In this document: in pieces, positions 1 through 64,000 of the stretch
How positions within the stretch are numbered: the stretch's first letter is position 1
Layout of the letters: the number at the start of each line of letters is the position of its first letter
Assembly (NCBI RefSeq): GCF_029689945.1
Contig: NZ_CP121451.1
Span: 5,022,001-5,086,000 of the forward strand
Direction of reading: 5' to 3'
From: Paenibacillus amylolyticus
GTDB taxonomy: Bacteria; Bacillota; Bacilli; Paenibacillales; Paenibacillaceae
Length of the DNA stretch: 64,000 nucleotides
Translations under genes and position numbers: made by a program
The notes under the pieces: model-generated
What the model was told of the DNA's origin: nothing
The model's input: only the letters and a program-made list of their open reading frames with translations
The model's database searches: none

Positions 1-1187
1 AGATATTTCGCCAGACTGAGCTGACCCGTACCCAAAATGCGGTTCGCAATCGTAAGCAACTCTGTCGGTTGTTTTACCGCCTGATACGGGGTGTAACGTT
101 CACTGCCGATGGCGAACAACAAGGGATGAACCCCTGCCGCATCGACCGCATGTACTTCTTTCACACCTGGAATCTCCTGTTTGATCGCGTCTCCAGTAAT
201 CTCATGAATCAAATCGCCAAACGCTGTATCTTCTTGAGGAGGACGACCCACAACCGTAAACGGCCAAATCGCATTGGGTTTGGCATAGACTTTGTGCACA
301 CGCATTAACGGGAATTCATGCGTCAGACTGTAATAGCCCAGATGATCCCCGAACGGACCTTCGGGCTTCGTCTCGCCTGGATAGATATCACCCGTGATGA
401 CAAAATCGGCATCATTACTGATGCAATACCCGTCCTTGTAACTGTATCGGAAGCGACGTCCGGCGAGTAAACCGGCAAATGTCATCTCACTGAGTCCTTC
501 AGGCAAAGGCATCACTGCCGAAAGTGTATGTGCTGGTGGACCACCAATGAAAATACTCACTTTCAGTGGTTCGCCTTTTTTGACCGCTTTGGCTTGATGT
601 ATACCGATTCCGCGATGAATCTGATAATGTAATCCAATTTCCTTGTTCATTTCAAAATCATTGCCATTCAACTGGACCCGGTACATCCCCAGATTGGAAT
701 TCATGATGCCTGGTTTATCCGGATCTTCCGAATATACTTGCGGCAGTGTCACGAATGCCCCACCATCCATCGGCCAATGCTTGATGAGCGGCAGGTCCGA
801 GATTTGAATCTCTTGCGCGGATACGGGGAGGCTGATAGACTTCCGTTTCGGCAGCGCCTGCCATGCAGCAAGACCTGTACGGATATGTTGAAATGGCGTC
901 TTAAGCGCCTTCATGGGATCGTCACGAACTGCCATGACCCGTTGTACGCCTTCGAGCGTACCGCGGAACATGAACTTGCTTCGTTCCACCGTGCCGAACA
1001 GATTCGATACAGCCTGGAACTTCGAGCCTTTGACATTTTCGAATAACAGCGCCGGGCCTTTAGCCTCGTGCACTTTCATATGGATCGCGGCCATCTCCAG
1101 ATGAGGATCAACCTCTTCTTTGACCCGAATCAAATGACCGTGCTGCTCCAGATCGTTAATACAATCTTCCATATTGCGATATTTCAT
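1..1187 (-). CDS. UbiD-family decarboxylase, 3' end cut by window edge
   Basis: The frame is open from ATG at 1187 to the left edge, so about 395 N-terminal residues are visible and the C-terminus is missing. The protein begins MKYRNMEDCINDLEQHGHLI and contains UbiD-like stretches (GPALLFENVKG, FGTVERSKFMFRGTLE, VFIGGPPAHTLSA-like segment, GPFGDHLGYYSLTHEFP). UbiD enzymes are prenylated-FMN-dependent (de)carboxylases of aromatic or unsaturated acids; some act in quinone synthesis. The substrate cannot be told from sequence here, and no UbiX flavin prenyltransferase gene is in the window. GGAG lies 7 nt before the ATG. It appears to be transcribed from its own promoter in 1190-1310, after the terminator of the upstream kinase gene. 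Family assignment is confident; the quinone role is only a possibility. Confidence 0.85.
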   Translation of the reverse strand, partial: MKYRNMEDCINDLEQHGHLIRVKEEVDPHLEMAAIHMKVHEAKGPALLFENVKGSKFQAVSNLFGTVERSKFMFRGTLEGVQRVMAVRDDPMKALKTPFQHIRTGLAAWQALPKRKSISLPVSAQEIQISDLPLIKHWPMDGGAFVTLPQVYSEDPDKPGIMNSNLGMYRVQLNGNDFEMNKEIGLHYQIHRGIGIHQAKAVKKGEPLKVSIFIGGPPAHTLSAVMPLPEGLSEMTFAGLLAGRRFRYSYKDGYCISNDADFVITGDIYPGETKPEGPFGDHLGYYSLTHEFPLMRVHKVYAKPNAIWPFTVVGRPPQEDTAFGDLIHEITGDAIKQEIPGVKEVHAVDAAGVHPLLFAIGSERYTPYQAVKQPTELLTIANRILGTGQLSLAKY

Positions 1188-1316
1188 TGAATGGCTCCAT
1201 TCTGTGTATGATAAATTGATTAAGTTCATAGATTCACATAAAGTCTCTTCTATCTTATCAAATGATCCACCGCTAAACAAAACTATATATGAAATTTTGT
1301 CGAGTATACTTCTATC

Positions 1317-1385
1317 AAAAAAAGCAATATGAAGCAATATGAATCCTGAACGCACAGGAATCAATTGTTTGCATATTGCTTTTTT
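1317..1385 (-). terminator. Rho-independent terminator after the histidine kinase gene
   Basis: The arms 1321-1331 (AAAGCAATATG) and 1372-1382 (CATATTGCTTT) are complementary. On the minus strand the hairpin is followed by a T run. It sits 15 nt after the kinase stop codon. The loop is long and repeats part of the arm, so the fold may be imperfect. Confidence 0.6.
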
Positions 1386-1399
1386 CTATTCTGCGTGCC

Positions 1400-2736
1400 T
1401 TATGATGCACTAACCGATCTGGGAATCGTGACCACAAACTGCGTACCTTGTCCCACTTCGCTCTCGACATCAATTGTACATTGATGCAATTTCAAAATTT
1501 TAATCACAATGGACAACCCTAAACCATTGCCTCGAAGTGAGCTGCTTCGCGCTTTATCCACCATGTAGAATCGATCAAAGATATACGGGAGTGCTTCCTG
1601 TGGAATGCCTTGTCCAGAATCTCGAATCGATACCTTCACGAATGAAGATGACGTCTCAATTTCGACATGAATGGTACCGTTAGAACCCGTGTATTTGATT
1701 GCATTGTTGATTAAATTCTGCCAGACCTGATCAAACAGATCTTTGTCCACTGTGATCTCACAGGGCAACAAGTCCAATTCGATCTGTATGTCCTTCTGTG
1801 ACCACTGCGGCTCCGCCAGCAGGATCGCCCTTCTTAATTGTTCATCCAACTGGAATGTGGTGAAGTGAACCGGATGATGCTCAGAATCGAGCGAGGCCAG
1901 CCGAAGCAGATTGTCACTGAGCCTCGATAAGCGCAGCGTTTCCTCATAGATAATATCCAGATGCTCCTTCTGCTCTTCCAATGGAATAACACCATCTTGC
2001 AGCGCTCTGGTAAATCCCCTGATCGACGTGAGCGGAGACTGCATTTCATGAGAGACGTTGCTGACAAAGTCATCACGAACCGAATCGATTTTTTGCAACT
2101 CACTGGCCATATGATTAAAGCTCTCCATCAGTTCCCCAAACTCATCCTGATTCTTATGTTTCAAGCGAACCGACAGATCACCTGATGACATCTCCTTTGC
2201 CGCAACTGTTAATTGCTTAATGGGTTTCACAATGTAGCCGGACATGAACAAGATTAACAAACTTCCAATGACCAGGACCGTTAACAGTGAGGTTAAGAGC
2301 GTGTTTCGCAGTGTGTGAAAAGAGAGGAAAAATCACTTTGAATCAGAAATGTCCCAATCCCCTCTTCTGTTCCGGGAACACCTATGGTCGCAATTCCATC
2401 TTTGCTGGATATAAACATGGCATCGGTTGTACCCTTTTCAAATAACGAATGGGCTTTGTCCTCTGGCAAGGCGGATAACACGTCACTTTGTGCATTCACG
2501 GGCGTAATATTTAAACCGTAGCGGGCAAAGATATCGAAACTTGATTTCACTTTTTCCGGATCATCGATCAGGTTAATCAGTGTAGCGAGATCTTCTGCAA
2601 AAGTAATCATCAAACGATTTGGCGTCTTTTCCTGAGACCCGTTATTGATCATAAAGGAGAGAATCAGACTCACCAGAACAATCCCGATAAATGTAGCTAC
2701 GATGCGAAGGCGCAGGCTCTTCTTAAACATGTTCAT
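1400..2736 (-). CDS. Sensor histidine kinase (frameshift in the sequence near 2310-2330)
   Basis: A membrane sensor kinase paired with the response regulator upstream. Residues 1-145 hold an N-terminal membrane segment (IVATFIGIVLVSLILSF) and an extracytoplasmic sensor region. A second membrane segment follows (LLTVLVIGSLLILFMSGYIV), then HAMP (PIKQLTVAAKEMSSGDLSVR), the H-box SNVSHEMQSPLTSIRGFT with the phospho-accepting His, the N-box (NLINNAIKYTG), and G boxes (DSGQGIP, GNGLGLSIV). The first frame stops at 2293 and the kinase core reads in another frame; restoring one base in the T/C-rich stretch at 2310-2330 joins them into about 445 residues. The ATG overlaps the regulator's TGA (ATGA), so the two are translationally coupled. 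The signal is unknown. A neighbouring ABC exporter suggests an envelope or antimicrobial stress role (inference). Confidence 0.85.
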
Positions 2737-3403
2737 GCCCGCTCCAGGCGATAACCAAGCCCTCTTATTGTTGAGATCGCTAATTCAGGGACGTGCTCAA
2801 GACGTTCCCTTAACCGCTTGATATGTACATCAACCGTACGCTCATCTCCCTCATAATCGATGCCCCATATATCATCGATAAGCTGTGTACGTGTGAATAT
2901 TTTCCCTGGCGAACTCGCCAGAGAAAATAATAATTCACATTCCTTCTTTTTCAATTCGATCGTTTGTCCGTCCGCAACAACAACCATGAGATTGCCCAAA
3001 TCAATCGTTACCCCGCTGACCTGAATCAGGTTCGATGAGCTTTTGTTATAGCGTTTCAGTAACGATTTTACACGCAGGATTAACTCCACAGGATCAAACG
3101 GTTTAACGAGGTAATCATCTGACCCGGCATTAAATCCTCTGACTTTGTCCTTGGATTCTCCCTTCGCAGTGACCATCAGGATCGGAATATCCAGATAGGA
3201 TCGGATATCTTCCGTCAGCTCAATGCCGTCGATTCGCGGCATCATGACATCCACTATGGCCAGATCAACTTTCGTATGAGAGAGAGATCCAACGCCTCTT
3301 GACCGTCCGATGCTTCCAGCACGGAGAATTGATTTTTTTCAAGATAGATTCGGATTAATTTGCGGATATGGGAATCATCGTCCACCACCATAATCGTGTT
3401 CAT
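2733..3403 (-). CDS. OmpR/PhoB-family response regulator (frameshift near 3283-3297)
   Basis: The protein starts MNTIMVVDDDSHIRKLIRIY at ATG 3403, with the acidic pocket DDD and the phospho-acceptor Asp in AIVDVMMPRIDG. The conserved Thr/Ser and Lys occur in ILMVTAKGE and DDYLVKPFDP. A C-terminal winged-helix DNA-binding domain follows (KKECELLFSLAS, RTQLIDDIWG, VDVHIKRLRERLE, IRGLGYRLE). The first 40 residues read in a different frame from the rest; one lost base in the CT-repeat at about 3285-3297 explains this. Full length is about 223 aa, typical for the family. It lies 28 nt after the ABC transporter gene and overlaps the kinase start by 4 nt, forming one ABC-regulator-kinase transcription unit. 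Confidence 0.87.
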
Positions 3404-3431
3404 GCAGCCATTATCCTTTCCGCAATTGGTT

Positions 3432-5394
3432 TTATTCGTATCGCAGGGATTCCATCGGGTCTAGCTTGGCCGCTTTTGATGATGGCATCAAACCAGCCAT
3501 GATGCTGATCGCTGTACTTACCGCAATACCAAACAGGATATAATATCCCGAGAGATGAATGAGTTTTGCTCCAAACGCATTGTCCAATAGAATATTTAAC
3601 ACATAACTAATGATCACTGCAAAGATTACCGCAATAATACCACTAAATACGCCCAATAAGGCAGATTCCGAGAAGAATATGCGTTTGATATCTTTCTTCT
3701 TGCTCCGATCGCCCGAAGAATACCGATCTCCTTCGTCCGTTCCACGACACTAATATAGAGTACGACCAGTATCATAATACCCGACACGATTAACGAAATG
3801 CCTGCAATACCCGCAAGTACAATGGAAGCCATACTTACATATGTCGTGATATTCTCCATAACCTTGGCCATCTGGGAGCCTGCGAAGCCGGCATCAACAG
3901 CAGCTTCATTGATTTCATTAACATATTTCATATCGGTTGCGTAGGCATTAACCTGAATCGGCCCAATTGTTATTCCTTTGTCCGAGTACATTTGCCCTAA
4001 CGTCTCTGATGAAATGTATCCTGGGGATTGTTGCATTGGAGAACGTGGATCTGCCGCTTCGTAGATCCCTGAGATCGTTACTTCTTTCTCCAACGTGACT
4101 GGCTTATTATTGCTATCCATCTCATTGATATAGAGAAATACAGACTTGCCAATCATGGATTCAGCTTGGTCATTTCCACTTAATTGTTTCGCCGTATCCA
4201 GAGGTATCAACATCTGATTTTCTACCGGCAGAACACCCGTTGTTAGTAATGCTGGATCAAAAGCATCCGTTAACGTTGTTACCTGCGCAAGACCCGCACT
4301 TTGTTTATCATTCACCATAGTCGATTGGCCTGTAATGGTGGTGATCGTCTCTACATGATCGACATTAGGAAAATTGCGAATCGTCTCAACATCAGCTTCG
4401 GTGAACAGTTCACCTGTCGCCATCAAGGCCTCCGGGCCTTGCATGTCTTTGGCTTCTTCACTTGGCTTGGTTATATCCACAAGCAAAGGGTCCATACTTG
4501 AATTGATCTCGTCGTTCATATACGTTGTTATACCATTCCCTAAGGAAAGCATCAGGAGTACACTTAATATACCTATGGATCCACCCAAAGCCACTAGTAC
4601 ATTACGCTTAGCGTTAAGTTTCATATTTTTAATTGCCATCTTGAAAGAAGCAAGTAAGCCCAAGCTTCGGGAAGAATCCTGACCACTTTCGTAAACAGCC
4701 GTAGAAGGATCTTTCAGATGAATATCGTCACTGATACGTCCCTCTTCCACTTTCACAATCCGTGTACCTGAGTCAGCGACTTTCTGAGAGTGAGTTACGG
4801 CGATGACCAACATGCCCTTCTTCGCTATACTGTCCAGTAAAGTGAGGATTTGATCTCCATTTTCCCGATCCAGCGCACCCGTTGGTTCATCTGCCAGAAT
4901 AATGTCCGGATTGTTGGATAAAGCCCGTGCGATGGAAACACGCTGCTTCTGACCTCCAGATAATTGGTTGGGACGTTTGTTCAGATGATCCTTCAGTCCG
5001 ACCTCTGTTAATATATCAACGGCACGCTGGTTCCGCTCCTTCTCATTGGTGTCCGTCATTTGCATCGCAATTGTCACATTTTCGAGGACAGACAGATGCG
5101 GGATCAGATTGAAATTTTGAAAGACAAAGCCGATATTATTCTTCCGATAATCATCCATTTCCTTCTCTGTCATGGCACTTAAATTCTTGCCACGAACAAT
5201 GACTTCCCCTTCATAGTCGGAGTCCATGCCACCAATGATATTCATCAGTGTCGACTTACCACAGCCAGATTCACCAAGGATGGAGACAAATTCCCCCGTC
5301 TCAAAACTCAAATTCAATCCGTGGAGTACCGGGACTCTCTCTTTCCATATAAGGTGTATGATTTCTTCACATTTTTAACTTCGAGTATTTTCAT
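3432..5394 (-). CDS. MacB-like ABC exporter, ATPase fused to FtsX-type permease (two frameshifts)
   Basis: About 654 residues after repair. An N-terminal ATPase starts MKILEVKNVKKSYTLYGK at ATG 5394; it shows Walker A (GESGCGKST), Q-loop (FVFQNFNLIPH), signature (LSGGQKQR) and Walker B (IILADEPTGALD). The permease half has one membrane span near the middle (VLVALGGSIGILSVLLMLSLG), a large extracytoplasmic MacB_PCD-like domain, and a C-terminal FtsX bundle (SIVLAGIAGISLIVSGIMIL, ERTKEIGILRAIGA). Such proteins are mechanotransmission exporters of peptides, lipids or drugs; the substrate is unknown. Frame breaks, each one base short, lie near 5325-5340 (before PVLHGLNLSFE) and near 3697 (after IGARRK). 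The gene leads an operon with the response regulator and histidine kinase, as in sensor-linked detoxification ABC modules. Confidence 0.85.
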
Positions 5395-5532
5395 ATGAAT
5401 CTCTTCCTCTCCTGATCATGCACGATGTCTATCTATTTAATGTTCATATCGTAACAAATCAGTGTGAACTGATAATGAACTGGAGCATCGGCCTGTTGGA
5501 GTTGGCTCGAACACAAATTATACGTAAAAAAA

Positions 5533-5577
5533 CACCTACACTTACTTGAAATGAATCTTTCCAAGTAAGTGTAGGTG
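5533..5577 (-). terminator. Strong terminator after the cohesin-SLH gene
   Basis: A perfect 16-bp stem: CACCTACACTTACTTG (5533-5548) pairs with 5562-5577. A run of A before it on the plus strand gives a T tract after the hairpin for minus-strand transcripts. A second, weaker hairpin at about 5584-5616 (AACCC...GGGTT with TCCTTA/TAAGGA) lies closer to the stop codon. Confidence 0.75.
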
Positions 5578-5675
5578 CAAAACAACCCAAATCCTTATAA
5601 CTAAGGACTCGGGTTGGAAGGTTATTCTGTCATTGTAGTGTCAGTGTAAATAATCTGTAATTCAACTTATATCGT

Positions 5676-7604
5676 TTAGATTAATCCGGCTTTTTGCAGC
5701 AGTCTCTTCACAATCGCCGCCGATTGCGCACGACTAATGTCTGCCTCTGTCATCAGCTGGCCATCAGCACCTTGTACCAGCTCTTGTTTAATCGCCGATG
5801 CAACCGACTCCGCTGCCCATGACTGTACCTTAGCACTGTCGCTATATGCACTTATCAGACTCGTTGTCTCTGAAGCATCCGCCTGTGCCAGACCGACCAG
5901 TTTCATCGCACGTGACACAATGGTCAGCGCTTCAGCACGAGAGATTTCACTGTTCGGACGGAAGCTGTCGTCCGCATAACCCGTGATCAGTCCGTAGGAT
6001 ACGGCCGTCTGAACCTCATCCTCATACCAAGTGCCTGTCTTCACATCCGTGAACGATGCTGCTTCTGTGCTAATCGGGGAGTGTAGACCCAGACCTCTTA
6101 AGAGAACAGCCGTGAACTCTGCTCGTGTAATACTCCGATCCGGCGCAAACACGTCATCACCAGTACCTTGTACGATCAAACGGGATGCCAGATCATTTAC
6201 GTCATCACGACTCCAGTGATTGGTTACATCGCTGAATGTTGCCGGATGATAGATCAGGGCATAGGTGCTGTTCGTTAAGCTGTTAATACTAGCGGAATCT
6301 TGTCCATTGCCTTTGATAACCTTGGTTGGCACATGCAGAAGGCTGCCATCAGGCTGAAGCACAACTCCAGTCGTGATTTTAGAACCATCCACACCCTCTG
6401 GCAATGTGATGGAGCGCTCTACATAAGCGTTAAAGCGATCCACATTAACTTGCTGTCCATTCCAAATGGCTTTCACTTCAAAATCAACCGGAGCTGCAAC
6501 CAGCGTAGTGTTCTCCAGCTTGTCCGCTGCGGACTGAATGGCTGTTTGCTTGGAAGCAGCGCTAGGTACAATAGCAATCTGAATCGTGACATCTTCCATT
6601 GGAACAGTGCTTCCGAATTGGTTCAGAACCTGATCAATCTGAATCTGATTTGCGGGGAGGGTGTACGTACCACTATCTGTCTGAATGACAACTTCGGCAC
6701 TGCTTCCTTCCATCGTTTTGACCAGCTTGCCATTCAGTTCACCAACGACCGCACCCTTTCCAGTACCTGTCATCGGCAGCAGAAGCGTTCTAAGTCCACT
6801 TCCAATCTGATTGATGACTTTGTCATTATCCACGTGAATCGTGGTAGTCACCTGATTGTTTACTGTTGCTGTAGTAGCCGTTGCAGATTGTTCCTGTTTC
6901 TGTCCGTTCACATAGATGTCTACCCCTTTGGTTGCCGCTGGAGTGGATGGAACAGGAGTAACGACGGGTGATACACTTCCTCCCGAAGATGAACCTGGAT
7001 TCGGTGTAGAACCCGAGTTGCCACCACCTGAGTTGGCTGCTGTAATTGTGATTGCTCCACCGGACAATTGAGTGTAGCTCTCAGGTTCTACATTCGTAAA
7101 ATGCCAATGTTCTGAATCCGTTTGATCTACAGAGAGCTGTTTCGTTCCAGGCGTCGCATTGTTTTTAGCTTTGATCTCGATATCAAACAGCTGCTGTTCG
7201 TCTACAATTGGATTGTTCCCTCCTGTAAAATCAACCCAAATGATTCGTACCCAGCCTTCCGCACTGTTAATTTCGTACTGGAAATCTGCTACACCCTCTT
7301 CATTTGGGGAGGTAGCGATGGCGTTGATCGATTTAGGCGTGATCCGAACAATTTCCAATGCAGACGTATCATAATCAATCTGCATATTATAAGCTTTCAC
7401 TCCGAAATAGGACTTCTTCAATGAAACAGGTACATGAACGGTCTGCCCTGCCTGTACGCTCACATTTGCAAATTGTACTTGTGATGGTTCTACCGGTTCT
7501 GCTCCAGCTACATTCGGCAATATGAGTGAAGAGAGTAATGTCAGTGCGATCAGACCTGACATTGTTTTTCTGATTCTAGGACGTTTCTTTTTCGGTTGAA
7601 ACAT
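5676..7604 (-). CDS. Secreted cohesin-domain protein with three C-terminal SLH domains (surface scaffoldin-like)
   Basis: A 642-aa exported protein. It has a signal peptide (basic KKKRPRIRK, hydrophobic LIALTLLSSLILP, cleavage near AGA-EP). Residues about 37-190 resemble a cohesin domain: VSVQAGQTVHVPVSLK, YNMQIDYDTSALEIV, LFDIEIKAKNNATPG. A Gly/Ser/Pro/Thr linker follows (about 195-235), then a 200-residue region of unknown type. Three SLH domains close the protein (about 460-642: FSDVTNHWSRDDVNDLA, FTDVKTGTWYEDEVQTAV, YSDSAKVQSWAAESVASAI), each with an ITRAE/ISRAE-like motif. SLH domains bind pyruvylated secondary cell wall polymer; cohesins bind dockerins. The upstream gene encodes a dockerin protein, so this protein could anchor it on the cell surface (inference). 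ATG 7604 follows GGAGG. Confidence 0.82.
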   Translation of the reverse strand: MFQPKKKRPRIRKTMSGLIALTLLSSLILPNVAGAEPVEPSQVQFANVSVQAGQTVHVPVSLKKSYFGVKAYNMQIDYDTSALEIVRITPKSINAIATSPNEEGVADFQYEINSAEGWVRIIWVDFTGGNNPIVDEQQLFDIEIKAKNNATPGTKQLSVDQTDSEHWHFTNVEPESYTQLSGGAITITAANSGGGNSGSTPNPGSSSGGSVSPVVTPVPSTPAATKGVDIYVNGQKQEQSATATTATVNNQVTTTIHVDNDKVINQIGSGLRTLLLPMTGTGKGAVVGELNGKLVKTMEGSSAEVVIQTDSGTYTLPANQIQIDQVLNQFGSTVPMEDVTIQIAIVPSAASKQTAIQSAADKLENTTLVAAPVDFEVKAIWNGQQVNVDRFNAYVERSITLPEGVDGSKITTGVVLQPDGSLLHVPTKVIKGNGQDSASINSLTNSTYALIYHPATFSDVTNHWSRDDVNDLASRLIVQGTGDDVFAPDRSITRAEFTAVLLRGLGLHSPISTEAASFTDVKTGTWYEDEVQTAVSYGLITGYADDSFRPNSEISRAEALTIVSRAMKLVGLAQADASETTSLISAYSDSAKVQSWAAESVASAIKQELVQGADGQLMTEADISRAQSAAIVKRLLQKAGLI

Positions 7605-7694
7605 GTAATAGCCTCCATGTCTGTATCAATTGATAGATCGTATGGTAAAGATAGAAAAAGTGTTGTTATTCGTTAACTAAATTAAGAATATGAA

Positions 7695-8737
7695 TTAATC
7701 AGGAAATTGTATTTTTTCTTTTCCAACAATGAATGTTCGTCTAGGCTCCGTATTTGGGTTTGAAGTGGAGTGGGTAATAACTTCAAGCACAAGATAATGA
7801 TTCTCGTCCTCAGATGTAACACTGTGCTGTTCTCGTGTCTCCCCTACGATTGGCACCCTATCTTCTCCTAAAGCGTCTGTTGCGCGGTACCACTGATAAA
7901 AAGGTGTATTAAGGGTATCATCATAATCAATATCCATTAAGTGGTAATCAACAGCAACTGCACTCTCCATGTACTCCTTCAATTGACCATTCAGTACATA
8001 CGGCGCATCATCCACTTGCTTAAAGGTCAACACATAGTCATTGTTTTTTCCGCCAAGTGTTTTGCCATTATATCCTTTTAGCAGAGCATCCATGTCCCCC
8101 AAAGTGGGTTCCGTATTACGGTCCACATCCATTCGGTTCATCTCTACATAAGAAAGCTGCGGCGAGTCATCATGTTACGAAGGTAATCGAACAGGTCTGC
8201 TGCATCCTGAGAATTCACTTTACCGTCTGCATTTACATCCCCTTTTTTACTAATGTAAAGTTCAATGTTATCCGTAACAGTCTCTGGTGTGCCAGAAATC
8301 ATATAATTCGCTTTCAATTCAATGTTGATTTTGCCGCTTTGGCGAGGAATAATCACCAATGTACTGACAGGGGTTGTCATATTCTCATCTTGTCTCGTTT
8401 CTACATACGCCTCAGCGATGCTGTTATCACTTGAGCTGGCTATAGGCGGGCTATACTCATCGGATCGAAATTGGGTACTTAAATTGATTCTGACTGTATT
8501 ATTGATGGTCACCTCAATGGACACATCCCGTGGATCATTTTGTTTCGATGAATAACTTAACCAGTTGATGCCATCATTAAGAACAGGTTGTGAAATATTT
8601 ATTACCGGACCAATTGCTCCTGCGTTAGCCTGTGGGAGCGTTCCAGCAATAGGCAATGCAATGCCCAATCCGAGCGCAGTCAACATGCTTTTTTTCAATA
8701 TTGGCTTAAGCCGTTTTTTGTTTTGTTTCCCCTTCAA
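7695..8737 (-). CDS. Secreted dockerin-containing protein (frameshift near 8172)
   Basis: About 347 aa after repair. TTG start at 8737, 8 nt after GAGGAGG. An N-terminal signal peptide (MLTALGLGIALPIAGTLPQ) precedes a beta-rich, Ig-like region. The dockerin lies near residues 170-215: first calcium-loop repeat GDVNADGKVNSQDAADLFDY, second repeat MDVDRNTEPTLGDMDALLKG. A C-terminal domain of about 130 residues of unknown family follows. The break sits inside the dockerin between the two loops; one base restored before DSPQLSYVEMNRMDV joins them. An internal dockerin, rather than a terminal one, is unusual. It lies 90 nt upstream of the cohesin-SLH gene, so both are probably co-transcribed and may interact. 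The dockerin call rests on the paired D-x-N/D-x-D/N loops. Confidence 0.75.
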
Positions 8738-8852
8738 TTCATGTTCCTCCTCGTGTACATTTCATATTTGAACAACTACATGCTCAGTATAACGAGGCAT
8801 TCTGAACCAATTCTGAACAGGACCATGGAACTATTCCCAGTTGTAATTCGAC

Positions 8853-8887
8853 AAAAAACGCCATGGAGTAAGCCTCCATAGCGTTTT
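8853..8887 (-). terminator. Terminator after mtaD
   Basis: The hairpin pairs AAAACGC-ATGGAG with CTCCAT-GCGTTTT (about 8855-8886), with A/T runs on both sides, so it could work in both directions. It sits about 45 nt downstream of the mtaD stop on the minus strand. Confidence 0.7.
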
Positions 8888-8930
8888 GAGCACAAATATT
8901 TTTCCAGTTTGGATTAAATCCGACTAAAAA

Positions 8931-10230
8931 TTAAATTCCATCAACAATTCTTTTGGCTCTAACCTTCACCTCACGGTAAAGTTCATCCTCATCAATCGTC
9001 AGCAGTTTCCTGCCTCGCATGAGGATCTGACCGTTCACGATGGTCGTGTCCACATCCGCCCCATTTACACTGTAAGCCAGTAGCGACTCTATCTCATGTA
9101 CCGGTTGAAGATGTGGTTTCGCCAGGTCTATCAGGATCAGATCCGCTTTGCGACCCACCTCAAGTATACCCACTTCATCCTGCAAACCCAGCAGACTAGC
9201 ACTTCCGCGTGTAGCCATGTGTAGAACGTTCCTAGCTGGTAAGCGAGTGGGATCACCATAGTCGAGTTTTTGCAACCAGGTTGCGGCCTTGATCTCCTCG
9301 AACATATCCACGGTTGTAGCACTTCCCGCTCCATCGGTTCCAATTCCCACGTTCATTCCCTGAGCCAACATCTCGGTAATCGGAGCAATTCCACACCCCA
9401 GCTTCAGATTACTAACCGGATTGTGCGCTACACCGCCGCGCATTCCCTTCAATCTGCCGATATCCCTGCGATTGAGGTGTACACCATGCGCAAGCAGTAC
9501 ATGTGCCTGTTCGAACATCCCCGCTTCTTCCAAATACGCTGTCGGTGTCATGCCGTAACGCTCACGAATCTTCACAACTTCTTCCTTTGTCTCAGCCAGA
9601 TGGATATGCAACGGGATATCCTCCCTGACAGCCATAGCTATGACTTCACGAAGCGGCTCTATAGGACATGTGTAAGGGGAGTGGGGTCCATACATGGTTG
9701 TAATTCGCCCATCGGCAGCTCCAGACCAGCGCTCTACAAGATCAATTGCTTCCTGCAACCTGCGTCCTCCATCGTCCTCCATGAATACCATTCCTCGTGT
9801 CAACGATGCCCGGATACCTGTTTGCTTCACCACTTCGGCAATCTCGTTCATATGAATGTACATATCCGCAAAAGCAGTGGTACCCGAACGAATCATCTCG
9901 GCAATGGATAACTGGGCCCCCAGTAGATGTCTTCCGGGGTCATCCGTGCTTCGGCAGGCAGCATTTTACGCTCGAGCCAGTCCATCAGCTTCAGATCATC
10001 CGAGAATCCGCGGAGCAGACTCATCGGGGTATGTTGATGGGCATTTATCAGTCCCGGCATAGCCATTTTATTACGGCCATCGATAATCTCGTCTTCAGGC
10101 TGCGCAGCAATATGGTTCGCAATCTGTACAATGCGATCTCCTTCAACACGAATATCCCCATGAAGGGGGCCTCGGCATCTTGCATCGTTAGGATCATAAC
10201 TTGCTGGATCAATATACTCATTACATTCAC
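8931..10230 (-). CDS. mtaD: 5'-methylthioadenosine/S-adenosylhomocysteine deaminase-like amidohydrolase (two frameshifts)
   Basis: About 433 aa. A metal-dependent amidohydrolase that deaminates MTA or SAH to the inosyl product, in purine/methionine salvage. Metal ligands visible: H-x-H in INAHQHTPMS, His in HIHLAETKEE, and Asp in GIGTDGAGSATT; the family motif HNPVSNLKLG is present. The N-terminal part (ILIQQVMILTMQDAEAP) and HGDIRVEGDRIVQIANHIAA are in different frames; one base is missing in a C run near 10162-10170. A second base is missing in a G run near 9915 (EDIYWG / AQLSIAEMIRSG). The start is GTG 10230 close to GGAGG, or ATG 10221. Substrate specificity within this family (MTA, SAH, related adenosines) cannot be fixed from sequence alone. 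Confidence 0.82.
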
Positions 10231-10299
10231 GGCTCCTCCGGATTGGTTATCGTTCCTTCCATATCCGAGGGTAAGCCTTTACGTAACGGCAAGGTCAAG

Positions 10300-10593
10300 T
10301 CATTTTAATTTTTGAATCGTCATCTTTCTGAAAGTTTGGATAAAGGGTTTGGGATCAATTTCAACCATATATGGATACACGCCTGTACTTGTGTGCAGAT
10401 AAAAGAATCCACCTTCATCACCCATCCGGCGAAATGACATGTCAAACACTTCCGTGAGGTTGAACTCGCGGTATTTGGTCACAATTTTATCTGGATACAG
10501 AATCATGGAGCGGGCATTCATCTCAATCTCTTGGGCGAGACCCGTCACTTCTCTCTGCACTTTGTAATAAGGTAATACAGCAACGCAGTTCAT
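10300..10593 (-). CDS. Small conserved-looking cytosolic protein, function unknown
   Basis: 97 aa, starting at ATG 10593, 6 nt after GGAGGCGG. There is no signal peptide or membrane span. It is mixed alpha/beta with a central segment GGFFYLHTSTGVYPYMVEID that suggests a beta-rich PH-like or similar small fold, but I do not recognise the family. It lies 70 nt upstream of mtaD on the same strand and may share a transcript with it. No catalytic motif is visible. Confidence 0.6.
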   Translation of the reverse strand: MNCVAVLPYYKVQREVTGLAQEIEMNARSMILYPDKIVTKYREFNLTEVFDMSFRRMGDEGGFFYLHTSTGVYPYMVEIDPKPFIQTFRKMTIQKLK

Positions 10594-10667
10594 GATCCGC
10601 CTCCATTCATGCCATGATTATGATTCCATCATAGCAGATCGGAGGCGGCCAGCAAAAGAACATGAAG

Positions 10668-11771
10668 CTAGGTGATCTTGGTCGTCACCTGTAAAGGCAT
10701 ATGAAGCGCATCCTGAATGTCCTGCAACGAGAGAACCTGTTCGATATGAAACACACCATGCGGCAAAACGGACTCTGTTTTATATACGTGTTCGGCAACG
10801 GCTGCCGCTACAGCTGCTGTGGCATCTGCTTCCTTATCGCCAACGAGTAGTTGTTCCACGCGGACCTGTTCACCATTTTCCCATCCTATGGCATCGACCT
10901 TGACCGCATACATCGGCTCTCCTCCAGGAATTAATCCAAATGCCTTAACCGTTGCATTACGAATAGACGGGATGCGAAGCAACGAGAACAACCCTGCACG
11001 TTTGGTGATTGCCATGGATGTGGTGATCCAGCGGGAGTCCAGACATAATCGGGTGGATACAGTTGGAATACGTAACGTCCGAGCAACCACATGCTGATCC
11101 GAAAAGTTAAATCGGTAGGCCTTCCGGTTCCCCAGTTTTGCTCCAAAATCAATCCTTTTGCCATCTCCGAAGCTTTGCACCTCAGCAGATTTGCCTTTTT
11201 GCATCACCTGGTAGGTGGCATTCATCTGATCAACGGTCCACTCCACAGCAGCTTTTCCGTGCTTCTCTCCAAGTCCCAGCATCACGGTAATATCTGCTTC
11301 CTCCACCTGATCCATATGCATGGTCGCTTCGCGTACCAGCAGGTTAGTCACTCCTGGTGATAATCCAACGCTGAGTATCGCGGTCGATTTGGAACGTTGC
11401 ATTTGGGTGTGCAGCTGTTCAACCTGCGCGAGAAAATCATATTTTGCAGAAATATCAATATAGTCCGTTCCAGCTTGTGCGCAGGATTCAACAAACCGGG
11501 TATCACTCTGATCAACACACATGATGACCAGCTTCACAGAACGTAACATGGCTGGCTCCACAGGTTTGGTCACATCCAATTGCAGCGGCAGTACCGTACC
11601 CCCTGTAGATCGGCTGAATTCTTCCGCACGATTCATGCGTGTACCCGCTGCCCATACTTTACCCGGGAACAAACGTCCCAGCTGAGTACATATCATCTGC
11701 CCCACTTGACCATAACCGCCAACGACCCAGATCTGATCTTTCACAGGCTTTACATTAGATTCGACTTGCAT
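10668..11771 (-). CDS. Saccharopine dehydrogenase-like NAD(P)-binding protein
   Basis: 367 aa. The N-terminal Rossmann motif is VVGGYGQVGQMICTQLG (residues about 16-32), followed by AAGTRMNRAEEF and a central beta-strand/loop LVIMCVDQSDTRFVESCAQ typical of saccharopine-dehydrogenase-like oxidoreductases. ILSVGLSPGVTNLLVREA matches the family's nucleotide-domain end. The C-terminal half is a substrate domain of unknown specificity. The gene overlaps the 3' end of the methyltransferase gene by 17 nt, so the two are probably translated from one message. True lysine-pathway function is not implied; many such proteins act on other substrates. Confidence 0.75.
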   Translation of the reverse strand: MQVESNVKPVKDQIWVVGGYGQVGQMICTQLGRLFPGKVWAAGTRMNRAEEFSRSTGGTVLPLQLDVTKPVEPAMLRSVKLVIMCVDQSDTRFVESCAQAGTDYIDISAKYDFLAQVEQLHTQMQRSKSTAILSVGLSPGVTNLLVREATMHMDQVEEADITVMLGLGEKHGKAAVEWTVDQMNATYQVMQKGKSAEVQSFGDGKRIDFGAKLGNRKAYRFNFSDQHVVARTLRIPTVSTRLCLDSRWITTSMAITKRAGLFSLLRIPSIRNATVKAFGLIPGGEPMYAVKVDAIGWENGEQVRVEQLLVGDKEADATAAVAAAVAEHVYKTESVLPHGVFHIEQVLSLQDIQDALHMPLQVTTKIT

Positions 11772-12462
11772 AATACCCCTCCACCCAGAACGCCCCGAAG
11801 TAACGTGTAATATGTGAGAAACCGCATTCGGTCAGGAGCTGAGTCATCTCTTCAGAGTATATGGGATCGGATTCGCGGCCCAGGGAAGCAGCAAAGCGCT
11901 CCCACTCTTCCGGAAGCACACCTGCACTTAACATGTGATCCTTCCAAGCTTGCATCATGACTGGATGTGCAGGTGAACGAAGATCCGCATTTACAGCCGC
12001 AATGATTAGGGGTGCACCCGGTTTAAGTCTCGCTGCAAGGCCCGTCAGGAATGCTCTCTTAGCCTCCATCCCCTGAAGAAAATGCAACATGAGCATGCTT
12101 GTCGCTCCATCATATAAAATATCCTCCGGCAATGCTTCAACCGTGACGGGTTGCAGTCTCACTCTGGAGGCAATACCCGCTTCCTTAACTCGTTTCTCGG
12201 CAAGTTGCAGCATGGGTTGTGAAGGATCTACTCCGGTGAACACCCACCCGGTATGGTGTGATCCAAGCAGAGCTAATTCTTTGCCCCCTCCTGCTCCAGT
12301 AACAAGTATATGAATATCGTTGTTATCCGCAAAAGATGCTGCAAGCAGCCTTTCCATTAGATCATGCATATGAGAATAACCCGGAATTTTCAGGGCTATC
12401 GATTGTTCGTAACGTTGCACATCGGCCGTTTCCCAGCTCATCGGGGATGAATTGTGATTCAT
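11755..12462 (-). CDS. Class I SAM-dependent methyltransferase
   Basis: 235 aa. Motif I is ILVTGAGGGKELALLG (SAM-binding glycine-rich loop), with acidic motif II in FTGVDPSQPMLQLAEKR and a later GATSMLMLHFL segment like motif IV. The C-terminal part SEEMTQLLTECGFSHITRYF resembles small-molecule methyltransferases. The substrate is unknown. ATG 12462 follows GAGGAG. It overlaps the downstream saccharopine dehydrogenase-like gene, and the divergent LuxR-type regulator at 12587 may control both (inference from the shared 124-nt intergenic region). Confidence 0.78.
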   Translation of the reverse strand: MNHNSSPMSWETADVQRYEQSIALKIPGYSHMHDLMERLLAASFADNNDIHILVTGAGGGKELALLGSHHTGWVFTGVDPSQPMLQLAEKRVKEAGIASRVRLQPVTVEALPEDILYDGATSMLMLHFLQGMEAKRAFLTGLAARLKPGAPLIIAAVNADLRSPAHPVMMQAWKDHMLSAGVLPEEWERFAASLGRESDPIYSEEMTQLLTECGFSHITRYFGAFWVEGYYASRI

Positions 12463-12586
12463 GGATATCGCACTCCTCTTGAATTGAAGTTAGACTTGAC
12501 TCGTTGTTCGTCTAATTTCATTATAGAAGGATACGCCCAGCCTACAATCCCAGAACATTGGGATATGCGCATAGAGAGGAGAAATC

Positions 12587-13698
12587 TTGTTGACATCACG
12601 TATTGATCGGAGCCACAGACTTATCACTTCTCTTGAAAAAGGAACCTGGACCTCACGTACCTACCGGGAAGCTGTTCTCAAGCAGATCCTTACGGTTGTA
12701 CCATACGACGCGTACTGTTTCACCACCGTTGATCCACTGACTCTTCTCTCCACAGGAGCTGTGACAGAAGAAGGCATTGAAGCCATTCATGATCGGTTAT
12801 TCGTCAATGAATACATGGAAGAAGATATACATAAATACGCTGAGTTAATACGAAGTGGTGAACATACAGCTATTCTTTATGCATCCATAAACGCACACCC
12901 TGAACAAAGCTCAAGATATATCAACATTCTTCTGCCAGCGGGGTTCGGGGATGAACTGCGCGCTGTATTGGTCAGTGGAGACGCTTGTTGGGGATATTTG
13001 ACCCTATATCGCAAGACTGAGAATTCTTTCTTTACAGAAGAAGAACGGTTGCTGATTCAGGCCTGGACGGCTTCTATTGCATTGATGCTGCGGTCCACAA
13101 GTCTGACCCTTGTGGAGGAGATCACGAATGGAAGTCCTGAGGAACCCGGGATCATGATCACCTCGGATACGTTCCAGCTCTTATCCCTGAACGCACCGGC
13201 AGCGTATTGGCTGTCCCAATTGCGTATGCTGGAACATGTAGGCCGGATGTTCTGCCCCGTCCGGTACGTGCAGTGAGTTCCCACTTGCAGCGCAAAAATC
13301 AGGCAGAACAGGCTAAAAATACTCAGATCGCTCCCGACTCACCATCCAAAGTCTGCATTCAACTTCCGGATGGGCGTTACCTCATACTTCATGCCAGTCT
13401 CATGCAACAACTTGCAGGACCCGAACAGATTGCCATCCGTTTGGAGCAGGCGATGCCGCAGGATTTGCTGCCCTTGCTTGCCGAGAGCCATGGATTATCC
13501 AATCGAGAACGGGAACTGCTCGGTTATGTATTGCGTAGCTACTCTTCCAAAGAAATTGCTGCAGCGATGCATATCTCTGTTTACACCGTTCAGGATCATT
13601 TGAAATCCATTTTCGCCAAAACCAAGGTTTCCTCCCGTCGAGAGCTTATCTGGTATTTCGTTTCCCGTTTTCAACTGTCGGATGAACCTGCGATATAA
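12587..13698 (+). CDS. LuxR-type transcriptional regulator with N-terminal GAF-like domain (frameshift near 13250)
   Basis: About 370 aa. TTG start at 12587, just after GAGGAGA. The N-terminal 190 residues (TVVPYDAYCFTTVDPLT, FGDELRAVLVSGDACWGYLT, EEERLLIQAWTASIALMLR) resemble a GAF sensor. The C-terminal LuxR/FixJ helix-turn-helix is GLSNRERELLGYVLRSYSSK with the recognition part MHISVYTVQDHLKSIF. The first frame ends at 13276; restoring one G in the C/G run near 13250 (VGR / DVLPRPVRAVSS) gives one continuous protein. The gene diverges from the methyltransferase/dehydrogenase pair and is a candidate regulator of it. The ligand is unknown. Confidence 0.8.
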
Positions 13699-13771
13699 CG
13701 AGACAGAACAGACGAACAATCGCTCAATAGACTACGAATAATAACAATCTACATTGTTTCTGGCATACAGC

Positions 13772-13808
13772 AAAAAAGAAGCCAATCCTTGAAGGATCGG
13801 CTTCTTCT
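13772..13808. terminator. Bidirectional terminator between convergent genes
   Basis: Arms AAGAAGCC-ATCCTT and AAGGAT-GGCTTCTT (13777-13806) form a stem with A runs on the left and T-rich sequence on the right. It sits between the converging luxR-type gene (stop 13698) and yidC (stop 13888). Confidence 0.75.
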
Positions 13809-13887
13809 TACGCTTTTGCTACGTTTAACACGTTCTATATCCCATATATTCACAACAACACCGTCTTAATCACGTGAATATCATATC

Positions 13888-14775
13888 CTACGATTTTGCA
13901 GGTTTCCGAGTAGGCTTGGATGAGTTAGATTTCTTGTTCTTTTTCTTACTCACTTCCACAACTACAGGCTCCTGCGGGTGTTCTAGCGGGTACATTTTAC
14001 GGAATAATAACGTCTGTAGTACCAGGAACGAACCCCCAACCGTCCAGTAGAGCGGCATGGCTGCCGGGGCTGATAGAGAAAAGAATGCCATCATTAACGG
14101 GGAGATATACCCCATAATAGCGAACTGTTTTCGCTGCTCAGGCGCCATATTGGCTTGTGATACCTTGGCTTGAATCAGATAAATGACCGCAACCACCACA
14201 GCGAGTACGTAATCCGGCGCGCCCAGTTTAAACCACAGGAACGAATGGGAGGACAACTCCGGTGTAAGTCGGATGGCTGTGTATATCCCGGACAGAATAG
14301 GCAACTGTATAAGCATCGGCAAGCAACCAATGTTCAGCGGATTGAACTTGTGTTTCTTGTATAGTTCCATCGTTTCCTGTGACAGCTTTTGCTTATCAGC
14401 AGGGTCATTTTTGCCTTCATATTTTTTCTTGAGCGCATCCATTTCTGGTTTCATGGCGTTCATGATGACTCGTGTTCCCTGCTGGGACTTGGCTTGACGC
14501 ATCATCAATGGTAACAGTGCCAGACGAATGACCAGCGTAATGACGATAATTGCGACCCCGTAACTTCCGCTAAATAGGGTAGCAATATGCTGAATCAGAT
14601 ACGACAGCGGAAATACAATATAGTGATTAAAAAATCCCGGTGTCGATGAAGTAATCTCCGACACGTTGTTACTGCATCCGGCAAGCAGCATGACTGCAAA
14701 CAAAATGGCAATCAGGCCATAGACCCGTCCCTTGCCCGATCTAAAAGTGAATCCCTTGTTAGTTTTATGTTCCAT
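13888..14775 (-). CDS. yidC: YidC/Oxa1-family membrane protein insertase (lipoprotein type)
   Basis: About 295 aa from ATG 14775, which has GAGGAGG 6-8 nt upstream; an in-frame start further upstream lacks this. A lipoprotein signal with lipobox LLAGC precedes the YidC core: FPLSYLIQHIATLFSGSYGVAI-type segment, RLALLPLMMRQAKSQ, KFNPLNIGCLPMLIQLPIL, PLYWTVGGSFLVLQ. Several membrane segments and the conserved Arg in the hydrophilic groove (VIRLALLP) are visible; the tail is Lys-rich (VSKKKNKKSNSS). It inserts membrane proteins with or without SecYEG. The single copy in this window resembles the inducible second YidC of Bacillus, because the leader upstream carries a ribosome-stalling-like ORF and a hairpin covering its ribosome binding site. 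Confidence 0.92.
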   Translation of the reverse strand: MEHKTNKGFTFRSGKGRVYGLIAILFAVMLLAGCSNNVSEITSSTPGFFNHYIVFPLSYLIQHIATLFSGSYGVAIIVITLVIRLALLPLMMRQAKSQQGTRVIMNAMKPEMDALKKKYEGKNDPADKQKLSQETMELYKKHKFNPLNIGCLPMLIQLPILSGIYTAIRLTPELSSHSFLWFKLGAPDYVLAVVVAVIYLIQAKVSQANMAPEQRKQFAIMGYISPLMMAFFSLSAPAAMPLYWTVGGSFLVLQTLLFRKMYPLEHPQEPVVVEVSKKKNKKSNSSKPTRKPAKS

Positions 14776-15062
14776 ATATATCCTCCTCGTTGATTTGTTG
14801 ACCCATCGTTCAACGAGGAATGACAATCTGAATCATCTTCATCGGGCGCTTCTCTTCGTCTGATCAAGCGGCTCCAGACTTCCTGTCTGTGTTGTCTATC
14901 CAAGCACAATGCGGGAAGTACTGGTTCAAGTCCACCACCCACGCCACCTTCCATCCAGTACTCTGTCATGCCACAGTGTAGATGGGCAATATAAGCATAG
15001 CTAACGGTGAAGATGAGTCCAATCGAGAATAAATATGGTAAAAACTCCTGCAGTTCAAACAA
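14712..15062 (-). CDS. MifM-like regulatory leader ORF upstream of yidC (candidate translation-arrest sensor)
   Basis: TTG start at 15062, 6-8 nt after AAAGGGGGTG (mrpA uses the same GGGGGTG signal). Residues about 3-28 form one hydrophobic membrane segment (FLPYLFSIGLIFTVSYAYIA). A hydrophilic linker leads to a basic stretch EVWSRLIRRREAPDEDDSD (residues about 61-79). Bacillus subtilis MifM has the same plan: N-terminal membrane anchor that acts as YidC substrate, then a tail with W/R-rich residues and an acidic DEED stall site. Here the acidic codons (14826-14843) end 7 nt before the hairpin hiding the yidC Shine-Dalgarno. As read, the ORF runs on through the yidC start to 14712, whereas MifM ends earlier; a frameshift error could explain this. 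The homology is inferred from plan and short motif likeness, not overall identity. Confidence 0.65.
   Translation of the reverse strand: MFELQEFLPYLFSIGLIFTVSYAYIAHLHCGMTEYWMEGGVGGGLEPVLPALCLDRQHRQEVWSRLIRRREAPDEDDSDCHSSLNDGSTNQRGGYIWNIKLTRDSLLDRARDGSMA
14784..14819 (-). promoter_or_regulatory. Hairpin sequestering the yidC ribosome binding site
   Basis: A perfect 10-bp inverted repeat: TCCTCGTTGA at 14784-14793 and TCAACGAGGA at 14810-14819, with a 16-nt loop. In the mRNA the 3' arm contains GAGGA of the yidC Shine-Dalgarno GAGGAGG, so the folded state would block initiation. The 5' arm lies immediately downstream of the DEDDSD codons of the leader ORF. A ribosome paused there would cover the 5' arm and free the Shine-Dalgarno. 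No T run follows, so it is not a terminator. Confidence 0.75.
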
Positions 15063-15154
15063 GGGATTCACCCCCTTTATAGGTTAGTTTTTATATTATA
15101 ACACTTACATATTGTTTTTGCATAAATCCATATATGAAAAAAGTTATTATTCAA

Positions 15155-16674
15155 CTACTCCGTTCTCAATTTGGACATTTCTAGCTCAGCTTTGTGTTTG
15201 GCAACGTTATAAGAAGGCCAGGCACGATTGGATGTATCCATCTCCAGATAAGCTTGACGTTCCAGCATTTCTCTCTTGAGATCCGGGTACTCCTTCAGCG
15301 CAAACTCTCGAAGTAACGGAGTTGCATCAGCCGATAGACTTGCCAGGTAGGTGACATCAATATCGCCAGTCTGGTGGTAACGTTCTATGTTCAATTCGGC
15401 AATTCTGCGATCCATGCCCACATAATTGACCGCAACATAGGCAGTAAGCGCCAGTATAATATAGCAGCGAATCAGTGGAATCGACGTATACCGTATACGA
15501 AGGCCGGCAATCAGCAACAGAAGTGCCAGAAAAATCATGAATGCGTGTACCAGAAACCGAATGTAGGTATATCCATATGCTTGCTCATACAGATTTAGGC
15601 GCATAAACGCGGAATATAACATAATTGCTGAACAGCTGACCAGGATCAGGAGCAGTACCTGATGTACGATGGAACCCGCTTTTCCACTCGGACGCGTAAA
15701 TTGCAAAGCAACAATAAGAATAAAAAAGTTAATACCCGTAACGAGAATCAACTCGGCGAATCCACTTCTCGCATACTCCGCGTAAGACAAGTCTACCGGA
15801 AGTTGTCCCTCTCCCGCACCAAACAGATACGAAAACTGTACAAGCACAAACAAAACGTACACACCGTTGATGACGATCAGCATCGTACCCATAATGATGG
15901 GGTCCAACCTGAATGGTTCCCGCTGAACCGGAGTGCGTTCTCCATTTTTCCAATGTGCATTCTCTCTCTTCTCTGCCTCATATTGCATCGGCTGCACAAA
16001 TCCCCATACATAACCGAATAGCAATATGCCCGCGACGAGAACCCAGATGATTCTGGGCAATCCTGGCGTAAAAGTTAGTTGATTCAGCCACTCCGGGAAA
16101 CCGGATAAATATTGATCGAAGACTCCGTCAGCTGAAGACAGTAATGCGATGACAACGATAAGAATAGGCAAAGACGCCACAAGACCGATGAGCACTTTGA
16201 AAACAACTGTTTTCTGTGATTTGCCCATGCCACGCCCCCTGCTCTCACAGCAATGACCCCAACAGTCCCCCAATGACGTATGGCTTGAGGCAGTAAATGG
16301 TCAATCGCCGTACCAATCAACCCGATCTCCCACCACTGTTTCTGTTTTCTACCCATCAGATAAGTCATATGTAAGATGATTAGGCCCGGTACAACCAGGA
16401 AATTAAGAACACGCAGCAGTTCATTGTCGTATAACAGAAACGTTAGTGATAACAACAACACTACACCCGCCACAAAAGCATCAATGAACTTGAAGGACCT
16501 TATACGATCCCGTGCAAACAAATACATGAACACATAAAAGAGAATAACGAAGATTGGATACGATACGCCAAGCTCATTACCATAGAATAAATACTGGTGA
16601 ATGATCGCCAGCATCCATGCAGACAGTAGCGTGATTAGAGCACGGTGCGGTGAAGCCATTATTTTATCAATCAT
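15155..16674 (-). CDS. DUF4173-like polytopic membrane protein (frameshift near 16225)
   Basis: About 506 aa after repair. Start ATG 16674, 8 nt after GGAGG. About ten to twelve hydrophobic spans are visible, for example LITLLSAWMLAIIHQYLFY, FVAGVVLLLSLTFLLY, VLIGLVASLPILIVVIALLS, IIWVLVAGILLFGYVWGFV and LALLLLIAGLRI. A hydrophilic C-terminal tail of about 100 residues (EYPDLKREMLERQAYLEMD) follows. The pattern and the segment SSADGVFDQYLSGFPEWL fit DUF4153/DUF4173 proteins, which have no established biochemical role. The break is one base in the G run near 16225, between VRAGG and GMGKSQKTVVFK. It lies upstream of the yidC leader in the same orientation with an 84-nt gap. Confidence 0.75.
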
Positions 16675-16809
16675 GGGAAAAACCTCCATTAACCTTTCTA
16701 TGACTAATTCTAGATGATAAAATAGGAATATAAATAGAAATTAAAATCAGCAAAACTTCTTATTTTAGAGGAATCCGTCAGTGTTCACCTCCAGGAGGCA
16801 ATCATCACT

Positions 16810-18613
16810 TTGAAATTACATCAGCAATACCTGCTATTACATCGCCAATTCGGTCACCATAGAGAACATGAACTTACGCTTGCTGACCTCGCTGAATTAC
16901 TCGATTGCACGCATCGTAACACATTAACAATTGTCAAAAAGATGGTTGCTCAAGACTGGATACGTTGGGTTTCTCAGCGTGGACGCGGTCGCCGTTCTTC
17001 ACTGACCTTGCTCATCCCGGCTGATCAAATCGCCGCTGAATACATGATGCAGGCCATGAATCGCCGGGAATTGCAGGAAGCTGCCGAGCAGGTGAGTGCA
17101 TTCTCCAGTTCAACAGCCATGCAGGATCATCTAAACCAGTGGTTACTAGGATATTCAGGCCATCATACAGAAGCAGGCACCAATAATGAGCAGATTGATA
17201 CACTTCGGTTACCCCTGCGCCAACAGCTTCATGCGCTTGATCCGCTGTACATTAATTTGCTCGCTGAGTCCTTTGTTACCAGTCATGTCTTTGACGGGTT
17301 GGTTCAGCGGGGTGATCAAGGCGAGATTCTCCCCTGTCTCGCTCATACCTGGGATGTTAGTGCAGACCGACAGACCTGGACGTTTTATTTACGAAAAGGC
17401 ATTATATTTCACAATGGTTAGCTGCTGACAGCTCATGATATTGTGCATACGTTTGAACGGCTGCAATCCACAGTTCGGCGGACACTGTACCGTGATGTAA
17501 GTAAACAGATTTTATCTATCGAAGCGGTCGATTACTTAACCGTGTGTTTTCAGCTTCAAGAGCCTCACGAATTGTTTTTGTCTTTCCTGACGACAAGTCG
17601 TGCGGCAATTGTACCTTCACCCGGAACACACGAACAGAGCAAGAAGCATACGGGTGATGTCGATGGAATGCAAAAACCTGTCGGAACCGGGCCGTTCAAG
17701 GTTACTGCTTGGGATGATCACTTGTGCAGACTTGAAGCCTTTTCATCGTATTTCCAGGGTAGAGCTCATATGGATCGGGTAGATATTCTGCAAATTCCGT
17801 GGAGTGCCTCGGACAAAATGGATGGTCATCAAGAGATCGAAACTCCATTCTTCCACCTTGTCCATAATCCGTCTTCGTCTGCAAGTTCAGACTGGACACA
17901 GATTAGTGCAGGTGTAATGGTTCATAAATTACTCACGTGTAATACGCAAAAACCGGACCGTTAAACGATCCGGAAGTAAGAGCTCACATCCAGTCATGCC
18001 TTGCTGGCATGTATAGAGATGACCGATATGCAGATGACTCTGAGATCGCGGTACCTGATTTTAGTGCGGTGAGTACCCGGATGGTCCAGGTCCATTCGGC
18101 GGGATGTAGCGATAGATCTCAACGACTCACTGCCACTCCTCCCATTTCCCTGCACATTGCAACCATTCCACAATACCGCAGGGATGCTCAACAACTGGCA
18201 TCTATTTTGGAGCAGTGCGGTTACTCCTGTACCGTCCGCACAGGCACGATGGAGCAGTTCAAAGGAGATCTGCGGCTGGAGTCTGATCTGATTCTCTTTC
18301 TCTGATTCGGGACAGAGACGAAGAACTGCGCAGGTATGATCTCTACTCTACGGTGTCTGAGCATCTGGAAGATTCGGCTCGGATGACGATTCATAAGATG
18401 TTGCAATCCGTTGTTGCCTCTCCGATTGCAGCAGATCGAACTGCTGAATTAGATCGAATTGAGCGATTCTTGGTTAGCCAGAATTTACTCTTCCATTTAT
18501 CCAAAAAACCGGTAGAAACCGCTTATTTGCCTTCCGTGCGCGGCCTATCTTTCAACAGCCAGGGCTGGGTGAACCTGCGTCATATCTGGTTTCCGTCGCA
18601 GCTAAAGAATTGA
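16810..18613 (+). CDS. SgrR-like transcriptional regulator with solute-binding domain (one nonsense codon, two frameshifts)
   Basis: About 601 aa when repaired. TTG start at 16810 after AGGAGG. The N-terminal winged helix matches SgrR (ELTLADLAELLDCTHRNTLT, WVSQRGRGRRSSLTLL), followed by a periplasmic-binding-like SBP_bac_5 domain (LAESFVTSHVFDGLVQR, EILPCLAHTWDVSADRQTW, KPVGTGPFKVT). These proteins sense a small ligand with the binding domain. An in-frame TAG at 17419 interrupts HNG-LLTAHDIVHTF while the frame continues unchanged. One A is missing near 17948-17955 (QK/TGPLNDPEV) and one T near 18300 (LILF/SLIRDRDEEL). The TAG is the only clear nonsense substitution seen in the window, so this may be a decaying gene, but sequencing error is equally possible. 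It diverges from the DUF4173-like gene. Confidence 0.72.
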
Positions 18614-18702
18614 GAAGGATTTGGACTATGCTAAAATAAGAAAATGACATTAACTGAAACCCTACATTATAAATTGCACCACATTAAGGAGGCATTACAT
18701 TC

Positions 18703-19287
18703 ATGAGTAAACTAATTTTCTTTCTTGGCGGTGCCGGGAGCGGCAAAACCACGCTTGCCAAAGCCCTTTCCCGTAAACATAAAGCTGCTTTCTTCGACAT
18801 GGATATCCTGCTTCGTCCCGCGGCTGAGGCAATCATGACCCTTCAGGGACTCGATCCTTCCGACCGGGATTCACCTGAATACAAACGGCTGTGCCGTGAT
18901 CTTGGGTATCGCATTACGATGGACGCCGCACTAGATAACGTGCAGCTGGGTATTGATACAATTGTTGTCGGGCCATTTACCAAAGAAATCGGAACAACGG
19001 ATTGGATTGCTCAGGAACTTGCACGGATTGCACGTTCTCTGGAAGATACGGATGTGCGGGTGGCTTATATTTATCTGGAGAATGAAGCCTTGTATCACAA
19101 GCGGATTACAGCGAGACAATCTCCATTGGATGAATGGAAACTTGATAACTGGGATACCTTCACAGCTTCTCTCGTTCGTAAAGAAGTAGCTTGGTCGCTC
19201 CCTGCTTCATCCGTCGCTTACATTGACAACTCCAGTGATGATCCGGCCATTGCCTATGCCGAACTTGAACGACGGATGTACGAGTAA
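18703..19287 (+). CDS. P-loop AAA-type/small-molecule kinase-like ATPase
   Basis: 194 aa with Walker A GGAGSGKTTLAKAL at residues about 9-22. A following acidic strand (AAFFDMDILLRP) and a later basic lid-like region (HKRITARQSPLDEWK) resemble shikimate-kinase or AAA_33-type kinases. ATG 18703 is preceded by AAGGAGG. The substrate is unknown. It follows the SgrR-like gene by 89 nt and may share its transcript. Convergent intergenic DNA with an inverted-repeat element lies downstream. Confidence 0.78.
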   Translation: MSKLIFFLGGAGSGKTTLAKALSRKHKAAFFDMDILLRPAAEAIMTLQGLDPSDRDSPEYKRLCRDLGYRITMDAALDNVQLGIDTIVVGPFTKEIGTTDWIAQELARIARSLEDTDVRVAYIYLENEALYHKRITARQSPLDEWKLDNWDTFTASLVRKEVAWSLPASSVAYIDNSSDDPAIAYAELERRMYE

Positions 19288-19369
19288 AAAATGTATCACT
19301 TCTTCACTTAACTTACTTAGATGATAGATAGAATAAACGCTACTCTCGCCAAGTTGTGACTTGCTTCTT

Positions 19370-19575
19370 GAACTCTAACGAATCTGAGGCACCTTATTGC
19401 CTTGTTTAGACTGATATTAAAATTCTAACGAACCTCAGTAACACTAAACGGGAGAGAACGAGTACAAAATGGCAGAAATACGCTAAAATTAAAGAGATAA
19501 GGTGTCTCTGATTCGTTACGATTGTAATATGGCTCATAACCTTGAAATAGGGTGTGTCAGGTTCGTTAGCGCTAA
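19370..19575. repeat. About 200-bp inverted-repeat element, copy 1 (F-F-R-R layout)
   Basis: Four related units occur: forward CTAACGAATCTGAGGCACC at 19375 and CTAACGAACCTCAG at 19425; reverse GGTGTCTCTGATTCGTTACG at 19501 and GGTGTGTCAGGTTCGTTAGCG at 19551. Units are 50 nt apart within each arm, so the whole region can fold into one long imperfect hairpin. A second copy with the same layout lies at 62575-62785. The copy fills most of the 540-nt gene-free gap (19288-19825) between two convergent genes. No ORF or terminal duplication is seen. Confidence 0.72.
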
Positions 19576-19742
19576 GATTAAAAAAAAGGACCTGTCTCAC
19601 CGAGCCTCGCAGGCCGATGAAACTGATCCTTTTTACCATCAAATAGCCACTCAAGCCCCTCCGAAAGATGAACCTTCTCTCCCAATGGGACATCTAACAT
19701 GAAATGAATTGAGCAGAATACTTCTCATTCGTCCTTTGCCTT

Positions 19743-19775
19743 ATCATTACCTTGTCATTACCTTGTCATTACCGA
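19743..19775. repeat. Short tandem repeat, 11-bp unit
   Basis: Three successive near-copies of ATTACCTTGTC in the intergenic DNA downstream of the isomerase-like gene. No function is suggested by the sequence. Confidence 0.6.
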
Positions 19776-19825
19776 TCATTTCCCCAGCTATGCGCTGAGC
19801 ATAAAATATACATAAATCCCATCCC

Positions 19826-20789
19826 TTATCCGCGCTGACGCGCCGCATGACGTTCAGCAATACGAGCCGTAATTATTCCATGGCTTTCATCAATCTCTTC
19901 CGGTGTACACGCTGCTTTCAGCTCATATACTTTCACCGGCGAACGATCAATGATATCCAGAAATGAATCAAAGAATGTCATGTCTTTACTATGAATATAT
20001 GGACACCAATGGTCTGCCAACCCTACGGTTTCATGAATATGTACGCCAACCACGTGATCAATCAATGCGTTAGCCTCACGTACATTATCGTACAGCCCCA
20101 TCCGATCCATCATCATGCCATGACCAATATCGTACCAGAGACCAAGCGGTGCGCCTTTCATGCGTCCAATAATGGTTCCTGCTTCATGCAATGTCGGCAT
20201 CTGATAACAGCGTGAACGGGTCTCAATACCGAAATTCACCCGTACCCCGCTGCTCTGACAACTCACACACCTCTTCCAGACTCTCCTGAATCCGGCTCAG
20301 GTAATGTGCGCTAGCATCTTCCCGCTTCTCCAGCATCTCTTGCCATAAAGATTGATATGCGGGTGAATCCGGCCCTTGATCATGATATATCTTTTTTAAC
20401 GCTTCATCTATATTGTATTCAAACGGCACCTCACCGGGATGTACAACGACCGCCTTGGCACCATATCGATGTGCGTACTCGGCTGAGCGAAGCAACAGTT
20501 CAATTGCCCGTTTGCGGCGCGGCTCATCGTCGAATCCAAGCAGGACGGAATCTGTCCCATAATCCGGATCAGCCACATGCGGAAATGTATTATGCACACT
20601 GGATACACCGATCTCACCCCGTTCAATCATCGGCTCTATCGTCTTCAGCATCTCTTCCGTGACGTTGTAGTTCAGTTCAACCTGTCTAAATCCGAGAGAC
20701 TTGATCTCCTCGATCATACCTTGTCCGGTCGTATGACGTTTAATATTCCAACATGTCGAGAACGAATATTCCTGTTTGTCCGTATACAT
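19826..20789 (-). CDS. Sugar phosphate isomerase/epimerase-like TIM-barrel protein (one-base insertion near 20247)
   Basis: About 320 aa after repair, starting MYTDKQEYSFSTCWNIKRHT at ATG 20789 behind GGAGGA. The AP-endonuclease-2/xylose isomerase-like barrel shows GMIEEIKSLGFRQVELNYN, AKAVVVHPGE, GLWYDIGHG and VVGVHIHE, with acidic and His metal ligands in place. Such enzymes isomerise or epimerise sugars, often inositol- or tagatose-type. The frame break here needs removal of one G (CGGGG near 20247), opposite to all other breaks in the window. It is downstream of the sugar ABC transporter operon on the same strand, which fits a carbohydrate role; the substrate is unknown. Confidence 0.78.
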
Positions 20790-20903
20790 GATTGTTCCTC
20801 CTGCCTCTCATTCTATCGCCTATTCATATTCCATTTTATCTCTATCTATATAAGTTGAACCAATACACTTACACTAGATCACTCCAATTGCAGTACCATC
20901 TTC

Positions 20904-21028
20904 TGATCGCTGTTATCCCCAGATTTTTCTGATCCCCTTCTCCACACGGGAATAATCCGGTGATAGCTTGTGCTTCCGATGCAGCTTTCTTGCAGAAAGC
21001 TTTCAGGCGAACGCTTCGCTTCTTCAGA
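20904..21028 (-). repeat. Dispersed 3'-flanking repeat element, copy 1
   Basis: About 125 bp, matching 62881-62990 closely: shared blocks GTTATCCC, AGATTTTTCT, AATCCGGTGATAGC and AGCTTTCTTGCAG, ending in GCTTCGCTTyTTCAG. GCTATCACCGG and a GGGATAACAGC-type arm can pair imperfectly, so the minus-strand RNA would fold. Both copies lie just downstream of a minus-strand stop codon in the same orientation. It occupies most of the 302-nt gap 20790-21091; short ORFs there are fortuitous. Confidence 0.7.
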
Positions 21029-21091
21029 TCGGTTCTGCACTCTTCGTTCTCGTGTAAATGTTCAGTCCATCTTATCCACCTATTCATTCCT

Positions 21092-22798
21092 CTATCCGTT
21101 ATCCTCATGCAGGGTCAATTCAAATCTCATCTTGTTCGCAGTCTTTCCAGGTACATACCGATAGATGATCTCCGCATGATTTACGTACATTAACACGGAT
21201 GGTTCAGGCGCCTCAGCCTTTACTGTACACGTAAGCCCAGGGAACTGCCATAAGGCAGGCGTAATATCCTGCTGACGGAGGGAAGGCCCTCTGATTTCAA
21301 AATAAACGTCTATCTCATCCACGGTATCCAAGTCGACATCAATGGTTAACGAATCTGGCGTCAGATCCGCATCAAACGTCACTCCCCGCAGATGACTGTT
21401 CCATCCCTCCCCTACCTCACGGCGGATCAAGCGGAGATAATAACGCTCTCCCGTCTGCGTCTGCCAGTGGATTGTGGCTGGATGCATCTGGCCGTTGGTA
21501 TTCACACTTCCCGACATGGCACCGATCATCCGATTCTCACCAATCCAGGCGTTGGCAGTACATAGATTCCGATTGGACGCTGGATCATGGCGCTCACACA
21601 GTTCCATGAATTGTTTCCGCACAAGCCGATCCTCTTGATGAGCCCTGAAATACGGCACGGCTTCTGCGGGCACATCCACCCCAAGGAGGGCAATCAGCGG
21701 ATCATGGCCTGACTCACAGTTAATGCCTGCCAGATATTCATACCCTTCACCAAGCATCAGATAGATAAATACACCAATTGAACTATGCTCCCGCATCTCC
21801 ATGTCATACGCCCGAGAAAATGGGCCGGAGAGATTCTCAAGGTTCGCATTGTAATATAGCGCAATGTTATTCCACAGCCCATGTTCAATCCGGTGTCCAA
21901 TTTCAACCAAACGTTCGGTGAGTCCATACTTTCGATACATGCCGAGCACGGACAGATCCACCCCGTAATAGGTTGTCGTATTGAATTCAGCGAATGTACC
22001 GTCGTACACTTCAAACTCCTTCATCATTCTCTCTGCCTGTTCATCCGAATGCTGAATCCATTCGGCTCGGTTCAAGCGATGGCCGTAGTAGTGGGTGATG
22101 AAAATATGCATTAACTCAATATTGGTGTTCATGGGGATGACGTCGGATAACCTGCGTTCTATTGACCCTTGAACAGCCAATGCCATGGCATGGTCCATCC
22201 GTTTCATGAGTGTTTCCGGTATAAGTTCGGAGAATTCGGCAGTTACGACCACACAGACACAAGCGATAAACTCGCGCCAGTTGGGATCATAACTGATCCA
22301 GACCGGTGGCAGGACCTGATTCACTGCCGAATGAAAGAGGCGCTTCAGTTGTTTGGAATCTGCCGTCTCTGTGAGCAGAGAACTCTCTTCCTGTAGTTTA
22401 TGGATAAACTGCGCAGACACCTTCTCAAAGGTGCGTTCCAGGAAATAGGCCGTGCCTGGCGCAAAAGATTTCCAAGCATAGTGACCCGCTGGTGGATGCA
22501 CATCATTGGGTCGGGTCGCGAAGGTTCCGTGATAGATCTCATCCGGAGCGTCATATTGAACATCGAGCACCTTGTGGAACACCCGTATCGCGCGTTCCAC
22601 ATCACCAGGCTCATTTCGAACCAACAACCCCAGCGCATAATGTGCACTGGCTCGTGTGCTGTGCTGCGATGAATCCTCTTCTTCGAAACTGCGAAGCAGA
22701 TCCATTTCCTTGTCATAGAAGCTATCCATCATCAACATGGACTGATTCACTAGATACTGCTGTTCTTTCGACATTTTCTCTACCACTCGTTGTGTCAT
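21092..22798 (-). CDS. Large soluble protein of unknown family, linked to sugar ABC transporter
   Basis: About 568 aa from ATG 22798 (9 nt after GGGAGG); a TTG nine bases upstream is too close to that site. No signal peptide or membrane span is visible. The first 400 residues are rich in helices with aromatic and acidic residues (HYALGLLVRNEPGDVERAI, FNTTTYYGVDLSVLGMYRKY, YYNANLENLSGPFSRAYDMEM), which looks like an alpha-toroid as in many carbohydrate-active enzymes. The last 150 are beta-rich. I do not recognise a family or catalytic signature. It begins 22 nt after the LplC-like permease gene, so it very likely processes the imported sugar (inference). Confidence 0.7.
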   Translation of the reverse strand: MTQRVVEKMSKEQQYLVNQSMLMMDSFYDKEMDLLRSFEEEDSSQHSTRASAHYALGLLVRNEPGDVERAIRVFHKVLDVQYDAPDEIYHGTFATRPNDVHPPAGHYAWKSFAPGTAYFLERTFEKVSAQFIHKLQEESSLLTETADSKQLKRLFHSAVNQVLPPVWISYDPNWREFIACVCVVVTAEFSELIPETLMKRMDHAMALAVQGSIERRLSDVIPMNTNIELMHIFITHYYGHRLNRAEWIQHSDEQAERMMKEFEVYDGTFAEFNTTTYYGVDLSVLGMYRKYGLTERLVEIGHRIEHGLWNNIALYYNANLENLSGPFSRAYDMEMREHSSIGVFIYLMLGEGYEYLAGINCESGHDPLIALLGVDVPAEAVPYFRAHQEDRLVRKQFMELCERHDPASNRNLCTANAWIGENRMIGAMSGSVNTNGQMHPATIHWQTQTGERYYLRLIRREVGEGWNSHLRGVTFDADLTPDSLTIDVDLDTVDEIDVYFEIRGPSLRQQDITPALWQFPGLTCTVKAEAPEPSVLMYVNHAEIIYRYVPGKTANKMRFELTLHEDNG

Positions 22799-22820
22799 GT
22801 CATGCAACCTCCCGAGACTA

Positions 22821-23693
22821 TTAACCTTTTACAGCACCTACCATTACGCCACTGATAAAGTACCGCTGCAACCATGGATACACCAGCAGGATCGGTAATG
22901 TTGAGAATATAACGCTGGCTGCTTTCAGACTCTCAGGCAGGACTTGGACCGCACCAATGCCTTCATTCTGCATCAGTTCTGTAATCTGGTTTTGCTGAAT
23001 CATCTGATACAACTTCAATTGCAAAGGGTATAGCTCAGGCTTGGTAATATACATGAGTGCATCCTGGAAACCATTCCAGCGTCCCACAGCGTAGAATAGA
23101 CTCAGTGTTGCCATAACCGGAAGGGATAGCGGCAAAATAATGCGCATTAGTGTTCCGAAGTGGCTGCTTCCATCAATACCCGCCGCTTCTTCCAGACTCT
23201 CAGGAATTCCTCGGAAGAAGGTAATGAGAATGATCATATAGAACGGACTAATCAATCCAGGCAAAATAAGTCCCCATGTGCTGTCGAGCAGATGCAGATT
23301 TTTGATCAGAATGTACTCGGGAATGATGCCTCCACTGAAGAACATCGTTACCACAATGACAAGCATGAACCACTTGCGACCCTTCAGATTACTCTTCGCC
23401 AGCGGGTATGCCGCAGCAATGGTCATCGCCATGCTCAGCACCGTACTCAGAACGGTCAGCCACACGGTATAGATGAGAGAACGAATCATCGATCCATCTG
23501 CAAATACTTTGCTATACGCTTCAAAGGATAACTCTTTGGGGAAAAAGGAAACTTCTCCTGAACCGATTGCCCGGTTCGAACTGAGCGAGATCGCAATAAT
23601 ATGAATGAATGGTGCAAGACACAGCACCATCGTAATGATAATAAGAATGACGTTGACCGTGTTGAATATTCGATTCGCCGTGTTTTCAGACAT
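22821..23693 (-). CDS. Carbohydrate ABC transporter permease, LplC/YtcP type
   Basis: About 290 aa. ATG 23693 lies 8 nt after AAGGAG; the upstream GTG is inside that spacer. Six membrane segments and the inner-loop EAA motif (EEAAGIDGSSHFGTLMRIILP) mark a MalG-like permease subunit. N-terminal FNTVNVILIIITMVLCLAPFIHI and C-terminal LLVYPWLQRYFISGVMVGAVKG match the LplC/YtcP group that imports complex oligosaccharides. It is the second permease in a substrate-binding protein - LplB - LplC - unknown protein operon. As usual for this group, no ATPase gene is in the operon; a shared MsmX-like ATPase elsewhere is likely. Confidence 0.9.
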   Translation of the reverse strand: MSENTANRIFNTVNVILIIITMVLCLAPFIHIIAISLSSNRAIGSGEVSFFPKELSFEAYSKVFADGSMIRSLIYTVWLTVLSTVLSMAMTIAAAYPLAKSNLKGRKWFMLVIVVTMFFSGGIIPEYILIKNLHLLDSTWGLILPGLISPFYMIILITFFRGIPESLEEAAGIDGSSHFGTLMRIILPLSLPVMATLSLFYAVGRWNGFQDALMYITKPELYPLQLKLYQMIQQNQITELMQNEGIGAVQVLPESLKAASVIFSTLPILLVYPWLQRYFISGVMVGAVKG

Positions 23694-23732
23694 CCCACTC
23701 ACTCCTTACAGATCATATATTGATTCAATGCA

Positions 23733-24635
23733 CTACATAATGCTCTCATCGGTTAGCTTCTTGGACGTATAGTTCGCTCCGAGTATGAAGACAAGTCCAA
23801 CTAATGCCTGGAACAGACCTACAGCTGTTGCGAGTGTAACCTGACCCGACTGCAAACCGACACGATACACAAACGTGCTGAGTACATCCGAGTATTCACG
23901 TACAGCGACATTACCGATAATAAACGGCCGGTCGAAGCCGATGGAGATCATGTTGCCGACATTGATGATCAATAAGGTAACAATCGTCGTTTTGATGCCT
24001 GGCAAGGAGATATGCCAGATTCTGCGCAGCCGACTTGCTCCATCCACCTCGGCCGCTTCGTACAGTTCCCGGTTAATGCCTGTCAGGGATGCCAGATACA
24101 GAATCGTACCCCAGCCGGCACTCTGCCACACGCCTACCGCGAGATATGTGAAGAGCCAGTAGTTTTTGTCTGAAAGGAAAGGCAATGGATCGAATCCCAT
24201 GCTCATCAAGATATTGTTAATAAAACCCGATTGTGTACCGAATACCTGAAGTACGATTCCTCCAATAATCACCCAGGAAATAAAGTGAGGAATGTACAGT
24301 AAAGTCTGTGCCAGCTTCTTGAACCAGGCCTTCTTCAGCTCGAATAACAAGATGGCCAGTATAAGCGGCGCCGGGAAGGACACCAATAGATCCAGCAGGT
24401 TAAGCACTAACGTGTTGCGTAATGCCGTGTAAAACCCCTGATTTTGAAACACTTCTCTAAAAGCATCCAAGCCAATCCATTCACTGCCGGTGATCCCTTG
24501 AAAAAAGTTAAAATCCTTGAACGCAATCTGCACGCCATACATTGGCCCATACTTGAAAATAATGAAGTAGATCATGGGCAGTAGGAGCAACGCATATAGT
24601 TGCCAGTTTCTGCGGAAATAGATGCTTGTTTTCAT
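23733..24635 (-). CDS. Carbohydrate ABC transporter permease, LplB/YteP type
   Basis: 300 aa, ATG 24635 after GGGGGAAGG. It starts with the LplB-type region (RNWQLYALLLLPMIYFIIFKYGPMYG, QIAFKDFNF) and has six membrane segments with an EAA loop (YEAAEVDGASRLRRIWHISLP). It pairs with the LplC-like subunit 39 nt downstream. Together they form the membrane channel for the sugar delivered by the lipoprotein encoded upstream. Confidence 0.9.
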   Translation of the reverse strand: MKTSIYFRRNWQLYALLLLPMIYFIIFKYGPMYGVQIAFKDFNFFQGITGSEWIGLDAFREVFQNQGFYTALRNTLVLNLLDLLVSFPAPLILAILLFELKKAWFKKLAQTLLYIPHFISWVIIGGIVLQVFGTQSGFINNILMSMGFDPLPFLSDKNYWLFTYLAVGVWQSAGWGTILYLASLTGINRELYEAAEVDGASRLRRIWHISLPGIKTTIVTLLIINVGNMISIGFDRPFIIGNVAVREYSDVLSTFVYRVGLQSGQVTLATAVGLFQALVGLVFILGANYTSKKLTDESIM

Positions 24636-24745
24636 AAACCTTCCCCCATGTCATTCAGGATTCTTCATTAAGGCGATGTTGCCATCGCCCTAATGAAATC
24701 CCTGTTCTTTGTTGTCGTGCACATCGGATGTGATCTCTACTCTGC

Positions 24746-26343
24746 TTATTTCATTGCTTTGTAAGCTTCAGTACGTTCATCCAGGATCGCTTGACCACCA
24801 CTCGCCATGTAATCCTTCATCATGCTGTCATACGTGGCTTCAAAGTCAGCAGGTTTGGAAATGGTTGTTTTCACAAAGAACTCCATAAACTTGTCTTTCA
24901 GGCCGTTACCGTAACGTGCTTCTGCATCAATCGGTTTGGAGAAGCGTACCGGTTGAATCGTGTCCGTGTTGGAAATGGCTACCGATTTGCGCATATCATC
25001 CCGATACTTTGATTCTACGTGTACGACATAAGCCTCTTCATTTTTCTTGTCATCCCCAACGTATTTACCGTTGACGATAATGGCAATGTCACCGGAATTA
25101 TAGATACGACCTGCGATTTCAGGAGAAGCATCATCTTTGATCAATGGCACACCATCCACAAGCTCATAGTTCTCATTTTCAACACCGAATTGCAGGTCGA
25201 ACAAGTTGTTGCCCGAAGCCATCCAATCCAGATACTTCATCGCTGCTTCCGCATTTTTGCTCGATTTCGGAATCATGACATACATCGCATTGGGTGCATA
25301 TGCCGGTTTGGCGAATTTGCCTTCGGAGTTTTTGAATGCATCAATCGGTGTAATTACTGCATCAGGTTTATTGGTTTGCAGGTTTTTGTACGTACCGGAG
25401 ATGTAAATCTCCCCGCATCCTCGGTGTAGAATCCAACTTTGCCGTTAGATACATCTTCCCACAGCTTTTTCTTATCTTTGTCGAGTCCAAAGTCCTTGCT
25501 CATTAATCCTTCATTATAGAGTGTGTTCATATATTTCAGAGCGTCCTTGAAACCAGGCAACAACGTTGGATAGTCATTGGAACCCAGTTGTTGTGTTAAT
25601 GTATATTTTTGTTCTTCCGTCAGCGGCTCAATGAATGACCAGATCAGTGGTTCATATTGAGCCGAAGCAATGGACATCCCCATAGGAATAAGTCCTGTGC
25701 CAACCTTGCCCGGATCTTTTTCCTTAAAGGCCTTCAATGTAGTATGCAACTCCTCAGCTGTCTCAGGTGAAGGCAGTCCGAGTGCGTCCAACCAGTCCTG
25801 ACGAACATAAGATGCGTACTTGCCAAGTACAAGACGTTTACCTGGAACCGCGAACTGTTCCCATCATATTGACCGTAAGCCAGCGTTTCATCTCCCAGGA
25901 ACTTCTTCAGGTTAGGGCCGCTTTGATTGATCAGATCCGTAAGTTCAGTCAGACCTCCTTGCTCTGCATATCGGTTGAATGTTCCCGAGTCGTAGGTAAA
26001 GACAATATCAGGTACTTCAGAGCCACTCGCCATCAGAACGTTAAGCTTCTGTACTTCCTCCGAGCGTGGTACCGGAACAAATTGAACATCGATATTGTTT
26101 GGATCACCGAACTTCTCTTGAATGAAGCGAGTCAGATAACTGTCCGAAATGGTGTAGCCCGCCGGCGTATTTCCCGGTCGAAGATTTCTACTTTCAAAGT
26201 CGTTTTTTCCCCGAACCCGACTCTCCTGATGAAGATGCAGATTCGCTTCCTGATGAACATGCAGATAATAATAGAGTGAATGCTGTTACCACTGCGAGGA
26301 TTGAACTTGCCTTGCCTGCCTTACGTCTTTGAAATAATCTCAT
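24746..26343 (-). CDS. Lipoprotein sugar-binding protein of the Lpl-type ABC importer (four frameshifts)
   Basis: About 533 aa when repaired. ATG 26343 starts MRLFQRRKAGKASSIL; lipobox LLSAC then a Ser/Gly-rich linker follow. The domain shows YDSGTFNRYAEQGGLTELT, YVRQDWLDALGLPSPETAEE and AMKYLDWMASGNNLFDLQFG, typical of large (about 530-aa) family-1 solute-binding proteins such as LplA/YtcQ. One base is missing at each of four places: near 26205 (A run), near 26178 (G run), near 25860 and near 25413 (G run). Pieces of all frames align end to end with no lost domain, which argues for sequencing error. It is the first gene of the importer operon, and the membrane AraC regulator lies upstream. 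Confidence 0.82.
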
Positions 26344-26820
26344 TTGACCTTTCCCCTTTCGCACACACTCTGATATGGATTCACATGATTGCCACTCCAC
26401 TTTGTTCATTCCATTTTGTTGCACCTGTGAATGTCACTAATCATTACATATGAATTCGACATTAGACAATAAACTATTTTCAAAGTGTAAGAATGACGTT
26501 TTTTCAGTAAAATATCACGATATATAAACATATTTCCTGACAATATACAATTTTCACACCTTTTATGTTAACTATAATAACATACAGTGTTGCATTGTGG
26601 TCGATTCCTCACATACAATCAGGCATCTTCCCAGATCGCAATAATCCATTTTCCATGGCATTCTCTTCTAAAAGCAAAAAAAAGACCACATCTGAAGTGG
26701 TCTTCTTGTTTAGCAACACGTATAGTATGATTCCACGTACTAATTCCTCGGTGGGAGATTAAACTTCACTTCACCAAATATCGTATCCATGGCATTTCCC
26801 GCCAATTGATCGATGACATG
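26344..26820. other. Gene-free gap with promoter region of the sugar importer and a terminator
   Basis: The 477-nt gap holds the AT-rich region from which the importer operon should be transcribed (26344-26580) and the terminator at 26682-26704. I see no clear catabolite-response element, riboswitch or additional ORF with a good ribosome binding site. Confidence 0.5.
26682..26704 (-). terminator. Terminator after the 97-aa protein gene
   Basis: AAGACCAC (26682-26689) pairs with GTGGTCTT (26697-26704), 7-nt loop. The A run at 26674-26683 gives a T tract on the minus strand. Confidence 0.8.
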
Positions 26821-27114
26821 TTAGTTGCTCGTATCCGTATGTTCCAGGATCAATACATTATACTGCTCATCATAATGCATCCCGCCCAAAATAAACTGTA
26901 CCGGAATGTTCTGGGCCGCCCCTGCCTTTGAAATAGCTTGAATAAGTTCGGATTCATGCCTCTGTCGACTTGTCGTGTATGTACCAACAGGTATCGTTAT
27001 CGCATATGACGAGCCATCTACGTTAAATGTGAATGTGTTGTTGCTTGCTGTAATGGTAACCTGTTTACTGATATCTACCGATCCCCACACCTGCTGTCCG
27101 TATATATACATCAT
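26821..27114 (-). CDS. Small beta-rich protein of unknown function
   Basis: 97 aa from ATG 27114, six bases after GGAG. The sequence is dominated by beta-forming Thr/Ser/Val segments (KQVTITASNNTFTFNVDGSS, YAITIPVGTYTT) followed by a helix ESELIQAISKAGAAQNIP and another strand VQFILGGMHYDEQYNVLILE. The alternation of a strand pair, a helix and a strand pair resembles small domains of phage tail or surface fibre proteins, but no phage genes are nearby. I do not recognise a family. It has its own terminator, and a terminator separates it from the AraC gene upstream, so it is probably monocistronic. Confidence 0.55.
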   Translation of the reverse strand: MMYIYGQQVWGSVDISKQVTITASNNTFTFNVDGSSYAITIPVGTYTTSRQRHESELIQAISKAGAAQNIPVQFILGGMHYDEQYNVLILEHTDTSN

Positions 27115-27235
27115 CTTCAACTCCTGCCCTATGAATGAATGGATTGTCATAATCTAGTATAGGACATTCGTAAATTTCCTTAACACATCAGCTTAATGGA
27201 CCTAAGATGTTGAAGATGTTGTATTAAACATCAAA

Positions 27236-27292
27236 AAATCTTCTGTATGAGGACCCTGAGGTACGGACCTTATGTCCTCATACAGAAGATTT
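27236..27292 (-). terminator. Strong terminator after the AraC-type regulator gene
   Basis: A perfect 19-bp stem: 27236-27254 (AAATCTTCTGTATGAGGAC) with 27274-27292, and a T run on the minus strand. It lies about 70 nt after the regulator's stop codon. Confidence 0.85.
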
Positions 27293-27359
27293 CATGTAAT
27301 CACATTGAGTATATGAATTTTATTTTAAATTGCAAGTTCTGCCGCTTAGAACCTCGGTT

Positions 27360-29600
27360 TCAATCCTCTTGTTTCCCACTCTGCTTGCGATAATCTCCCG
27401 GTGTCACACCCATAATCCGTTTAAATACTCGGCCGAAAGAGATGGCATTAGCATAACCTACTTGCAGCGCAATATCCTGAACAGCCATATCGGATGCAGA
27501 CAACAGACGACAGGCCTTTTCGACCCTCAGTTTCACCAGGAAATCAACAAACTTCATCTCAAATTCTTCCTTGAACAGATAACTCGCATATTTGCCCGAA
27601 ATCTGGAACCGATCACTCAGATGTTTCAGCGACAGATCCGGATCATCAAAATGTTCTTCAATATAGATCCGCAGCTCGTTGATCATTGCGCGATGACTTT
27701 TCGTTTCATTCACGGACACATAATTGCGATAGACCTCTTTCAGCCATTCCTGCAAAATGTCCTGAATGCCCTCCAGTGTCTCTGCCTGCTGGATATCACT
27801 ACGAAGACGAGTCAGAATTTCCTCTGCAAATTGGCTCTGTAACCGCTCAGACAGCTCTCCGAATTCACGCGACAACATCTGGATTAGTGCCTGCAGTAGC
27901 ATGCGAATATCTTGATCTGTAATCTGATCTTCGCCGAATGCAACAAACATCTGATCCAGCTGCGTCCGCCACCCATCACCGGTCAGTCTGAATTCGCGGA
28001 CAAAGTCAGCCAGCATCTGCAAGTACTTGTACGATTGCAGCTCAATGCGATCCGGCAGTTGCTCACTGAGAACAATTGCATCTTTACCAAGCGTGAGTCG
28101 GTGCTGCAGACCGGCATCTGCACTGGCATACGATTGAGTAATCTCCTCCCAACCTGAAACGGTTCGTCCAATCCCGAAGGTAAACCGGAGGCGGAAATTT
28201 TCCGCAATCCACATATGCATCTGTTTAGCCAGCTCCATAAGCAGTTCACGGTCCAGCCCTTCCTGCTCATCCGATGCAATTACCACAATGAGCCTTCGGT
28301 TCCCAAACCATTCAGCCCAACCGCCGAATTGGGTCTCATTCTGTACCAGTTCTTCCACCACATTCATGAGCGCTATCTTCAGTATATTCTGATTGGTTGA
28401 GAGATCGTCACCATTCATCTCCGCAATGAGAACAGCAACACTCTTCGGTTCCATGAATCGTTCCTCTAACGGTTGCAGATGGCGAAGTCGCTGACGGAAC
28501 GAATCCATTCGTTCTCCTTCCATCAGATCAACAAGCAATTGTCTGCGATGAATCAGCAGGTTTTCATGATGCTGTTTCTCGTAATCAACCGTTTGAGCAA
28601 TCAGATGTTCAAGTGCACGGTCGATGAGAGCGAGTTCATCCTTGACGGACGGAGCTGCTTCATCCTCCTCGGCACGTGGCTGTAGCGCCTGAATTCGATT
28701 CATGATGAGTTGAATGGGCCGCGTATTTCTGCGCGTAATGTAGATCAGTCCCGCCACTGCCCCAATAATGGTTAACAATCCAATGCCGATCCACACATAA
28801 GAGACCAGCGACACCCAAGAATACAGCTGACCGGATTGAATGCCACTCTCGAAGACGAGGCCAAGCTTGTCCGCAGACACACGGTTCAGGATTTCACCTG
28901 CTGAAGGGTCCATTTGATGCGAGCTATAGATCAGATTATCGCTTTTGTCCCGAACCTGAAGAACAGACAACTTTTCATTCGTCATAAGATCAATCTGGCG
29001 TTCCACTGCATACATGCGAATCGTGATGACGAGCAGACCTTCCCCTCCCCATGGTAAAGGAAGCCATTTGTTCATGCTAATCACCTGTGAAGGTACATCG
29101 AAAGAACGTTCCTTATATTCACGCGGCAGGTTCCAACCGAGGTTCTCCCGATTTTTCAAGGCTTGCTCAATATAGGCACGATCTTCGAAATCTTCCAGAC
29201 GCATCATGCCTCTGGGCGTAAGAATCTGTGAATCCGACATGCGATAGAGATAAATGGATTGAATCATATCCTGCTGATCCAGCATACGTCCCAGCCCGCT
29301 TGCCGCGTCATAGATGAACTGACTCGATAATTGTCCCTGTCCAGCCTCCAAGAATCGACTGTATGTTTTGTTCGCACCAATGTCTTCAAGCAACCGGAGT
29401 TCAATGTCGCTTAGCGAGCGTTCCAGTGTATCTACGATATAGCGGGTGGAGATCATGTCGGCTTTTTGCGTTTCGTTACGTGAGAGTTCGTTGACAATCA
29501 GGAAGGAGAGAAAGATCAGAATGGAAATCGTAAGCAGGAAAATAGGGAAATAGGAATAGATCAACTTGGTATGCCAATTCCGCTTCAGATTTACTTTCAT
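27360..29600 (-). CDS. Membrane-bound AraC-family regulator (YesN/YtdP-like)
   Basis: About 746 aa. ATG 29600 lies 9 nt after AAGGAG; a TTG three codons upstream is less well placed. An N-terminal membrane span (YFPIFLLTISILIFLSFLIV) is followed by an extracellular sensor region of about 240 residues and a second span (LVSYVWIGIGLLTIIGAVAG). The cytoplasmic part ends with two AraC helix-turn-helix motifs: DLSLKHLSDRFQISGKYASY and VQDIALQVGYANAISFGRVF. Proteins of this type next to Lpl-like importers are thought to sense extracellular oligosaccharide and activate the transporter. The gene is intact, upstream of the importer on the same strand, which supports that role. Confidence 0.88.
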   Translation of the reverse strand: MKVNLKRNWHTKLIYSYFPIFLLTISILIFLSFLIVNELSRNETQKADMISTRYIVDTLERSLSDIELRLLEDIGANKTYSRFLEAGQGQLSSQFIYDAASGLGRMLDQQDMIQSIYLYRMSDSQILTPRGMMRLEDFEDRAYIEQALKNRENLGWNLPREYKERSFDVPSQVISMNKWLPLPWGGEGLLVITIRMYAVERQIDLMTNEKLSVLQVRDKSDNLIYSSHQMDPSAGEILNRVSADKLGLVFESGIQSGQLYSWVSLVSYVWIGIGLLTIIGAVAGLIYITRRNTRPIQLIMNRIQALQPRAEEDEAAPSVKDELALIDRALEHLIAQTVDYEKQHHENLLIHRRQLLVDLMEGERMDSFRQRLRHLQPLEERFMEPKSVAVLIAEMNGDDLSTNQNILKIALMNVVEELVQNETQFGGWAEWFGNRRLIVVIASDEQEGLDRELLMELAKQMHMWIAENFRLRFTFGIGRTVSGWEEITQSYASADAGLQHRLTLGKDAIVLSEQLPDRIELQSYKYLQMLADFVREFRLTGDGWRTQLDQMFVAFGEDQITDQDIRMLLQALIQMLSREFGELSERLQSQFAEEILTRLRSDIQQAETLEGIQDILQEWLKEVYRNYVSVNETKSHRAMINELRIYIEEHFDDPDLSLKHLSDRFQISGKYASYLFKEEFEMKFVDFLVKLRVEKACRLLSASDMAVQDIALQVGYANAISFGRVFKRIMGVTPGDYRKQSGKQED

Positions 29601-29621
29601 AGGCTCCAACTCCTTCCACCT

Positions 29622-30844
29622 TTATTCTAATGAGTATGATCTTCTCTGTTCTTTGGCCTGCCTGCTGACGATATACAGAATCACTGATCCTAGTGCCGCA
29701 CTGATTGTGCACGCCAGATACATCAGGGATGGACCTCCGGAATCGAGCAAGTATCCATTCAGCATATTCCCAACAATTCCGCCCAAGCCAGCAAACACCA
29801 TGTTAAACAAACTTTGTCCCGTGGCCTGCATTTCCCGTCCCGTGACGGAAGCCACATATTCCACTGCTGCAATATAGAAGAATCCGAAGGATAATCCATG
29901 CAGCACCTGAACGCCAATCATGACCTCAGGCGTCGGCCATAGCCATTGTATTCCCCAACGTAACATGTACGCCCCAGCTGCAAACAGCATCGTTCGTTCA
30001 TGTCCCCACTTTCGGAGTATGAATGCCGCTGCCAACATGGATGGAACATTGGTGATTGATGCAAGCAACAGCGCTGTACCTGTCATCGTCACAGAACCGC
30101 CAGCCATCTGAAATGAAATAACAAAAAAGGAGTTAAACGCAGTGAGCGTTTGGTTAACCAGGAAACAACCTGTTAGAAATAGAAGAAATGTCCGATTTCG
30201 GAGCAATCTTGCCAAACCTACGGAGAAGGTTACCGAGGACGAGGAGATGCTCGTCTGCCGGGGAAGTGTACTTGCCAGTATGGCGCTCAGCATGTTAAAC
30301 ATCAGAAAGGGCAGCCATAACATGTGAATGGAAAACTGAGAGAGATACATCCCTGCTGCAAATCCGCCAACTCCCGTTCCTATGCTCCCGAAGAGTCGGA
30401 TCATGCCATATGATGTATTGGCTGCTCTCGCGGCGGTAACCGCGTAGGAGTCAGCGACGGGTATTTGTGTCACTTGAAATATAGTGCATAAAGTATAAAT
30501 CAATATCAATATAATGTACACTTGAATATTGTAGAAGTACGCTAACGACGCAGGAACAAGCAGGCTTATGACCAGTACGAACCGTGTCTTTTTAAACTTA
30601 TCTACCAGAATTCCCCATATAGGTTGAAGAATGATAGATACGAGTGTGCCAAACGCCATGATAAATCCGGTTTCTTTACTGGAAAAACCTTGTGCTACCA
30701 ATATGGGATTAATGTAAGGGTTAAACATCCCCCGGCAAGTCCCATGAACAGATATAAGCCCTGTAATTTGAGTAAAACACGTCTTGCATCAGTGGAATCG
30801 GCTTTTATTTTCTCTGTGTAAGCCTTCATATGTCTATTTCTCAT
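29622..30844 (-). CDS. Major facilitator superfamily transporter, LacY/PPP-like (frameshift near 30729)
   Basis: About 407 aa, twelve predicted spans. The N-terminus (MRNRHMKAYTEKIKAD, LKLQGLYLFMGLAGG) and the rest (MFNPYINPILVAQGFSSKET) are in different frames, joined by restoring one G in the run near 30729. The loop IWGILVDKFKKTR is the MFS motif A region. The overall type, MFS_1-like/LacY, transports sugars or small aromatics with protons. It sits 43 nt downstream of a ROK kinase and a ROK repressor on the same strand, so import and phosphorylation of a sugar under ROK control is the natural reading. The substrate is not known. Confidence 0.82.
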
Positions 30845-30887
30845 CCGGATCTCCATCCTTTAATTCTATAGTGGCTTCACCTATTCT

Positions 30888-31946
30888 CTATTGATATGTC
30901 CGCGCCACACTCGACCTGATGGCGGCCAAAGCCCCGATTGCTCCTGCCCGATTACCAAGTTCGGCTACAGCTAAACGAACAGGAAGAACGGTGTAACGTT
31001 TGAGGCGTGTACGCACTTCATTAAGATAATAGGATGGGTTGGATGCTGCTACACCACCACCGATTACAATTATGGAAGGATTAAGTAATGCTGTAATATT
31101 CGCCAGTCCTCTAGCCATGTAACGCATAGGCAGTTCAAGAATCTCAAGTGCAGCAACATCACCTGATTCGGCCGCTTTGAAGACATGTCTGGCTTCGATC
31201 TGTCCAGCTTCCCCTCCTGCCAGACTCATGATAAGGGATAAGGAACTTCCTTTTCCATCTGCAAAATAACGTCTCGCCTGTTCGGTGATCCCCGTCCCTG
31301 AAGTCGCTTGCTCAAATACCCCAAAGGAATCTGCATCTGCAACGTAACCGGTATGAAGCCCTTCGTCTCCAGCTATGAAATGTCCAATCTCACCTGCTGC
31401 ACCATGCTGGCCGCTGTAAAGTTGTCCATTCAGGATAAGAGCAGCTCCAATGCCTGTTCCAACCGTGACCATCACACAGTGATGATGTCCCTGCGCTGCC
31501 CCTTGATCATATTCTCCCATTGCGGCCAGATTCACATCATTATCCAATATGATATTCCCGCTGTAATACTTCGCAATCACAGGACGAATATCAACCTCAG
31601 GCCACTGAAAAGCTGGAGCATTTCGCAGTATGCCTTCTTCCTGCAGAATCACACCCGGGAATCCCAAGCCTGCACCGGAAAGTTGTTCCAGACGGCATCC
31701 AACTTCTTGGCAGAACGTTTCCAATTCGGCGAATAACCATCGAAAGAACTCATCCGGCTGGTCGCTGTCAAGCGTAGGCAAGATACGTTCATGAACCTTA
31801 CTTCCAGCCTGTTGTGATGACAAGAGCATCAATGTTTTGGTACCTCCAATATCAATACCTGCAATCCAGCCGGATGGCTTATCCGCAACCGAAGTATCCT
31901 GATTGAGCTGAACATCTTTAATTACATTTTTCACGGATTCTGTCAT
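30888..31946 (-). CDS. ROK-family sugar kinase
   Basis: 352 aa, ATG 31946 after GAGGAGGG. ATP-binding phosphate-1 motif AGIDIGGTKTLMLL, catalytic Asp region IILDNDVNLAAMGE and GTGIGAALILNGQLYSGQHG are present. A CxCGxxGCxE zinc motif typical of many ROK proteins is replaced around GHFIAGDEGLHTGYVADADS, so zinc binding is doubtful. It probably phosphorylates a hexose or amino sugar taken up by the MFS carrier encoded next. It has no N-terminal DNA-binding helix-turn-helix, unlike the ROK protein encoded just upstream. Confidence 0.85.
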   Translation of the reverse strand: MTESVKNVIKDVQLNQDTSVADKPSGWIAGIDIGGTKTLMLLSSQQAGSKVHERILPTLDSDQPDEFFRWLFAELETFCQEVGCRLEQLSGAGLGFPGVILQEEGILRNAPAFQWPEVDIRPVIAKYYSGNIILDNDVNLAAMGEYDQGAAQGHHHCVMVTVGTGIGAALILNGQLYSGQHGAAGEIGHFIAGDEGLHTGYVADADSFGVFEQATSGTGITEQARRYFADGKGSSLSLIMSLAGGEAGQIEARHVFKAAESGDVAALEILELPMRYMARGLANITALLNPSIIVIGGGVAASNPSYYLNEVRTRLKRYTVLPVRLAVAELGNRAGAIGALAAIRSSVARTYQ

Positions 31947-31982
31947 CCCGTTTCCCTCCTCACATCTCGTACATCCAATCTC

Positions 31983-33218
31983 TTATTCCGTAGCTTCCTG
32001 CTGAAGTTTCAGCATCGTTTGTTGTATGGCCACTTGCACGGCGCCAGTGACAACAGCCTGTTCACCAAGCTTGGAACAGATTAACTGCGGTTGTACTGGG
32101 AATTGCTCAGTTATGATCCTCCTCAACAAAGGCAATAACACATCGCCGTTCCCTCCTACGCCTCCCCCAAGCACAATGAGATGCGGAGCAAGCACAACGC
32201 TAATCTGTCGCAGAGCTGAAGCAATCATCTGGCTGTATTGTTGTAGAATGTCTAACGCCTCTACTTCTCCACTGCGTGCAGCTTCAAATAACTTCTCGGG
32301 AGTCTCGTATCTGTGAGGATCATCTGCGACTACATCTTCATTGATCTCCACTACCGCTCCCGCATCAGCAGCAGCATCCAATAGTTCATCATGCTGATCA
32401 AGATACTCCTTGACCAGTAGCATTAGACCATCAGCTGACAACACATCCTCCAGGCGTCGCCCATCCTCCACCAGCATCTCTGCGATCTCTCCGGTTAAAC
32501 CACCAAGACCACGAAGCAGTTGGCCATGTACCATGATGCCTGCTCCCGTCCCAGTTCCAATGGAGAAAAAAACAAACAAGGGATGACCTGCTGCGGCACC
32601 GCTCCGATACTCCCCAAGTGCAGCGAGATTCACATCATTCTCCAGGATCACTTCGCAGGGAAAGGCGCCAGATAACGATTCCAGCGAAAAAGCTTGTTCC
32701 AAACCCGCTAACGGGTCGACAATACGATGGATTCGGCCTGAATCAGGGAGCACTACACCCGGTATGCCGAACCCAATGCACTGAATCTGATCCCAATGTA
32801 GCTCATTCTCATCAAGCAATTCGTTCATATGGCTTTGAAGAAGCGTCAGCATTGTCGCCTCTGATCGATCCTGACCTTCTTGCACAACCATGGGATGTGT
32901 TCGATAGGCGATGATCTCTCCATTCAGATCCGATAATGCAATCCGAATGCGTGTTGCACCGATATCTATACCACAGACATAATAAGCCGTTTCATTGAAA
33001 CGGATGAGGGTTGCTTTGCGCCCCTGAGCATTGTCGGCTCTCCCCATTTCCTTCACCAGATTACGGTCAATCAGATGTTCTACAGCCAACGACACCGTTG
33101 GTTTGCTAAGTCCGGTCTGACGGCTGATATCCGCCCTAGACATGGTTCCCTGAGTTATCAGGGCATCCATAATGAGGTTTTCATTCAGATTACGGATATA
33201 TTGCGGTGTGCCAGCCAA
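31983..33218 (-). CDS. ROK-family transcriptional repressor (NagC/XylR type)
   Basis: 411 aa from TTG 33218 with AAAGGAGG upstream. N-terminal winged helix: TQGTMSRADISRQTGLSKPT with VSLAVEHLIDRNLVKEMGR. The ROK sugar-binding domain follows (YVCGIDIGATRIRIALSD, VILENDVNLAALGEYRSGAA, FSIGTGTGAGIMVHGQ). The zinc motif region is altered and acidic (ADAGAVVEINEDVVADDPH), an insertion not usual in NagC. It likely represses its own operon with the ROK kinase and MFS genes; the inverted repeat at 33242-33256 just upstream of its ribosome binding site is a candidate operator. Confidence 0.87.
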   Translation of the reverse strand: MAGTPQYIRNLNENLIMDALITQGTMSRADISRQTGLSKPTVSLAVEHLIDRNLVKEMGRADNAQGRKATLIRFNETAYYVCGIDIGATRIRIALSDLNGEIIAYRTHPMVVQEGQDRSEATMLTLLQSHMNELLDENELHWDQIQCIGFGIPGVVLPDSGRIHRIVDPLAGLEQAFSLESLSGAFPCEVILENDVNLAALGEYRSGAAAGHPLFVFFSIGTGTGAGIMVHGQLLRGLGGLTGEIAEMLVEDGRRLEDVLSADGLMLLVKEYLDQHDELLDAAADAGAVVEINEDVVADDPHRYETPEKLFEAARSGEVEALDILQQYSQMIASALRQISVVLAPHLIVLGGGVGGNGDVLLPLLRRIITEQFPVQPQLICSKLGEQAVVTGAVQVAIQQTMLKLQQEATE

Positions 33219-33241
33219 GTGATCGCCTCCTTTGATAGTTA

Positions 33242-33256
33242 GTTAAGTTTATTAAC
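33242..33256 (-). promoter_or_regulatory. Candidate ROK-repressor operator
   Basis: GTTAA-N5-TTAAC inverted repeat in AT-rich DNA just before the ROK repressor's ribosome binding site. ROK repressors usually bind such T/A-rich palindromes. The assignment is positional. Confidence 0.4.
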
Positions 33257-33403
33257 AAATAGATTAAATTCAATATATCATCGTGTTTGACAGGTGTACA
33301 GCTTTTTGTCATTGCACTCTTTTACTAGAAAGAGTCACACCTTCACTAGTAACACAAAAGCCTAATAAAGGAATTATTATACAATAATAGACGGCTATAT
33401 ATT

Positions 33404-33431
33404 ACCGAACCAATGTCCTGTTCATACAATA
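33404..33431 (+). promoter_or_regulatory. Sigma-K-like promoter for the small Cys/Lys-rich gene
   Basis: AC at 33404-33405, a 17-nt spacer, then CATACAATA at 33423-33431. This fits the Bacillus sigma-K consensus (AC, 16-17 nt, CATANNNTA) exactly. The ribosome binding site follows about 15 nt downstream. Short motif matches of this kind can arise by chance. Confidence 0.45.
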
Positions 33432-33458
33432 CCTTATCACACTCAGGGAGGGTTCAAT

Positions 33459-33620
33459 ATGTACAGAAAGCATAAAGGATGTCATCCAAAACCAAAGTGT
33501 TTTTACAAAAAAATCACGAAAACTTGTGTTACTAAAATTAAATATGTCCCTATAAAGTGCAAAAAACACTGTCATGTCACTGTTGAATATTGTCCGGTCA
33601 AAAAAAGAAAACATTATTAA
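33459..33620 (+). CDS. Small Cys/His/Lys-rich peptide, likely spore-coat type
   Basis: 53 aa, ATG 33459 six bases after GGGAGGG, one of the best ribosome binding sites in the window. It starts MYRKHKGCHPKPKCFYKKIT and ends VEYCPVKKRKHY. By count it has 6 Cys, 5 His, 15 Lys and 2 Arg but a single acidic residue. No signal peptide or membrane span is seen. A sigma-K-like promoter lies before it and a clear terminator after it, so it is a complete monocistronic unit. Small basic Cys-rich proteins expressed late in the mother cell are common in spore coats; an antimicrobial or metal-binding peptide is the alternative. I do not recognise a family. Confidence 0.7.
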   Translation: MYRKHKGCHPKPKCFYKKITKTCVTKIKYVPIKCKKHCHVTVEYCPVKKRKHY

Positions 33621-33630
33621 TATTCTATTG

Positions 33631-33660
33631 CCCTTCTCGATTGAGAAGGGTCTTTCTTTT
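33631..33660 (+). terminator. Terminator after the small Cys/Lys-rich gene
   Basis: CCCTTCTC (33631-33638) pairs with GAGAAGGG (33643-33650), followed by a T-rich tail. It lies 10 nt after the stop codon. Confidence 0.9.
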
Positions 33661-33766
33661 GGAACTAGATTAATACCCTGTTCAATGAACCTATCAAAAA
33701 AGTTGCGGTGATATTTCACCGCAACTCCCTTCTTTCATATATACCTGCTATTTATATACCTGTTCC

Positions 33767-34605
33767 TCAAGTTTTTGAAAGTTCAATAAATCCTTCACCG
33801 AATACATCACGCACATCATGAATAGTGATAAAGGCAATCTCGTCTTCCGCTCGTACAATTTTCTTCAGCATGGAGACTTCCTGCTTGCTAATGACAATGT
33901 ATAAAATTTCTTTCTTATTTTTCGTGTAATACCCGTGTCCGGACAACACGGTTACACCGCGGTCCATCTTCTCAATCACTTGCTTCGCGATCTCATCCTG
34001 CTTGGAAGAGATTATCATAACCGCCTTTTTCGGATTGAGTCCTTCAATAATGAACTCCATCGTTTTGGTACCCACGAACAGCAAGACAATCGTACACATT
34101 AGACCTTGCGGCCCTATAATGAAGAAAGATGAGAATGCCACAATGAGATCAAAGAATAATAATCCATAACTGATGTTCCAATCCAGATATTTATTGGCAA
34201 GCCGTGCCAGAATAACGGTTCCGGCTGTTGTTCCCCCACTCTAACAATCAATCCAATCCCCAGACCGGCAAACAATCCGCCAAATATCGTATTAATCCAC
34301 AACTCATGCGAGTCAATGGTCCAGCTCTCTGTCAGATGCAGAAACAATGAGTTGAACACAACCGCAATAATCGTATACACCGTAGTCGTTTTATCAAGAA
34401 ACCGGTATCCCACGATTAACAATATACCGTTCAGGATCAGGTTCATCAGTCCAGGTGACCATCCAAACAGGTAATACAAAATAATCGTGATGCCCGTTAC
34501 CCCACCTTCAGCCAAATCGTTCGGGATGACGAACAGGTTCACCGCCAGTGCAAACAGAAATGCACCTGCCATAATAAATAGAATATCCGTAATTCGTTTC
34601 TTCAT
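33767..34605 (-). CDS. YitT-family membrane protein (frameshift near 34237)
   Basis: About 279 aa from ATG 34605 (MKKRITDILFIMAGAFLFAL). Five or six N-terminal spans carry the YitT repeats (NLFVIPNDLAEGGVTGITII, LIVRVGGTTAGTVI-type segment), and a C-terminal cytosolic DUF2179 domain is visible (KKAVMIISSKQDEIAKQVIE, RGVTVLSGHGYYTKNKKEIL). The frame break is one G missing in the run near 34237. YitT/DUF2179 proteins have no established function; fluoride- or polyamine-type transport has been suggested for relatives only loosely. ATGs slightly upstream (34626, 34617) are alternatives because no strong ribosome binding site singles one out. Confidence 0.8.
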
Positions 34606-34702
34606 TATGCATTCCATCCAATCCATCAGAAATCAACCTAATCGACCCGTCTCATAAGTTGTCATAATCACTCAAAGATAGATTTTACCATGCTCACAAC
34701 AA

Positions 34703-34725
34703 AATTTGTATACATAATACAAATT
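34703..34725. promoter_or_regulatory. Inverted repeat between yitT-like and des genes
   Basis: AATTTGTAT and ATACAAATT, 9-bp arms with a 5-nt spacer, followed by a related half GTAATTTG. It is about 100 nt before the YitT-like start and 280 nt before des. It could be an operator for the YitT-like gene; no T run follows, so it is not a terminator. Confidence 0.4.
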
Positions 34726-34800
34726 GTTGCGTAATTTGTGCAAAGGAATTTGTAGAACTTTCTTTCGTTGATCCTGGGTCAAGCCATTCCATGGCATACA

Positions 34801-34820
34801 ACCATGACAAATGTCATGGT
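34801..34820 (+). promoter_or_regulatory. DesR-type operator, upstream palindrome
   Basis: A perfect palindrome with arms ACCATGACA and TGTCATGGT and a 2-nt centre. It lies about 65 nt upstream of the des promoter -35. In Bacillus subtilis, phosphorylated DesR binds two adjacent sites upstream of des; the ATGAC/GTCAT core here recurs at 34859-34873. Confidence 0.6.
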
Positions 34821-34858
34821 CCATCATTGATATTCATCATTACAGAAGACTGACGTTT

Positions 34859-34892
34859 ATGACTTACTGTCATGATCGGATTATTTTACAAT
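34859..34892 (+). promoter_or_regulatory. des promoter with second DesR-type half-palindrome
   Basis: ATGAC-TTACT-GTCAT (34859-34873) shares arms with the upstream palindrome and overlaps a poor -35 (TTACTG, 34864-34869). A 17-nt spacer leads to -10 TACAAT (34887-34892). A weak -35 covered by an activator site fits positive control by DesR. Confidence 0.5.
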
Positions 34893-34981
34893 GATAAAAA
34901 CGCTTCCTAAAGGAAAGTCTTACCGGGAAACGCCAAGTTGTAGCTGACACAGCTATAACGATTGAAGGAGGACATCATTTT

Positions 34982-36040
34982 ATGAACAGATCAAAAGAAA
35001 TGGCCTTAAAAAAGGAAGTAACCCCTTATGAAAAAAATGATCTCAAATTAAGCATCCGTCAGTTAATCAATACATTGCTCCCACTCTTCTTGTTATGGGC
35101 TGCAGCTTACTTTAGCTTATCGGTTTCCTACTGGCTAACCTTCCCAATTGCCTTGGTGGCATCCGGATTTGTACTGCGGACGTTCATTATTTTCCATGAC
35201 TGCTGTCATGGTTCATTCTTCAAGAGCAAACGCGCCAATGATATTCTCGGTACCATTACCGGTGTATTAACAGTGACTCCCTATCAACAATGGAAAAATG
35301 AGCATGCCATCCATCACGCCACAAGCAGTAATCTTGATAAACGGGGTGTAGGCGATATTTGGGTTATGACGGTTGACGAATATAAAGAAGCTTCCCCTTT
35401 GGGTCGTCTTTTCTACCGGATTTATCGTAATCCGTTCGTCATGTTCTGTATCGGACCCATTTACGTATTTTTGTTGGCTTACCGTTTTAACCGCAAAGGT
35501 GCAAGACGTAAAGAACGCATCAATACACACCTGACTACCGTATTGATTGTCGTGCTCTATGCATTCATGTCCTGGTTGGTCGGCTGGCAGGCTTTTGTCA
35601 TGGTGCAGGCCCCTATCTTCTTCTTCTCCGGTTTCTTTGGCATCTGGCTGTTCTACGTTCAACATCAGTTCGAAGAAACATATTTTGAACACGAAGATGA
35701 ATGGAGTTATGTAAAAGCAGCGGTTGAAGGTAGTTCCTATTACAAATTACCAAAATTGTTGCAATGGATCAGTGGTAACATCGGATTTCACCATGTGCAT
35801 CACTTGAGCCCGCGTGTACCTAACTATTTCTTGGAAGAAGCACATAATGCAACACCACCCTTGCAAAAAGCGACGACCATTACATTACGTTCCAGTTTGG
35901 TTGCTCTGCGCTTCCGTCTGTGGGATGAGGATTCCAAACAGTTCATTAGCTTTAGACAGCTCAAAGAACTATCCCGCAAACCTTATGTTCAACCGACTAT
36001 CCGTGTAACCAATCCAGCGGGTCTGACAGAGAAGCCTTAA
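34982..36040 (+). CDS. des: Acyl-lipid fatty acid desaturase
   Basis: 352 aa, the same length as Bacillus subtilis Des. Three His boxes bind the di-iron centre: FHDCCHGSF, HAIHHATSSNLDKRG and HHVHHLSPRVPNY. Four membrane segments are visible. The enzyme introduces a cis double bond into membrane phospholipid acyl chains (delta-5 in B. subtilis) using ferredoxin or flavodoxin, raising fluidity after cold shock. ATG 34982 follows GGAGG. desK and desR follow in the same orientation, and DesR-like palindromes lie upstream, so regulation as in B. subtilis is very likely. Confidence 0.93.
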   Translation: MNRSKEMALKKEVTPYEKNDLKLSIRQLINTLLPLFLLWAAAYFSLSVSYWLTFPIALVASGFVLRTFIIFHDCCHGSFFKSKRANDILGTITGVLTVTPYQQWKNEHAIHHATSSNLDKRGVGDIWVMTVDEYKEASPLGRLFYRIYRNPFVMFCIGPIYVFLLAYRFNRKGARRKERINTHLTTVLIVVLYAFMSWLVGWQAFVMVQAPIFFFSGFFGIWLFYVQHQFEETYFEHEDEWSYVKAAVEGSSYYKLPKLLQWISGNIGFHHVHHLSPRVPNYFLEEAHNATPPLQKATTITLRSSLVALRFRLWDEDSKQFISFRQLKELSRKPYVQPTIRVTNPAGLTEKP

Positions 36041-36128
36041 CTCTGTCGGATTCGTTTTCTTGTATTCAAGCCATAGTCATGCTACAGTCATGCTAAAGTT
36101 GTGTACAAGTAGCAAGGAGGAGAATTAC

Positions 36129-37277
36129 ATTCAAAAGTGGATGCAGATTTTTTATAAAAATACAGGGTTAAACCCTTATGTATGGCTTGTCTTTTTCATC
36201 CTGCCCTTCTATTACATCTCACAATATTCCAAAATATGGACAATGGTCACTGGCATCATAATCATTCTCGTTTTCTTCGTCTGTTATCTGCTTGCCTTCA
36301 TCACCAAGGGTTGGCAGGTATACATGTGGATTGGACTGCTCATTGCCATCTCCATTACAATGACTATCGCCTATGATTATGCCTACTTCTCATTGTTTCT
36401 TGCTTTTTTTATTGGGAATATTAAAAATAAAGCCGGTTTTTTCACCCTCTACTCGGTGAATTTGGGAGCCAGTTTTCTCACCGTTAACTACGGTTTTATC
36501 AAACAAAGTTCCCTATTATTGAGTCAGTTTCCGTTTGTATTCATCAGCTTGATGGCCTCCATCCTGCTACCAATCAGTACGTATAACAAAAACAAGACTG
36601 AACAATTGGAAGGCCAGTTGGAAAATGCAAACAAGCGACTTGATGATCTCGTAAAAATGGAAGAACGCCAGCGTATCGCCCGTGACCTGCACGATACACT
36701 TGGACAGAAGCTCTCTCTGATCGGTCTAAAAACCGATCTGGCGAAGCGGCTGCTTCGTAATAATCCCGATCAGGCCGAGATCGAATTGAACGACCTTAGG
36801 CAAACGGCCAGTACAGCTTTGAAGGAAGTCCGAGAAATGGTAACCACCATGCGTGGTACACAATTGGTCGATGAACTGTTCCGTGCGGAGCAGATACTGA
36901 AGGCCGCTTCGATTGAATTTGTGCTGAAGGGTAATCCGAAACTGCAAGACACGTCACAATTGAATGAAAATGTGCTTGGCATGTGCTTGAAAGAAGCTGT
37001 CACCAATGTTGTCAAGCACAGTCAGGCAACTGCTTGTACCATCGCCATTGAGGAAACACCCGCCAATAATGTACTCACAGTGCAAGATAACGGCGTCGGA
37101 ATAGAACGAACTCGCAAACAGGATCGGCGTGGAACAGGAATTTTGGGCATGAAGGAACGACTTGAATTTGTGAATGGATGTCTGGATATTCGCTCTACGA
37201 CAGACATTCAGGGTACAGCGATCATCATTCATGTTCCCAAACTCGTTCGCAAACCGATAAAGGAGGAAGAATCATGA
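36129..37277 (+). CDS. desK: DesK-like membrane thermosensor histidine kinase, probable ATT start
   Basis: About 382 aa. Four or five N-terminal spans (PYVWLVFFILPFYYISQYSK, MTGIIIILVFFVCYLLAF-like) form the membrane-thickness sensor. The HisKA_3 motif ERQRIARDLHDTLGQKLSLI carries the phospho-His; the ATPase has MCLKEAVTNVVKHSQA, VQDNGVGIE and GTGILGMKERLEF. AAGGAGG ends 8 nt before an ATT codon at 36129 in frame (then QKWMQIFYKNTG); the next ATG, 36141, is 20 nt away from the site. No ATG, GTG or TTG lies at a normal distance, so AUU initiation is the best reading. The gene overlaps desR by 4 nt (ATGA). Confidence 0.87.
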   Translation: MQKWMQIFYKNTGLNPYVWLVFFILPFYYISQYSKIWTMVTGIIIILVFFVCYLLAFITKGWQVYMWIGLLIAISITMTIAYDYAYFSLFLAFFIGNIKNKAGFFTLYSVNLGASFLTVNYGFIKQSSLLLSQFPFVFISLMASILLPISTYNKNKTEQLEGQLENANKRLDDLVKMEERQRIARDLHDTLGQKLSLIGLKTDLAKRLLRNNPDQAEIELNDLRQTASTALKEVREMVTTMRGTQLVDELFRAEQILKAASIEFVLKGNPKLQDTSQLNENVLGMCLKEAVTNVVKHSQATACTIAIEETPANNVLTVQDNGVGIERTRKQDRRGTGILGMKERLEFVNGCLDIRSTTDIQGTAIIIHVPKLVRKPIKEEES

Positions 37278-37873
37278 TCAGGATTGTAATCGCGGAAGAT
37301 CAGCGCATGATGCTCGGTGCCTTGTCTTCCCTCCTCAATCTGGAGGATGATATGGAAGTTGTCGGACGTGCCAGCAATGGCCAGGAGGCTCTTTCCCTTG
37401 TGCAGGAGCTTACCCCCGACATCTGTCTGATGGATATTGAAATGCCCGTGAAAAGCGGCCTTGAAGCCGCAGAAGAACTCAAAGGAATGAATTGCAAGGT
37501 CATTATCCTGACCACTTTTGCCCGGACCGGATATTTCGAACGCGCTCTCAAGGGCGGTGTCCGCGGGTACCTGCTCAAAGACAGTCCAATTGAAGAACTT
37601 GCCGAGGCGATTCGCCAAGTCATGAATGGCAGACGTATCTTCGCACCCGACTTGGTAGATGAAGCTTATGTAGAAGAAAATCCCCTGACAGAACGGGAGA
37701 ATGCCGTACTTGGCCTCATGGCTGACGGGAAGAATACCAAGGAAATCGCCGGGCATCTGTTCATCACGACAGGCACGGTGCGTAACTACATCTCCATCAT
37801 TCTCAACAAGTTAAATGCCAGCAACCGCATTGAGGCAATCACCCGCTCCAAAGAAAAAGGCTGGTTCAAATGA
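37274..37873 (+). CDS. desR: DesR-like response regulator, NarL/FixJ type
   Basis: 199 aa, starting MIRIVIAEDQRMMLGALSSL at ATG 37274 behind AAAGGAGG. Receiver: acidic ED pair near residue 8, phospho-acceptor Asp in CLMDIEMPVKSG, Thr in VIILTTFAR and Lys in GYLLKDSPIEELA. C-terminal LuxR helix-turn-helix: LTEREN-AVLGLMADGKNT and the recognition part ITTGTVRNYISIIL. Phosphorylated by DesK in the cold, it would activate des through the palindromes at 34801 and 34859. It is the last gene of the unit; a terminator follows at 37971. Confidence 0.9.
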   Translation: MIRIVIAEDQRMMLGALSSLLNLEDDMEVVGRASNGQEALSLVQELTPDICLMDIEMPVKSGLEAAEELKGMNCKVIILTTFARTGYFERALKGGVRGYLLKDSPIEELAEAIRQVMNGRRIFAPDLVDEAYVEENPLTERENAVLGLMADGKNTKEIAGHLFITTGTVRNYISIILNKLNASNRIEAITRSKEKGWFK

Positions 37874-37970
37874 AAGTACCGCTTTAACCCATTGAAACAA
37901 AAATAAGCATGTGCCCCGGCTGGATAAGCTGCCATAATTTTTCTCAACTTGTTGTCGTCACATGCTTCAA

Positions 37971-38017
37971 CTAAAAGAGCTTGGCCCAGAAAACAATCCT
38001 GGACCAAGCTCTTTTAG
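37971..38017. terminator. Bidirectional terminator between desR and the lipoprotein gene
   Basis: A perfect 14-bp stem: CTAAAAGAGCTTGG (37971-37984) with CCAAGCTCTTTTAG (38004-38017). A/T runs inside both arms allow termination of both converging genes. Confidence 0.8.
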
Positions 38018-38072
38018 TTTGTTACAACCATCGAACCCACATCTCTTCTACATGACAGAATTTCTGTAAAGC

Positions 38073-38990
38073 TCAAGATTTCACAGATACAGCCATGCCA
38101 AGAGCTTCTAATGGTACTTGATCGGTCTTAAGCTGATGAATGTTATGGCCGTCCTGCCAGGAAATCGTTACGTGGACAGAGTTTCCACCACTCGGATATT
38201 CCACCTGGATATACCCTTTATCTTTGGGTACAGGCAATGTATGTGACTCCAGATACTCCACCATTTTCTTGGCGATGCCCGGATTGTTCATATTGTCTTC
38301 GGAAACCGAACGAATCTGTAACGTCCATCTGCCTTCTTGCCAAGTCAGATATTGACTGCCTGCTGCACCTTCACTCATGCCTTTGATACCATGGCCGAGA
38401 TCCACAGTCATATCTGCTGGAATATTTTGCAGGTCGGTCTCAGGGAAAATATCATCTTGATCAGGATTTTTATAAGTCTTCACTTCATAGGAAGCCAGCA
38501 CAGGGATCTTACTGTCGGATGCCGTTAAAGATTGATCATTAACAGCAACGGCCTGAGTGGTAGCGTAAAAATTCACTTTAAATGCATCAGCAGTATTCGA
38601 CAGCACTGCCGCCCCCAGCGATGTACCCTGGTCCAATGTGAAAGAAGTGGGTAATGCTGCACCCTGCATCTTCAACTCGCTGCGAAGCTGCTTAATCACA
38701 TCATTCACACCTGATTGACCTGTAGCAGCAGTATCCTTGCCGCCTTCCTGCGAACCTGATGCGCCTTCGCTACCCGTGGTGTTTGTACCCTCTTGGGTTT
38801 CTGCTGCTGTATTTTCATTAGAGAAATCAGCGCCTCCGCTGCCGCTCTCCGTCTGCTCACCCACTGTTGTCGTTGGTGAAGAACTATTCTCTGATGATGA
38901 AGCATTCGAATCCGGTCCGCCGCAACCTGCCAGAGCAAGCAACACGGCTGTTGTTACCGGAATAGTCATCCATAATGATTGTTTCTTCAT
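38073..38990 (-). CDS. Lipoprotein of unknown function
   Basis: About 305 aa, ATG 38990 after AAGGAGG. Signal MKKQSLWMTIPVTTAVLLAL ends in lipobox LAGC. A long Ser/Gly/Glu/Thr-rich linker (about residues 24-90) precedes a mixed domain of about 210 residues (NDVIKQLRSELKMQGAALP, AFKVNFYATTQAVAVND, QEGRWTLQIRSVSED). No enzyme motif is recognised. It lies 22 nt downstream of the polysaccharide deacetylase gene, so they are probably one operon and may act together at the envelope. Confidence 0.75.
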   Translation of the reverse strand: MKKQSLWMTIPVTTAVLLALAGCGGPDSNASSSENSSSPTTTVGEQTESGSGGADFSNENTAAETQEGTNTTGSEGASGSQEGGKDTAATGQSGVNDVIKQLRSELKMQGAALPTSFTLDQGTSLGAAVLSNTADAFKVNFYATTQAVAVNDQSLTASDSKIPVLASYEVKTYKNPDQDDIFPETDLQNIPADMTVDLGHGIKGMSEGAAGSQYLTWQEGRWTLQIRSVSEDNMNNPGIAKKMVEYLESHTLPVPKDKGYIQVEYPSGGNSVHVTISWQDGHNIHQLKTDQVPLEALGMAVSVKS

Positions 38991-39012
38991 GATGTGTACC
39001 TCCTTAAAAAGT

Positions 39013-39753
39013 TTAACGCTTGTCATTCCAGAAGTTGACCGGCTGCACTTTCTTGCTTAATACTTCAAAACGATACCCTTCTGCCTTCAATGTTTTCAAT
39101 ACCTGTGGCAGAACTTTCAGGGTCGCTTCCTGGTCGTGCATAAGCACAACAGGTGTAGTTCCATTCTTTTGTACATTGTGGATCTGCTTCATTACACTGT
39201 TATAAACTTTCTGGTGATCTTTCTTGTATTTCCAGTCTTCCGAATCCACATTCCAGTCCCACAGATGGAAGCCCCCCTGACCCAGCAGCACATTACGGAA
39301 TGCCGATTTAAGGTATGGTTTGCTGCCATATGGCGTCCGAACAAGACTTGTTTTCACACCGGCAACCTTGTTCAGACTTACATTCGCTTGTCGCATCTCT
39401 TTCAATCCGCTGTAGGCAGATTTATAAAATTTGCTAGGAACGTGACTGACACCATGCAGGCCCAATCCGTGCCCGTCAGCTACAATTCGTTTGGTAGCCT
39501 TTTGAAATTTCTCCATCTGAGGACCCAGCATGAAAAACGTTGCCTTCGCATTATACTGATCCAGTATGTCCAGTAACTGACCTGTATGAGCGGTTGGCCC
39601 ATCATCAAAAGTAAGGTATATAATCTTGGAATTCGCTTTGCTTGCGCTCTCCTTGGATACAGCTGATTTGGCAGATACCGACTGCGGCATTAATAGTGGA
39701 ATAATGAACAGAATTGCAAGTGTGACCATGATAGATTTGCGAATATGTAGCAT
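39013..39753 (-). CDS. Secreted polysaccharide deacetylase (NodB domain)
   Basis: 246 aa with an N-terminal signal peptide (VTLAILFIIPLLMPQSVSAK). NodB motifs: catalytic Asp pair and metal ligand in IIYLTFDDGPTAHTG, HGVSHVPSK for zinc His residues, and RTPYGSKPYLKSAF. The late Trp and His motifs are in FHLWDWNVDSEDWKY and PVVLMHDQE. Enzymes of this type deacetylate peptidoglycan or chitin-like sugars. ATG 39753 follows AAGGGAG. The lipoprotein gene downstream is likely co-transcribed. The 472-nt gap to the ferritin gene (39754-40225) contains only a terminator and no supported ORF. Confidence 0.87.
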   Translation of the reverse strand: MLHIRKSIMVTLAILFIIPLLMPQSVSAKSAVSKESASKANSKIIYLTFDDGPTAHTGQLLDILDQYNAKATFFMLGPQMEKFQKATKRIVADGHGLGLHGVSHVPSKFYKSAYSGLKEMRQANVSLNKVAGVKTSLVRTPYGSKPYLKSAFRNVLLGQGGFHLWDWNVDSEDWKYKKDHQKVYNSVMKQIHNVQKNGTTPVVLMHDQEATLKVLPQVLKTLKAEGYRFEVLSKKVQPVNFWNDKR

Positions 39754-40060
39754 AATTAAAAGTCTCCCTTATGTTATATTTCCCCGGGTGTCCATGTTTT
39801 TCTACCTTCATCCCTTGGCGATTAATCCTAATACTATCAAAGAGTAGGACTCCTGTTCTCGCTTCAAAGGCTACGGTAGAGTTACACTTTTGTCAGATAA
39901 ACCTAAAATTTAATACGAATTTGATAGATTTGAGCAAAAAAAAGATCCCGTCAGGATAGATCAATTGTGACATATCCTCTATTACCCACATTCAGGATTT
40001 TGATAGACTTTTGCTCCAATTCAAGCCAATCAATACAATAATTAAATACATACGCATGCA

Positions 40061-40090
40061 AAAAAAGCCTGCACAAGTGCAAGCTTTTTG
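40061..40090. terminator. Terminator-like hairpin downstream of ferritin
   Basis: AAGC-TGCAC (40065-40074) pairs with GTGCA-GCTT (40077-40086), with A run before and T run after. It lies 135 nt from the ferritin stop on the minus strand. Confidence 0.55.
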
Positions 40091-40225
40091 TCTTCAGTCA
40101 GCATATGGTATCAACCCGCCATCCCCTGCAAGGTGATCTAACCCCTATTGTTATGGGGGTGATATCCACCTGCCGTATGTACATGGTCTTCTGTTTTTGG
40201 AATCTTGTCGACTCCTTGCGTGCAT

Positions 40226-40729
40226 TTATTCAGCTGGAGGAGTGAATGACCGTTTGCCAAACTCGGCATCCAGCATGTAGAAGGCATTGCTATCTTTTTC
40301 AATCCGGCGCAGCTTCTGAATAATGTTGTCAAACAATGCTTCCTCTTCAACTTGCTCATCAATGAACCATTTGAGGAAATACATTGTTGCATGTTCACGC
40401 TCATTCAGAGCGATGTCAGCCAGATTGTAGAATTTTTTCGTGTTTTGCTGTTCATGAGCATAACCATGCTCGAATACATCCAGCATCGAAGCATATTCAT
40501 TCTTCGGCTCTGGCAAAGCCGCCAGTGTGGCACGTTGTCCACGATCATTCAGGAATTTGTATATTTTCATACCATGGAATCGTTCTTCTTCGGCCTGCAC
40601 GATGAAAAAGTTCGCAAATCCATCCAGACTTTTGCTGGAACAATAAGCTGCCATAGCCAGATATACATGAGCGGAATAGAACTCGAAGTTCATCTGTTCA
40701 TTTAATGATGCGGTTAACTCTTGGCTCAT
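40226..40729 (-). CDS. Ferritin (non-haem)
   Basis: 167 aa, four-helix bundle. Ferroxidase ligands are visible: Glu in NEQMNFEFYSAHVYLAMAAY, the EE-x-x-H pair in QAEEERFHGMKI, and Glu/Gln in WFIDEQVEEEALFDNII. The length fits FtnA-type ferritin rather than bacterioferritin, as no haem Met is apparent in the right place. It stores iron as ferric oxide in the cytoplasm and limits oxidative damage. ATG 40729 has a moderate GAGG-type site upstream. No Fur or PerR box could be identified with confidence. Confidence 0.93.
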   Translation of the reverse strand: MSQELTASLNEQMNFEFYSAHVYLAMAAYCSSKSLDGFANFFIVQAEEERFHGMKIYKFLNDRGQRATLAALPEPKNEYASMLDVFEHGYAHEQQNTKKFYNLADIALNEREHATMYFLKWFIDEQVEEEALFDNIIQKLRRIEKDSNAFYMLDAEFGKRSFTPPAE

Positions 40730-40900
40730 TATCCAAACACCTCTTTCTTTCTCTAGGGATGGTTATATTCTAACATAACGCCAGCAGGACTTACACCGAT
40801 TTTCTACAAAATTCGCCAATGACTGAATGCGTCTCCTCCTATATAATTACATAGTTATTATCAAAAGAATTCCAATCTGGAAGGTAGGCTAACACATCAC

Positions 40901-42159
40901 ATGAACACCTCTTCACAGCTCAAAAAAACCATTGGCATGCCGCAAGCTGTTGCGCTCTATGTAAGTGCGGTGCTCGGTTCAGGTGTCCTGATTGTACCCG
41001 GACTGGCTGCTGAGCTGGCAGGTCCAGCTTCGCTATTAGCCTGGGGCGGTATGGTCCTGCTAATTCTGCCACTCGCTTTATCCATGGGATTATTATCTGC
41101 CCGATATCCCGATGCAGGCGGAGTATCCCATTTCGTCACCCTCGCTTTCGGACAACGTGCAGGAACAATCATTGGCTGGTTCTTTTTGATGTCCGTACCC
41201 ATAGGAGCTCCTGTCGCAGCTCTGACTGGTGCAGGATACATGACGGCTGCACTGGGGCTGGGTGAACATGTCCGAATTGTTATTGCTGCTGTAATGCTGG
41301 CGATTGGATTGATCATTAATATCGTTGGTATGCAAGTTGCTGGTAAAGTGCAGATTGGTGTCGTCATCGCCATAGTTGCTGTATTGGTGCTGGCCTTTGT
41401 TCTGGCTCTTCCGAATATGAATTCCATCCATTACACCCCATTCATGCCCAATGGCTGGGTCAGTATCGGTCAAGCCGGGGCGATTCTGTTCTGGTGTTTT
41501 ATTGGCTGGGAGGCGGTATCTCATTTGTCTGAAGAATTCACTGATCCCCGAAAAGCGGCCATTAAAGGTGTAACGATCGCTGCGATTATCGTGGGTGTTC
41601 TTTACTTCCTGACAGCTCTGGCTACTGTAGGCACGCAAAGTTATCTTCACGGCGGGGCCGATGTGTCCCTCGTATGGATCATTAGTCAACCCCTCGGTGT
41701 CTGGGGTGCCTGGATTGCTGGACTAACTGGCATATTTATATGTACCGCTACCGTCATTGCATACGCCGGGCAGCTTCACGGGTTGGCTATGCCCTCGCGA
41801 GACAAGGGGCCGCACCGCATTGGATGGCTCATCTGTCCAGTCGATTCCATACACCCATCGCAGCAATTGGATTCCTGGCAGTCTGCTTCATTCTAGTGCT
41901 GGGTGTCTATGCAAGCGGAATCGTTTCGCTGACAACGCTGATTCAGCTTCCCAACGCAACCTTTATCCTTACATATCTTGGGGGCTGTGCAGCAGGGATC
42001 AGGTTGTTGAAAGGCAGTCGCACAGGTGTCATCATAAGCTGGGTTTCCTTTGTGGCCACAGCAGTCGTATTCCCTTTTGCCGGATGGGCGGTATTATACC
42101 CGGTTCTTATCGTTATCGTCTACGGCATATTCAGTCGCACACAACAATCCAAGATCTGA
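40901..42159 (+). CDS. APC-family permease resembling amino-acid exporter YjeH (frameshift near 41766)
   Basis: About 419 aa with twelve spans. The N-terminal helix (VSAVLGSGVLIVPGLAAELA), RYPDAGGVSHFVTLAFG, GWFFLMSVPIGAPVAALTGA and ILFWCFIGWEAVSHLSEEF closely follow E. coli YjeH, which exports methionine and branched-chain amino acids. The reading frames (end of the first after IAYAG, then AASRVGYALARQGAAPHW) join after restoring one G near 41766. Substrate and direction in this organism are inferred by likeness only. It is a single-gene unit with a terminator at 42163. Confidence 0.8.
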
Positions 42160-42162
42160 ACA

Positions 42163-42193
42163 AAAAAGCTCTGCCGTTGTGGCAGAGCTTCTT
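42163..42193. terminator. Bidirectional terminator between permease and yjcZ-like gene
   Basis: AAGCTCTGCC (42166-42175) pairs perfectly with GGCAGAGCTT (42181-42190); A run before and T-rich sequence after. Confidence 0.85.
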
Positions 42194-42214
42194 TCATTCT
42201 TTAGTAGTATGCAA

Positions 42215-42334
42215 TTATACCAAGAACGCTTTGGAGATGATAACCAACAGGATGAACAGAACCAGAATGGCACCTACAGAAGTGAAACCTCCGTATCCGT
42301 AGCCTCTTGTTTCTCCACCTAATACTTCGCTCAT
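42215..42334 (-). CDS. YjcZ-family sporulation peptide
   Basis: 39 aa, ATG 42334 after GGAGG. It starts MSEVLGGETRGYGYGGFTSV, then a single hydrophobic helix (GAILVLFILLVIISKAFLV). A Gly/Tyr-rich head with a C-terminal membrane anchor is the hallmark of the YjcZ family, small proteins made during sporulation in many Bacillota; the molecular role is unknown. A CATAAGATA box (42366-42374) upstream fits a mother-cell sigma-K -10 element, although no clear -35 is seen. Confidence 0.85.
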   Translation of the reverse strand: MSEVLGGETRGYGYGGFTSVGAILVLFILLVIISKAFLV

Positions 42335-42365
42335 TGACCGTACCTCCTCTGCAACAGGTATGGGT

Positions 42366-42374
42366 TATCTTATG
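42366..42374 (-). promoter_or_regulatory. Sigma-K-like -10 element upstream of the yjcZ-like gene
   Basis: On the minus strand the sequence CATAAGATA fits CATANNNTA. No AC dinucleotide sits 16-17 nt upstream, so this is only half of a consensus promoter. Confidence 0.3.
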
Positions 42375-42427
42375 CAGGAAGAAGGACATTGACAGGGCGG
42401 ATGCCCTATTATTTAAAATTGCATTTC

Positions 42428-42685
42428 TTAATAACGGGGAGACTGCACACGCATGATATCCAGAAAAGGCACCTTCGCCGTGAACTCTTCTTCGGTATAC
42501 TCTACATGTACGAGTCGTGTACGGGAGTCCATTTTGACAATGACTCCTTGCACCTGGTCCTCCTTGCCCCATACAGTCAACAGTACTTCCGAACGTTCAT
42601 GAAACGCTTCAACTAATTGATTCCCCAGCTCTTCCAGCTCAAATTCATCCCGGGTAGGTCTTTTTGCAACTTTTGCTTTTGCCAA
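42428..42685 (-). CDS. YolD-like protein
   Basis: About 85 aa from TTG 42685, 8 nt after GAGGAGG. An upstream in-frame TTG (42748) has no such site. The sequence (KRPTRDEFELEELGNQLVEA, SEVLLTVWGKEDQVQGVIVK, KVPFLDIMRVQSP) matches the YolD-like family. These proteins are often near UV-damage polymerase genes (YqjW/UvrX) and have no known biochemical activity; no polymerase gene is nearby here. Confidence 0.75.
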   Translation of the reverse strand: MAKAKVAKRPTRDEFELEELGNQLVEAFHERSEVLLTVWGKEDQVQGVIVKMDSRTRLVHVEYTEEEFTAKVPFLDIMRVQSPRY

Positions 42686-42835
42686 TGTGGCTGCCTCCTC
42701 TACTCCGACGTCCCGATTCCACGGGTTGTTTGCCGAGTTCGTATTCAATTAGTATACCATTCATTTGCGTTCGTGTAATGTCATGTCAATCCATTGGGGC
42801 AAATTTTCCAATTCATCCTCGTAAGCTGCTTGGCG

Positions 42836-45800
42836 TCATTCTTCACGGTATTCAATCACAATCGTATACTCGTTCGATCGAGCTTCACCGCTTCGTCTCT
42901 GTCCGTTCAGTTCATAGGTGTACAGGGCCGTCAGGAAACCATTCAACGTTCCCGTCTCCTCGGGTGATAACTGCGCGACATAAGAAATATTTTTCACCGC
43001 TCCCGGGGCCAGTTCTCCAAGATGCAGATACCTTGGCGAAGAGTATTCGGATATGTTCCATTGAACCTGACCTTCTGCTTGACCGCGCCATTTGGCTCCA
43101 GGTGGAAGAACACCTGTCAATTGTACACGGGCAGACAGAGAGCCTGTATTTTCAACCCGGACCTGAAAAGTTACGGCTCCTCCCTGCTCGACCAGATTAG
43201 GATTTACTTCAACATGAACCTTGATCGTCGGGCTTTTCAGGTAGACCGTTGCTTTGTTGGAAGCAGCCATTCGCTGCACCGTTCGTGAATCCGGCAATCG
43301 ATACGTATATAAGAGACGTGCCTGGTTAACCATCTCGGATGGATCAGACATGGCAGTCCCGTGTTCCATAATCTTTGCTTCGAATTGAATATTGACGATA
43401 GATCGTGCAGTCACTGTCCCCAGGCTAACGCCTTTGACCGGATTGGCTCCGGGCCGCTTAACTCCATTCCAGCTGAGGCTCCCTTCCACAAAAGTCATGC
43501 CGACCGGCAATGAATCCGACACTTTGGCATCCACTGCATAATTGCTTTCATTTGCAATGGTAATGTCATATTGTACGATGTCATCCAATGAAACAACCAC
43601 CGGATGCGCCTTTTTTTGAATTGAAATAACAGGCTGGATAACTTCAAGTGTGACTTCGTTAGAATAAACGATCTCCTGCTTGCCTGCAGAAGTGTACTCC
43701 AGTACTGCTTGAGTCGGAATGCTCTCAGCATCCCTTACCGAAACAACCTGTACCCGATATTGAATGTTAACCATACTTCCGGGCTCAATGTCACCGATCT
43801 CTATTCCAGCATCCGGGGTCATCTGAGGCGCGAACATTCCATTAATAACAACACTTGCAGGAATAAACACAAGACCAGGAACCAAAGCGATGGTCACCTT
43901 GGCACCTGTAGCGATCAGAAATCCCGGATTACTCACAACGACACTGTACAGAACCATATCCCCCAGAAGGTTGGGATATGGTCCGATTGAAGGGCCACCT
44001 CCAGACGGGAGGAGGCCAGATTGACCTCAACCGTATTGGAGAGTTCCCTGCCTGTAACCGTTCTGCCTTCTGGTGTTACAAATTCATAGTTTACCTGCGC
44101 CTGATTAAGCAGTTTCAGTGTAGGAGGTAAACGCACAATGGCCACCTGAAAGTGGTAGCGAAGTGTCGCTCCCGGCCTGACCTCCACAGGAGGCAGCCCA
44201 AGCTGAGGTGATGCGCCGGGTAATGGAATCCCATCGCGAAGCACACTATTCGGAAGCAGTGACGTACCTTCCGAGAGCGGATCCACTACATATACGATGG
44301 CGGTTCGATTACCAGAATTCGTAATCTCAATCTGATAAGTGAGCGACTGCCCCAGTGCGGCTACAGTCACATTGGATTCCTTTCTTACTTCAAGTCTGGG
44401 TCCAACCCATGGGGTGACTACGGTATTGGAATACGCCACCTGTTCCAGTTCAGTCGTACCCGAGCTGAACCGAACCAGGGACTGATTCTGTAGCCAGTGG
44501 GACAACGGACCGGAAGATTGGCTCATATCACCACGACCCCTACTCTGAATGTCACAGTAACCGAAGCACCAGCAGCAATCGATCCGAGTGTTATTCCGGT
44601 ATTCGGATTGCCGGTCGGTCTTGCCACTCCATCCACCGTTACGCTACCGGGTACAAACACCGTTCCTGCTGGAACAGGGTCAACCATGATCACATTATTA
44701 ACCACTTCAATACCGGCATTTGTAACAACAACCGTATAGGTAATTACATCACCGACAACAGCATCAACAGCATCTGTACTTTTGACAACCGTCACGTTAG
44801 GTGCAGAAACAGGGATCACGAGAACGTTGGAAGATACGGTACCTGTCAACTGACGGCCATCCGGCGGACTAAAGGTATAATTGGCCACGGCTTGGTTGGT
44901 TAATCTCTGATTCTGAGGCAGCGAATCCACAGTCACTTCGAGGGTAACAGTCACATTAACAGATCCCCCTGGCGGGATGGTGCCTACAACAATGCCGGTT
45001 TCCGGATTGGCTCCTGGCTGCGGAACACCATCGATTAATACACTGTTTGGAAAAAGCACAGCTCCAGCCGGAATGTTATCTGTCAAGGTCAGATTGGCAG
45101 CCAGATTTCCGCTGTTGTTGATGGAGAACGAGTAAATAATCGTATCGCCAATTGTTGCATTCGACGTATTTGCAGTTTTGGTTACGGCAACAATCGGTTG
45201 ATAAATCGGTGTTACAACTGTATTCGAGTATGAAGCACCCGAGAAGACCCCGGATGTAAAGCTTACGGATGACCGGCTGCTCACAACAGGTGGTGTAGGC
45301 AGCGTATTGACTCGCACAGCATAGGAAATTGCTGCTGAAGCTCCTGGAGCAAGTGATCCGATGGCGATGCCAAGTGCCGGGTTAGCCGAGGTACGCGGAG
45401 CACCATCCACCAGTACACTTCCAGCGACAAATGTGGTAGCTGGGTCGATCGGATCGGTTATGACTACATTGTTAACGGGATCAATTCCGTTATTGGTTAC
45501 AACCATCTGGTACACAATTGTGTCGCCAACCACTGCATCTACCGACGTTGTTGTTTTCGTTACACTTACATCCGGTGCAGATACCTGAATGTTGAGCGAA
45601 TTGGATGTTAGACTGCCTCCCAGTGTTCTTCCGTCTGGCAGGGTATACGTAAAGGTTGCAGAAGCCTGATTCGTTATTGATTGGCTCAAAGGAAGAGTGA
45701 CGATGACAACCGAGAACATAACCATGGTTGTTGTTGACACGACGCCCAGCGGAATGCCCGAAGCCGGATCAGCACCCGGTACAGATGCACCATTAACGAT

Positions 45801-48800
45801 TACGCTATTGGGCACGAGTTCCGTTCCGGCAGGGATCGTATCGGTCAACGTTACGGAGGCACCGTAGTTCCCGGCATTGGAGATGGCAATGCTGTACACA
45901 ACGGTATCCCCTACCGTGGCTATCGCCTGATCTCCCGTTTTGACCGCCGTCAGAATCGGCTGGAACACCGGCGTAGTAACCGTATTGGAGAACGTCGTAG
46001 CTGAGAACGCGCCTGATGTAAAGCTGACCGTGGATTGATTGTTCAGCGCGGCACTTGCCGGGAGCGAAGTAACCCGAACACTAAATACGACAGTTACGGT
46101 AGCCCCAGGTGCAATGGAACCAATGGTGATCCCCGTCGAGGGGTTGGCACCTGGACGAAGAACCCCATCCACAAATACGCCAGTTGGTGCAAGAACAGTA
46201 CTTGCCGGCACCGCATCTGTGAAGACAACATTATTGACCGTCGCAATTCCGTTATTTGTCACGGCTACGCTGTATGTCACAATATCGCCAACAGATACTG
46301 ATGTTGATGTCGTCGATTTCACTACATCGACATCCGGAGCCGATACAGTGATGGTAAGTACATTGGAGAGAACAGAACCTGTAATCGTCCGACCATCCGG
46401 CAATGTGAAGGAAAGAGCCACCGAAGCCTGATTCACCAGTTGTTGCGGAGACGGCAACGTATCGATAACCACTGAAAAAGTAATGGTGGTTGTCGCACCT
46501 GCAGCGACAGTGCCAGCCGTAATACCTGTGGCTGGATTGGCGGCAGGTAGCGGCTGTCCATTCACAATGACACTATTTGGTACAAGTATGGTTCCCGTCG
46601 GGATATTATCCGTCAAGTTAATCTGGGCCCCATAGTTACCTGTGTTGGATACCGTGACTGTGTAGCTAACCGTGTCACCTACGGTAGCGTTCTGTGTGCT
46701 TGCCGTCTTCGTTGCCGCGAGAATGGGCTGAAATACCGGCGTGACCACTGTATTGGAAAACGTTGTGCCTGAGAAAGTACCTGATGTAAAACTGACTGTC
46801 GATCGATTGCTCAGCTGCCCGCTTGTCGGGATCGTATCCACACGGAAGGTAAACGTTACAGTTGCGGATGCTCCTGGAGCAAGTGTACCAAGTGATATCC
46901 CCCTGCCGGGTTGGCTACAGGTTGCGCTACTCCGTTCACGGTCACACTGCCTGTGACAAAGGATGCCCCGGCTGGAATGGGATCCGAAAACTGAATATTG
47001 TTTACAGGAGCTATACCGCTGTTCGTTACCTGAACGGAGTAAGTGACGGTATCACCTACGGCTGCCACAGTTGAAGGTGTGCTTTTAACGACAGCAACGT
47101 TCGGAGAAGAGACTGGAAACGTCAGCGTGTTTGACGTGGCTGTTCCTGTCAACGTACGTCCGTCTGGAGGGGTAAAGGTAAAGGAAGATGTAGCAAAGTT
47201 GCTAAGCTGCTGCGGAGACGGAAGTGTATCCACAACCACAGCAAATGTAACAACCGCGGTTGCTCCAGCTGCAACATTACCAACCTGAATACCTGTACCT
47301 GGCGTGGCTCCAGGCTGAGGCACACCGGATACAACAACACTGTTGGCTACAAAAGAAGTCGCAGCAGGTATTGTATCTGTGACGGTAACATTAGCCTGCA
47401 GATTGCCCGTATTGCTGACAGTCACCGTGTATACCACTGTATCACCTACGGTGGCATTGACTGTATTGGCCGTTTTGACGAGTGAAATCTGCGGTTGGAT
47501 AACCGGAGTCTGTGTTGTATTGGACGAGGATGACCCCGAAAATGAACCGGATGTGAAACTGACCGTCGACTGATTGTTAATCTGCGAAGGGATCGGCATG
47601 GTAATTGTCACCTCAAAAGTTACGGTAACCGCAGCTCCTGGAGCCAGGGTACCGAGTGGAATGCCGGCGGTCGGATTGGAGAGCGGGGATGAAGCCCCGT
47701 TCACAATGACACTTCCGGGTACAAATGGGGTATTCGCAGGAAGAGGATTAACATAGATCACATTGTTAACGGCTACAGTTCCGTTGTTCCGGATAACAGA
47801 TGTGTATCGTATGACATCCCCCACTACGCCAGATGCAACATTGGTGCTGTCTACGATGGATACGTTTGGCAAAGAAACCGGAATACTGATGGTGTTGGAT
47901 GAAGAGAATCCGGCAATGGCTCTCCCACTTGGAAGTGTGTAGGAGAATGAAGCAACTGCCTGGTTGGTCAACTGCCTTGAATCAGGTAAACTTGTGACCG
48001 TAGCGACAAAAGTAACGGTTGTGCTTGAGTTCGCTGGAATGGATCCCAAACTAATACCTGTTGCCGGACTTACCCCCGGTGTAGGTACACCATTAATAAT
48101 GACACTGTTCGTACTGAAAACAGCTCCCGCAGGAATCGGATCCGTCAAGGTAACCGTAGCTGCGATGTTGCCTGTGTTGTTAATCTGAATGCTGTAATTA
48201 AAGGTATCTCCTACCGTCAGATTGGTTGTACTTGCTGATTTCACCACTTGAATGACCGGCTGGAAAATTGGAGTACTAACCGTAACCGATGAAGAGACAC
48301 CATTAAAACTTCCCGATGTAAAGGCTGCGCTGGCACGGTTGGTAACGGATCCTGTGGAAGGAACAGACGTCACTCTGGTCCGATAGGTTACGGTGGCGCT
48401 GCTTGAGCTGTTCAAGTTTCCGACAACGATGCCTGAGATCGGACTTGCACTTGCGGAAGCAGTTCCGTTAATGGTAACACTGCCCGGCACAAACTCGGAT
48501 CCGGTCGGTGTATCCGAAATCACCAGATTTTGGACTGCGCTAATTCCGGCATTGGTGGCAATGACGGTATAGGTAAGGGTATCACCCACAGTCGCATCAG
48601 ATGTGTTTACCGTTTTGCTAATTGAAATATTAGGGGCTGATGCAGCTATGCGAACGATATTGGATTGACTTGAGCCCGAGAGATTACGACCACTCGGAAG
48701 CTGGTACGTATACGTTGCGGTACCCTGATTCTCCAGTGTTGGCGGAGATGGAAGTGTACTTAGTGTTGCGCGAAACACGACCGTCGCCGTGGCACCTGGC

Positions 48801-51223
48801 GAAAGACTGCCCAGCGTTATTCCGGTTAAGGGGCTGGTTCCCGGACGCGCAGTACCATTCACCGTTACCGAATTCGGAACAAACGTCAGTCCTGCAGGGA
48901 TCGTATCGGTAACCGTAACCTGAGCTGCGATGTTTCCGCTGTTTGTCACCACAAGTGTATATGCAAGCTGATCCCCCAGCGTCGCATTGGTTTGACTTGC
49001 CGACTTGTTGATCGCAATGATCGGCTGGTATACAGGGGTAGTAATCGAATTGGAGTTGGAAATGCCCGTGAAGGCACCTGAACTATAGGACACGGAAGCC
49101 CGATTAAGCAGCGAGCCTGATGCAGGCAAGGATTGAACCGTAATCTGAAACGTCACCGTAGCGGAACTTCCCGCAGTCAATGTTCCAACAGATATGCCAC
49201 TGTTTGGATTAGCCGATGCTGCGACAGTGCCTCTTACGGTGACACTTCCCGGAACAAATATGGTTCCTGCAGGTAGAGCATCCGTCAGGATCACATTGTT
49301 AATCGGCTGAATGCCACCGTTCGTGGTAACCACGGTGTAGGTGAATGTCTCCCCTACAGCTACATCACTGACGGAAGCGGATTTAACCGCGGTTACATTG
49401 GGCAGAGTCACCGGAATCGTCAAGGTATTAGAAGCTAATGTTCCTGTTATGGTCCTTCCGTCAGGCGAGTTAAACGAATACGAAGCAGTAGCCTGATCCA
49501 CAAGGATTGGCGGTGTAGGCAAGCTTGTGACAAGCACTTGAAAGGTGACCGTATTCGCACTGCCCGCAGCAAGACTGCCCAAATTCACACCAGTCGCCGG
49601 ATTGGCGCCTGCAATAACATTTCCGTTCAGGCGAAAGCTGCCTGCTACATACGAACTGCCACTTGGGATGTTATCTGTCAATATGACGCTAGCCGCAACA
49701 TTCCCTCCATTGTTTACTTGAAGCGTGTACGTTACCGTATCACCCACCGTGGCGTTGGTCGTACTCCCCGACTTCACAATGGACAGGTTCGGTGAATATA
49801 CAGGAAGTGTGGAGTTGTTGGAGGGAATTACGCCAGTAATCGTCGGCCCTCCTGCCACACTCTGAAACGTAAAAGCCGCATTGGCCGAATTCACAAGCTG
49901 CAGGATGCTTGCATCCTGTCCGATAAGCGCCCGGTAAGTTACCACAATACTGCTGGACAGGTTTAATGAACCCAGTGGAACGCCTGCCGTTATATCCAGT
50001 GTTGGACGGGACACACCTGCAACGGTAACGCTTCCTGGAATAAAAGTAAGTCCTGCAGGCAAGGAGTCGGATAGAACTACACTGGCGGCACTGGCCGTAC
50101 CTGCATTGGCAACCGTAACCGTATAGAGAACGCTATCCCCTGCTACTGCACCGGTGGCCGTTGATCCCTTCGATACAGTAATTCTTGGTGCATTAATATC
50201 GACCTGAATGGCATTGCCATTCACGATGTATGCATCGCCTGAAGTCGTCAGCGTAAGCACTGCCGAGGATTGATTGTTAATCAGTCTGGCAGACACGTCC
50301 ACATTGGTGATATCCCAGCCTTGACGACCGCCGACAATGTTGGTACCTGGAGCTCCGTTGATCTGATTTCGAGTTCCAAAAGTGCCCGTGGTGTTAAGCG
50401 CTCCCGTATCACCATTGATTTGGGATGCAAAAAAGTTCGCAGCCAGATTGTTAGGCCCGGACAAGGCAACCGAAGTAGCCGACGTTGGTCCAAACAAAGC
50501 CTGGTCTCCGGTCCGATTCGCGTCACCCTCCTGCGCACTGAACAGCGCTCTTCCTCCGAGCGTACCAGAGATTGGAGTAGCAAATCCTGTCAGTGTGGTA
50601 ACCACCGGTGCTGAATTGGCTTGCACAAGTACACCGCCTGCACGCAAAGACATATTGCGAAAAGGGAGAGCAGGATTCTGATAAATAACGCCAAGCGTCC
50701 ACCCCGCGTGATTGGCTGTAGCATCATTCGTAATTACAATCGTTCCCACGACTGCCCCGGTGATATATGTACCTGCTCCACCATTTTGCACAAGCGTCGT
50801 CACGTCGGCTGAACGAACATAACCTGCGGCGTTGTTCCCCAGATCAAACTGATTGTAAGTCACCGGGTCAGGTGTAACACTGAATGAACTGGCAGGGGTG
50901 ATGAATGTTACCGGATTGTTGATCGCTGAGCTCAGATTGACAGTACCATTGATATAACTTCCACCCCAGATTAATTCTGCATATAGAACGGTACTTCCGG
51001 CAGGAAGGACAAGGATGGCAGCGGAACTGTTACTCTGGTACAAGCTTGTGGTTCCCAGGGGGTAGGTGCCGTACTGGACAGTGCTGTTCGTTGTGGTAAA
51101 ACCTCCAATACTGTCCTGTGTCCCAGGTACCCCTGCTGTTTCCGAACGACTCAGTCCAAGCGTATTACCTGTAAACGTAATCGCTCCCGTAGCGTTGACG
51201 GTAGAACGAACGACAAGAGGAAT
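42836..51223 (-). CDS. Giant DUF11-repeat protein, about 2,795 aa (three frameshifts, probable ATT start)
   Basis: The largest gene in the window. A non-repeated N-terminal region of about 350 residues (PLVVRSTVNATGAITFTGNT, AELIWGGSYINGTVNLS) is followed by 19 DUF11-type beta modules of about 130 residues, recognised by openings such as IVKSGSTTNATVGDTVTYTL and LAATKTASTQNATVGDTVSY. Modules 2-16 alternate strictly between two kinds. No signal peptide, SLH domain, LPXTG or C-terminal anchor is visible; it ends in SNEYTIVIEYREE. One base is missing near 46905, near 44540 and near 43970 (G runs). GGGAGGTG ends 6 nt before ATT 51223; the GTG at 51232 overlaps that site, so initiation at ATT (then PLVVRS) is likely. 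Adhesive or spore-surface roles are possible; function unknown. Confidence 0.85.
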
Positions 51224-51465
51224 AGAGTTCACCTCCCTTCAGCAAGAATTACAATCCTATGAAACGGAGCCTTTTAACAGTCTATGACGCCCTCTCCGAA
51301 ATTTGTATGTCCTTTTTCGGAAAGTTTCTGTCCTTAATGTGATGTAATCTAAGCCTAGTTCTCATGCTTAAAATATAATCATTTGCGTTTTGTTCATTGT
51401 GAATTATAATCATCTTATACGAGAGTCATTCTGTCGTACCATTATGATGCAGTCAGCGGTGATAT

Positions 51466-52595
51466 ATGAAAGGTTTCCGTACGCACAATAGCCACATCCC
51501 CACAGAATATGAATTCAAGCATTCCAAATGGATTCAAAAAATGCTCAAAGCCTACTGGGTTGTCATCATTGCACATTTTGTCATTCAGGTTAGCTGTTTC
51601 CTATTCCTGGTGTATGATCTCACACCTCAAGATTTCCTGATAAATGTCCTGTTCTGGCCTACAGCCATCAGCAGTTCTTGCATTTTGTTCGCAAGTTGGG
51701 TTGATCGGCGCTTCAGTTCTTATTCCTTCTACACCATGTCCATAGCCAGTACGGTTATCGCCTGGACGATTATTCATGTCAATTATGACATTCGAATCAT
51801 ATTAGCCATCTGCCTGTTGCCCATCTTCGCCTCGGTGCTGTTCTTCAGTAAAAAAAGAGTCTGGATTGTCTTTCTGATGCAGATGGCTGGTTACTTTCTG
51901 GTATTGTTCGATCCAGCCTACCGGTTGTACCTGTCTTCATTTGACATGGTTTCCATTCCTGCTTTTTTAATCTTAGGTACATATGTGGCACAGGTTATCG
52001 TAACCAGTGGCGTTGAAGTGTTGAACGATCTTCAGGCCAGCATGCTCGCCAAGCAAGATCTTATCGTGCGAAACGCAATTATGTCTAAACTGTCTAAGAC
52101 AGATGGTCTAACGAACCTTTATAATCAAAGCTCATTCAAGGATTATTACGAAAAAGCATTTGAGTATGCGAACGGTGGCTTGAGTCTGCATCTGGCCCTG
52201 ATTGATATTGATGACTTCAAATCCATTAATGATACTTATGGCCATCGGGTGGGGATATCATTCTGGAGAAAGTGTCCCTGATCATTCAGGAAACCATTAC
52301 CTCAAGTGATATTGCAGCACGTTACGGGGGTGAAGAGTTCGCCCTGTTGATGTTTGAGCAATCTTTCAAGCAGTCCTACGCCTTGGTGGAACAGATTCGT
52401 CAGAAGATTTCCCGGATGGGCCATCTGGAACTTGAAGGTGCTTCCATCACGGTGAGTATCGGTCTCAAAAGTTACAGTCCTCATCTAAGCAAAGATAAAT
52501 TGTTTGAGGAAGTGGATGCCTGTCTGTATGCCGCCAAACGAACAGGTAAAAATAAAACCGTAACATCACTTGATCTGACTTCGTCCTTGGTCTAG
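51466..52595 (+). CDS. Membrane diguanylate cyclase (GGEEF; frameshift near 52256)
   Basis: About 376 aa. Five or six N-terminal spans (YWVVIIAHFVIQVSCFLFLV, MSIASTVIAWTIIHVNYDI, ILAICLLPIFASVLFF) form a membrane sensor without a recognised name. A C-terminal GGDEF domain follows: TDGLTNLYNQSSFKDYYEKA, LIDIDDFKSINDTYGHRVG and the active-site ARYGGEEFALLMFE. It would make cyclic di-GMP from GTP. No RxxD product-inhibition site is evident. One G is missing near 52256, between GHRVG and DIILEKVSLI. It is transcribed divergently from the giant DUF11 gene, with a 240-nt gap. Confidence 0.83.
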
Positions 52596-52606
52596 AAAAC
52601 ATAATT

Positions 52607-52658
52607 AAAAAAGTTGTGCTGTACATCGGAATCCCGGTTTGTACAACACAACTTTTTT
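52607..52658. terminator. Bidirectional terminator between convergent genes
   Basis: AAAAAAGTTGTG (52607-52618) pairs perfectly with CACAACTTTTTT (52647-52658), and an inner TGTAC/GTACA pair extends it. Confidence 0.85.
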
Positions 52659-52706
52659 GGGTTTGCTTACGATTCGCGGGCCAATCTGCTTCCTGTGTCT
52701 ACGTTC

Positions 52707-53228
52707 TTATTCCGCCCATTCCCAGCGGTGGCGATTTTGTTCGAGCCTCGGATGAAGCTCGCCTGATGGTCCATCGATGATAAGGCGCAGCTCTTCGATC
52801 CAATCCTTGAAGGAATCAAATGAGGCAAACCGATTGGCCATCTCTACCGTCATATACAAGAAATGAGGAGCCGGATACTCCGCAGTGATATGGCGCAGTG
52901 CGCTATCTACTGGCGTATATTTTTTTCTCTTGCCTTCAAGCCCCTCCACACGTATACGTGAAGTTGGATGTTCCCGCCGCCAATCATGCAGGCGGTCTTC
53001 TCTTTTGTAATATGACTGTATGGTATCCTTGCTCATTCGCTTAAACGTGCTCTCGTGTAAAGGATACAGCACAAGCTGTATGAATGAACGAGTATCCACC
53101 GTTGTAGCCGCGCGTTCGAGTTGCTCATCAGTCACATGTTCGAACGTGTCATAAAAAGTTAGTGTGCCTTTGCGGCTGGCAGCAGGTGGCTCATAACCGT
53201 AAGGTACCGTTGTATATTTTCCAGACAT
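52707..53228 (-). CDS. Hypothetical protein, 173 aa
   Basis: ATG 53228 after AAGGAGG. A soluble, charged, helical protein without signal peptide: DTFEHVTDEQLERAATTVDT, LYPLHESTFKRMSKDTIQSY, FKDWIEELRLIIDGPSGELH. I do not recognise a family. It sits between two diguanylate cyclase genes; whether it works with them cannot be judged. The gene is intact. Confidence 0.65.
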   Translation of the reverse strand: MSGKYTTVPYGYEPPAASRKGTLTFYDTFEHVTDEQLERAATTVDTRSFIQLVLYPLHESTFKRMSKDTIQSYYKREDRLHDWRREHPTSRIRVEGLEGKRKKYTPVDSALRHITAEYPAPHFLYMTVEMANRFASFDSFKDWIEELRLIIDGPSGELHPRLEQNRHRWEWAE

Positions 53229-53296
53229 TTCACCCCTCCTTGTCTATACGCTACGCACAAAGATAATTGGGATAACCCAGCTAATCCTATTATACG

Positions 53297-54936
53297 CTAT
53301 CGCTCCTGCTTCAACTCGGAATAAAATGTCATTCTGTTCTTGCCTGCACGTTTGGACTCATATAACGCTTCATCCGCCATCCGGATAATCTCACTTGGGT
53401 TATTGCTGTTGGTTGGATATTCAGCCCCACCAATGCTGCATCCAATCCGGATTCGCTCGTAATCAATAATAAACAGCTTGTTCAGACTTTGAATGATGGC
53501 TTCTGCATAAGCGCTGGCTTCTTGCCTCGGATGGCTTCCAACCGACTGAAGTACAATCAGGAATTCATCTCCGCCCAAGCGGACCGTTATGCCCTTCTCC
53601 TGACCAAGAGCGGTCAGACGCTGGGCCACTTTCTGCAATAAAATATCACCAACCTGATGTCCAAGTGTATCGTTCACACGTTTGAATCCATCCAGATCGA
53701 GATAGAGAAAAGTTAAGGTGTGATCTTCGCTTTCAGTCTCCAGTGATTTTTCCAGATACGCCTCCAGGGCAGTGCGATTCGGCAGATTGGTCAGCTGATC
53801 AAAATGCGCCAGATTCTGCATCACGACCAGTTCTGAATCTTTATTCATGAGAGAGGTCAACATATCCCGAAGTGAGCGGGACAATACTTCGATCTCCTTA
53901 ATTCCTTTGTTCTCGGGAATCTCCAGATCCTCTCCTACTCGCAGTTGATTGGCTACCCTGGTAAGACGCACAATTGGGGCAGAGATCAGACGCGAGACAA
54001 ACCAGCCAATCTGTGCAAATAGCACAGTGACGGCGATTCCCGCCCACACATTAAACCACATCAGGTCAAGCACAGAAGCAAAAGCAGTCGACTTGACTTG
54101 ACGAATGACTACGCTCCAGCCTAAACCGGGATAATCGAGATGACCCTGGCTGTAGGCAAACCCTGTCACATATTCCTTCCCATCAGGCCAATCTTCAATG
54201 GACCAGCTGTTTTTGTTACGCTGAGCCTCTTCAATACCGGGTAAGATCAGTGGTTTACCAACCCATTCCTTGGGCCCCAACAGTACGGTATGTTCATTTT
54301 TGCTCACGATAAAGAACTCAATGTCTTTTTCTTCTCTTTTCAATGGGGCAAGCACGGATTCTTCGACTTCCTTTGCCCATTCCCAGCTTAAATGCGCAGC
54401 AAGCACACCCTGAGTATGTCCTTTGCTATCCTTCAGCGGAAAACTGATATCGACAAATTGCAACGGCTCTCCCGTTGGATTTGGTAACAGCTTGGCGAGA
54501 AGTACTGCATTATGCACATCTCCAATGAACTTACCCTTGATCCCTTCCTGATACACAGGTCGCTCAGATAAATTTTCCCCAGCAAGATGCCATCTGTCGC
54601 AGCCAACACTTTTCCCTTCGGGTCCATGAATCCAACCCATGAGAATGAGGGAAAGCTATCTTGTAGCTGATCCAGCAGCATCTGAATCTCATCAGGTCGG
54701 AATCCATCTTCAATCGAAGCCATTCGGCCCAGCAGGTCGAGTTCCCCCGCACGTGCGGCCATGAATCGATCCAGCTTATCCGAAGCCTGTGAGGCCGTGC
54801 CTGTCAGCGAGTGACCGATCTCAGTTTCTACAGCACCGAATGACTTTTGGCTAAAAATAGACCCAATCGTCAACGTAACCAGCAAAGATAACACAGCGAA
54901 GATGACTGTAAGCACAGTTCTAATTTTGAATGACAT
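53297..54936 (-). CDS. Membrane diguanylate cyclase with extracellular sensor and HAMP (frameshift near 54577)
   Basis: About 546 aa from ATG 54936 (MSFKIRTVLTVIFAVLSLLV), with GGAGGA upstream. The N-terminal span is followed by a dCache-like extracellular domain (SWVGFMDPKGKVLAATDGIL, LPNPTGEPLQFVDISFPLKD, GLGWSVVIRQVKSTAF), a second span (NVWAGIAVTVLFAQIGWFVS) and HAMP (LISAPIVRLTRVANQLRVGE). The C-terminal GGDEF domain is complete: FDQLTNLPNRTALEAYLEKS, YLDLDGFKRVNDTLGHQVGD and the active-site RLGGDEFLIVL. It probably makes c-di-GMP in response to an external ligand. One G is missing near 54577 (DGILLG / ENLSERPVY). No EAL domain is present. Confidence 0.87.
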
Positions 54937-55232
54937 GACTTCCTCCATTACACGGTGAAACCATCTTGCTTTTCAACATAATTATGCTGCAAAGGGTACA
55001 CGGAATGTCACCTAATTCGTTTTCGTATTTATCGGAATTTATGTGTTTTTTTATTATACATGCCCATACAATATTATACTGGAATCTTCACCGTGTTTCT
55101 TCCATTCAAAGAATAGACACGATTCTGTATATACATACTTGGGTTATGAATATAGAGAGCAAGCATAACCTTTGAGGATTATGCGCCTGTATATCACAGA
55201 GAGTCGTCGAAATACTAAACATTGGGGGTGTA

Positions 55233-57826
55233 ATGTTGAGCCTGCTTCATGTTGCTGTTATTCTGCCTTTTGCCGCTGGCATTTTCCTCGCCATGCTGCA
55301 TCGTTTCTTCCGTAAAATTCATTTGGGATGGCCGGTTCTCCTCGTCCCGGCACTATTATTTGTATACTTTGCGAGTCTCATTCCCGCTGTGTCACAGCGC
55401 AATGGCGCGTCCGGAAATATTCCATGGATTCCTTCACTGGACATCGGATTCAACCTGTATCTGGACGGTCTGAGCCTCATGCTGACACTGCTTATCACCG
55501 GAATTGGCGTCCTCGTTGTTCTCTACTCCATCTTTTACATGAATCAGAAAGAAGCGCTGAACCGTTTCTACCTGTATCTGTTGATGTTCATGGGAGCCAT
55601 GTTGGGCGTGGTGCTGTCTGATAATATGATCGTGCTCTACGGATTCTGGGAATTGACCAGTATTACGTCATTCCTGTTGATTGCATTTCATTACAAACGT
55701 AAAGCCTCGACTTCAGGTGCACAAAAATCCTTCCTGATTACGGTATTTGGTGGTTTCGCCATGCTTACCGGATTCATGATGATGTATCTTATTACAGGAA
55801 CGTTCAGTATTCGAGCGACCATTCAAGGCTTGGGACAGTTTCAGGAAAGCGCACTATTTCTGCCAGCGCTTGTCTTGATCCTGATTGGGGCTTTCACCAA
55901 GTCAGCCCAATTCCCGTTTCATATCTGGTTGCCGGATGCCATGGAAGCCCCGACCCCTGTCAGTGCGTATCTGCACTCAGCGACCATGGTCAAGGCCGGA
56001 CTGTATGTTGTGGCTCGGTTTACACCAATCTTCGGTGGACAGGGACTCTGGTTCTGGCTCGTCACCGGCGTTGGTCTTCTGACTTTGTGTTATGGATCAT
56101 TCCTGGCTGTCAAAAGAACGATCTCAAAGCGATTCTCGCCTATTCGACCATCTCTCAACTTGGTCTGATCATGTCCCTGTTAGGGGTCGGATCTGCTGCT
56201 CTCTACTTCGGATATGGCGATTCCTCTGCGATGCACACCGTGGCGATAACCGCCGCGTTGCTTCACCTCTTTAATCATGCAACCTTCAAGGCCGCCCTGT
56301 TTATGGTTGTAGGCATTGTTGATCATGAAACAGGCACACGTGACATTCGAAAGCTCGGTGGACTTGCTTCATTCATGCCCATTACATTCACCGTTGCATT
56401 GATTGGTTCACTTGCCATGGCAGGTATTCCACCTTTCAACGGCTTCCTGAGTAAAGAGTTGTTTTTCCATGCCATGGTCGAAGTCACGCATCTGCGAATC
56501 TTTGGACTTGGTTCCTGGAGTGTACTATTGCCGGTATTAGCTTGGCTTGCAAGTGTGTTTACTCTGATCTATGCACTGATTATCGTGTTCAAAACATTCC
56601 TCGGTCGTAGCCAAAGCGAGATCCCTGCCGAGAAGTTACACGAAGCGCCTGCTGGTATGCTGATTCCGCCCGTTGTTCTAGGTGTTCTTGTCATCGTCTT
56701 CGGACTCTTTCCGAACCTGCTCGCCGGATCACTGATCGAACCCGCAATGGCCGCTGTGCTTCCTTCCCTGTTGACTGGGAACGAACGCTTCGATGTACAT
56801 TTCTCCCTATGGCACGGATGGACTCCGGAGCTCATTATGACGATCGGAGTTGTGATTCTGGGAATCACTCTCTATAAGCTGTTGCCACGATGGAGGAATA
56901 TTTATGAGCATTATCCGCAAGGATTAACGATTAACAATATGTACCATGTTGTACTGGATAATCTTCAGCATTATGCACGCAAATGGACGGAAGCCTATAT
57001 GAATGGCTCGGTTCGTAATTATCTGGTTTACATTTTCTCATTCACGGTCGCGTTGTTGGTCTATGCTTTCTTCCGTTCAGGAGAAAATATTACCTGGAAT
57101 CTGCAGGGCAATGCGCCTTATTCATTTTATGAAGTCGTACTGCTGGTCACACTCATTGGTGCAGCCGTTTCGATTCCTTTTGCCAAAAACAGACTGTCGG
57201 CAGTCATAATGACTGGAGCCGTTGGTTACCTCGTAACGCTGCTATTCGTGCTCTTCCGGGCACCCGATCTGGCGTTGACGCAGATGATAGTTGAGACGGT
57301 ATCCGTTGCATTGTTCCTGCTCTGTTTCTACCATCTGCCCGAACTGCAACGTGGCAAATCAAGCCGCCGTTATCTCACGGTCAATATGATCGTTGCGATT
57401 GCAGTTGGTGTCGTGATGACTTTTGTTGCACTGGCTGCAAGCGGAACTGCATCACTCGACAGCATATCTACGTTCTTTCTTCAGGAAGCGTATGACTCGG
57501 CCGGCGGTAAAAATGTCGTGAACGTGTTATTGGTCGACTTCCGTGGCTTTGATACGTTATTGGAGATTATGGTACTCGGCGTTGCTTCATTATCCATCTA
57601 TTCCATGATTAATCTGAACCTCGAAGCCAAAGATCTCGGAGCCCGCTTGAAGTTCCGCAAGAAAGAAGAAAACAGGACTCCGAACCTGATCTGGATGATG
57701 AAGCGGACAATACGAAAAAGTATGGTAATCGGGAACGCAGCTCATCCTCGTGGGATACTGTACCCTTGCAAAGTAATGATGTATTGCTGCAAACGACGAC
57801 CAAAGTCGTTGTGTTCATTATTCTGA
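55233..57826 (+). CDS. mrpA: Mrp-type Na+/H+ antiporter subunit A (frameshift near 56108, C-terminal frame uncertain)
   Basis: ATG 55233 after GGGGGTG. The large, many-span subunit related to complex I NuoL: LYGFWELTSITSFLLIAFHY with the key Glu, GAFTKSAQFPFHIWLPDAME, AYLHSATMVKAGLYVVAR, HLFNHATFKAALFMVVGIVD and the C-terminal MrpA-only domain FRAPDLALTQMIVETVSVAL. One A is missing near 56108 (LAVK / NDLKAILAYS). At the end, the observed frame runs to 57826 with an implausible tail; restoring an A near 57670 gives an acidic linker (QDSEPDLDDEADNTKK) that reads straight into mrpB. So MrpA may be fused to MrpB, a total of about 985 aa. First gene of the mrp operon. Confidence 0.87.
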
Positions 57827-58188
57827 CGTTTGCCATGCACCTGTTCTTTGCAGGACACCACAATCCGGGCGGAGGTTTCATCGGCGGCTTGGTCACTGCG
57901 GCAGCGCTCGTGTTAATTGCCCTGGCATTCAGCACGGATACGATACGCAAAGCGTTACCCATTGACTTCCGTGTTCTCACAGGAATCGGACTGGGTATAG
58001 CGTTACTGACAGGTGCGGGATCATTTATATTCGGAGTTCCGTTCCTGAGCCAAACCTTCGGATATTTCGAACTTCCTTTGCTGGGAGAGACCGAACTCGC
58101 CACGGCCATGCTGTTTGATCTTGGCGTGTATCTCGCTGTCCTGGGTGTCACCATGACCATCATTCTACAGATCGGGGAGGATCGCTGA
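57766..58188 (+). CDS. mrpB: Mrp antiporter subunit B
   Basis: About 140 aa if started at TTG 57766 (then QSNDVLLQTTTKVVVFIILT). The MrpB signature FFAGHHNPGGGFIGGLVTAA and three further spans (ALVLIALAFSTDTI, VLTGIGLGIALLTGAGSFIF, AMLFDLGVYLAVLGVTMTII) are present. No good ribosome binding site precedes the TTG, and the frame is continuous with the repaired end of mrpA, which supports a fused MrpA-B. mrpC starts 1 nt after its stop. Confidence 0.85.
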   Translation: MQSNDVLLQTTTKVVVFIILTFAMHLFFAGHHNPGGGFIGGLVTAAALVLIALAFSTDTIRKALPIDFRVLTGIGLGIALLTGAGSFIFGVPFLSQTFGYFELPLLGETELATAMLFDLGVYLAVLGVTMTIILQIGEDR

Positions 58189-58189
58189 T

Positions 58190-58528
58190 ATGGAAATATT
58201 GATGTGTGTAGCCGTTGGCATTCTGTTTGCGGTTGCCGTCTTTCTAATCTTGTCGCGGAGCCTGCTCCGAATCGTACTTGGTATGTCCATACTAACCCAT
58301 GGGGTGCATCTGCTCTTAATCACCATGTCCCGTCTCAAAACCGGGGCACCACCTCTGCTTGGGGAGATGGCAGAACGCTATGTCGATCCTCTACCTCAAG
58401 CTTTGATATTAACTTCGATTGTTATTAATTTTGGACTCACTGCGTTCTTCTTTGTTCTCTCTTATCGCTCTTATCTGAAGTTAAAAACAGACGATATGGA
58501 AGAAGTAAGGGGGCGCCCATATGAATAA
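58190..58528 (+). CDS. mrpC: Mrp antiporter subunit C
   Basis: 112 aa, a NuoK-like three-span subunit: GILFAVAVFLILSRSLLRIV, GMSILTHGVHLLLITMSRLK, DPLPQALILTSIVINFGLTA. The DPLPQALILTAIVI-type signature is characteristic of MrpC. It overlaps mrpD by 8 nt, indicating coupled translation. Confidence 0.92.
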   Translation: MEILMCVAVGILFAVAVFLILSRSLLRIVLGMSILTHGVHLLLITMSRLKTGAPPLLGEMAERYVDPLPQALILTSIVINFGLTAFFFVLSYRSYLKLKTDDMEEVRGRPYE

Positions 58529-59999
58529 TCTCGTCGTTCTGCCAATTCTGTTACCTTTGGTCACAGGGGTTCTGGCTTTGCTCTTCTTCCGAAAAACAAA
58601 TATCCAGCGAATCATTAGTGTCATTGGACTTTTGTTTACAGCAGCAGTTTCAACAATCCTGATTACGCGGGTAGCTCAGACTGGCGTTCTAACGCTTAAT
58701 ATGGGTGGATGGGCACCTCCTTATGGGATTGTGCTTGTTGCTGACATGGTATCGGCGCTACTTGTCGTGGCCGCTTCCATCATTGCGCTCGCCTGTCTGC
58801 TGTATGCATTCCGCAGTGTAAACAAGGAGCGGGAAGAGCATCACTTCTATCCATTCTTTCATTTTCTGATCGCGGGAGTTAACGGTTCATTCCTGACCGG
58901 AGATTTGTTCAATTTATTTGTCAGCTTTGAATTGATGCTCATCTCTTCTTATGCACTAATCGTATTGGGAGGTACCGAAAGACAGCTTCGTGAAACGATC
59001 AAATATGTCTTGATTAACATCGTTTCTTCAGCATTGTTTGTCGCTTCCATCGGCTTCCTCTACTCCATCACTGGCACACTGAATATGGCAGACTTATCGG
59101 TGAAGATTGCTGAAGTGGGACAGAGCGGGGTCATAACCTTAATTGCTGTTCTCTTCCTGATCGTATTCAGCATCAAGGCCGGACTGTTTCTGTTCTTCTG
59201 GCTGTCGGGCTCTTATGCTGCACCGCCTGCTGTTGTCACAGCATTGTTCGCAGGATTGCTCACCAAGGTTGGTTTGTACGCCATTGTGCGAACATTCACA
59301 CTGATCTTCTATCATGATCCTGAGTTCTTCCATGCACTCATCGGATGGATGGCAGGTGCAACGATGGTCCTTGGTGTCATCGGTGCAATCTCATACCGGG
59401 ATGTAAACAAGATTCTCATCTATAACGTAGTCGCAGGTGTAGGGTTTGTCGCTTTCGGTATGGCTGCAGCGAGTCGTCCTGCACTGGAAGGTTTGCTCTT
59501 CTATATGCTGCATGACATGTTGATCAAAACATTACTCTTCCTGCTTGGCGGTGCCTTGATCGCCGTTGCCGGAACATCCAAACTCGATAACATGGGCGGG
59601 CTGATCCATCGCTATCCGCTGCTCGGCTGGATGTTCTTCATCAGTGCACTTGCCTTGGCAGGTTTGCCGCCATTCAGTGGATTTCCGGGAAAGCTGCTTC
59701 TCTTTGAAGGAGGCTTGCAGGCGGGATTGTATGGTCTTACCGGCGTTGCGGTGCTTTCCAGCTTGTTGATGTTATATTCGGTACTGCGCATCTTCATACA
59801 AGCATTCTGGGGCGAACCGCCTGCCGGGGTTGCAAGACGCCCTTACGCCGTGAACGGCCTGCTGATTCCTGCAGGAATTCTGTTTGTATTCATCATCGTA
59901 ATGGGTGTGGGGGCTGAAGGCATGTTCCAACTGACCTCCCGCGCAGGCGATATTCTACTGCATCCCAATATTTATATTGATGCCGTATTGAAGGAGTAG
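58521..59999 (+). CDS. mrpD: Mrp antiporter subunit D
   Basis: 492 aa, complete, NuoM/N-like with about fourteen spans. Key residues: Glu in LFNLFVSFELMLISSYALIV, Lys in VFSIKAGLFLFFWLSGSYAA and the KVGLYAIVRTFTLI helix. It forms a proton path with MrpA. It overlaps mrpC and abuts mrpE (the mrpE ATG overlaps the base after the stop). No break was seen in this gene. Confidence 0.93.
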   Translation: MNNLVVLPILLPLVTGVLALLFFRKTNIQRIISVIGLLFTAAVSTILITRVAQTGVLTLNMGGWAPPYGIVLVADMVSALLVVAASIIALACLLYAFRSVNKEREEHHFYPFFHFLIAGVNGSFLTGDLFNLFVSFELMLISSYALIVLGGTERQLRETIKYVLINIVSSALFVASIGFLYSITGTLNMADLSVKIAEVGQSGVITLIAVLFLIVFSIKAGLFLFFWLSGSYAAPPAVVTALFAGLLTKVGLYAIVRTFTLIFYHDPEFFHALIGWMAGATMVLGVIGAISYRDVNKILIYNVVAGVGFVAFGMAAASRPALEGLLFYMLHDMLIKTLLFLLGGALIAVAGTSKLDNMGGLIHRYPLLGWMFFISALALAGLPPFSGFPGKLLLFEGGLQAGLYGLTGVAVLSSLLMLYSVLRIFIQAFWGEPPAGVARRPYAVNGLLIPAGILFVFIIVMGVGAEGMFQLTSRAGDILLHPNIYIDAVLKE

Positions 60000-60481
60000 A
60001 TGTCTATGGCCTTTCAGATCGTACTGAATCTTATCATTGCTTTTGTATGGATGTTTCTGAATAATGCCTGGAATGGTGTTGGTTTTCTCATTGGTTACCT
60101 GCTTGGACTGCTTCTCATCGGGGAATGCGCAGATTCTTCCCCCAGCGCTTCTATATTGTTCGAGTCTGGGCCATCTTCAAACTGATTGTGTTGTTATTTA
60201 AGGAACTGGTACGAGCCAGCGTTGAGGTTATACGCCAGATTATCAAGCCCAAGCTCGACATAAGACCAGGTATATTTACGTATAAAACTCAATTGTCCTC
60301 GGATTGGGAGGTTACTCTTCTCTGTCTGCTTATTTCATTAACACCAGGCTCTCTGCCACTTGAGATCTCAGGCAATCAACGCAAACTGTTTATCCACGCA
60401 CTGGATATCAAGGATGAACAGAAGCTTAGAGATGATATCCAGAATACATTCGAAAAAGCAATTATGGAGGTGACGCGTTAA
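60000..60481 (+). CDS. mrpE: Mrp antiporter subunit E (frameshift near 60121)
   Basis: About 160 aa. ATG 60000 or 60006, behind AAGGAG. Spans: MAFQIVLNLIIAFVWMFLNN, FLIGYLLGLLLIG and FKLIVLLFKELVRASVEVI; the conserved MrpE segment TLLCLLISLTPGSLPLEIS is present. One G is missing near 60121, so the first part ends early and MRRFFPQRFYIVRVWAIF reads in a second frame. The stop overlaps the mrpF ATG (TAATG). Confidence 0.88.
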
Positions 60482-60765
60482 TGTTATCCTCACTGTTGTT
60501 CATCTCATTGCTCATTCTCTCCCTAGCCATACTAGGTTGTCTGTACAGGGTGCTTCGGGGACCATCCATGGCTGACCGGATCACAGCACTGGATACCATC
60601 GGTATCAATGTAATTGCCATCGTCGCCGTTCTGTCGATGATGCTGCAAACCCAGGCCTATCTGGATATCATTTTGCTGATTGGCATTCTGGCTTTTCTAA
60701 GTACGGTGGCATTTGCACGTTATATTGAACGGGGGGCGGTATTCAAAAATGATGGAGATCGTTAA
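60481..60765 (+). CDS. mrpF: Mrp antiporter subunit F
   Basis: 94 aa, three spans (LFISLLILSLAILGCLYRVL, ALDTIGINVIAIVAVLSMML, IILLIGILAFLSTVAFARYI). The motif RVLRGPSMADRITALDTIG is typical for MrpF. The start overlaps mrpE's stop and its end overlaps mrpG by 17 nt. Confidence 0.93.
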   Translation: MLSSLLFISLLILSLAILGCLYRVLRGPSMADRITALDTIGINVIAIVAVLSMMLQTQAYLDIILLIGILAFLSTVAFARYIERGAVFKNDGDR

Positions 60766-61141
60766 AGTAGCCGCTGAAACAGCTATAGGTTTACTCGTAC
60801 TGCTTGGCGCACTCCTCAGTGCCCTCAGTGCGTTTGGACTTATTCGTCTGCCTGATGTATATTTGCGAGCCCATGCTGCAACCAAGAGTATGACACTTGG
60901 CGTGTTCTGTGTACTAAGCGCTACGTTTTTTTACTTTTGGTACTTCGATAACTATATCAGCGCCCGTTTGTTGCTAGGCATTCTGTTTGTATTCATCACG
61001 GCTCCGGTTGCCGGACATCTGAACGGACGGGCCGCCTATCGCACGGACGTACCGCTGTGGGAGCAGAGCGTTCAGGATGAACTGGAACCATTGTTAAAAG
61101 GTAAAAAGGTAAATCATGAAGCCAAGGACATGATGGAGTAA
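60749..61141 (+). CDS. mrpG: Mrp antiporter subunit G
   Basis: About 130 aa from ATG 60749 (MMEIVKVAAETAIGLLVLLG); GGGGGG lies about 10 nt upstream. Three spans and the MrpG motif LIRLPDVYLRAHAATKSMTL are present, with a charged C-terminal tail. It is the last gene of the operon. The complex exports Na+ (possibly other cations) in exchange for protons and supports alkaline and salt tolerance. Confidence 0.92.
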   Translation: MMEIVKVAAETAIGLLVLLGALLSALSAFGLIRLPDVYLRAHAATKSMTLGVFCVLSATFFYFWYFDNYISARLLLGILFVFITAPVAGHLNGRAAYRTDVPLWEQSVQDELEPLLKGKKVNHEAKDMME

Positions 61142-61162
61142 TCCTCCATCTCAGGCATAGCG

Positions 61163-61216
61163 AATACCCCGAGGATTACCCGCACATTTCGCGGGTTGTT
61201 CCCGGGGTATTTTTAT
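61163..61216 (+). terminator. Terminator of the mrp operon
   Basis: Outer arms AATACCCCG (61163-61171) and CGGGGTATT (61203-61211), and an inner CCCGC/GCGGG pair, followed by a T run. It may also serve the converging esterase gene. Confidence 0.85.
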
Positions 61217-61272
61217 AATTTTATCCACGAATCAGATCAAAATCGGGATCAGGCAGATATAAAATTGCATGG

Positions 61273-62445
61273 TCAGAATCCACTCAATCCCTGTCTTTTC
61301 AAATCCGCAGCCACCATGCGAGCTAATTCCGCAGCACCTTGACGATTCGGGTGCAGACTATCCCCTGTCATATAGAGAGCGAGTGTTGCCGCCGGACCAA
61401 TCGATGTGAAATAGGCAGAACTCAACTTATTCAACTCTATCAGAGTGACCCCCTCTTCCTGAGCGAGTGCACGAGTGGATGGATTGTACCAGCGGTTCTC
61501 CGCTTGATGTACATTGGCTGTGTTAAAGTCTGTTGCCCGGCCTTGTGGCGTGGAGAGGATAACCGTTGCCCCCTTGCTCTTCGCCTGCCGTACCATATCC
61601 CGCATAATCTCCTTGAATTGCGCCTCTGTTGTATTGTTCTTGGCATTGGTATCGTTAATTCCGAATTGCAGAATAAAATAATCTCCTGGCTTGATATACT
61701 TTAGAATCGCCTCCATCTGACCATCATCGCGGAATCCTCTCGCAAACTGACCACTTGATGCCATATTGCGAACCTGGAACGTAGCATTGTTCACATAGGA
61801 CGGAAACAGTTGTCCCCACCCTCCTTGAACACTGCTGCCAAGCGGATAATAATTGCAGACTGTTGAATCCCCGCCAATATAGATTGTACGATTGGTTACG
61901 GTCTGATTGGATATTTTCCGGATCTCGAGTGCGCTGAGTGTAAATGCAGTGCCTGTCTTTCCTTCTGTAATGAGCAGATTGAGTTGCCCGTCCGTTATCG
62001 GAATCTGAAATTGATCCGTCGCCCCGTTGCCCGTCATGTTGATGATCTGATACACCCCTTCCGCTGCAACACTTGCTCTAGCTGTATTGCCCAGGACTAC
62101 TTTGACCTCATATAGGCCATTGGACAGGTTCACATTGAAGGTATTGTTGCTCTTCGTGCCAAACGTCAGAAACTGTACAGCGTCACTCATCACTCCGCTT
62201 CCTGAGGCAGACACATTCCGCATATTGGCAGGTGTATTGAATCCGTACCCTTTGGCGGCCGTGTAGGCATCTCCTGCGGACACGCCTGTGTAACCGCTCT
62301 CAACTGGACCCGAACCAAAATCAAATCTGTAATTGTCCGTTGCTGCCTCCGCGACTTGCCCTCCACTGCTTCCCAGACCGATGCCCATCGTACTTGCAAA
62401 CAGAACCAGGCAGAGCAAAAATTTTACCGATACTGACCATTTCAT
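61273..62445 (-). CDS. Secreted SGNH/GDSL esterase, rhamnogalacturonan acetylesterase-like
   Basis: About 390 aa from ATG 62445 (GTG 62448 is an alternative). Signal peptide (FLLCLVLFASTMGIGLGSSG, cleavage near AEA). Residues about 37-175 form a beta-rich carbohydrate-binding-like domain (NYRFDFGSGPVESGYTGVSA). The SGNH hydrolase follows: block I YIGGDSTVCNYYP with the nucleophile Ser, block II GGWGQLF, block III FGINDTNAK, and block V SLHPNRQG with the catalytic His. The layout resembles RhgT/YesT pectin acetylesterases of Bacillus. It is divergent in role from mrp and converges on it; GAGGAG precedes the start. Confidence 0.86.
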   Translation of the reverse strand: MKWSVSVKFLLCLVLFASTMGIGLGSSGGQVAEAATDNYRFDFGSGPVESGYTGVSAGDAYTAAKGYGFNTPANMRNVSASGSGVMSDAVQFLTFGTKSNNTFNVNLSNGLYEVKVVLGNTARASVAAEGVYQIINMTGNGATDQFQIPITDGQLNLLITEGKTGTAFTLSALEIRKISNQTVTNRTIYIGGDSTVCNYYPLGSSVQGGWGQLFPSYVNNATFQVRNMASSGQFARGFRDDGQMEAILKYIKPGDYFILQFGINDTNAKNNTTEAQFKEIMRDMVRQAKSKGATVILSTPQGRATDFNTANVHQAENRWYNPSTRALAQEEGVTLIELNKLSSAYFTSIGPAATLALYMTGDSLHPNRQGAAELARMVAADLKRQGLSGF

Positions 62446-62574
62446 CACTGAATTCTCCTCTCGTTACAGAATTATATTAAGGTTTGTCTTCAAACTTAGG
62501 CATGCAATACGCTGAAGGATGTCAGAGTCCAACAGATTGAAGTCAAGGATTGCTGATCCTGGCGAATTGTCCAG

Positions 62575-62785
62575 ACGATTTTCTAAGGAACCGAGGACGT
62601 CTTATTTAGCCTTCGAGTCCTCCTTTTATTTTGTAAGGAACCTGAGACATGTTATTAATCAAATTCACCTAACAAACACGCTGTAAACGACTGCTTAGTC
62701 CTATATAGCGTGTTTCAGATTCCTTAGATTGCTGCGGGCGCTTCAAATCGCCGAATAAGACGTCACAGGGTCGTTAGCGCTCCCG
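62575..62785. repeat. About 200-bp inverted-repeat element, copy 2 (F-F-R-R layout)
   Basis: Forward units at 62583 (CTAAGGAACCGAGGACG) and 62633 (GTAAGGAACCTGAGACATG), reverse units at 62710 (GTGTTTCAGATTCCTTAG) and 62762 (GTCACAGGGTCGTTAGCG). Unit spacing is 50 nt in the left arm and 52 nt in the right arm, as in copy 1 at 19370-19575. It occupies the 560-nt gene-free gap (62446-63008) together with the second repeat family. Confidence 0.7.
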
Positions 62786-62880
62786 CTCCGTGCCCTGCTC
62801 CAGACACGTTCAGTTTGAAGACACGCTTTAGTTGAACTAAAAATTATTTACACAGACACTACAAAGACAGAATACCCTTC

Positions 62881-62990
62881 CAATCACTGTTATCCCTAGA
62901 TTTTTCTATTCCCTTTTCTCAAGGGAAAATCCGGTGATAGCGTATGCTTTCGAAGTAGCTTTCTTGCAGCTTGTTGCTTCGCTTTTTCAG
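62881..62990 (-). repeat. Dispersed 3'-flanking repeat element, copy 2
   Basis: Matches 20904-21028 over about 110 bp (ACTGTTATCCC, AGATTTTTCT, AAATCCGGTGATAGC, AGCTTTCTTGCAG, GCTTCGCTTTTTCAG). It ends 19 nt from the stop codon of the hydrolase gene and has the same orientation relative to that gene as copy 1 has to its neighbour. Confidence 0.7.
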
Positions 62991-63008
62991 GTTTTTCAAA
63001 CCTCAGCT

Positions 63009-64000
63009 TCACAGCACTTGATCGAGCCAATCATAGGCCTTCTCACCGCTAATCTCATGTCCACCTGTGAAGAAATCCGCATCCAGCGATTCCTCTGCTC
63101 CCGCTTGTTCATAGATGTATGTCAATTGCTTATAGGCGTCTCTTGCTGCATCCAGCGGAAATACCTGATCATCACTTCCGGCTTCGATAAAGAGTGGCCT
63201 AGGCACCATCAGGCCGATAAGATCCGGCAATTCCGCTTCACGCAGAATACCAGGTACATAGTTGTCCAGGCAATGGTTCCGATCCAGTATGCTGCCCTGG
63301 AATGTACTTGCATAACCACTGACTACAGCTGCACGAAACCGTTCATCCAACGCGGCTGTAAATGCAGTCACCAGACCTCCGCCCGAGATGCCCATGCTTC
63401 CAATTCGATCGGAATCCACTTCAGGTCGAGTCGTTACATAATCCAGTACTCGTGTTGTTTCATATACCCGATGCCCGGCGAGAGTCTGACCCACCATGAG
63501 CAGATGCGCGGCAATCTTCGTACAGGAGCTTGCCCCTGGTGGCGCATCACGGTCCTCTTCAAGTCTGCGATCCCCAAATCCGAGCAACTCTGGAGCCGCA
63601 ACCACATATCCACGCTTCACAAGAGCTACTGCAAAATCCTTGTGTAATCCGGGATCTCCCGTCCGTGGCGTACCATCCGGTTCCATGCCTGATATCTCCC
63701 GGCTACCATAGCCATGTCCATGACAAGCAACGATAGCAGGTCTTCTCACCTGGGCAGTGCTTCCATCCCCTGGAATCAATACATATACAGGCATGCGAAG
63801 TCCTGCATAGGTCGTGATCTCAATCCGCTCCCGAATATACCCGTCACATGTAACGCGCTCCAGTAAGACAGGATTCAGTGCTGCACCCATGGTTGGAAAA
63901 CCTCCCAGCCGTTCTTTCATACGAATGCGTAACTGACTGCGCCATAATTCCAGGGGTTGATCTGCATGATACGCGGAACGACCACGAAGATTCGTTTGTT
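63009..64000 (-). CDS. Alpha/beta hydrolase (acetyl xylan esterase/dienelactone hydrolase-like), 5' end outside window
   Basis: The frame is open to the right edge (about 330 residues visible; the part before Met at 63920 reads NLRGRSAYHADQPLELWRSQ). Key features: oxyanion region PAIVACHGHGYGSREISG, nucleophile elbow IGSMGISGGGLVTAFTAAL with catalytic Ser, acidic residue in FIEAGSDDQVFPLDAARDAY, and catalytic His in FTGGHEISGEKAYDWL. This matches abhydrolase_7/acetyl-xylan-esterase-like enzymes of carbohydrate-degrading bacteria. The substrate is unknown. A repeat element directly follows the stop codon. Confidence 0.84.
   Translation of the reverse strand, partial: QTNLRGRSAYHADQPLELWRSQLRIRMKERLGGFPTMGAALNPVLLERVTCDGYIRERIEITTYAGLRMPVYVLIPGDGSTAQVRRPAIVACHGHGYGSREISGMEPDGTPRTGDPGLHKDFAVALVKRGYVVAAPELLGFGDRRLEEDRDAPPGASSCTKIAAHLLMVGQTLAGHRVYETTRVLDYVTTRPEVDSDRIGSMGISGGGLVTAFTAALDERFRAAVVSGYASTFQGSILDRNHCLDNYVPGILREAELPDLIGLMVPRPLFIEAGSDDQVFPLDAARDAYKQLTYIYEQAGAEESLDADFFTGGHEISGEKAYDWLDQVL

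Follow-up and report, generated by a model that had tools for sequence, protein, structure and literature searches.

The window (the whole 64-kb stretch of DNA that was analysed) carries on its minus strand a yidC gene whose start is overlapped by an upstream open reading frame (uORF); the features of this locus are collected in Table 1. The source genome has two yidC copies. As the other one sits behind rpmH- and rnpA-like ORFs (recognised by eye), a neighbourhood that we take to be the usual place of the primary copy, the yidC described here is the secondary copy. The uORF starts with the TTG at 15062 and its stop codon is 14712-14714, so that it extends 64 nt beyond the yidC ATG at 14775. 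The first-pass annotation had given the frame as 14712..15071 and named no strand. The minus-strand ORF is real, but 15071 is the GTG that opens the longest frame (15071-14712) and lies inside the Shine-Dalgarno sequence of the uORF itself. The TTG start that it had named is found at the same position in all 72 genus relatives fetched, and the claimed overlap with yidC was recovered. EVWSRLIRRREAPDEDDSD, placed near residues 61-79, occupies exactly residues 61-79, and the one N-terminal membrane segment is predicted (hydropathy maximum 1.64) and conserved in relatives.

Table 1. Coordinates of the yidC leader and its predicted elements in the window
Feature	Position	Strand	Basis or remark
Second yidC, 295 aa (60KD_IMP), putative regulated gene	13888..14775	-	PF02096, E 4.7e-45; first 64 nt overlap the uORF
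uORF, putative MifM-family leader peptide, 116 aa	14712..15062	-	TTG start; sequence and dN/dS
Shine-Dalgarno core of yidC, GGAGG	14782..14786	-	Sequence, hairpin comparison
Hairpin 3' arm TCAACGAGGA, covering part of the yidC Shine-Dalgarno	14784..14793	-	Sequence, folding, covariation
Hairpin 5' arm TCCTCGTTGA	14810..14819	-	Sequence, folding, covariation
Candidate arrest motif HRQEVWSRLIRRREAPDEDDSDC, codons 58-80	14823..14891	-	Conservation; ungapped match to MifM
Predicted transmembrane segment, codons 7-25, with an acidic N-terminus ahead	14988..15044	-	Hydropathy maximum; dN/dS
Shine-Dalgarno of the uORF AAAGGGGGTGA	15068..15078	-	Sequence; similar purine-rich site 5' of the TTG in 72 of 72 relatives
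Possible extended -10 promoter element TGTTATAAT	15095..15103	-	By eye, weak; absent from the consensus-scan list

The uORF had no match in Pfam or NCBIfam at E values up to 1, none in the PDB when the single sequence was used, and an Rfam scan of 14600-15250 gave no match at E up to 1. Transcription attenuation was considered and rejected: positions 13700-15300 contain 2 terminator-like sites, compared with 1.6 in shuffled sequences, and the sole one on the minus strand lies inside yidC.

Distribution and conservation of the uORF

Searching with the source YidC, we found the second yidC in 73 of 75 genus genomes, source genome included; G013 and G074 have a single yidC. The upstream DNA was taken from the 72 genomes other than the source that have the second copy. 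The uORF precedes that copy in all 73 (72 of 72 fetched relatives) and is intact in 72 of them (71 of the relatives) and broken in one. A TTG following a Shine-Dalgarno sequence is present in 72/72 relatives (the script sought TTG), 73/73 with the source genome, and seven of the relatives listed also have an in-frame ATG upstream that overlaps the Shine-Dalgarno. The signature PD[DE]D occurs in 72/72 relatives, at loci recruited by YidC alone. The uORFs are 89-92% identical in named relatives including Paenibacillus amylolyticus and P. xylanexedens. In an alignment of 27 sequences P9, Y10, G15, L16, V20, H27, L28, R68, R69, P73, D74 and D76 are invariant; W63 is variable within the genus. The first-pass annotation had proposed aligning yidC leaders of relatives for the membrane segment, the acidic motif and the hairpin, and all three proved to be conserved. 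A stop at codon 52 interrupts the uORF frame in locus L046 (a metagenome-assembled genome) and in L105, its named twin; motif and hairpin persist downstream, and the break is either an error or a recent loss. In G072 and G016 the YidC match to the second yidC contains an in-frame stop (TAG and TAA) and the uORF is intact.

The association of the uORF with a second yidC was also examined in 26 genomes. Of these, 25 (G013 and G074 included) were taken because the search results showed them as non-matching for the uORF, and are no random draw; G140 was taken because it did match. Each of the 25 carries a single yidC, whereas G140 carries two; beyond these genomes a second yidC may occur without the uORF.

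Beyond the genus, the genus profile (E cut-off 0.01) matched 206 of 394 family genomes, spread over 14 of the 19 genera. A family-wide profile matched 173 of 392 genomes in the order and 33 of 299 in the class, and a class-wide profile 47 of 398 genomes; these samples overlap, part of the matches were inspected, and the weakest, some with internal stops, may be chance. The named proteins outside the family are from Peribacillus, Metabacillus and Bacillus. A further 58 loci were inspected, 11 of them being named records from genomes sampled before. In 57 a recognisable uORF stands immediately before yidC; inspection of the locus DNA revealed no yidC beside the uORF of L129. At 19 more distant loci a YidC match was present in all and a recognisable uORF in 18, L210 being doubtful. 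Among 128 intact loci counted in relatives, 127 have a uORF that overlaps yidC. In the exception, L165, the script's choice of starts leaves 36 nt between the end of the uORF and yidC, and the hairpin register is off by 2 nt. The overlap is absent from the more distant L209, L211, L213, L218, L219 and L221.

Start codons chosen by the script at 57 loci were 37 TTG, 16 ATG, 2 GTG and 2 CTG. In four loci the CTG is the likely start, because it follows a good Shine-Dalgarno and an in-frame stop lies directly 5' of it (L213, L218, L219) or a few codons 5' (L221); three of them belong to one genus (L218, L219 and L221, genus g8) and L213 to another family. Weak initiation of the uORF may be selected.

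The conserved motif reads R-x3-R-K/R-E-A/S-P-D-D/E-D-x2-D-C. In 47 non-redundant sequences, partly recruited by profile, its residues were counted as follows: L63 in 38, R65 in 43, R69 in 44, K/R70, A/S72 and P73 in all 47, D74 in 45, D76 in 46 and C80 in 43. The anchor pattern demands a Pro with basic and acidic neighbours, and none of 129 sequences failed it. The net charge of the first nine residues is -2 or -3 in 129/129, and the N-terminal membrane segment is likely to be N-out.

Selection on the peptide was estimated from 22 representatives of 43 equally long uORFs. The dN/dS over codons 1-81 was 0.091, indicating strong purifying selection, with 0.030 for codons 1-30, 0.127 for codons 31-60 and 0.153 for codons 61-81; a second group (11 representatives of 15 uORFs) gave 0.093, and the other two frames of the same DNA 1.3 and 2.3. 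The ratio was 1.09 at codons 82-96 (the hairpin region) and 2.8 at codons 97-116 (the yidC overlap). There pN was 0.21 and 0.12, respectively, compared to 0.11 in the motif, and pS was low (0.19 and 0.04) because the hairpin, the Shine-Dalgarno and yidC constrain the DNA beyond codon 81; the ratios consequently show no peptide selection past this point, yet are no proof of its absence. Family-wide, position 81 carries 0.8 bits of information against 3.8 bits at C80, and conservation returns at S83 and G93-G94, within the DNA of the hairpin and the Shine-Dalgarno. We take this to mean that the peptide is important as far as roughly codon 80, which is what would be expected of an arrest peptide.

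The hairpin and the predicted stall site

The acidic codons are followed by a perfect 10-bp hairpin, as the first-pass annotation had described, with a gap after the D79 codon of 6 nt rather than the 7 nt that it gave; it had also rightly placed part of the yidC Shine-Dalgarno in the 3' arm, which contains the GGA of GGAGG. The fold of the source DNA alone is only mildly unusual (z -1.75; 9 of 200 shuffles were as stable), so the evidence for the hairpin is comparative. A script placed the hairpin at its best position in 130 sequences, 94 of them distinct, and chose the same position, 27 nt after the first base of the P73 codon, in 125 of 130; poor placements include L126, L163, L172 and L176. 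In 71 distinct arm pairs, 91% of cells (over the ten positions) pair. Relative to the commonest pair, 78 cells were changed on both sides; 500 shufflings of the arms, a control blind to the relatedness of the sequences, gave 19.8 such cells on average and never more than 34. Changes on both sides were found in separate genera (L043/L044, L166/L167, L168, L177, L197 and L198). The predicted pairing of the Shine-Dalgarno averaged 0.79; with the upstream sequence shuffled it was still 0.67, and for several sequences the majority of shuffles paired it equally well. Since this measure separates poorly from the shuffles, the case for the hairpin is carried by covariation and by register. The latter is strict: the distance from the Cys80 codon to the hairpin is 6 nt in 120 of the 123 sequences with Cys80 (130 examined). 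L163 and L192, from different genera, are one codon longer between D76 and D79; there too the hairpin lies 6 nt from the Cys, having moved with it. The register is therefore tied to D79-C80.

To model a ribosome in folding, the mRNA that it covers was removed, assuming that coverage extends +15 or +12 nt from the P-site. As long as the P-site was at codons 70-76 the designated helix had a probability of 0.86; this dropped to 0.44 once the P-site reached codon 78 (or 79) and to 0.04 one codon on. Mean pairing of the Shine-Dalgarno, initially about 0.80, was lowest (0.21) with the P-site at codon 78 (or 79), and past the minimum climbed to 0.4-0.46 via other pairings; in the source sequence it fell from 0.94 to 0.04 and then stayed at or below 0.19. 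MifM stalls mainly at codons 89-92 (PMC6037786), which correspond to codons 79-82 of the uORF in the ungapped alignment. The estimates from folding and from MifM would thus meet around codons 78-80. Pausing had earlier been expected at codons 74-80; the predicted useful stall falls at the end of that range, 78-80, and with the P-site at 74-76 the helix is intact.

On the model of MifM (PMC6037786) and CliM (PMC13183943), from which stalling, its YidC-dependent release and the induction of yidC are inferred, the nascent uORF chain would halt its own ribosome when the P-site is near codons 78-80. In this position the ribosome would cover the 5' arm and free the Shine-Dalgarno, allowing yidC to be translated. 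Insertion of the membrane segment by YidC would exert the pull that releases the stall; the ribosome would then pass the yidC start, the hairpin refold and yidC be repressed again. Because released ribosomes would cross the yidC start, they might also disfavour its use, which is a guess.

Relation to MifM and other arrest peptides

MifM (YqzJ) of B. subtilis, the YidC-activity sensor that controls yidC2 (yqjG), likewise lies upstream of a second yidC and shares with the uORF an N-terminal membrane segment, a basic-then-acidic C-terminal stretch and a stem-loop masking the Shine-Dalgarno. The features that mark the MifM family were found as follows. The uORF lies directly upstream of a secondary yidC, and predicted folding and comparison point to a hairpin that masks the Shine-Dalgarno. 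The predicted spacer between membrane segment and motif has a median of 53 residues in the uORF family, compared to 54 residues in MifM (PMC10987492). DEDDSD, read by eye from the sequence at residues 74-79, lies within residues 70-100, where an acidic stretch was the working criterion by which 572 MifM sequences were chosen (PMC10987492). Sequence homology to MifM is reached through Bacillaceae-type intermediates, the direct comparisons being weak.

Low overall likeness to MifM had been noted from the start, leaving open a diverged MifM or an independent arrest peptide. The uORF segment HRQEVWSRLIRRREAPDEDDSD aligns without a gap to HRITTWIRKVFRMNSPVNDEED of MifM. BLAST of the uORF against Bacillus mojavensis MifM gave 11/27 identical residues and E 4e-5, a value set aside because locally shuffled sequences reach the uORF-MifM alignment score in 4-7 of 1000 cases; most of seven uORF relatives tried align with MifM worse than the source uORF does. 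With a profile made from Paenibacillaceae only, MifM ranked second of 177,635 PDB sequences (E 0.26, below an insect odorant-binding protein at 0.14), and adding Bacilli left it in second place (E 0.66; the top-ranked protein had 0.054); neither is significant in a blind search. Comparing profile with profile, Paenibacillaceae against the intermediates gave E 5.9e-12, the intermediates against B. subtilis MifM 1.8e-6, and Paenibacillaceae against MifM directly 0.014. Among 60 fully and 60 C-terminally permuted decoys, none equalled either intermediate link, and one of the C-terminally permuted ones equalled the direct comparison. Because Paenibacillaceae sequences were part of the profile that retrieved the intermediates, the first link is to some extent built in, which does not apply to the second. 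The profile comparison favours a diverged MifM, and these similarities make homology between the uORF family and MifM very likely.

An independent origin, in which a convergent arrest peptide has acquired the job and layout of MifM, draws on the weak direct likeness and on the view that arrest peptides before sec and yidC genes arise repeatedly (PMC10987492). We nevertheless consider it improbable, as graded intermediates (named ones from Peribacillus, Metabacillus and Bacillus) join the two groups, in register over W, R and D and with decoys as control. Two further classes of arrest peptide resemble the uORF in layout. CliM (uC_KYxIW) of Clostridia precedes yidC and has a single membrane segment; an RNA structure there reduces expression of yidC2, and no sequence likeness of CliM to MifM is reported (PMC13183943). 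The uORF shares its position before yidC, its single membrane segment and the presence of an RNA structure; the KYxIW motif was not seen by eye in the uORF alignments, one of which was viewed at every second row. ApcA of Actinobacteria, like the uORF, is a uORF of a presumably secondary yidC with an N-terminal membrane segment (PMC7897499), and its C-terminal motif is RAPG (PMC10987492). No RAPG- or RAPP-like C-terminal motif was seen in the uORF family, which has the conserved R-K/R-E-A/S-P-D there instead.

Plain translational coupling would give the peptide itself no stall: any ribosome translating the uORF, which overlaps yidC, would open the hairpin. Such coupling needs no conserved peptide, in contrast to the strong selection up to about codon 81, and the motif stops six nt short of the hairpin, with 36 codons of the ORF still to come; we regard plain coupling as very unlikely. 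In favour of a functional small membrane protein merely encoded upstream of yidC, the membrane segment is the best conserved part (dN/dS 0.030). This reading is hardly credible given the fixed register from codon 80 to the hairpin and the restriction of the uORF, among the genomes checked, to carriers of a second yidC.

The uORF is thus most probably a diverged MifM-family arrest peptide that would monitor YidC. The residues essential in MifM are RIxxWIxxxxxMNxxxxDEED (PMC7897499). MifM R69, W73, D86, D89 and the acidic residue 87 are matched by R59, W63, D76, D79 and D77 of the uORF, and I70, I74, M80, N81 and E88 are unmatched; the uORF motif keeps P-D-x-D and a Cys in place of the M-N and DEED of MifM. 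In contrast to MifM, the uORF family starts mostly with TTG. It also overlaps yidC, whereas the mifM stem-loop is intergenic and the 95-codon mifM ORF is read to within a few codons of its stop before stalling occurs (PMC6037786). The uL22 protein of the source genome has a Met at residue 90 (counted by hand) and was left out of the argument. B. subtilis uL22 also has Met90. We put forward tentatively, at somewhat below an even chance, that the arrest chemistry of the Paenibacillaceae differs, with two near-invariant Arg, Pro-Asp-x-Asp and a Cys marking the stall codon instead of four acidic residues, so that the stalling code would have changed and the job been kept. If so, the non-ATG starts and the overlap with yidC would be a second layer of repression after release of the stall.

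Three arrest peptides are known before yidC, of which MifM and CliM are taken as independent inventions (PMC13183943). A MifM family that spans Paenibacillaceae and Bacillaceae-type genomes and has a changed motif would be a set of natural variants with traceable divergence in motif, spacer and hairpin register, making it directly testable which nascent-chain contacts matter. The string 'Paenibacill' is absent from the main text of PMC10987492, and a literature search on MifM or YidC arrest peptides in Paenibacillus, judged partly on titles and the beginnings of abstracts, returned nothing on the topic. MifM itself is known; the Paenibacillaceae motif, the codon-80 boundary, the hairpin register and the frequent non-ATG starts were in none of the papers found, as far as these titles, abstracts and texts extend. 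Published MifM surveys may already include some Paenibacillaceae sequences; in that case the motif change, the selection boundary and the hairpin register would still be useful additions.

Neighbouring genes in the window

A DUF4153 match and an SBP_bac_5 match, at 15155-16689 and 16810-17964, are divided between two ORFs each (the shorter DUF4153 piece is just below the cut-off), suggesting frameshifts in the genes or in the assembly. The completeness of the source genome is 95.84, lower than that of 69 of 74 genus relatives. At 12587-13698, what looks like a single regulator gene is split between two reading frames: the two plus-strand ORFs there overlap, and the second has a LuxR-type domain at its end.
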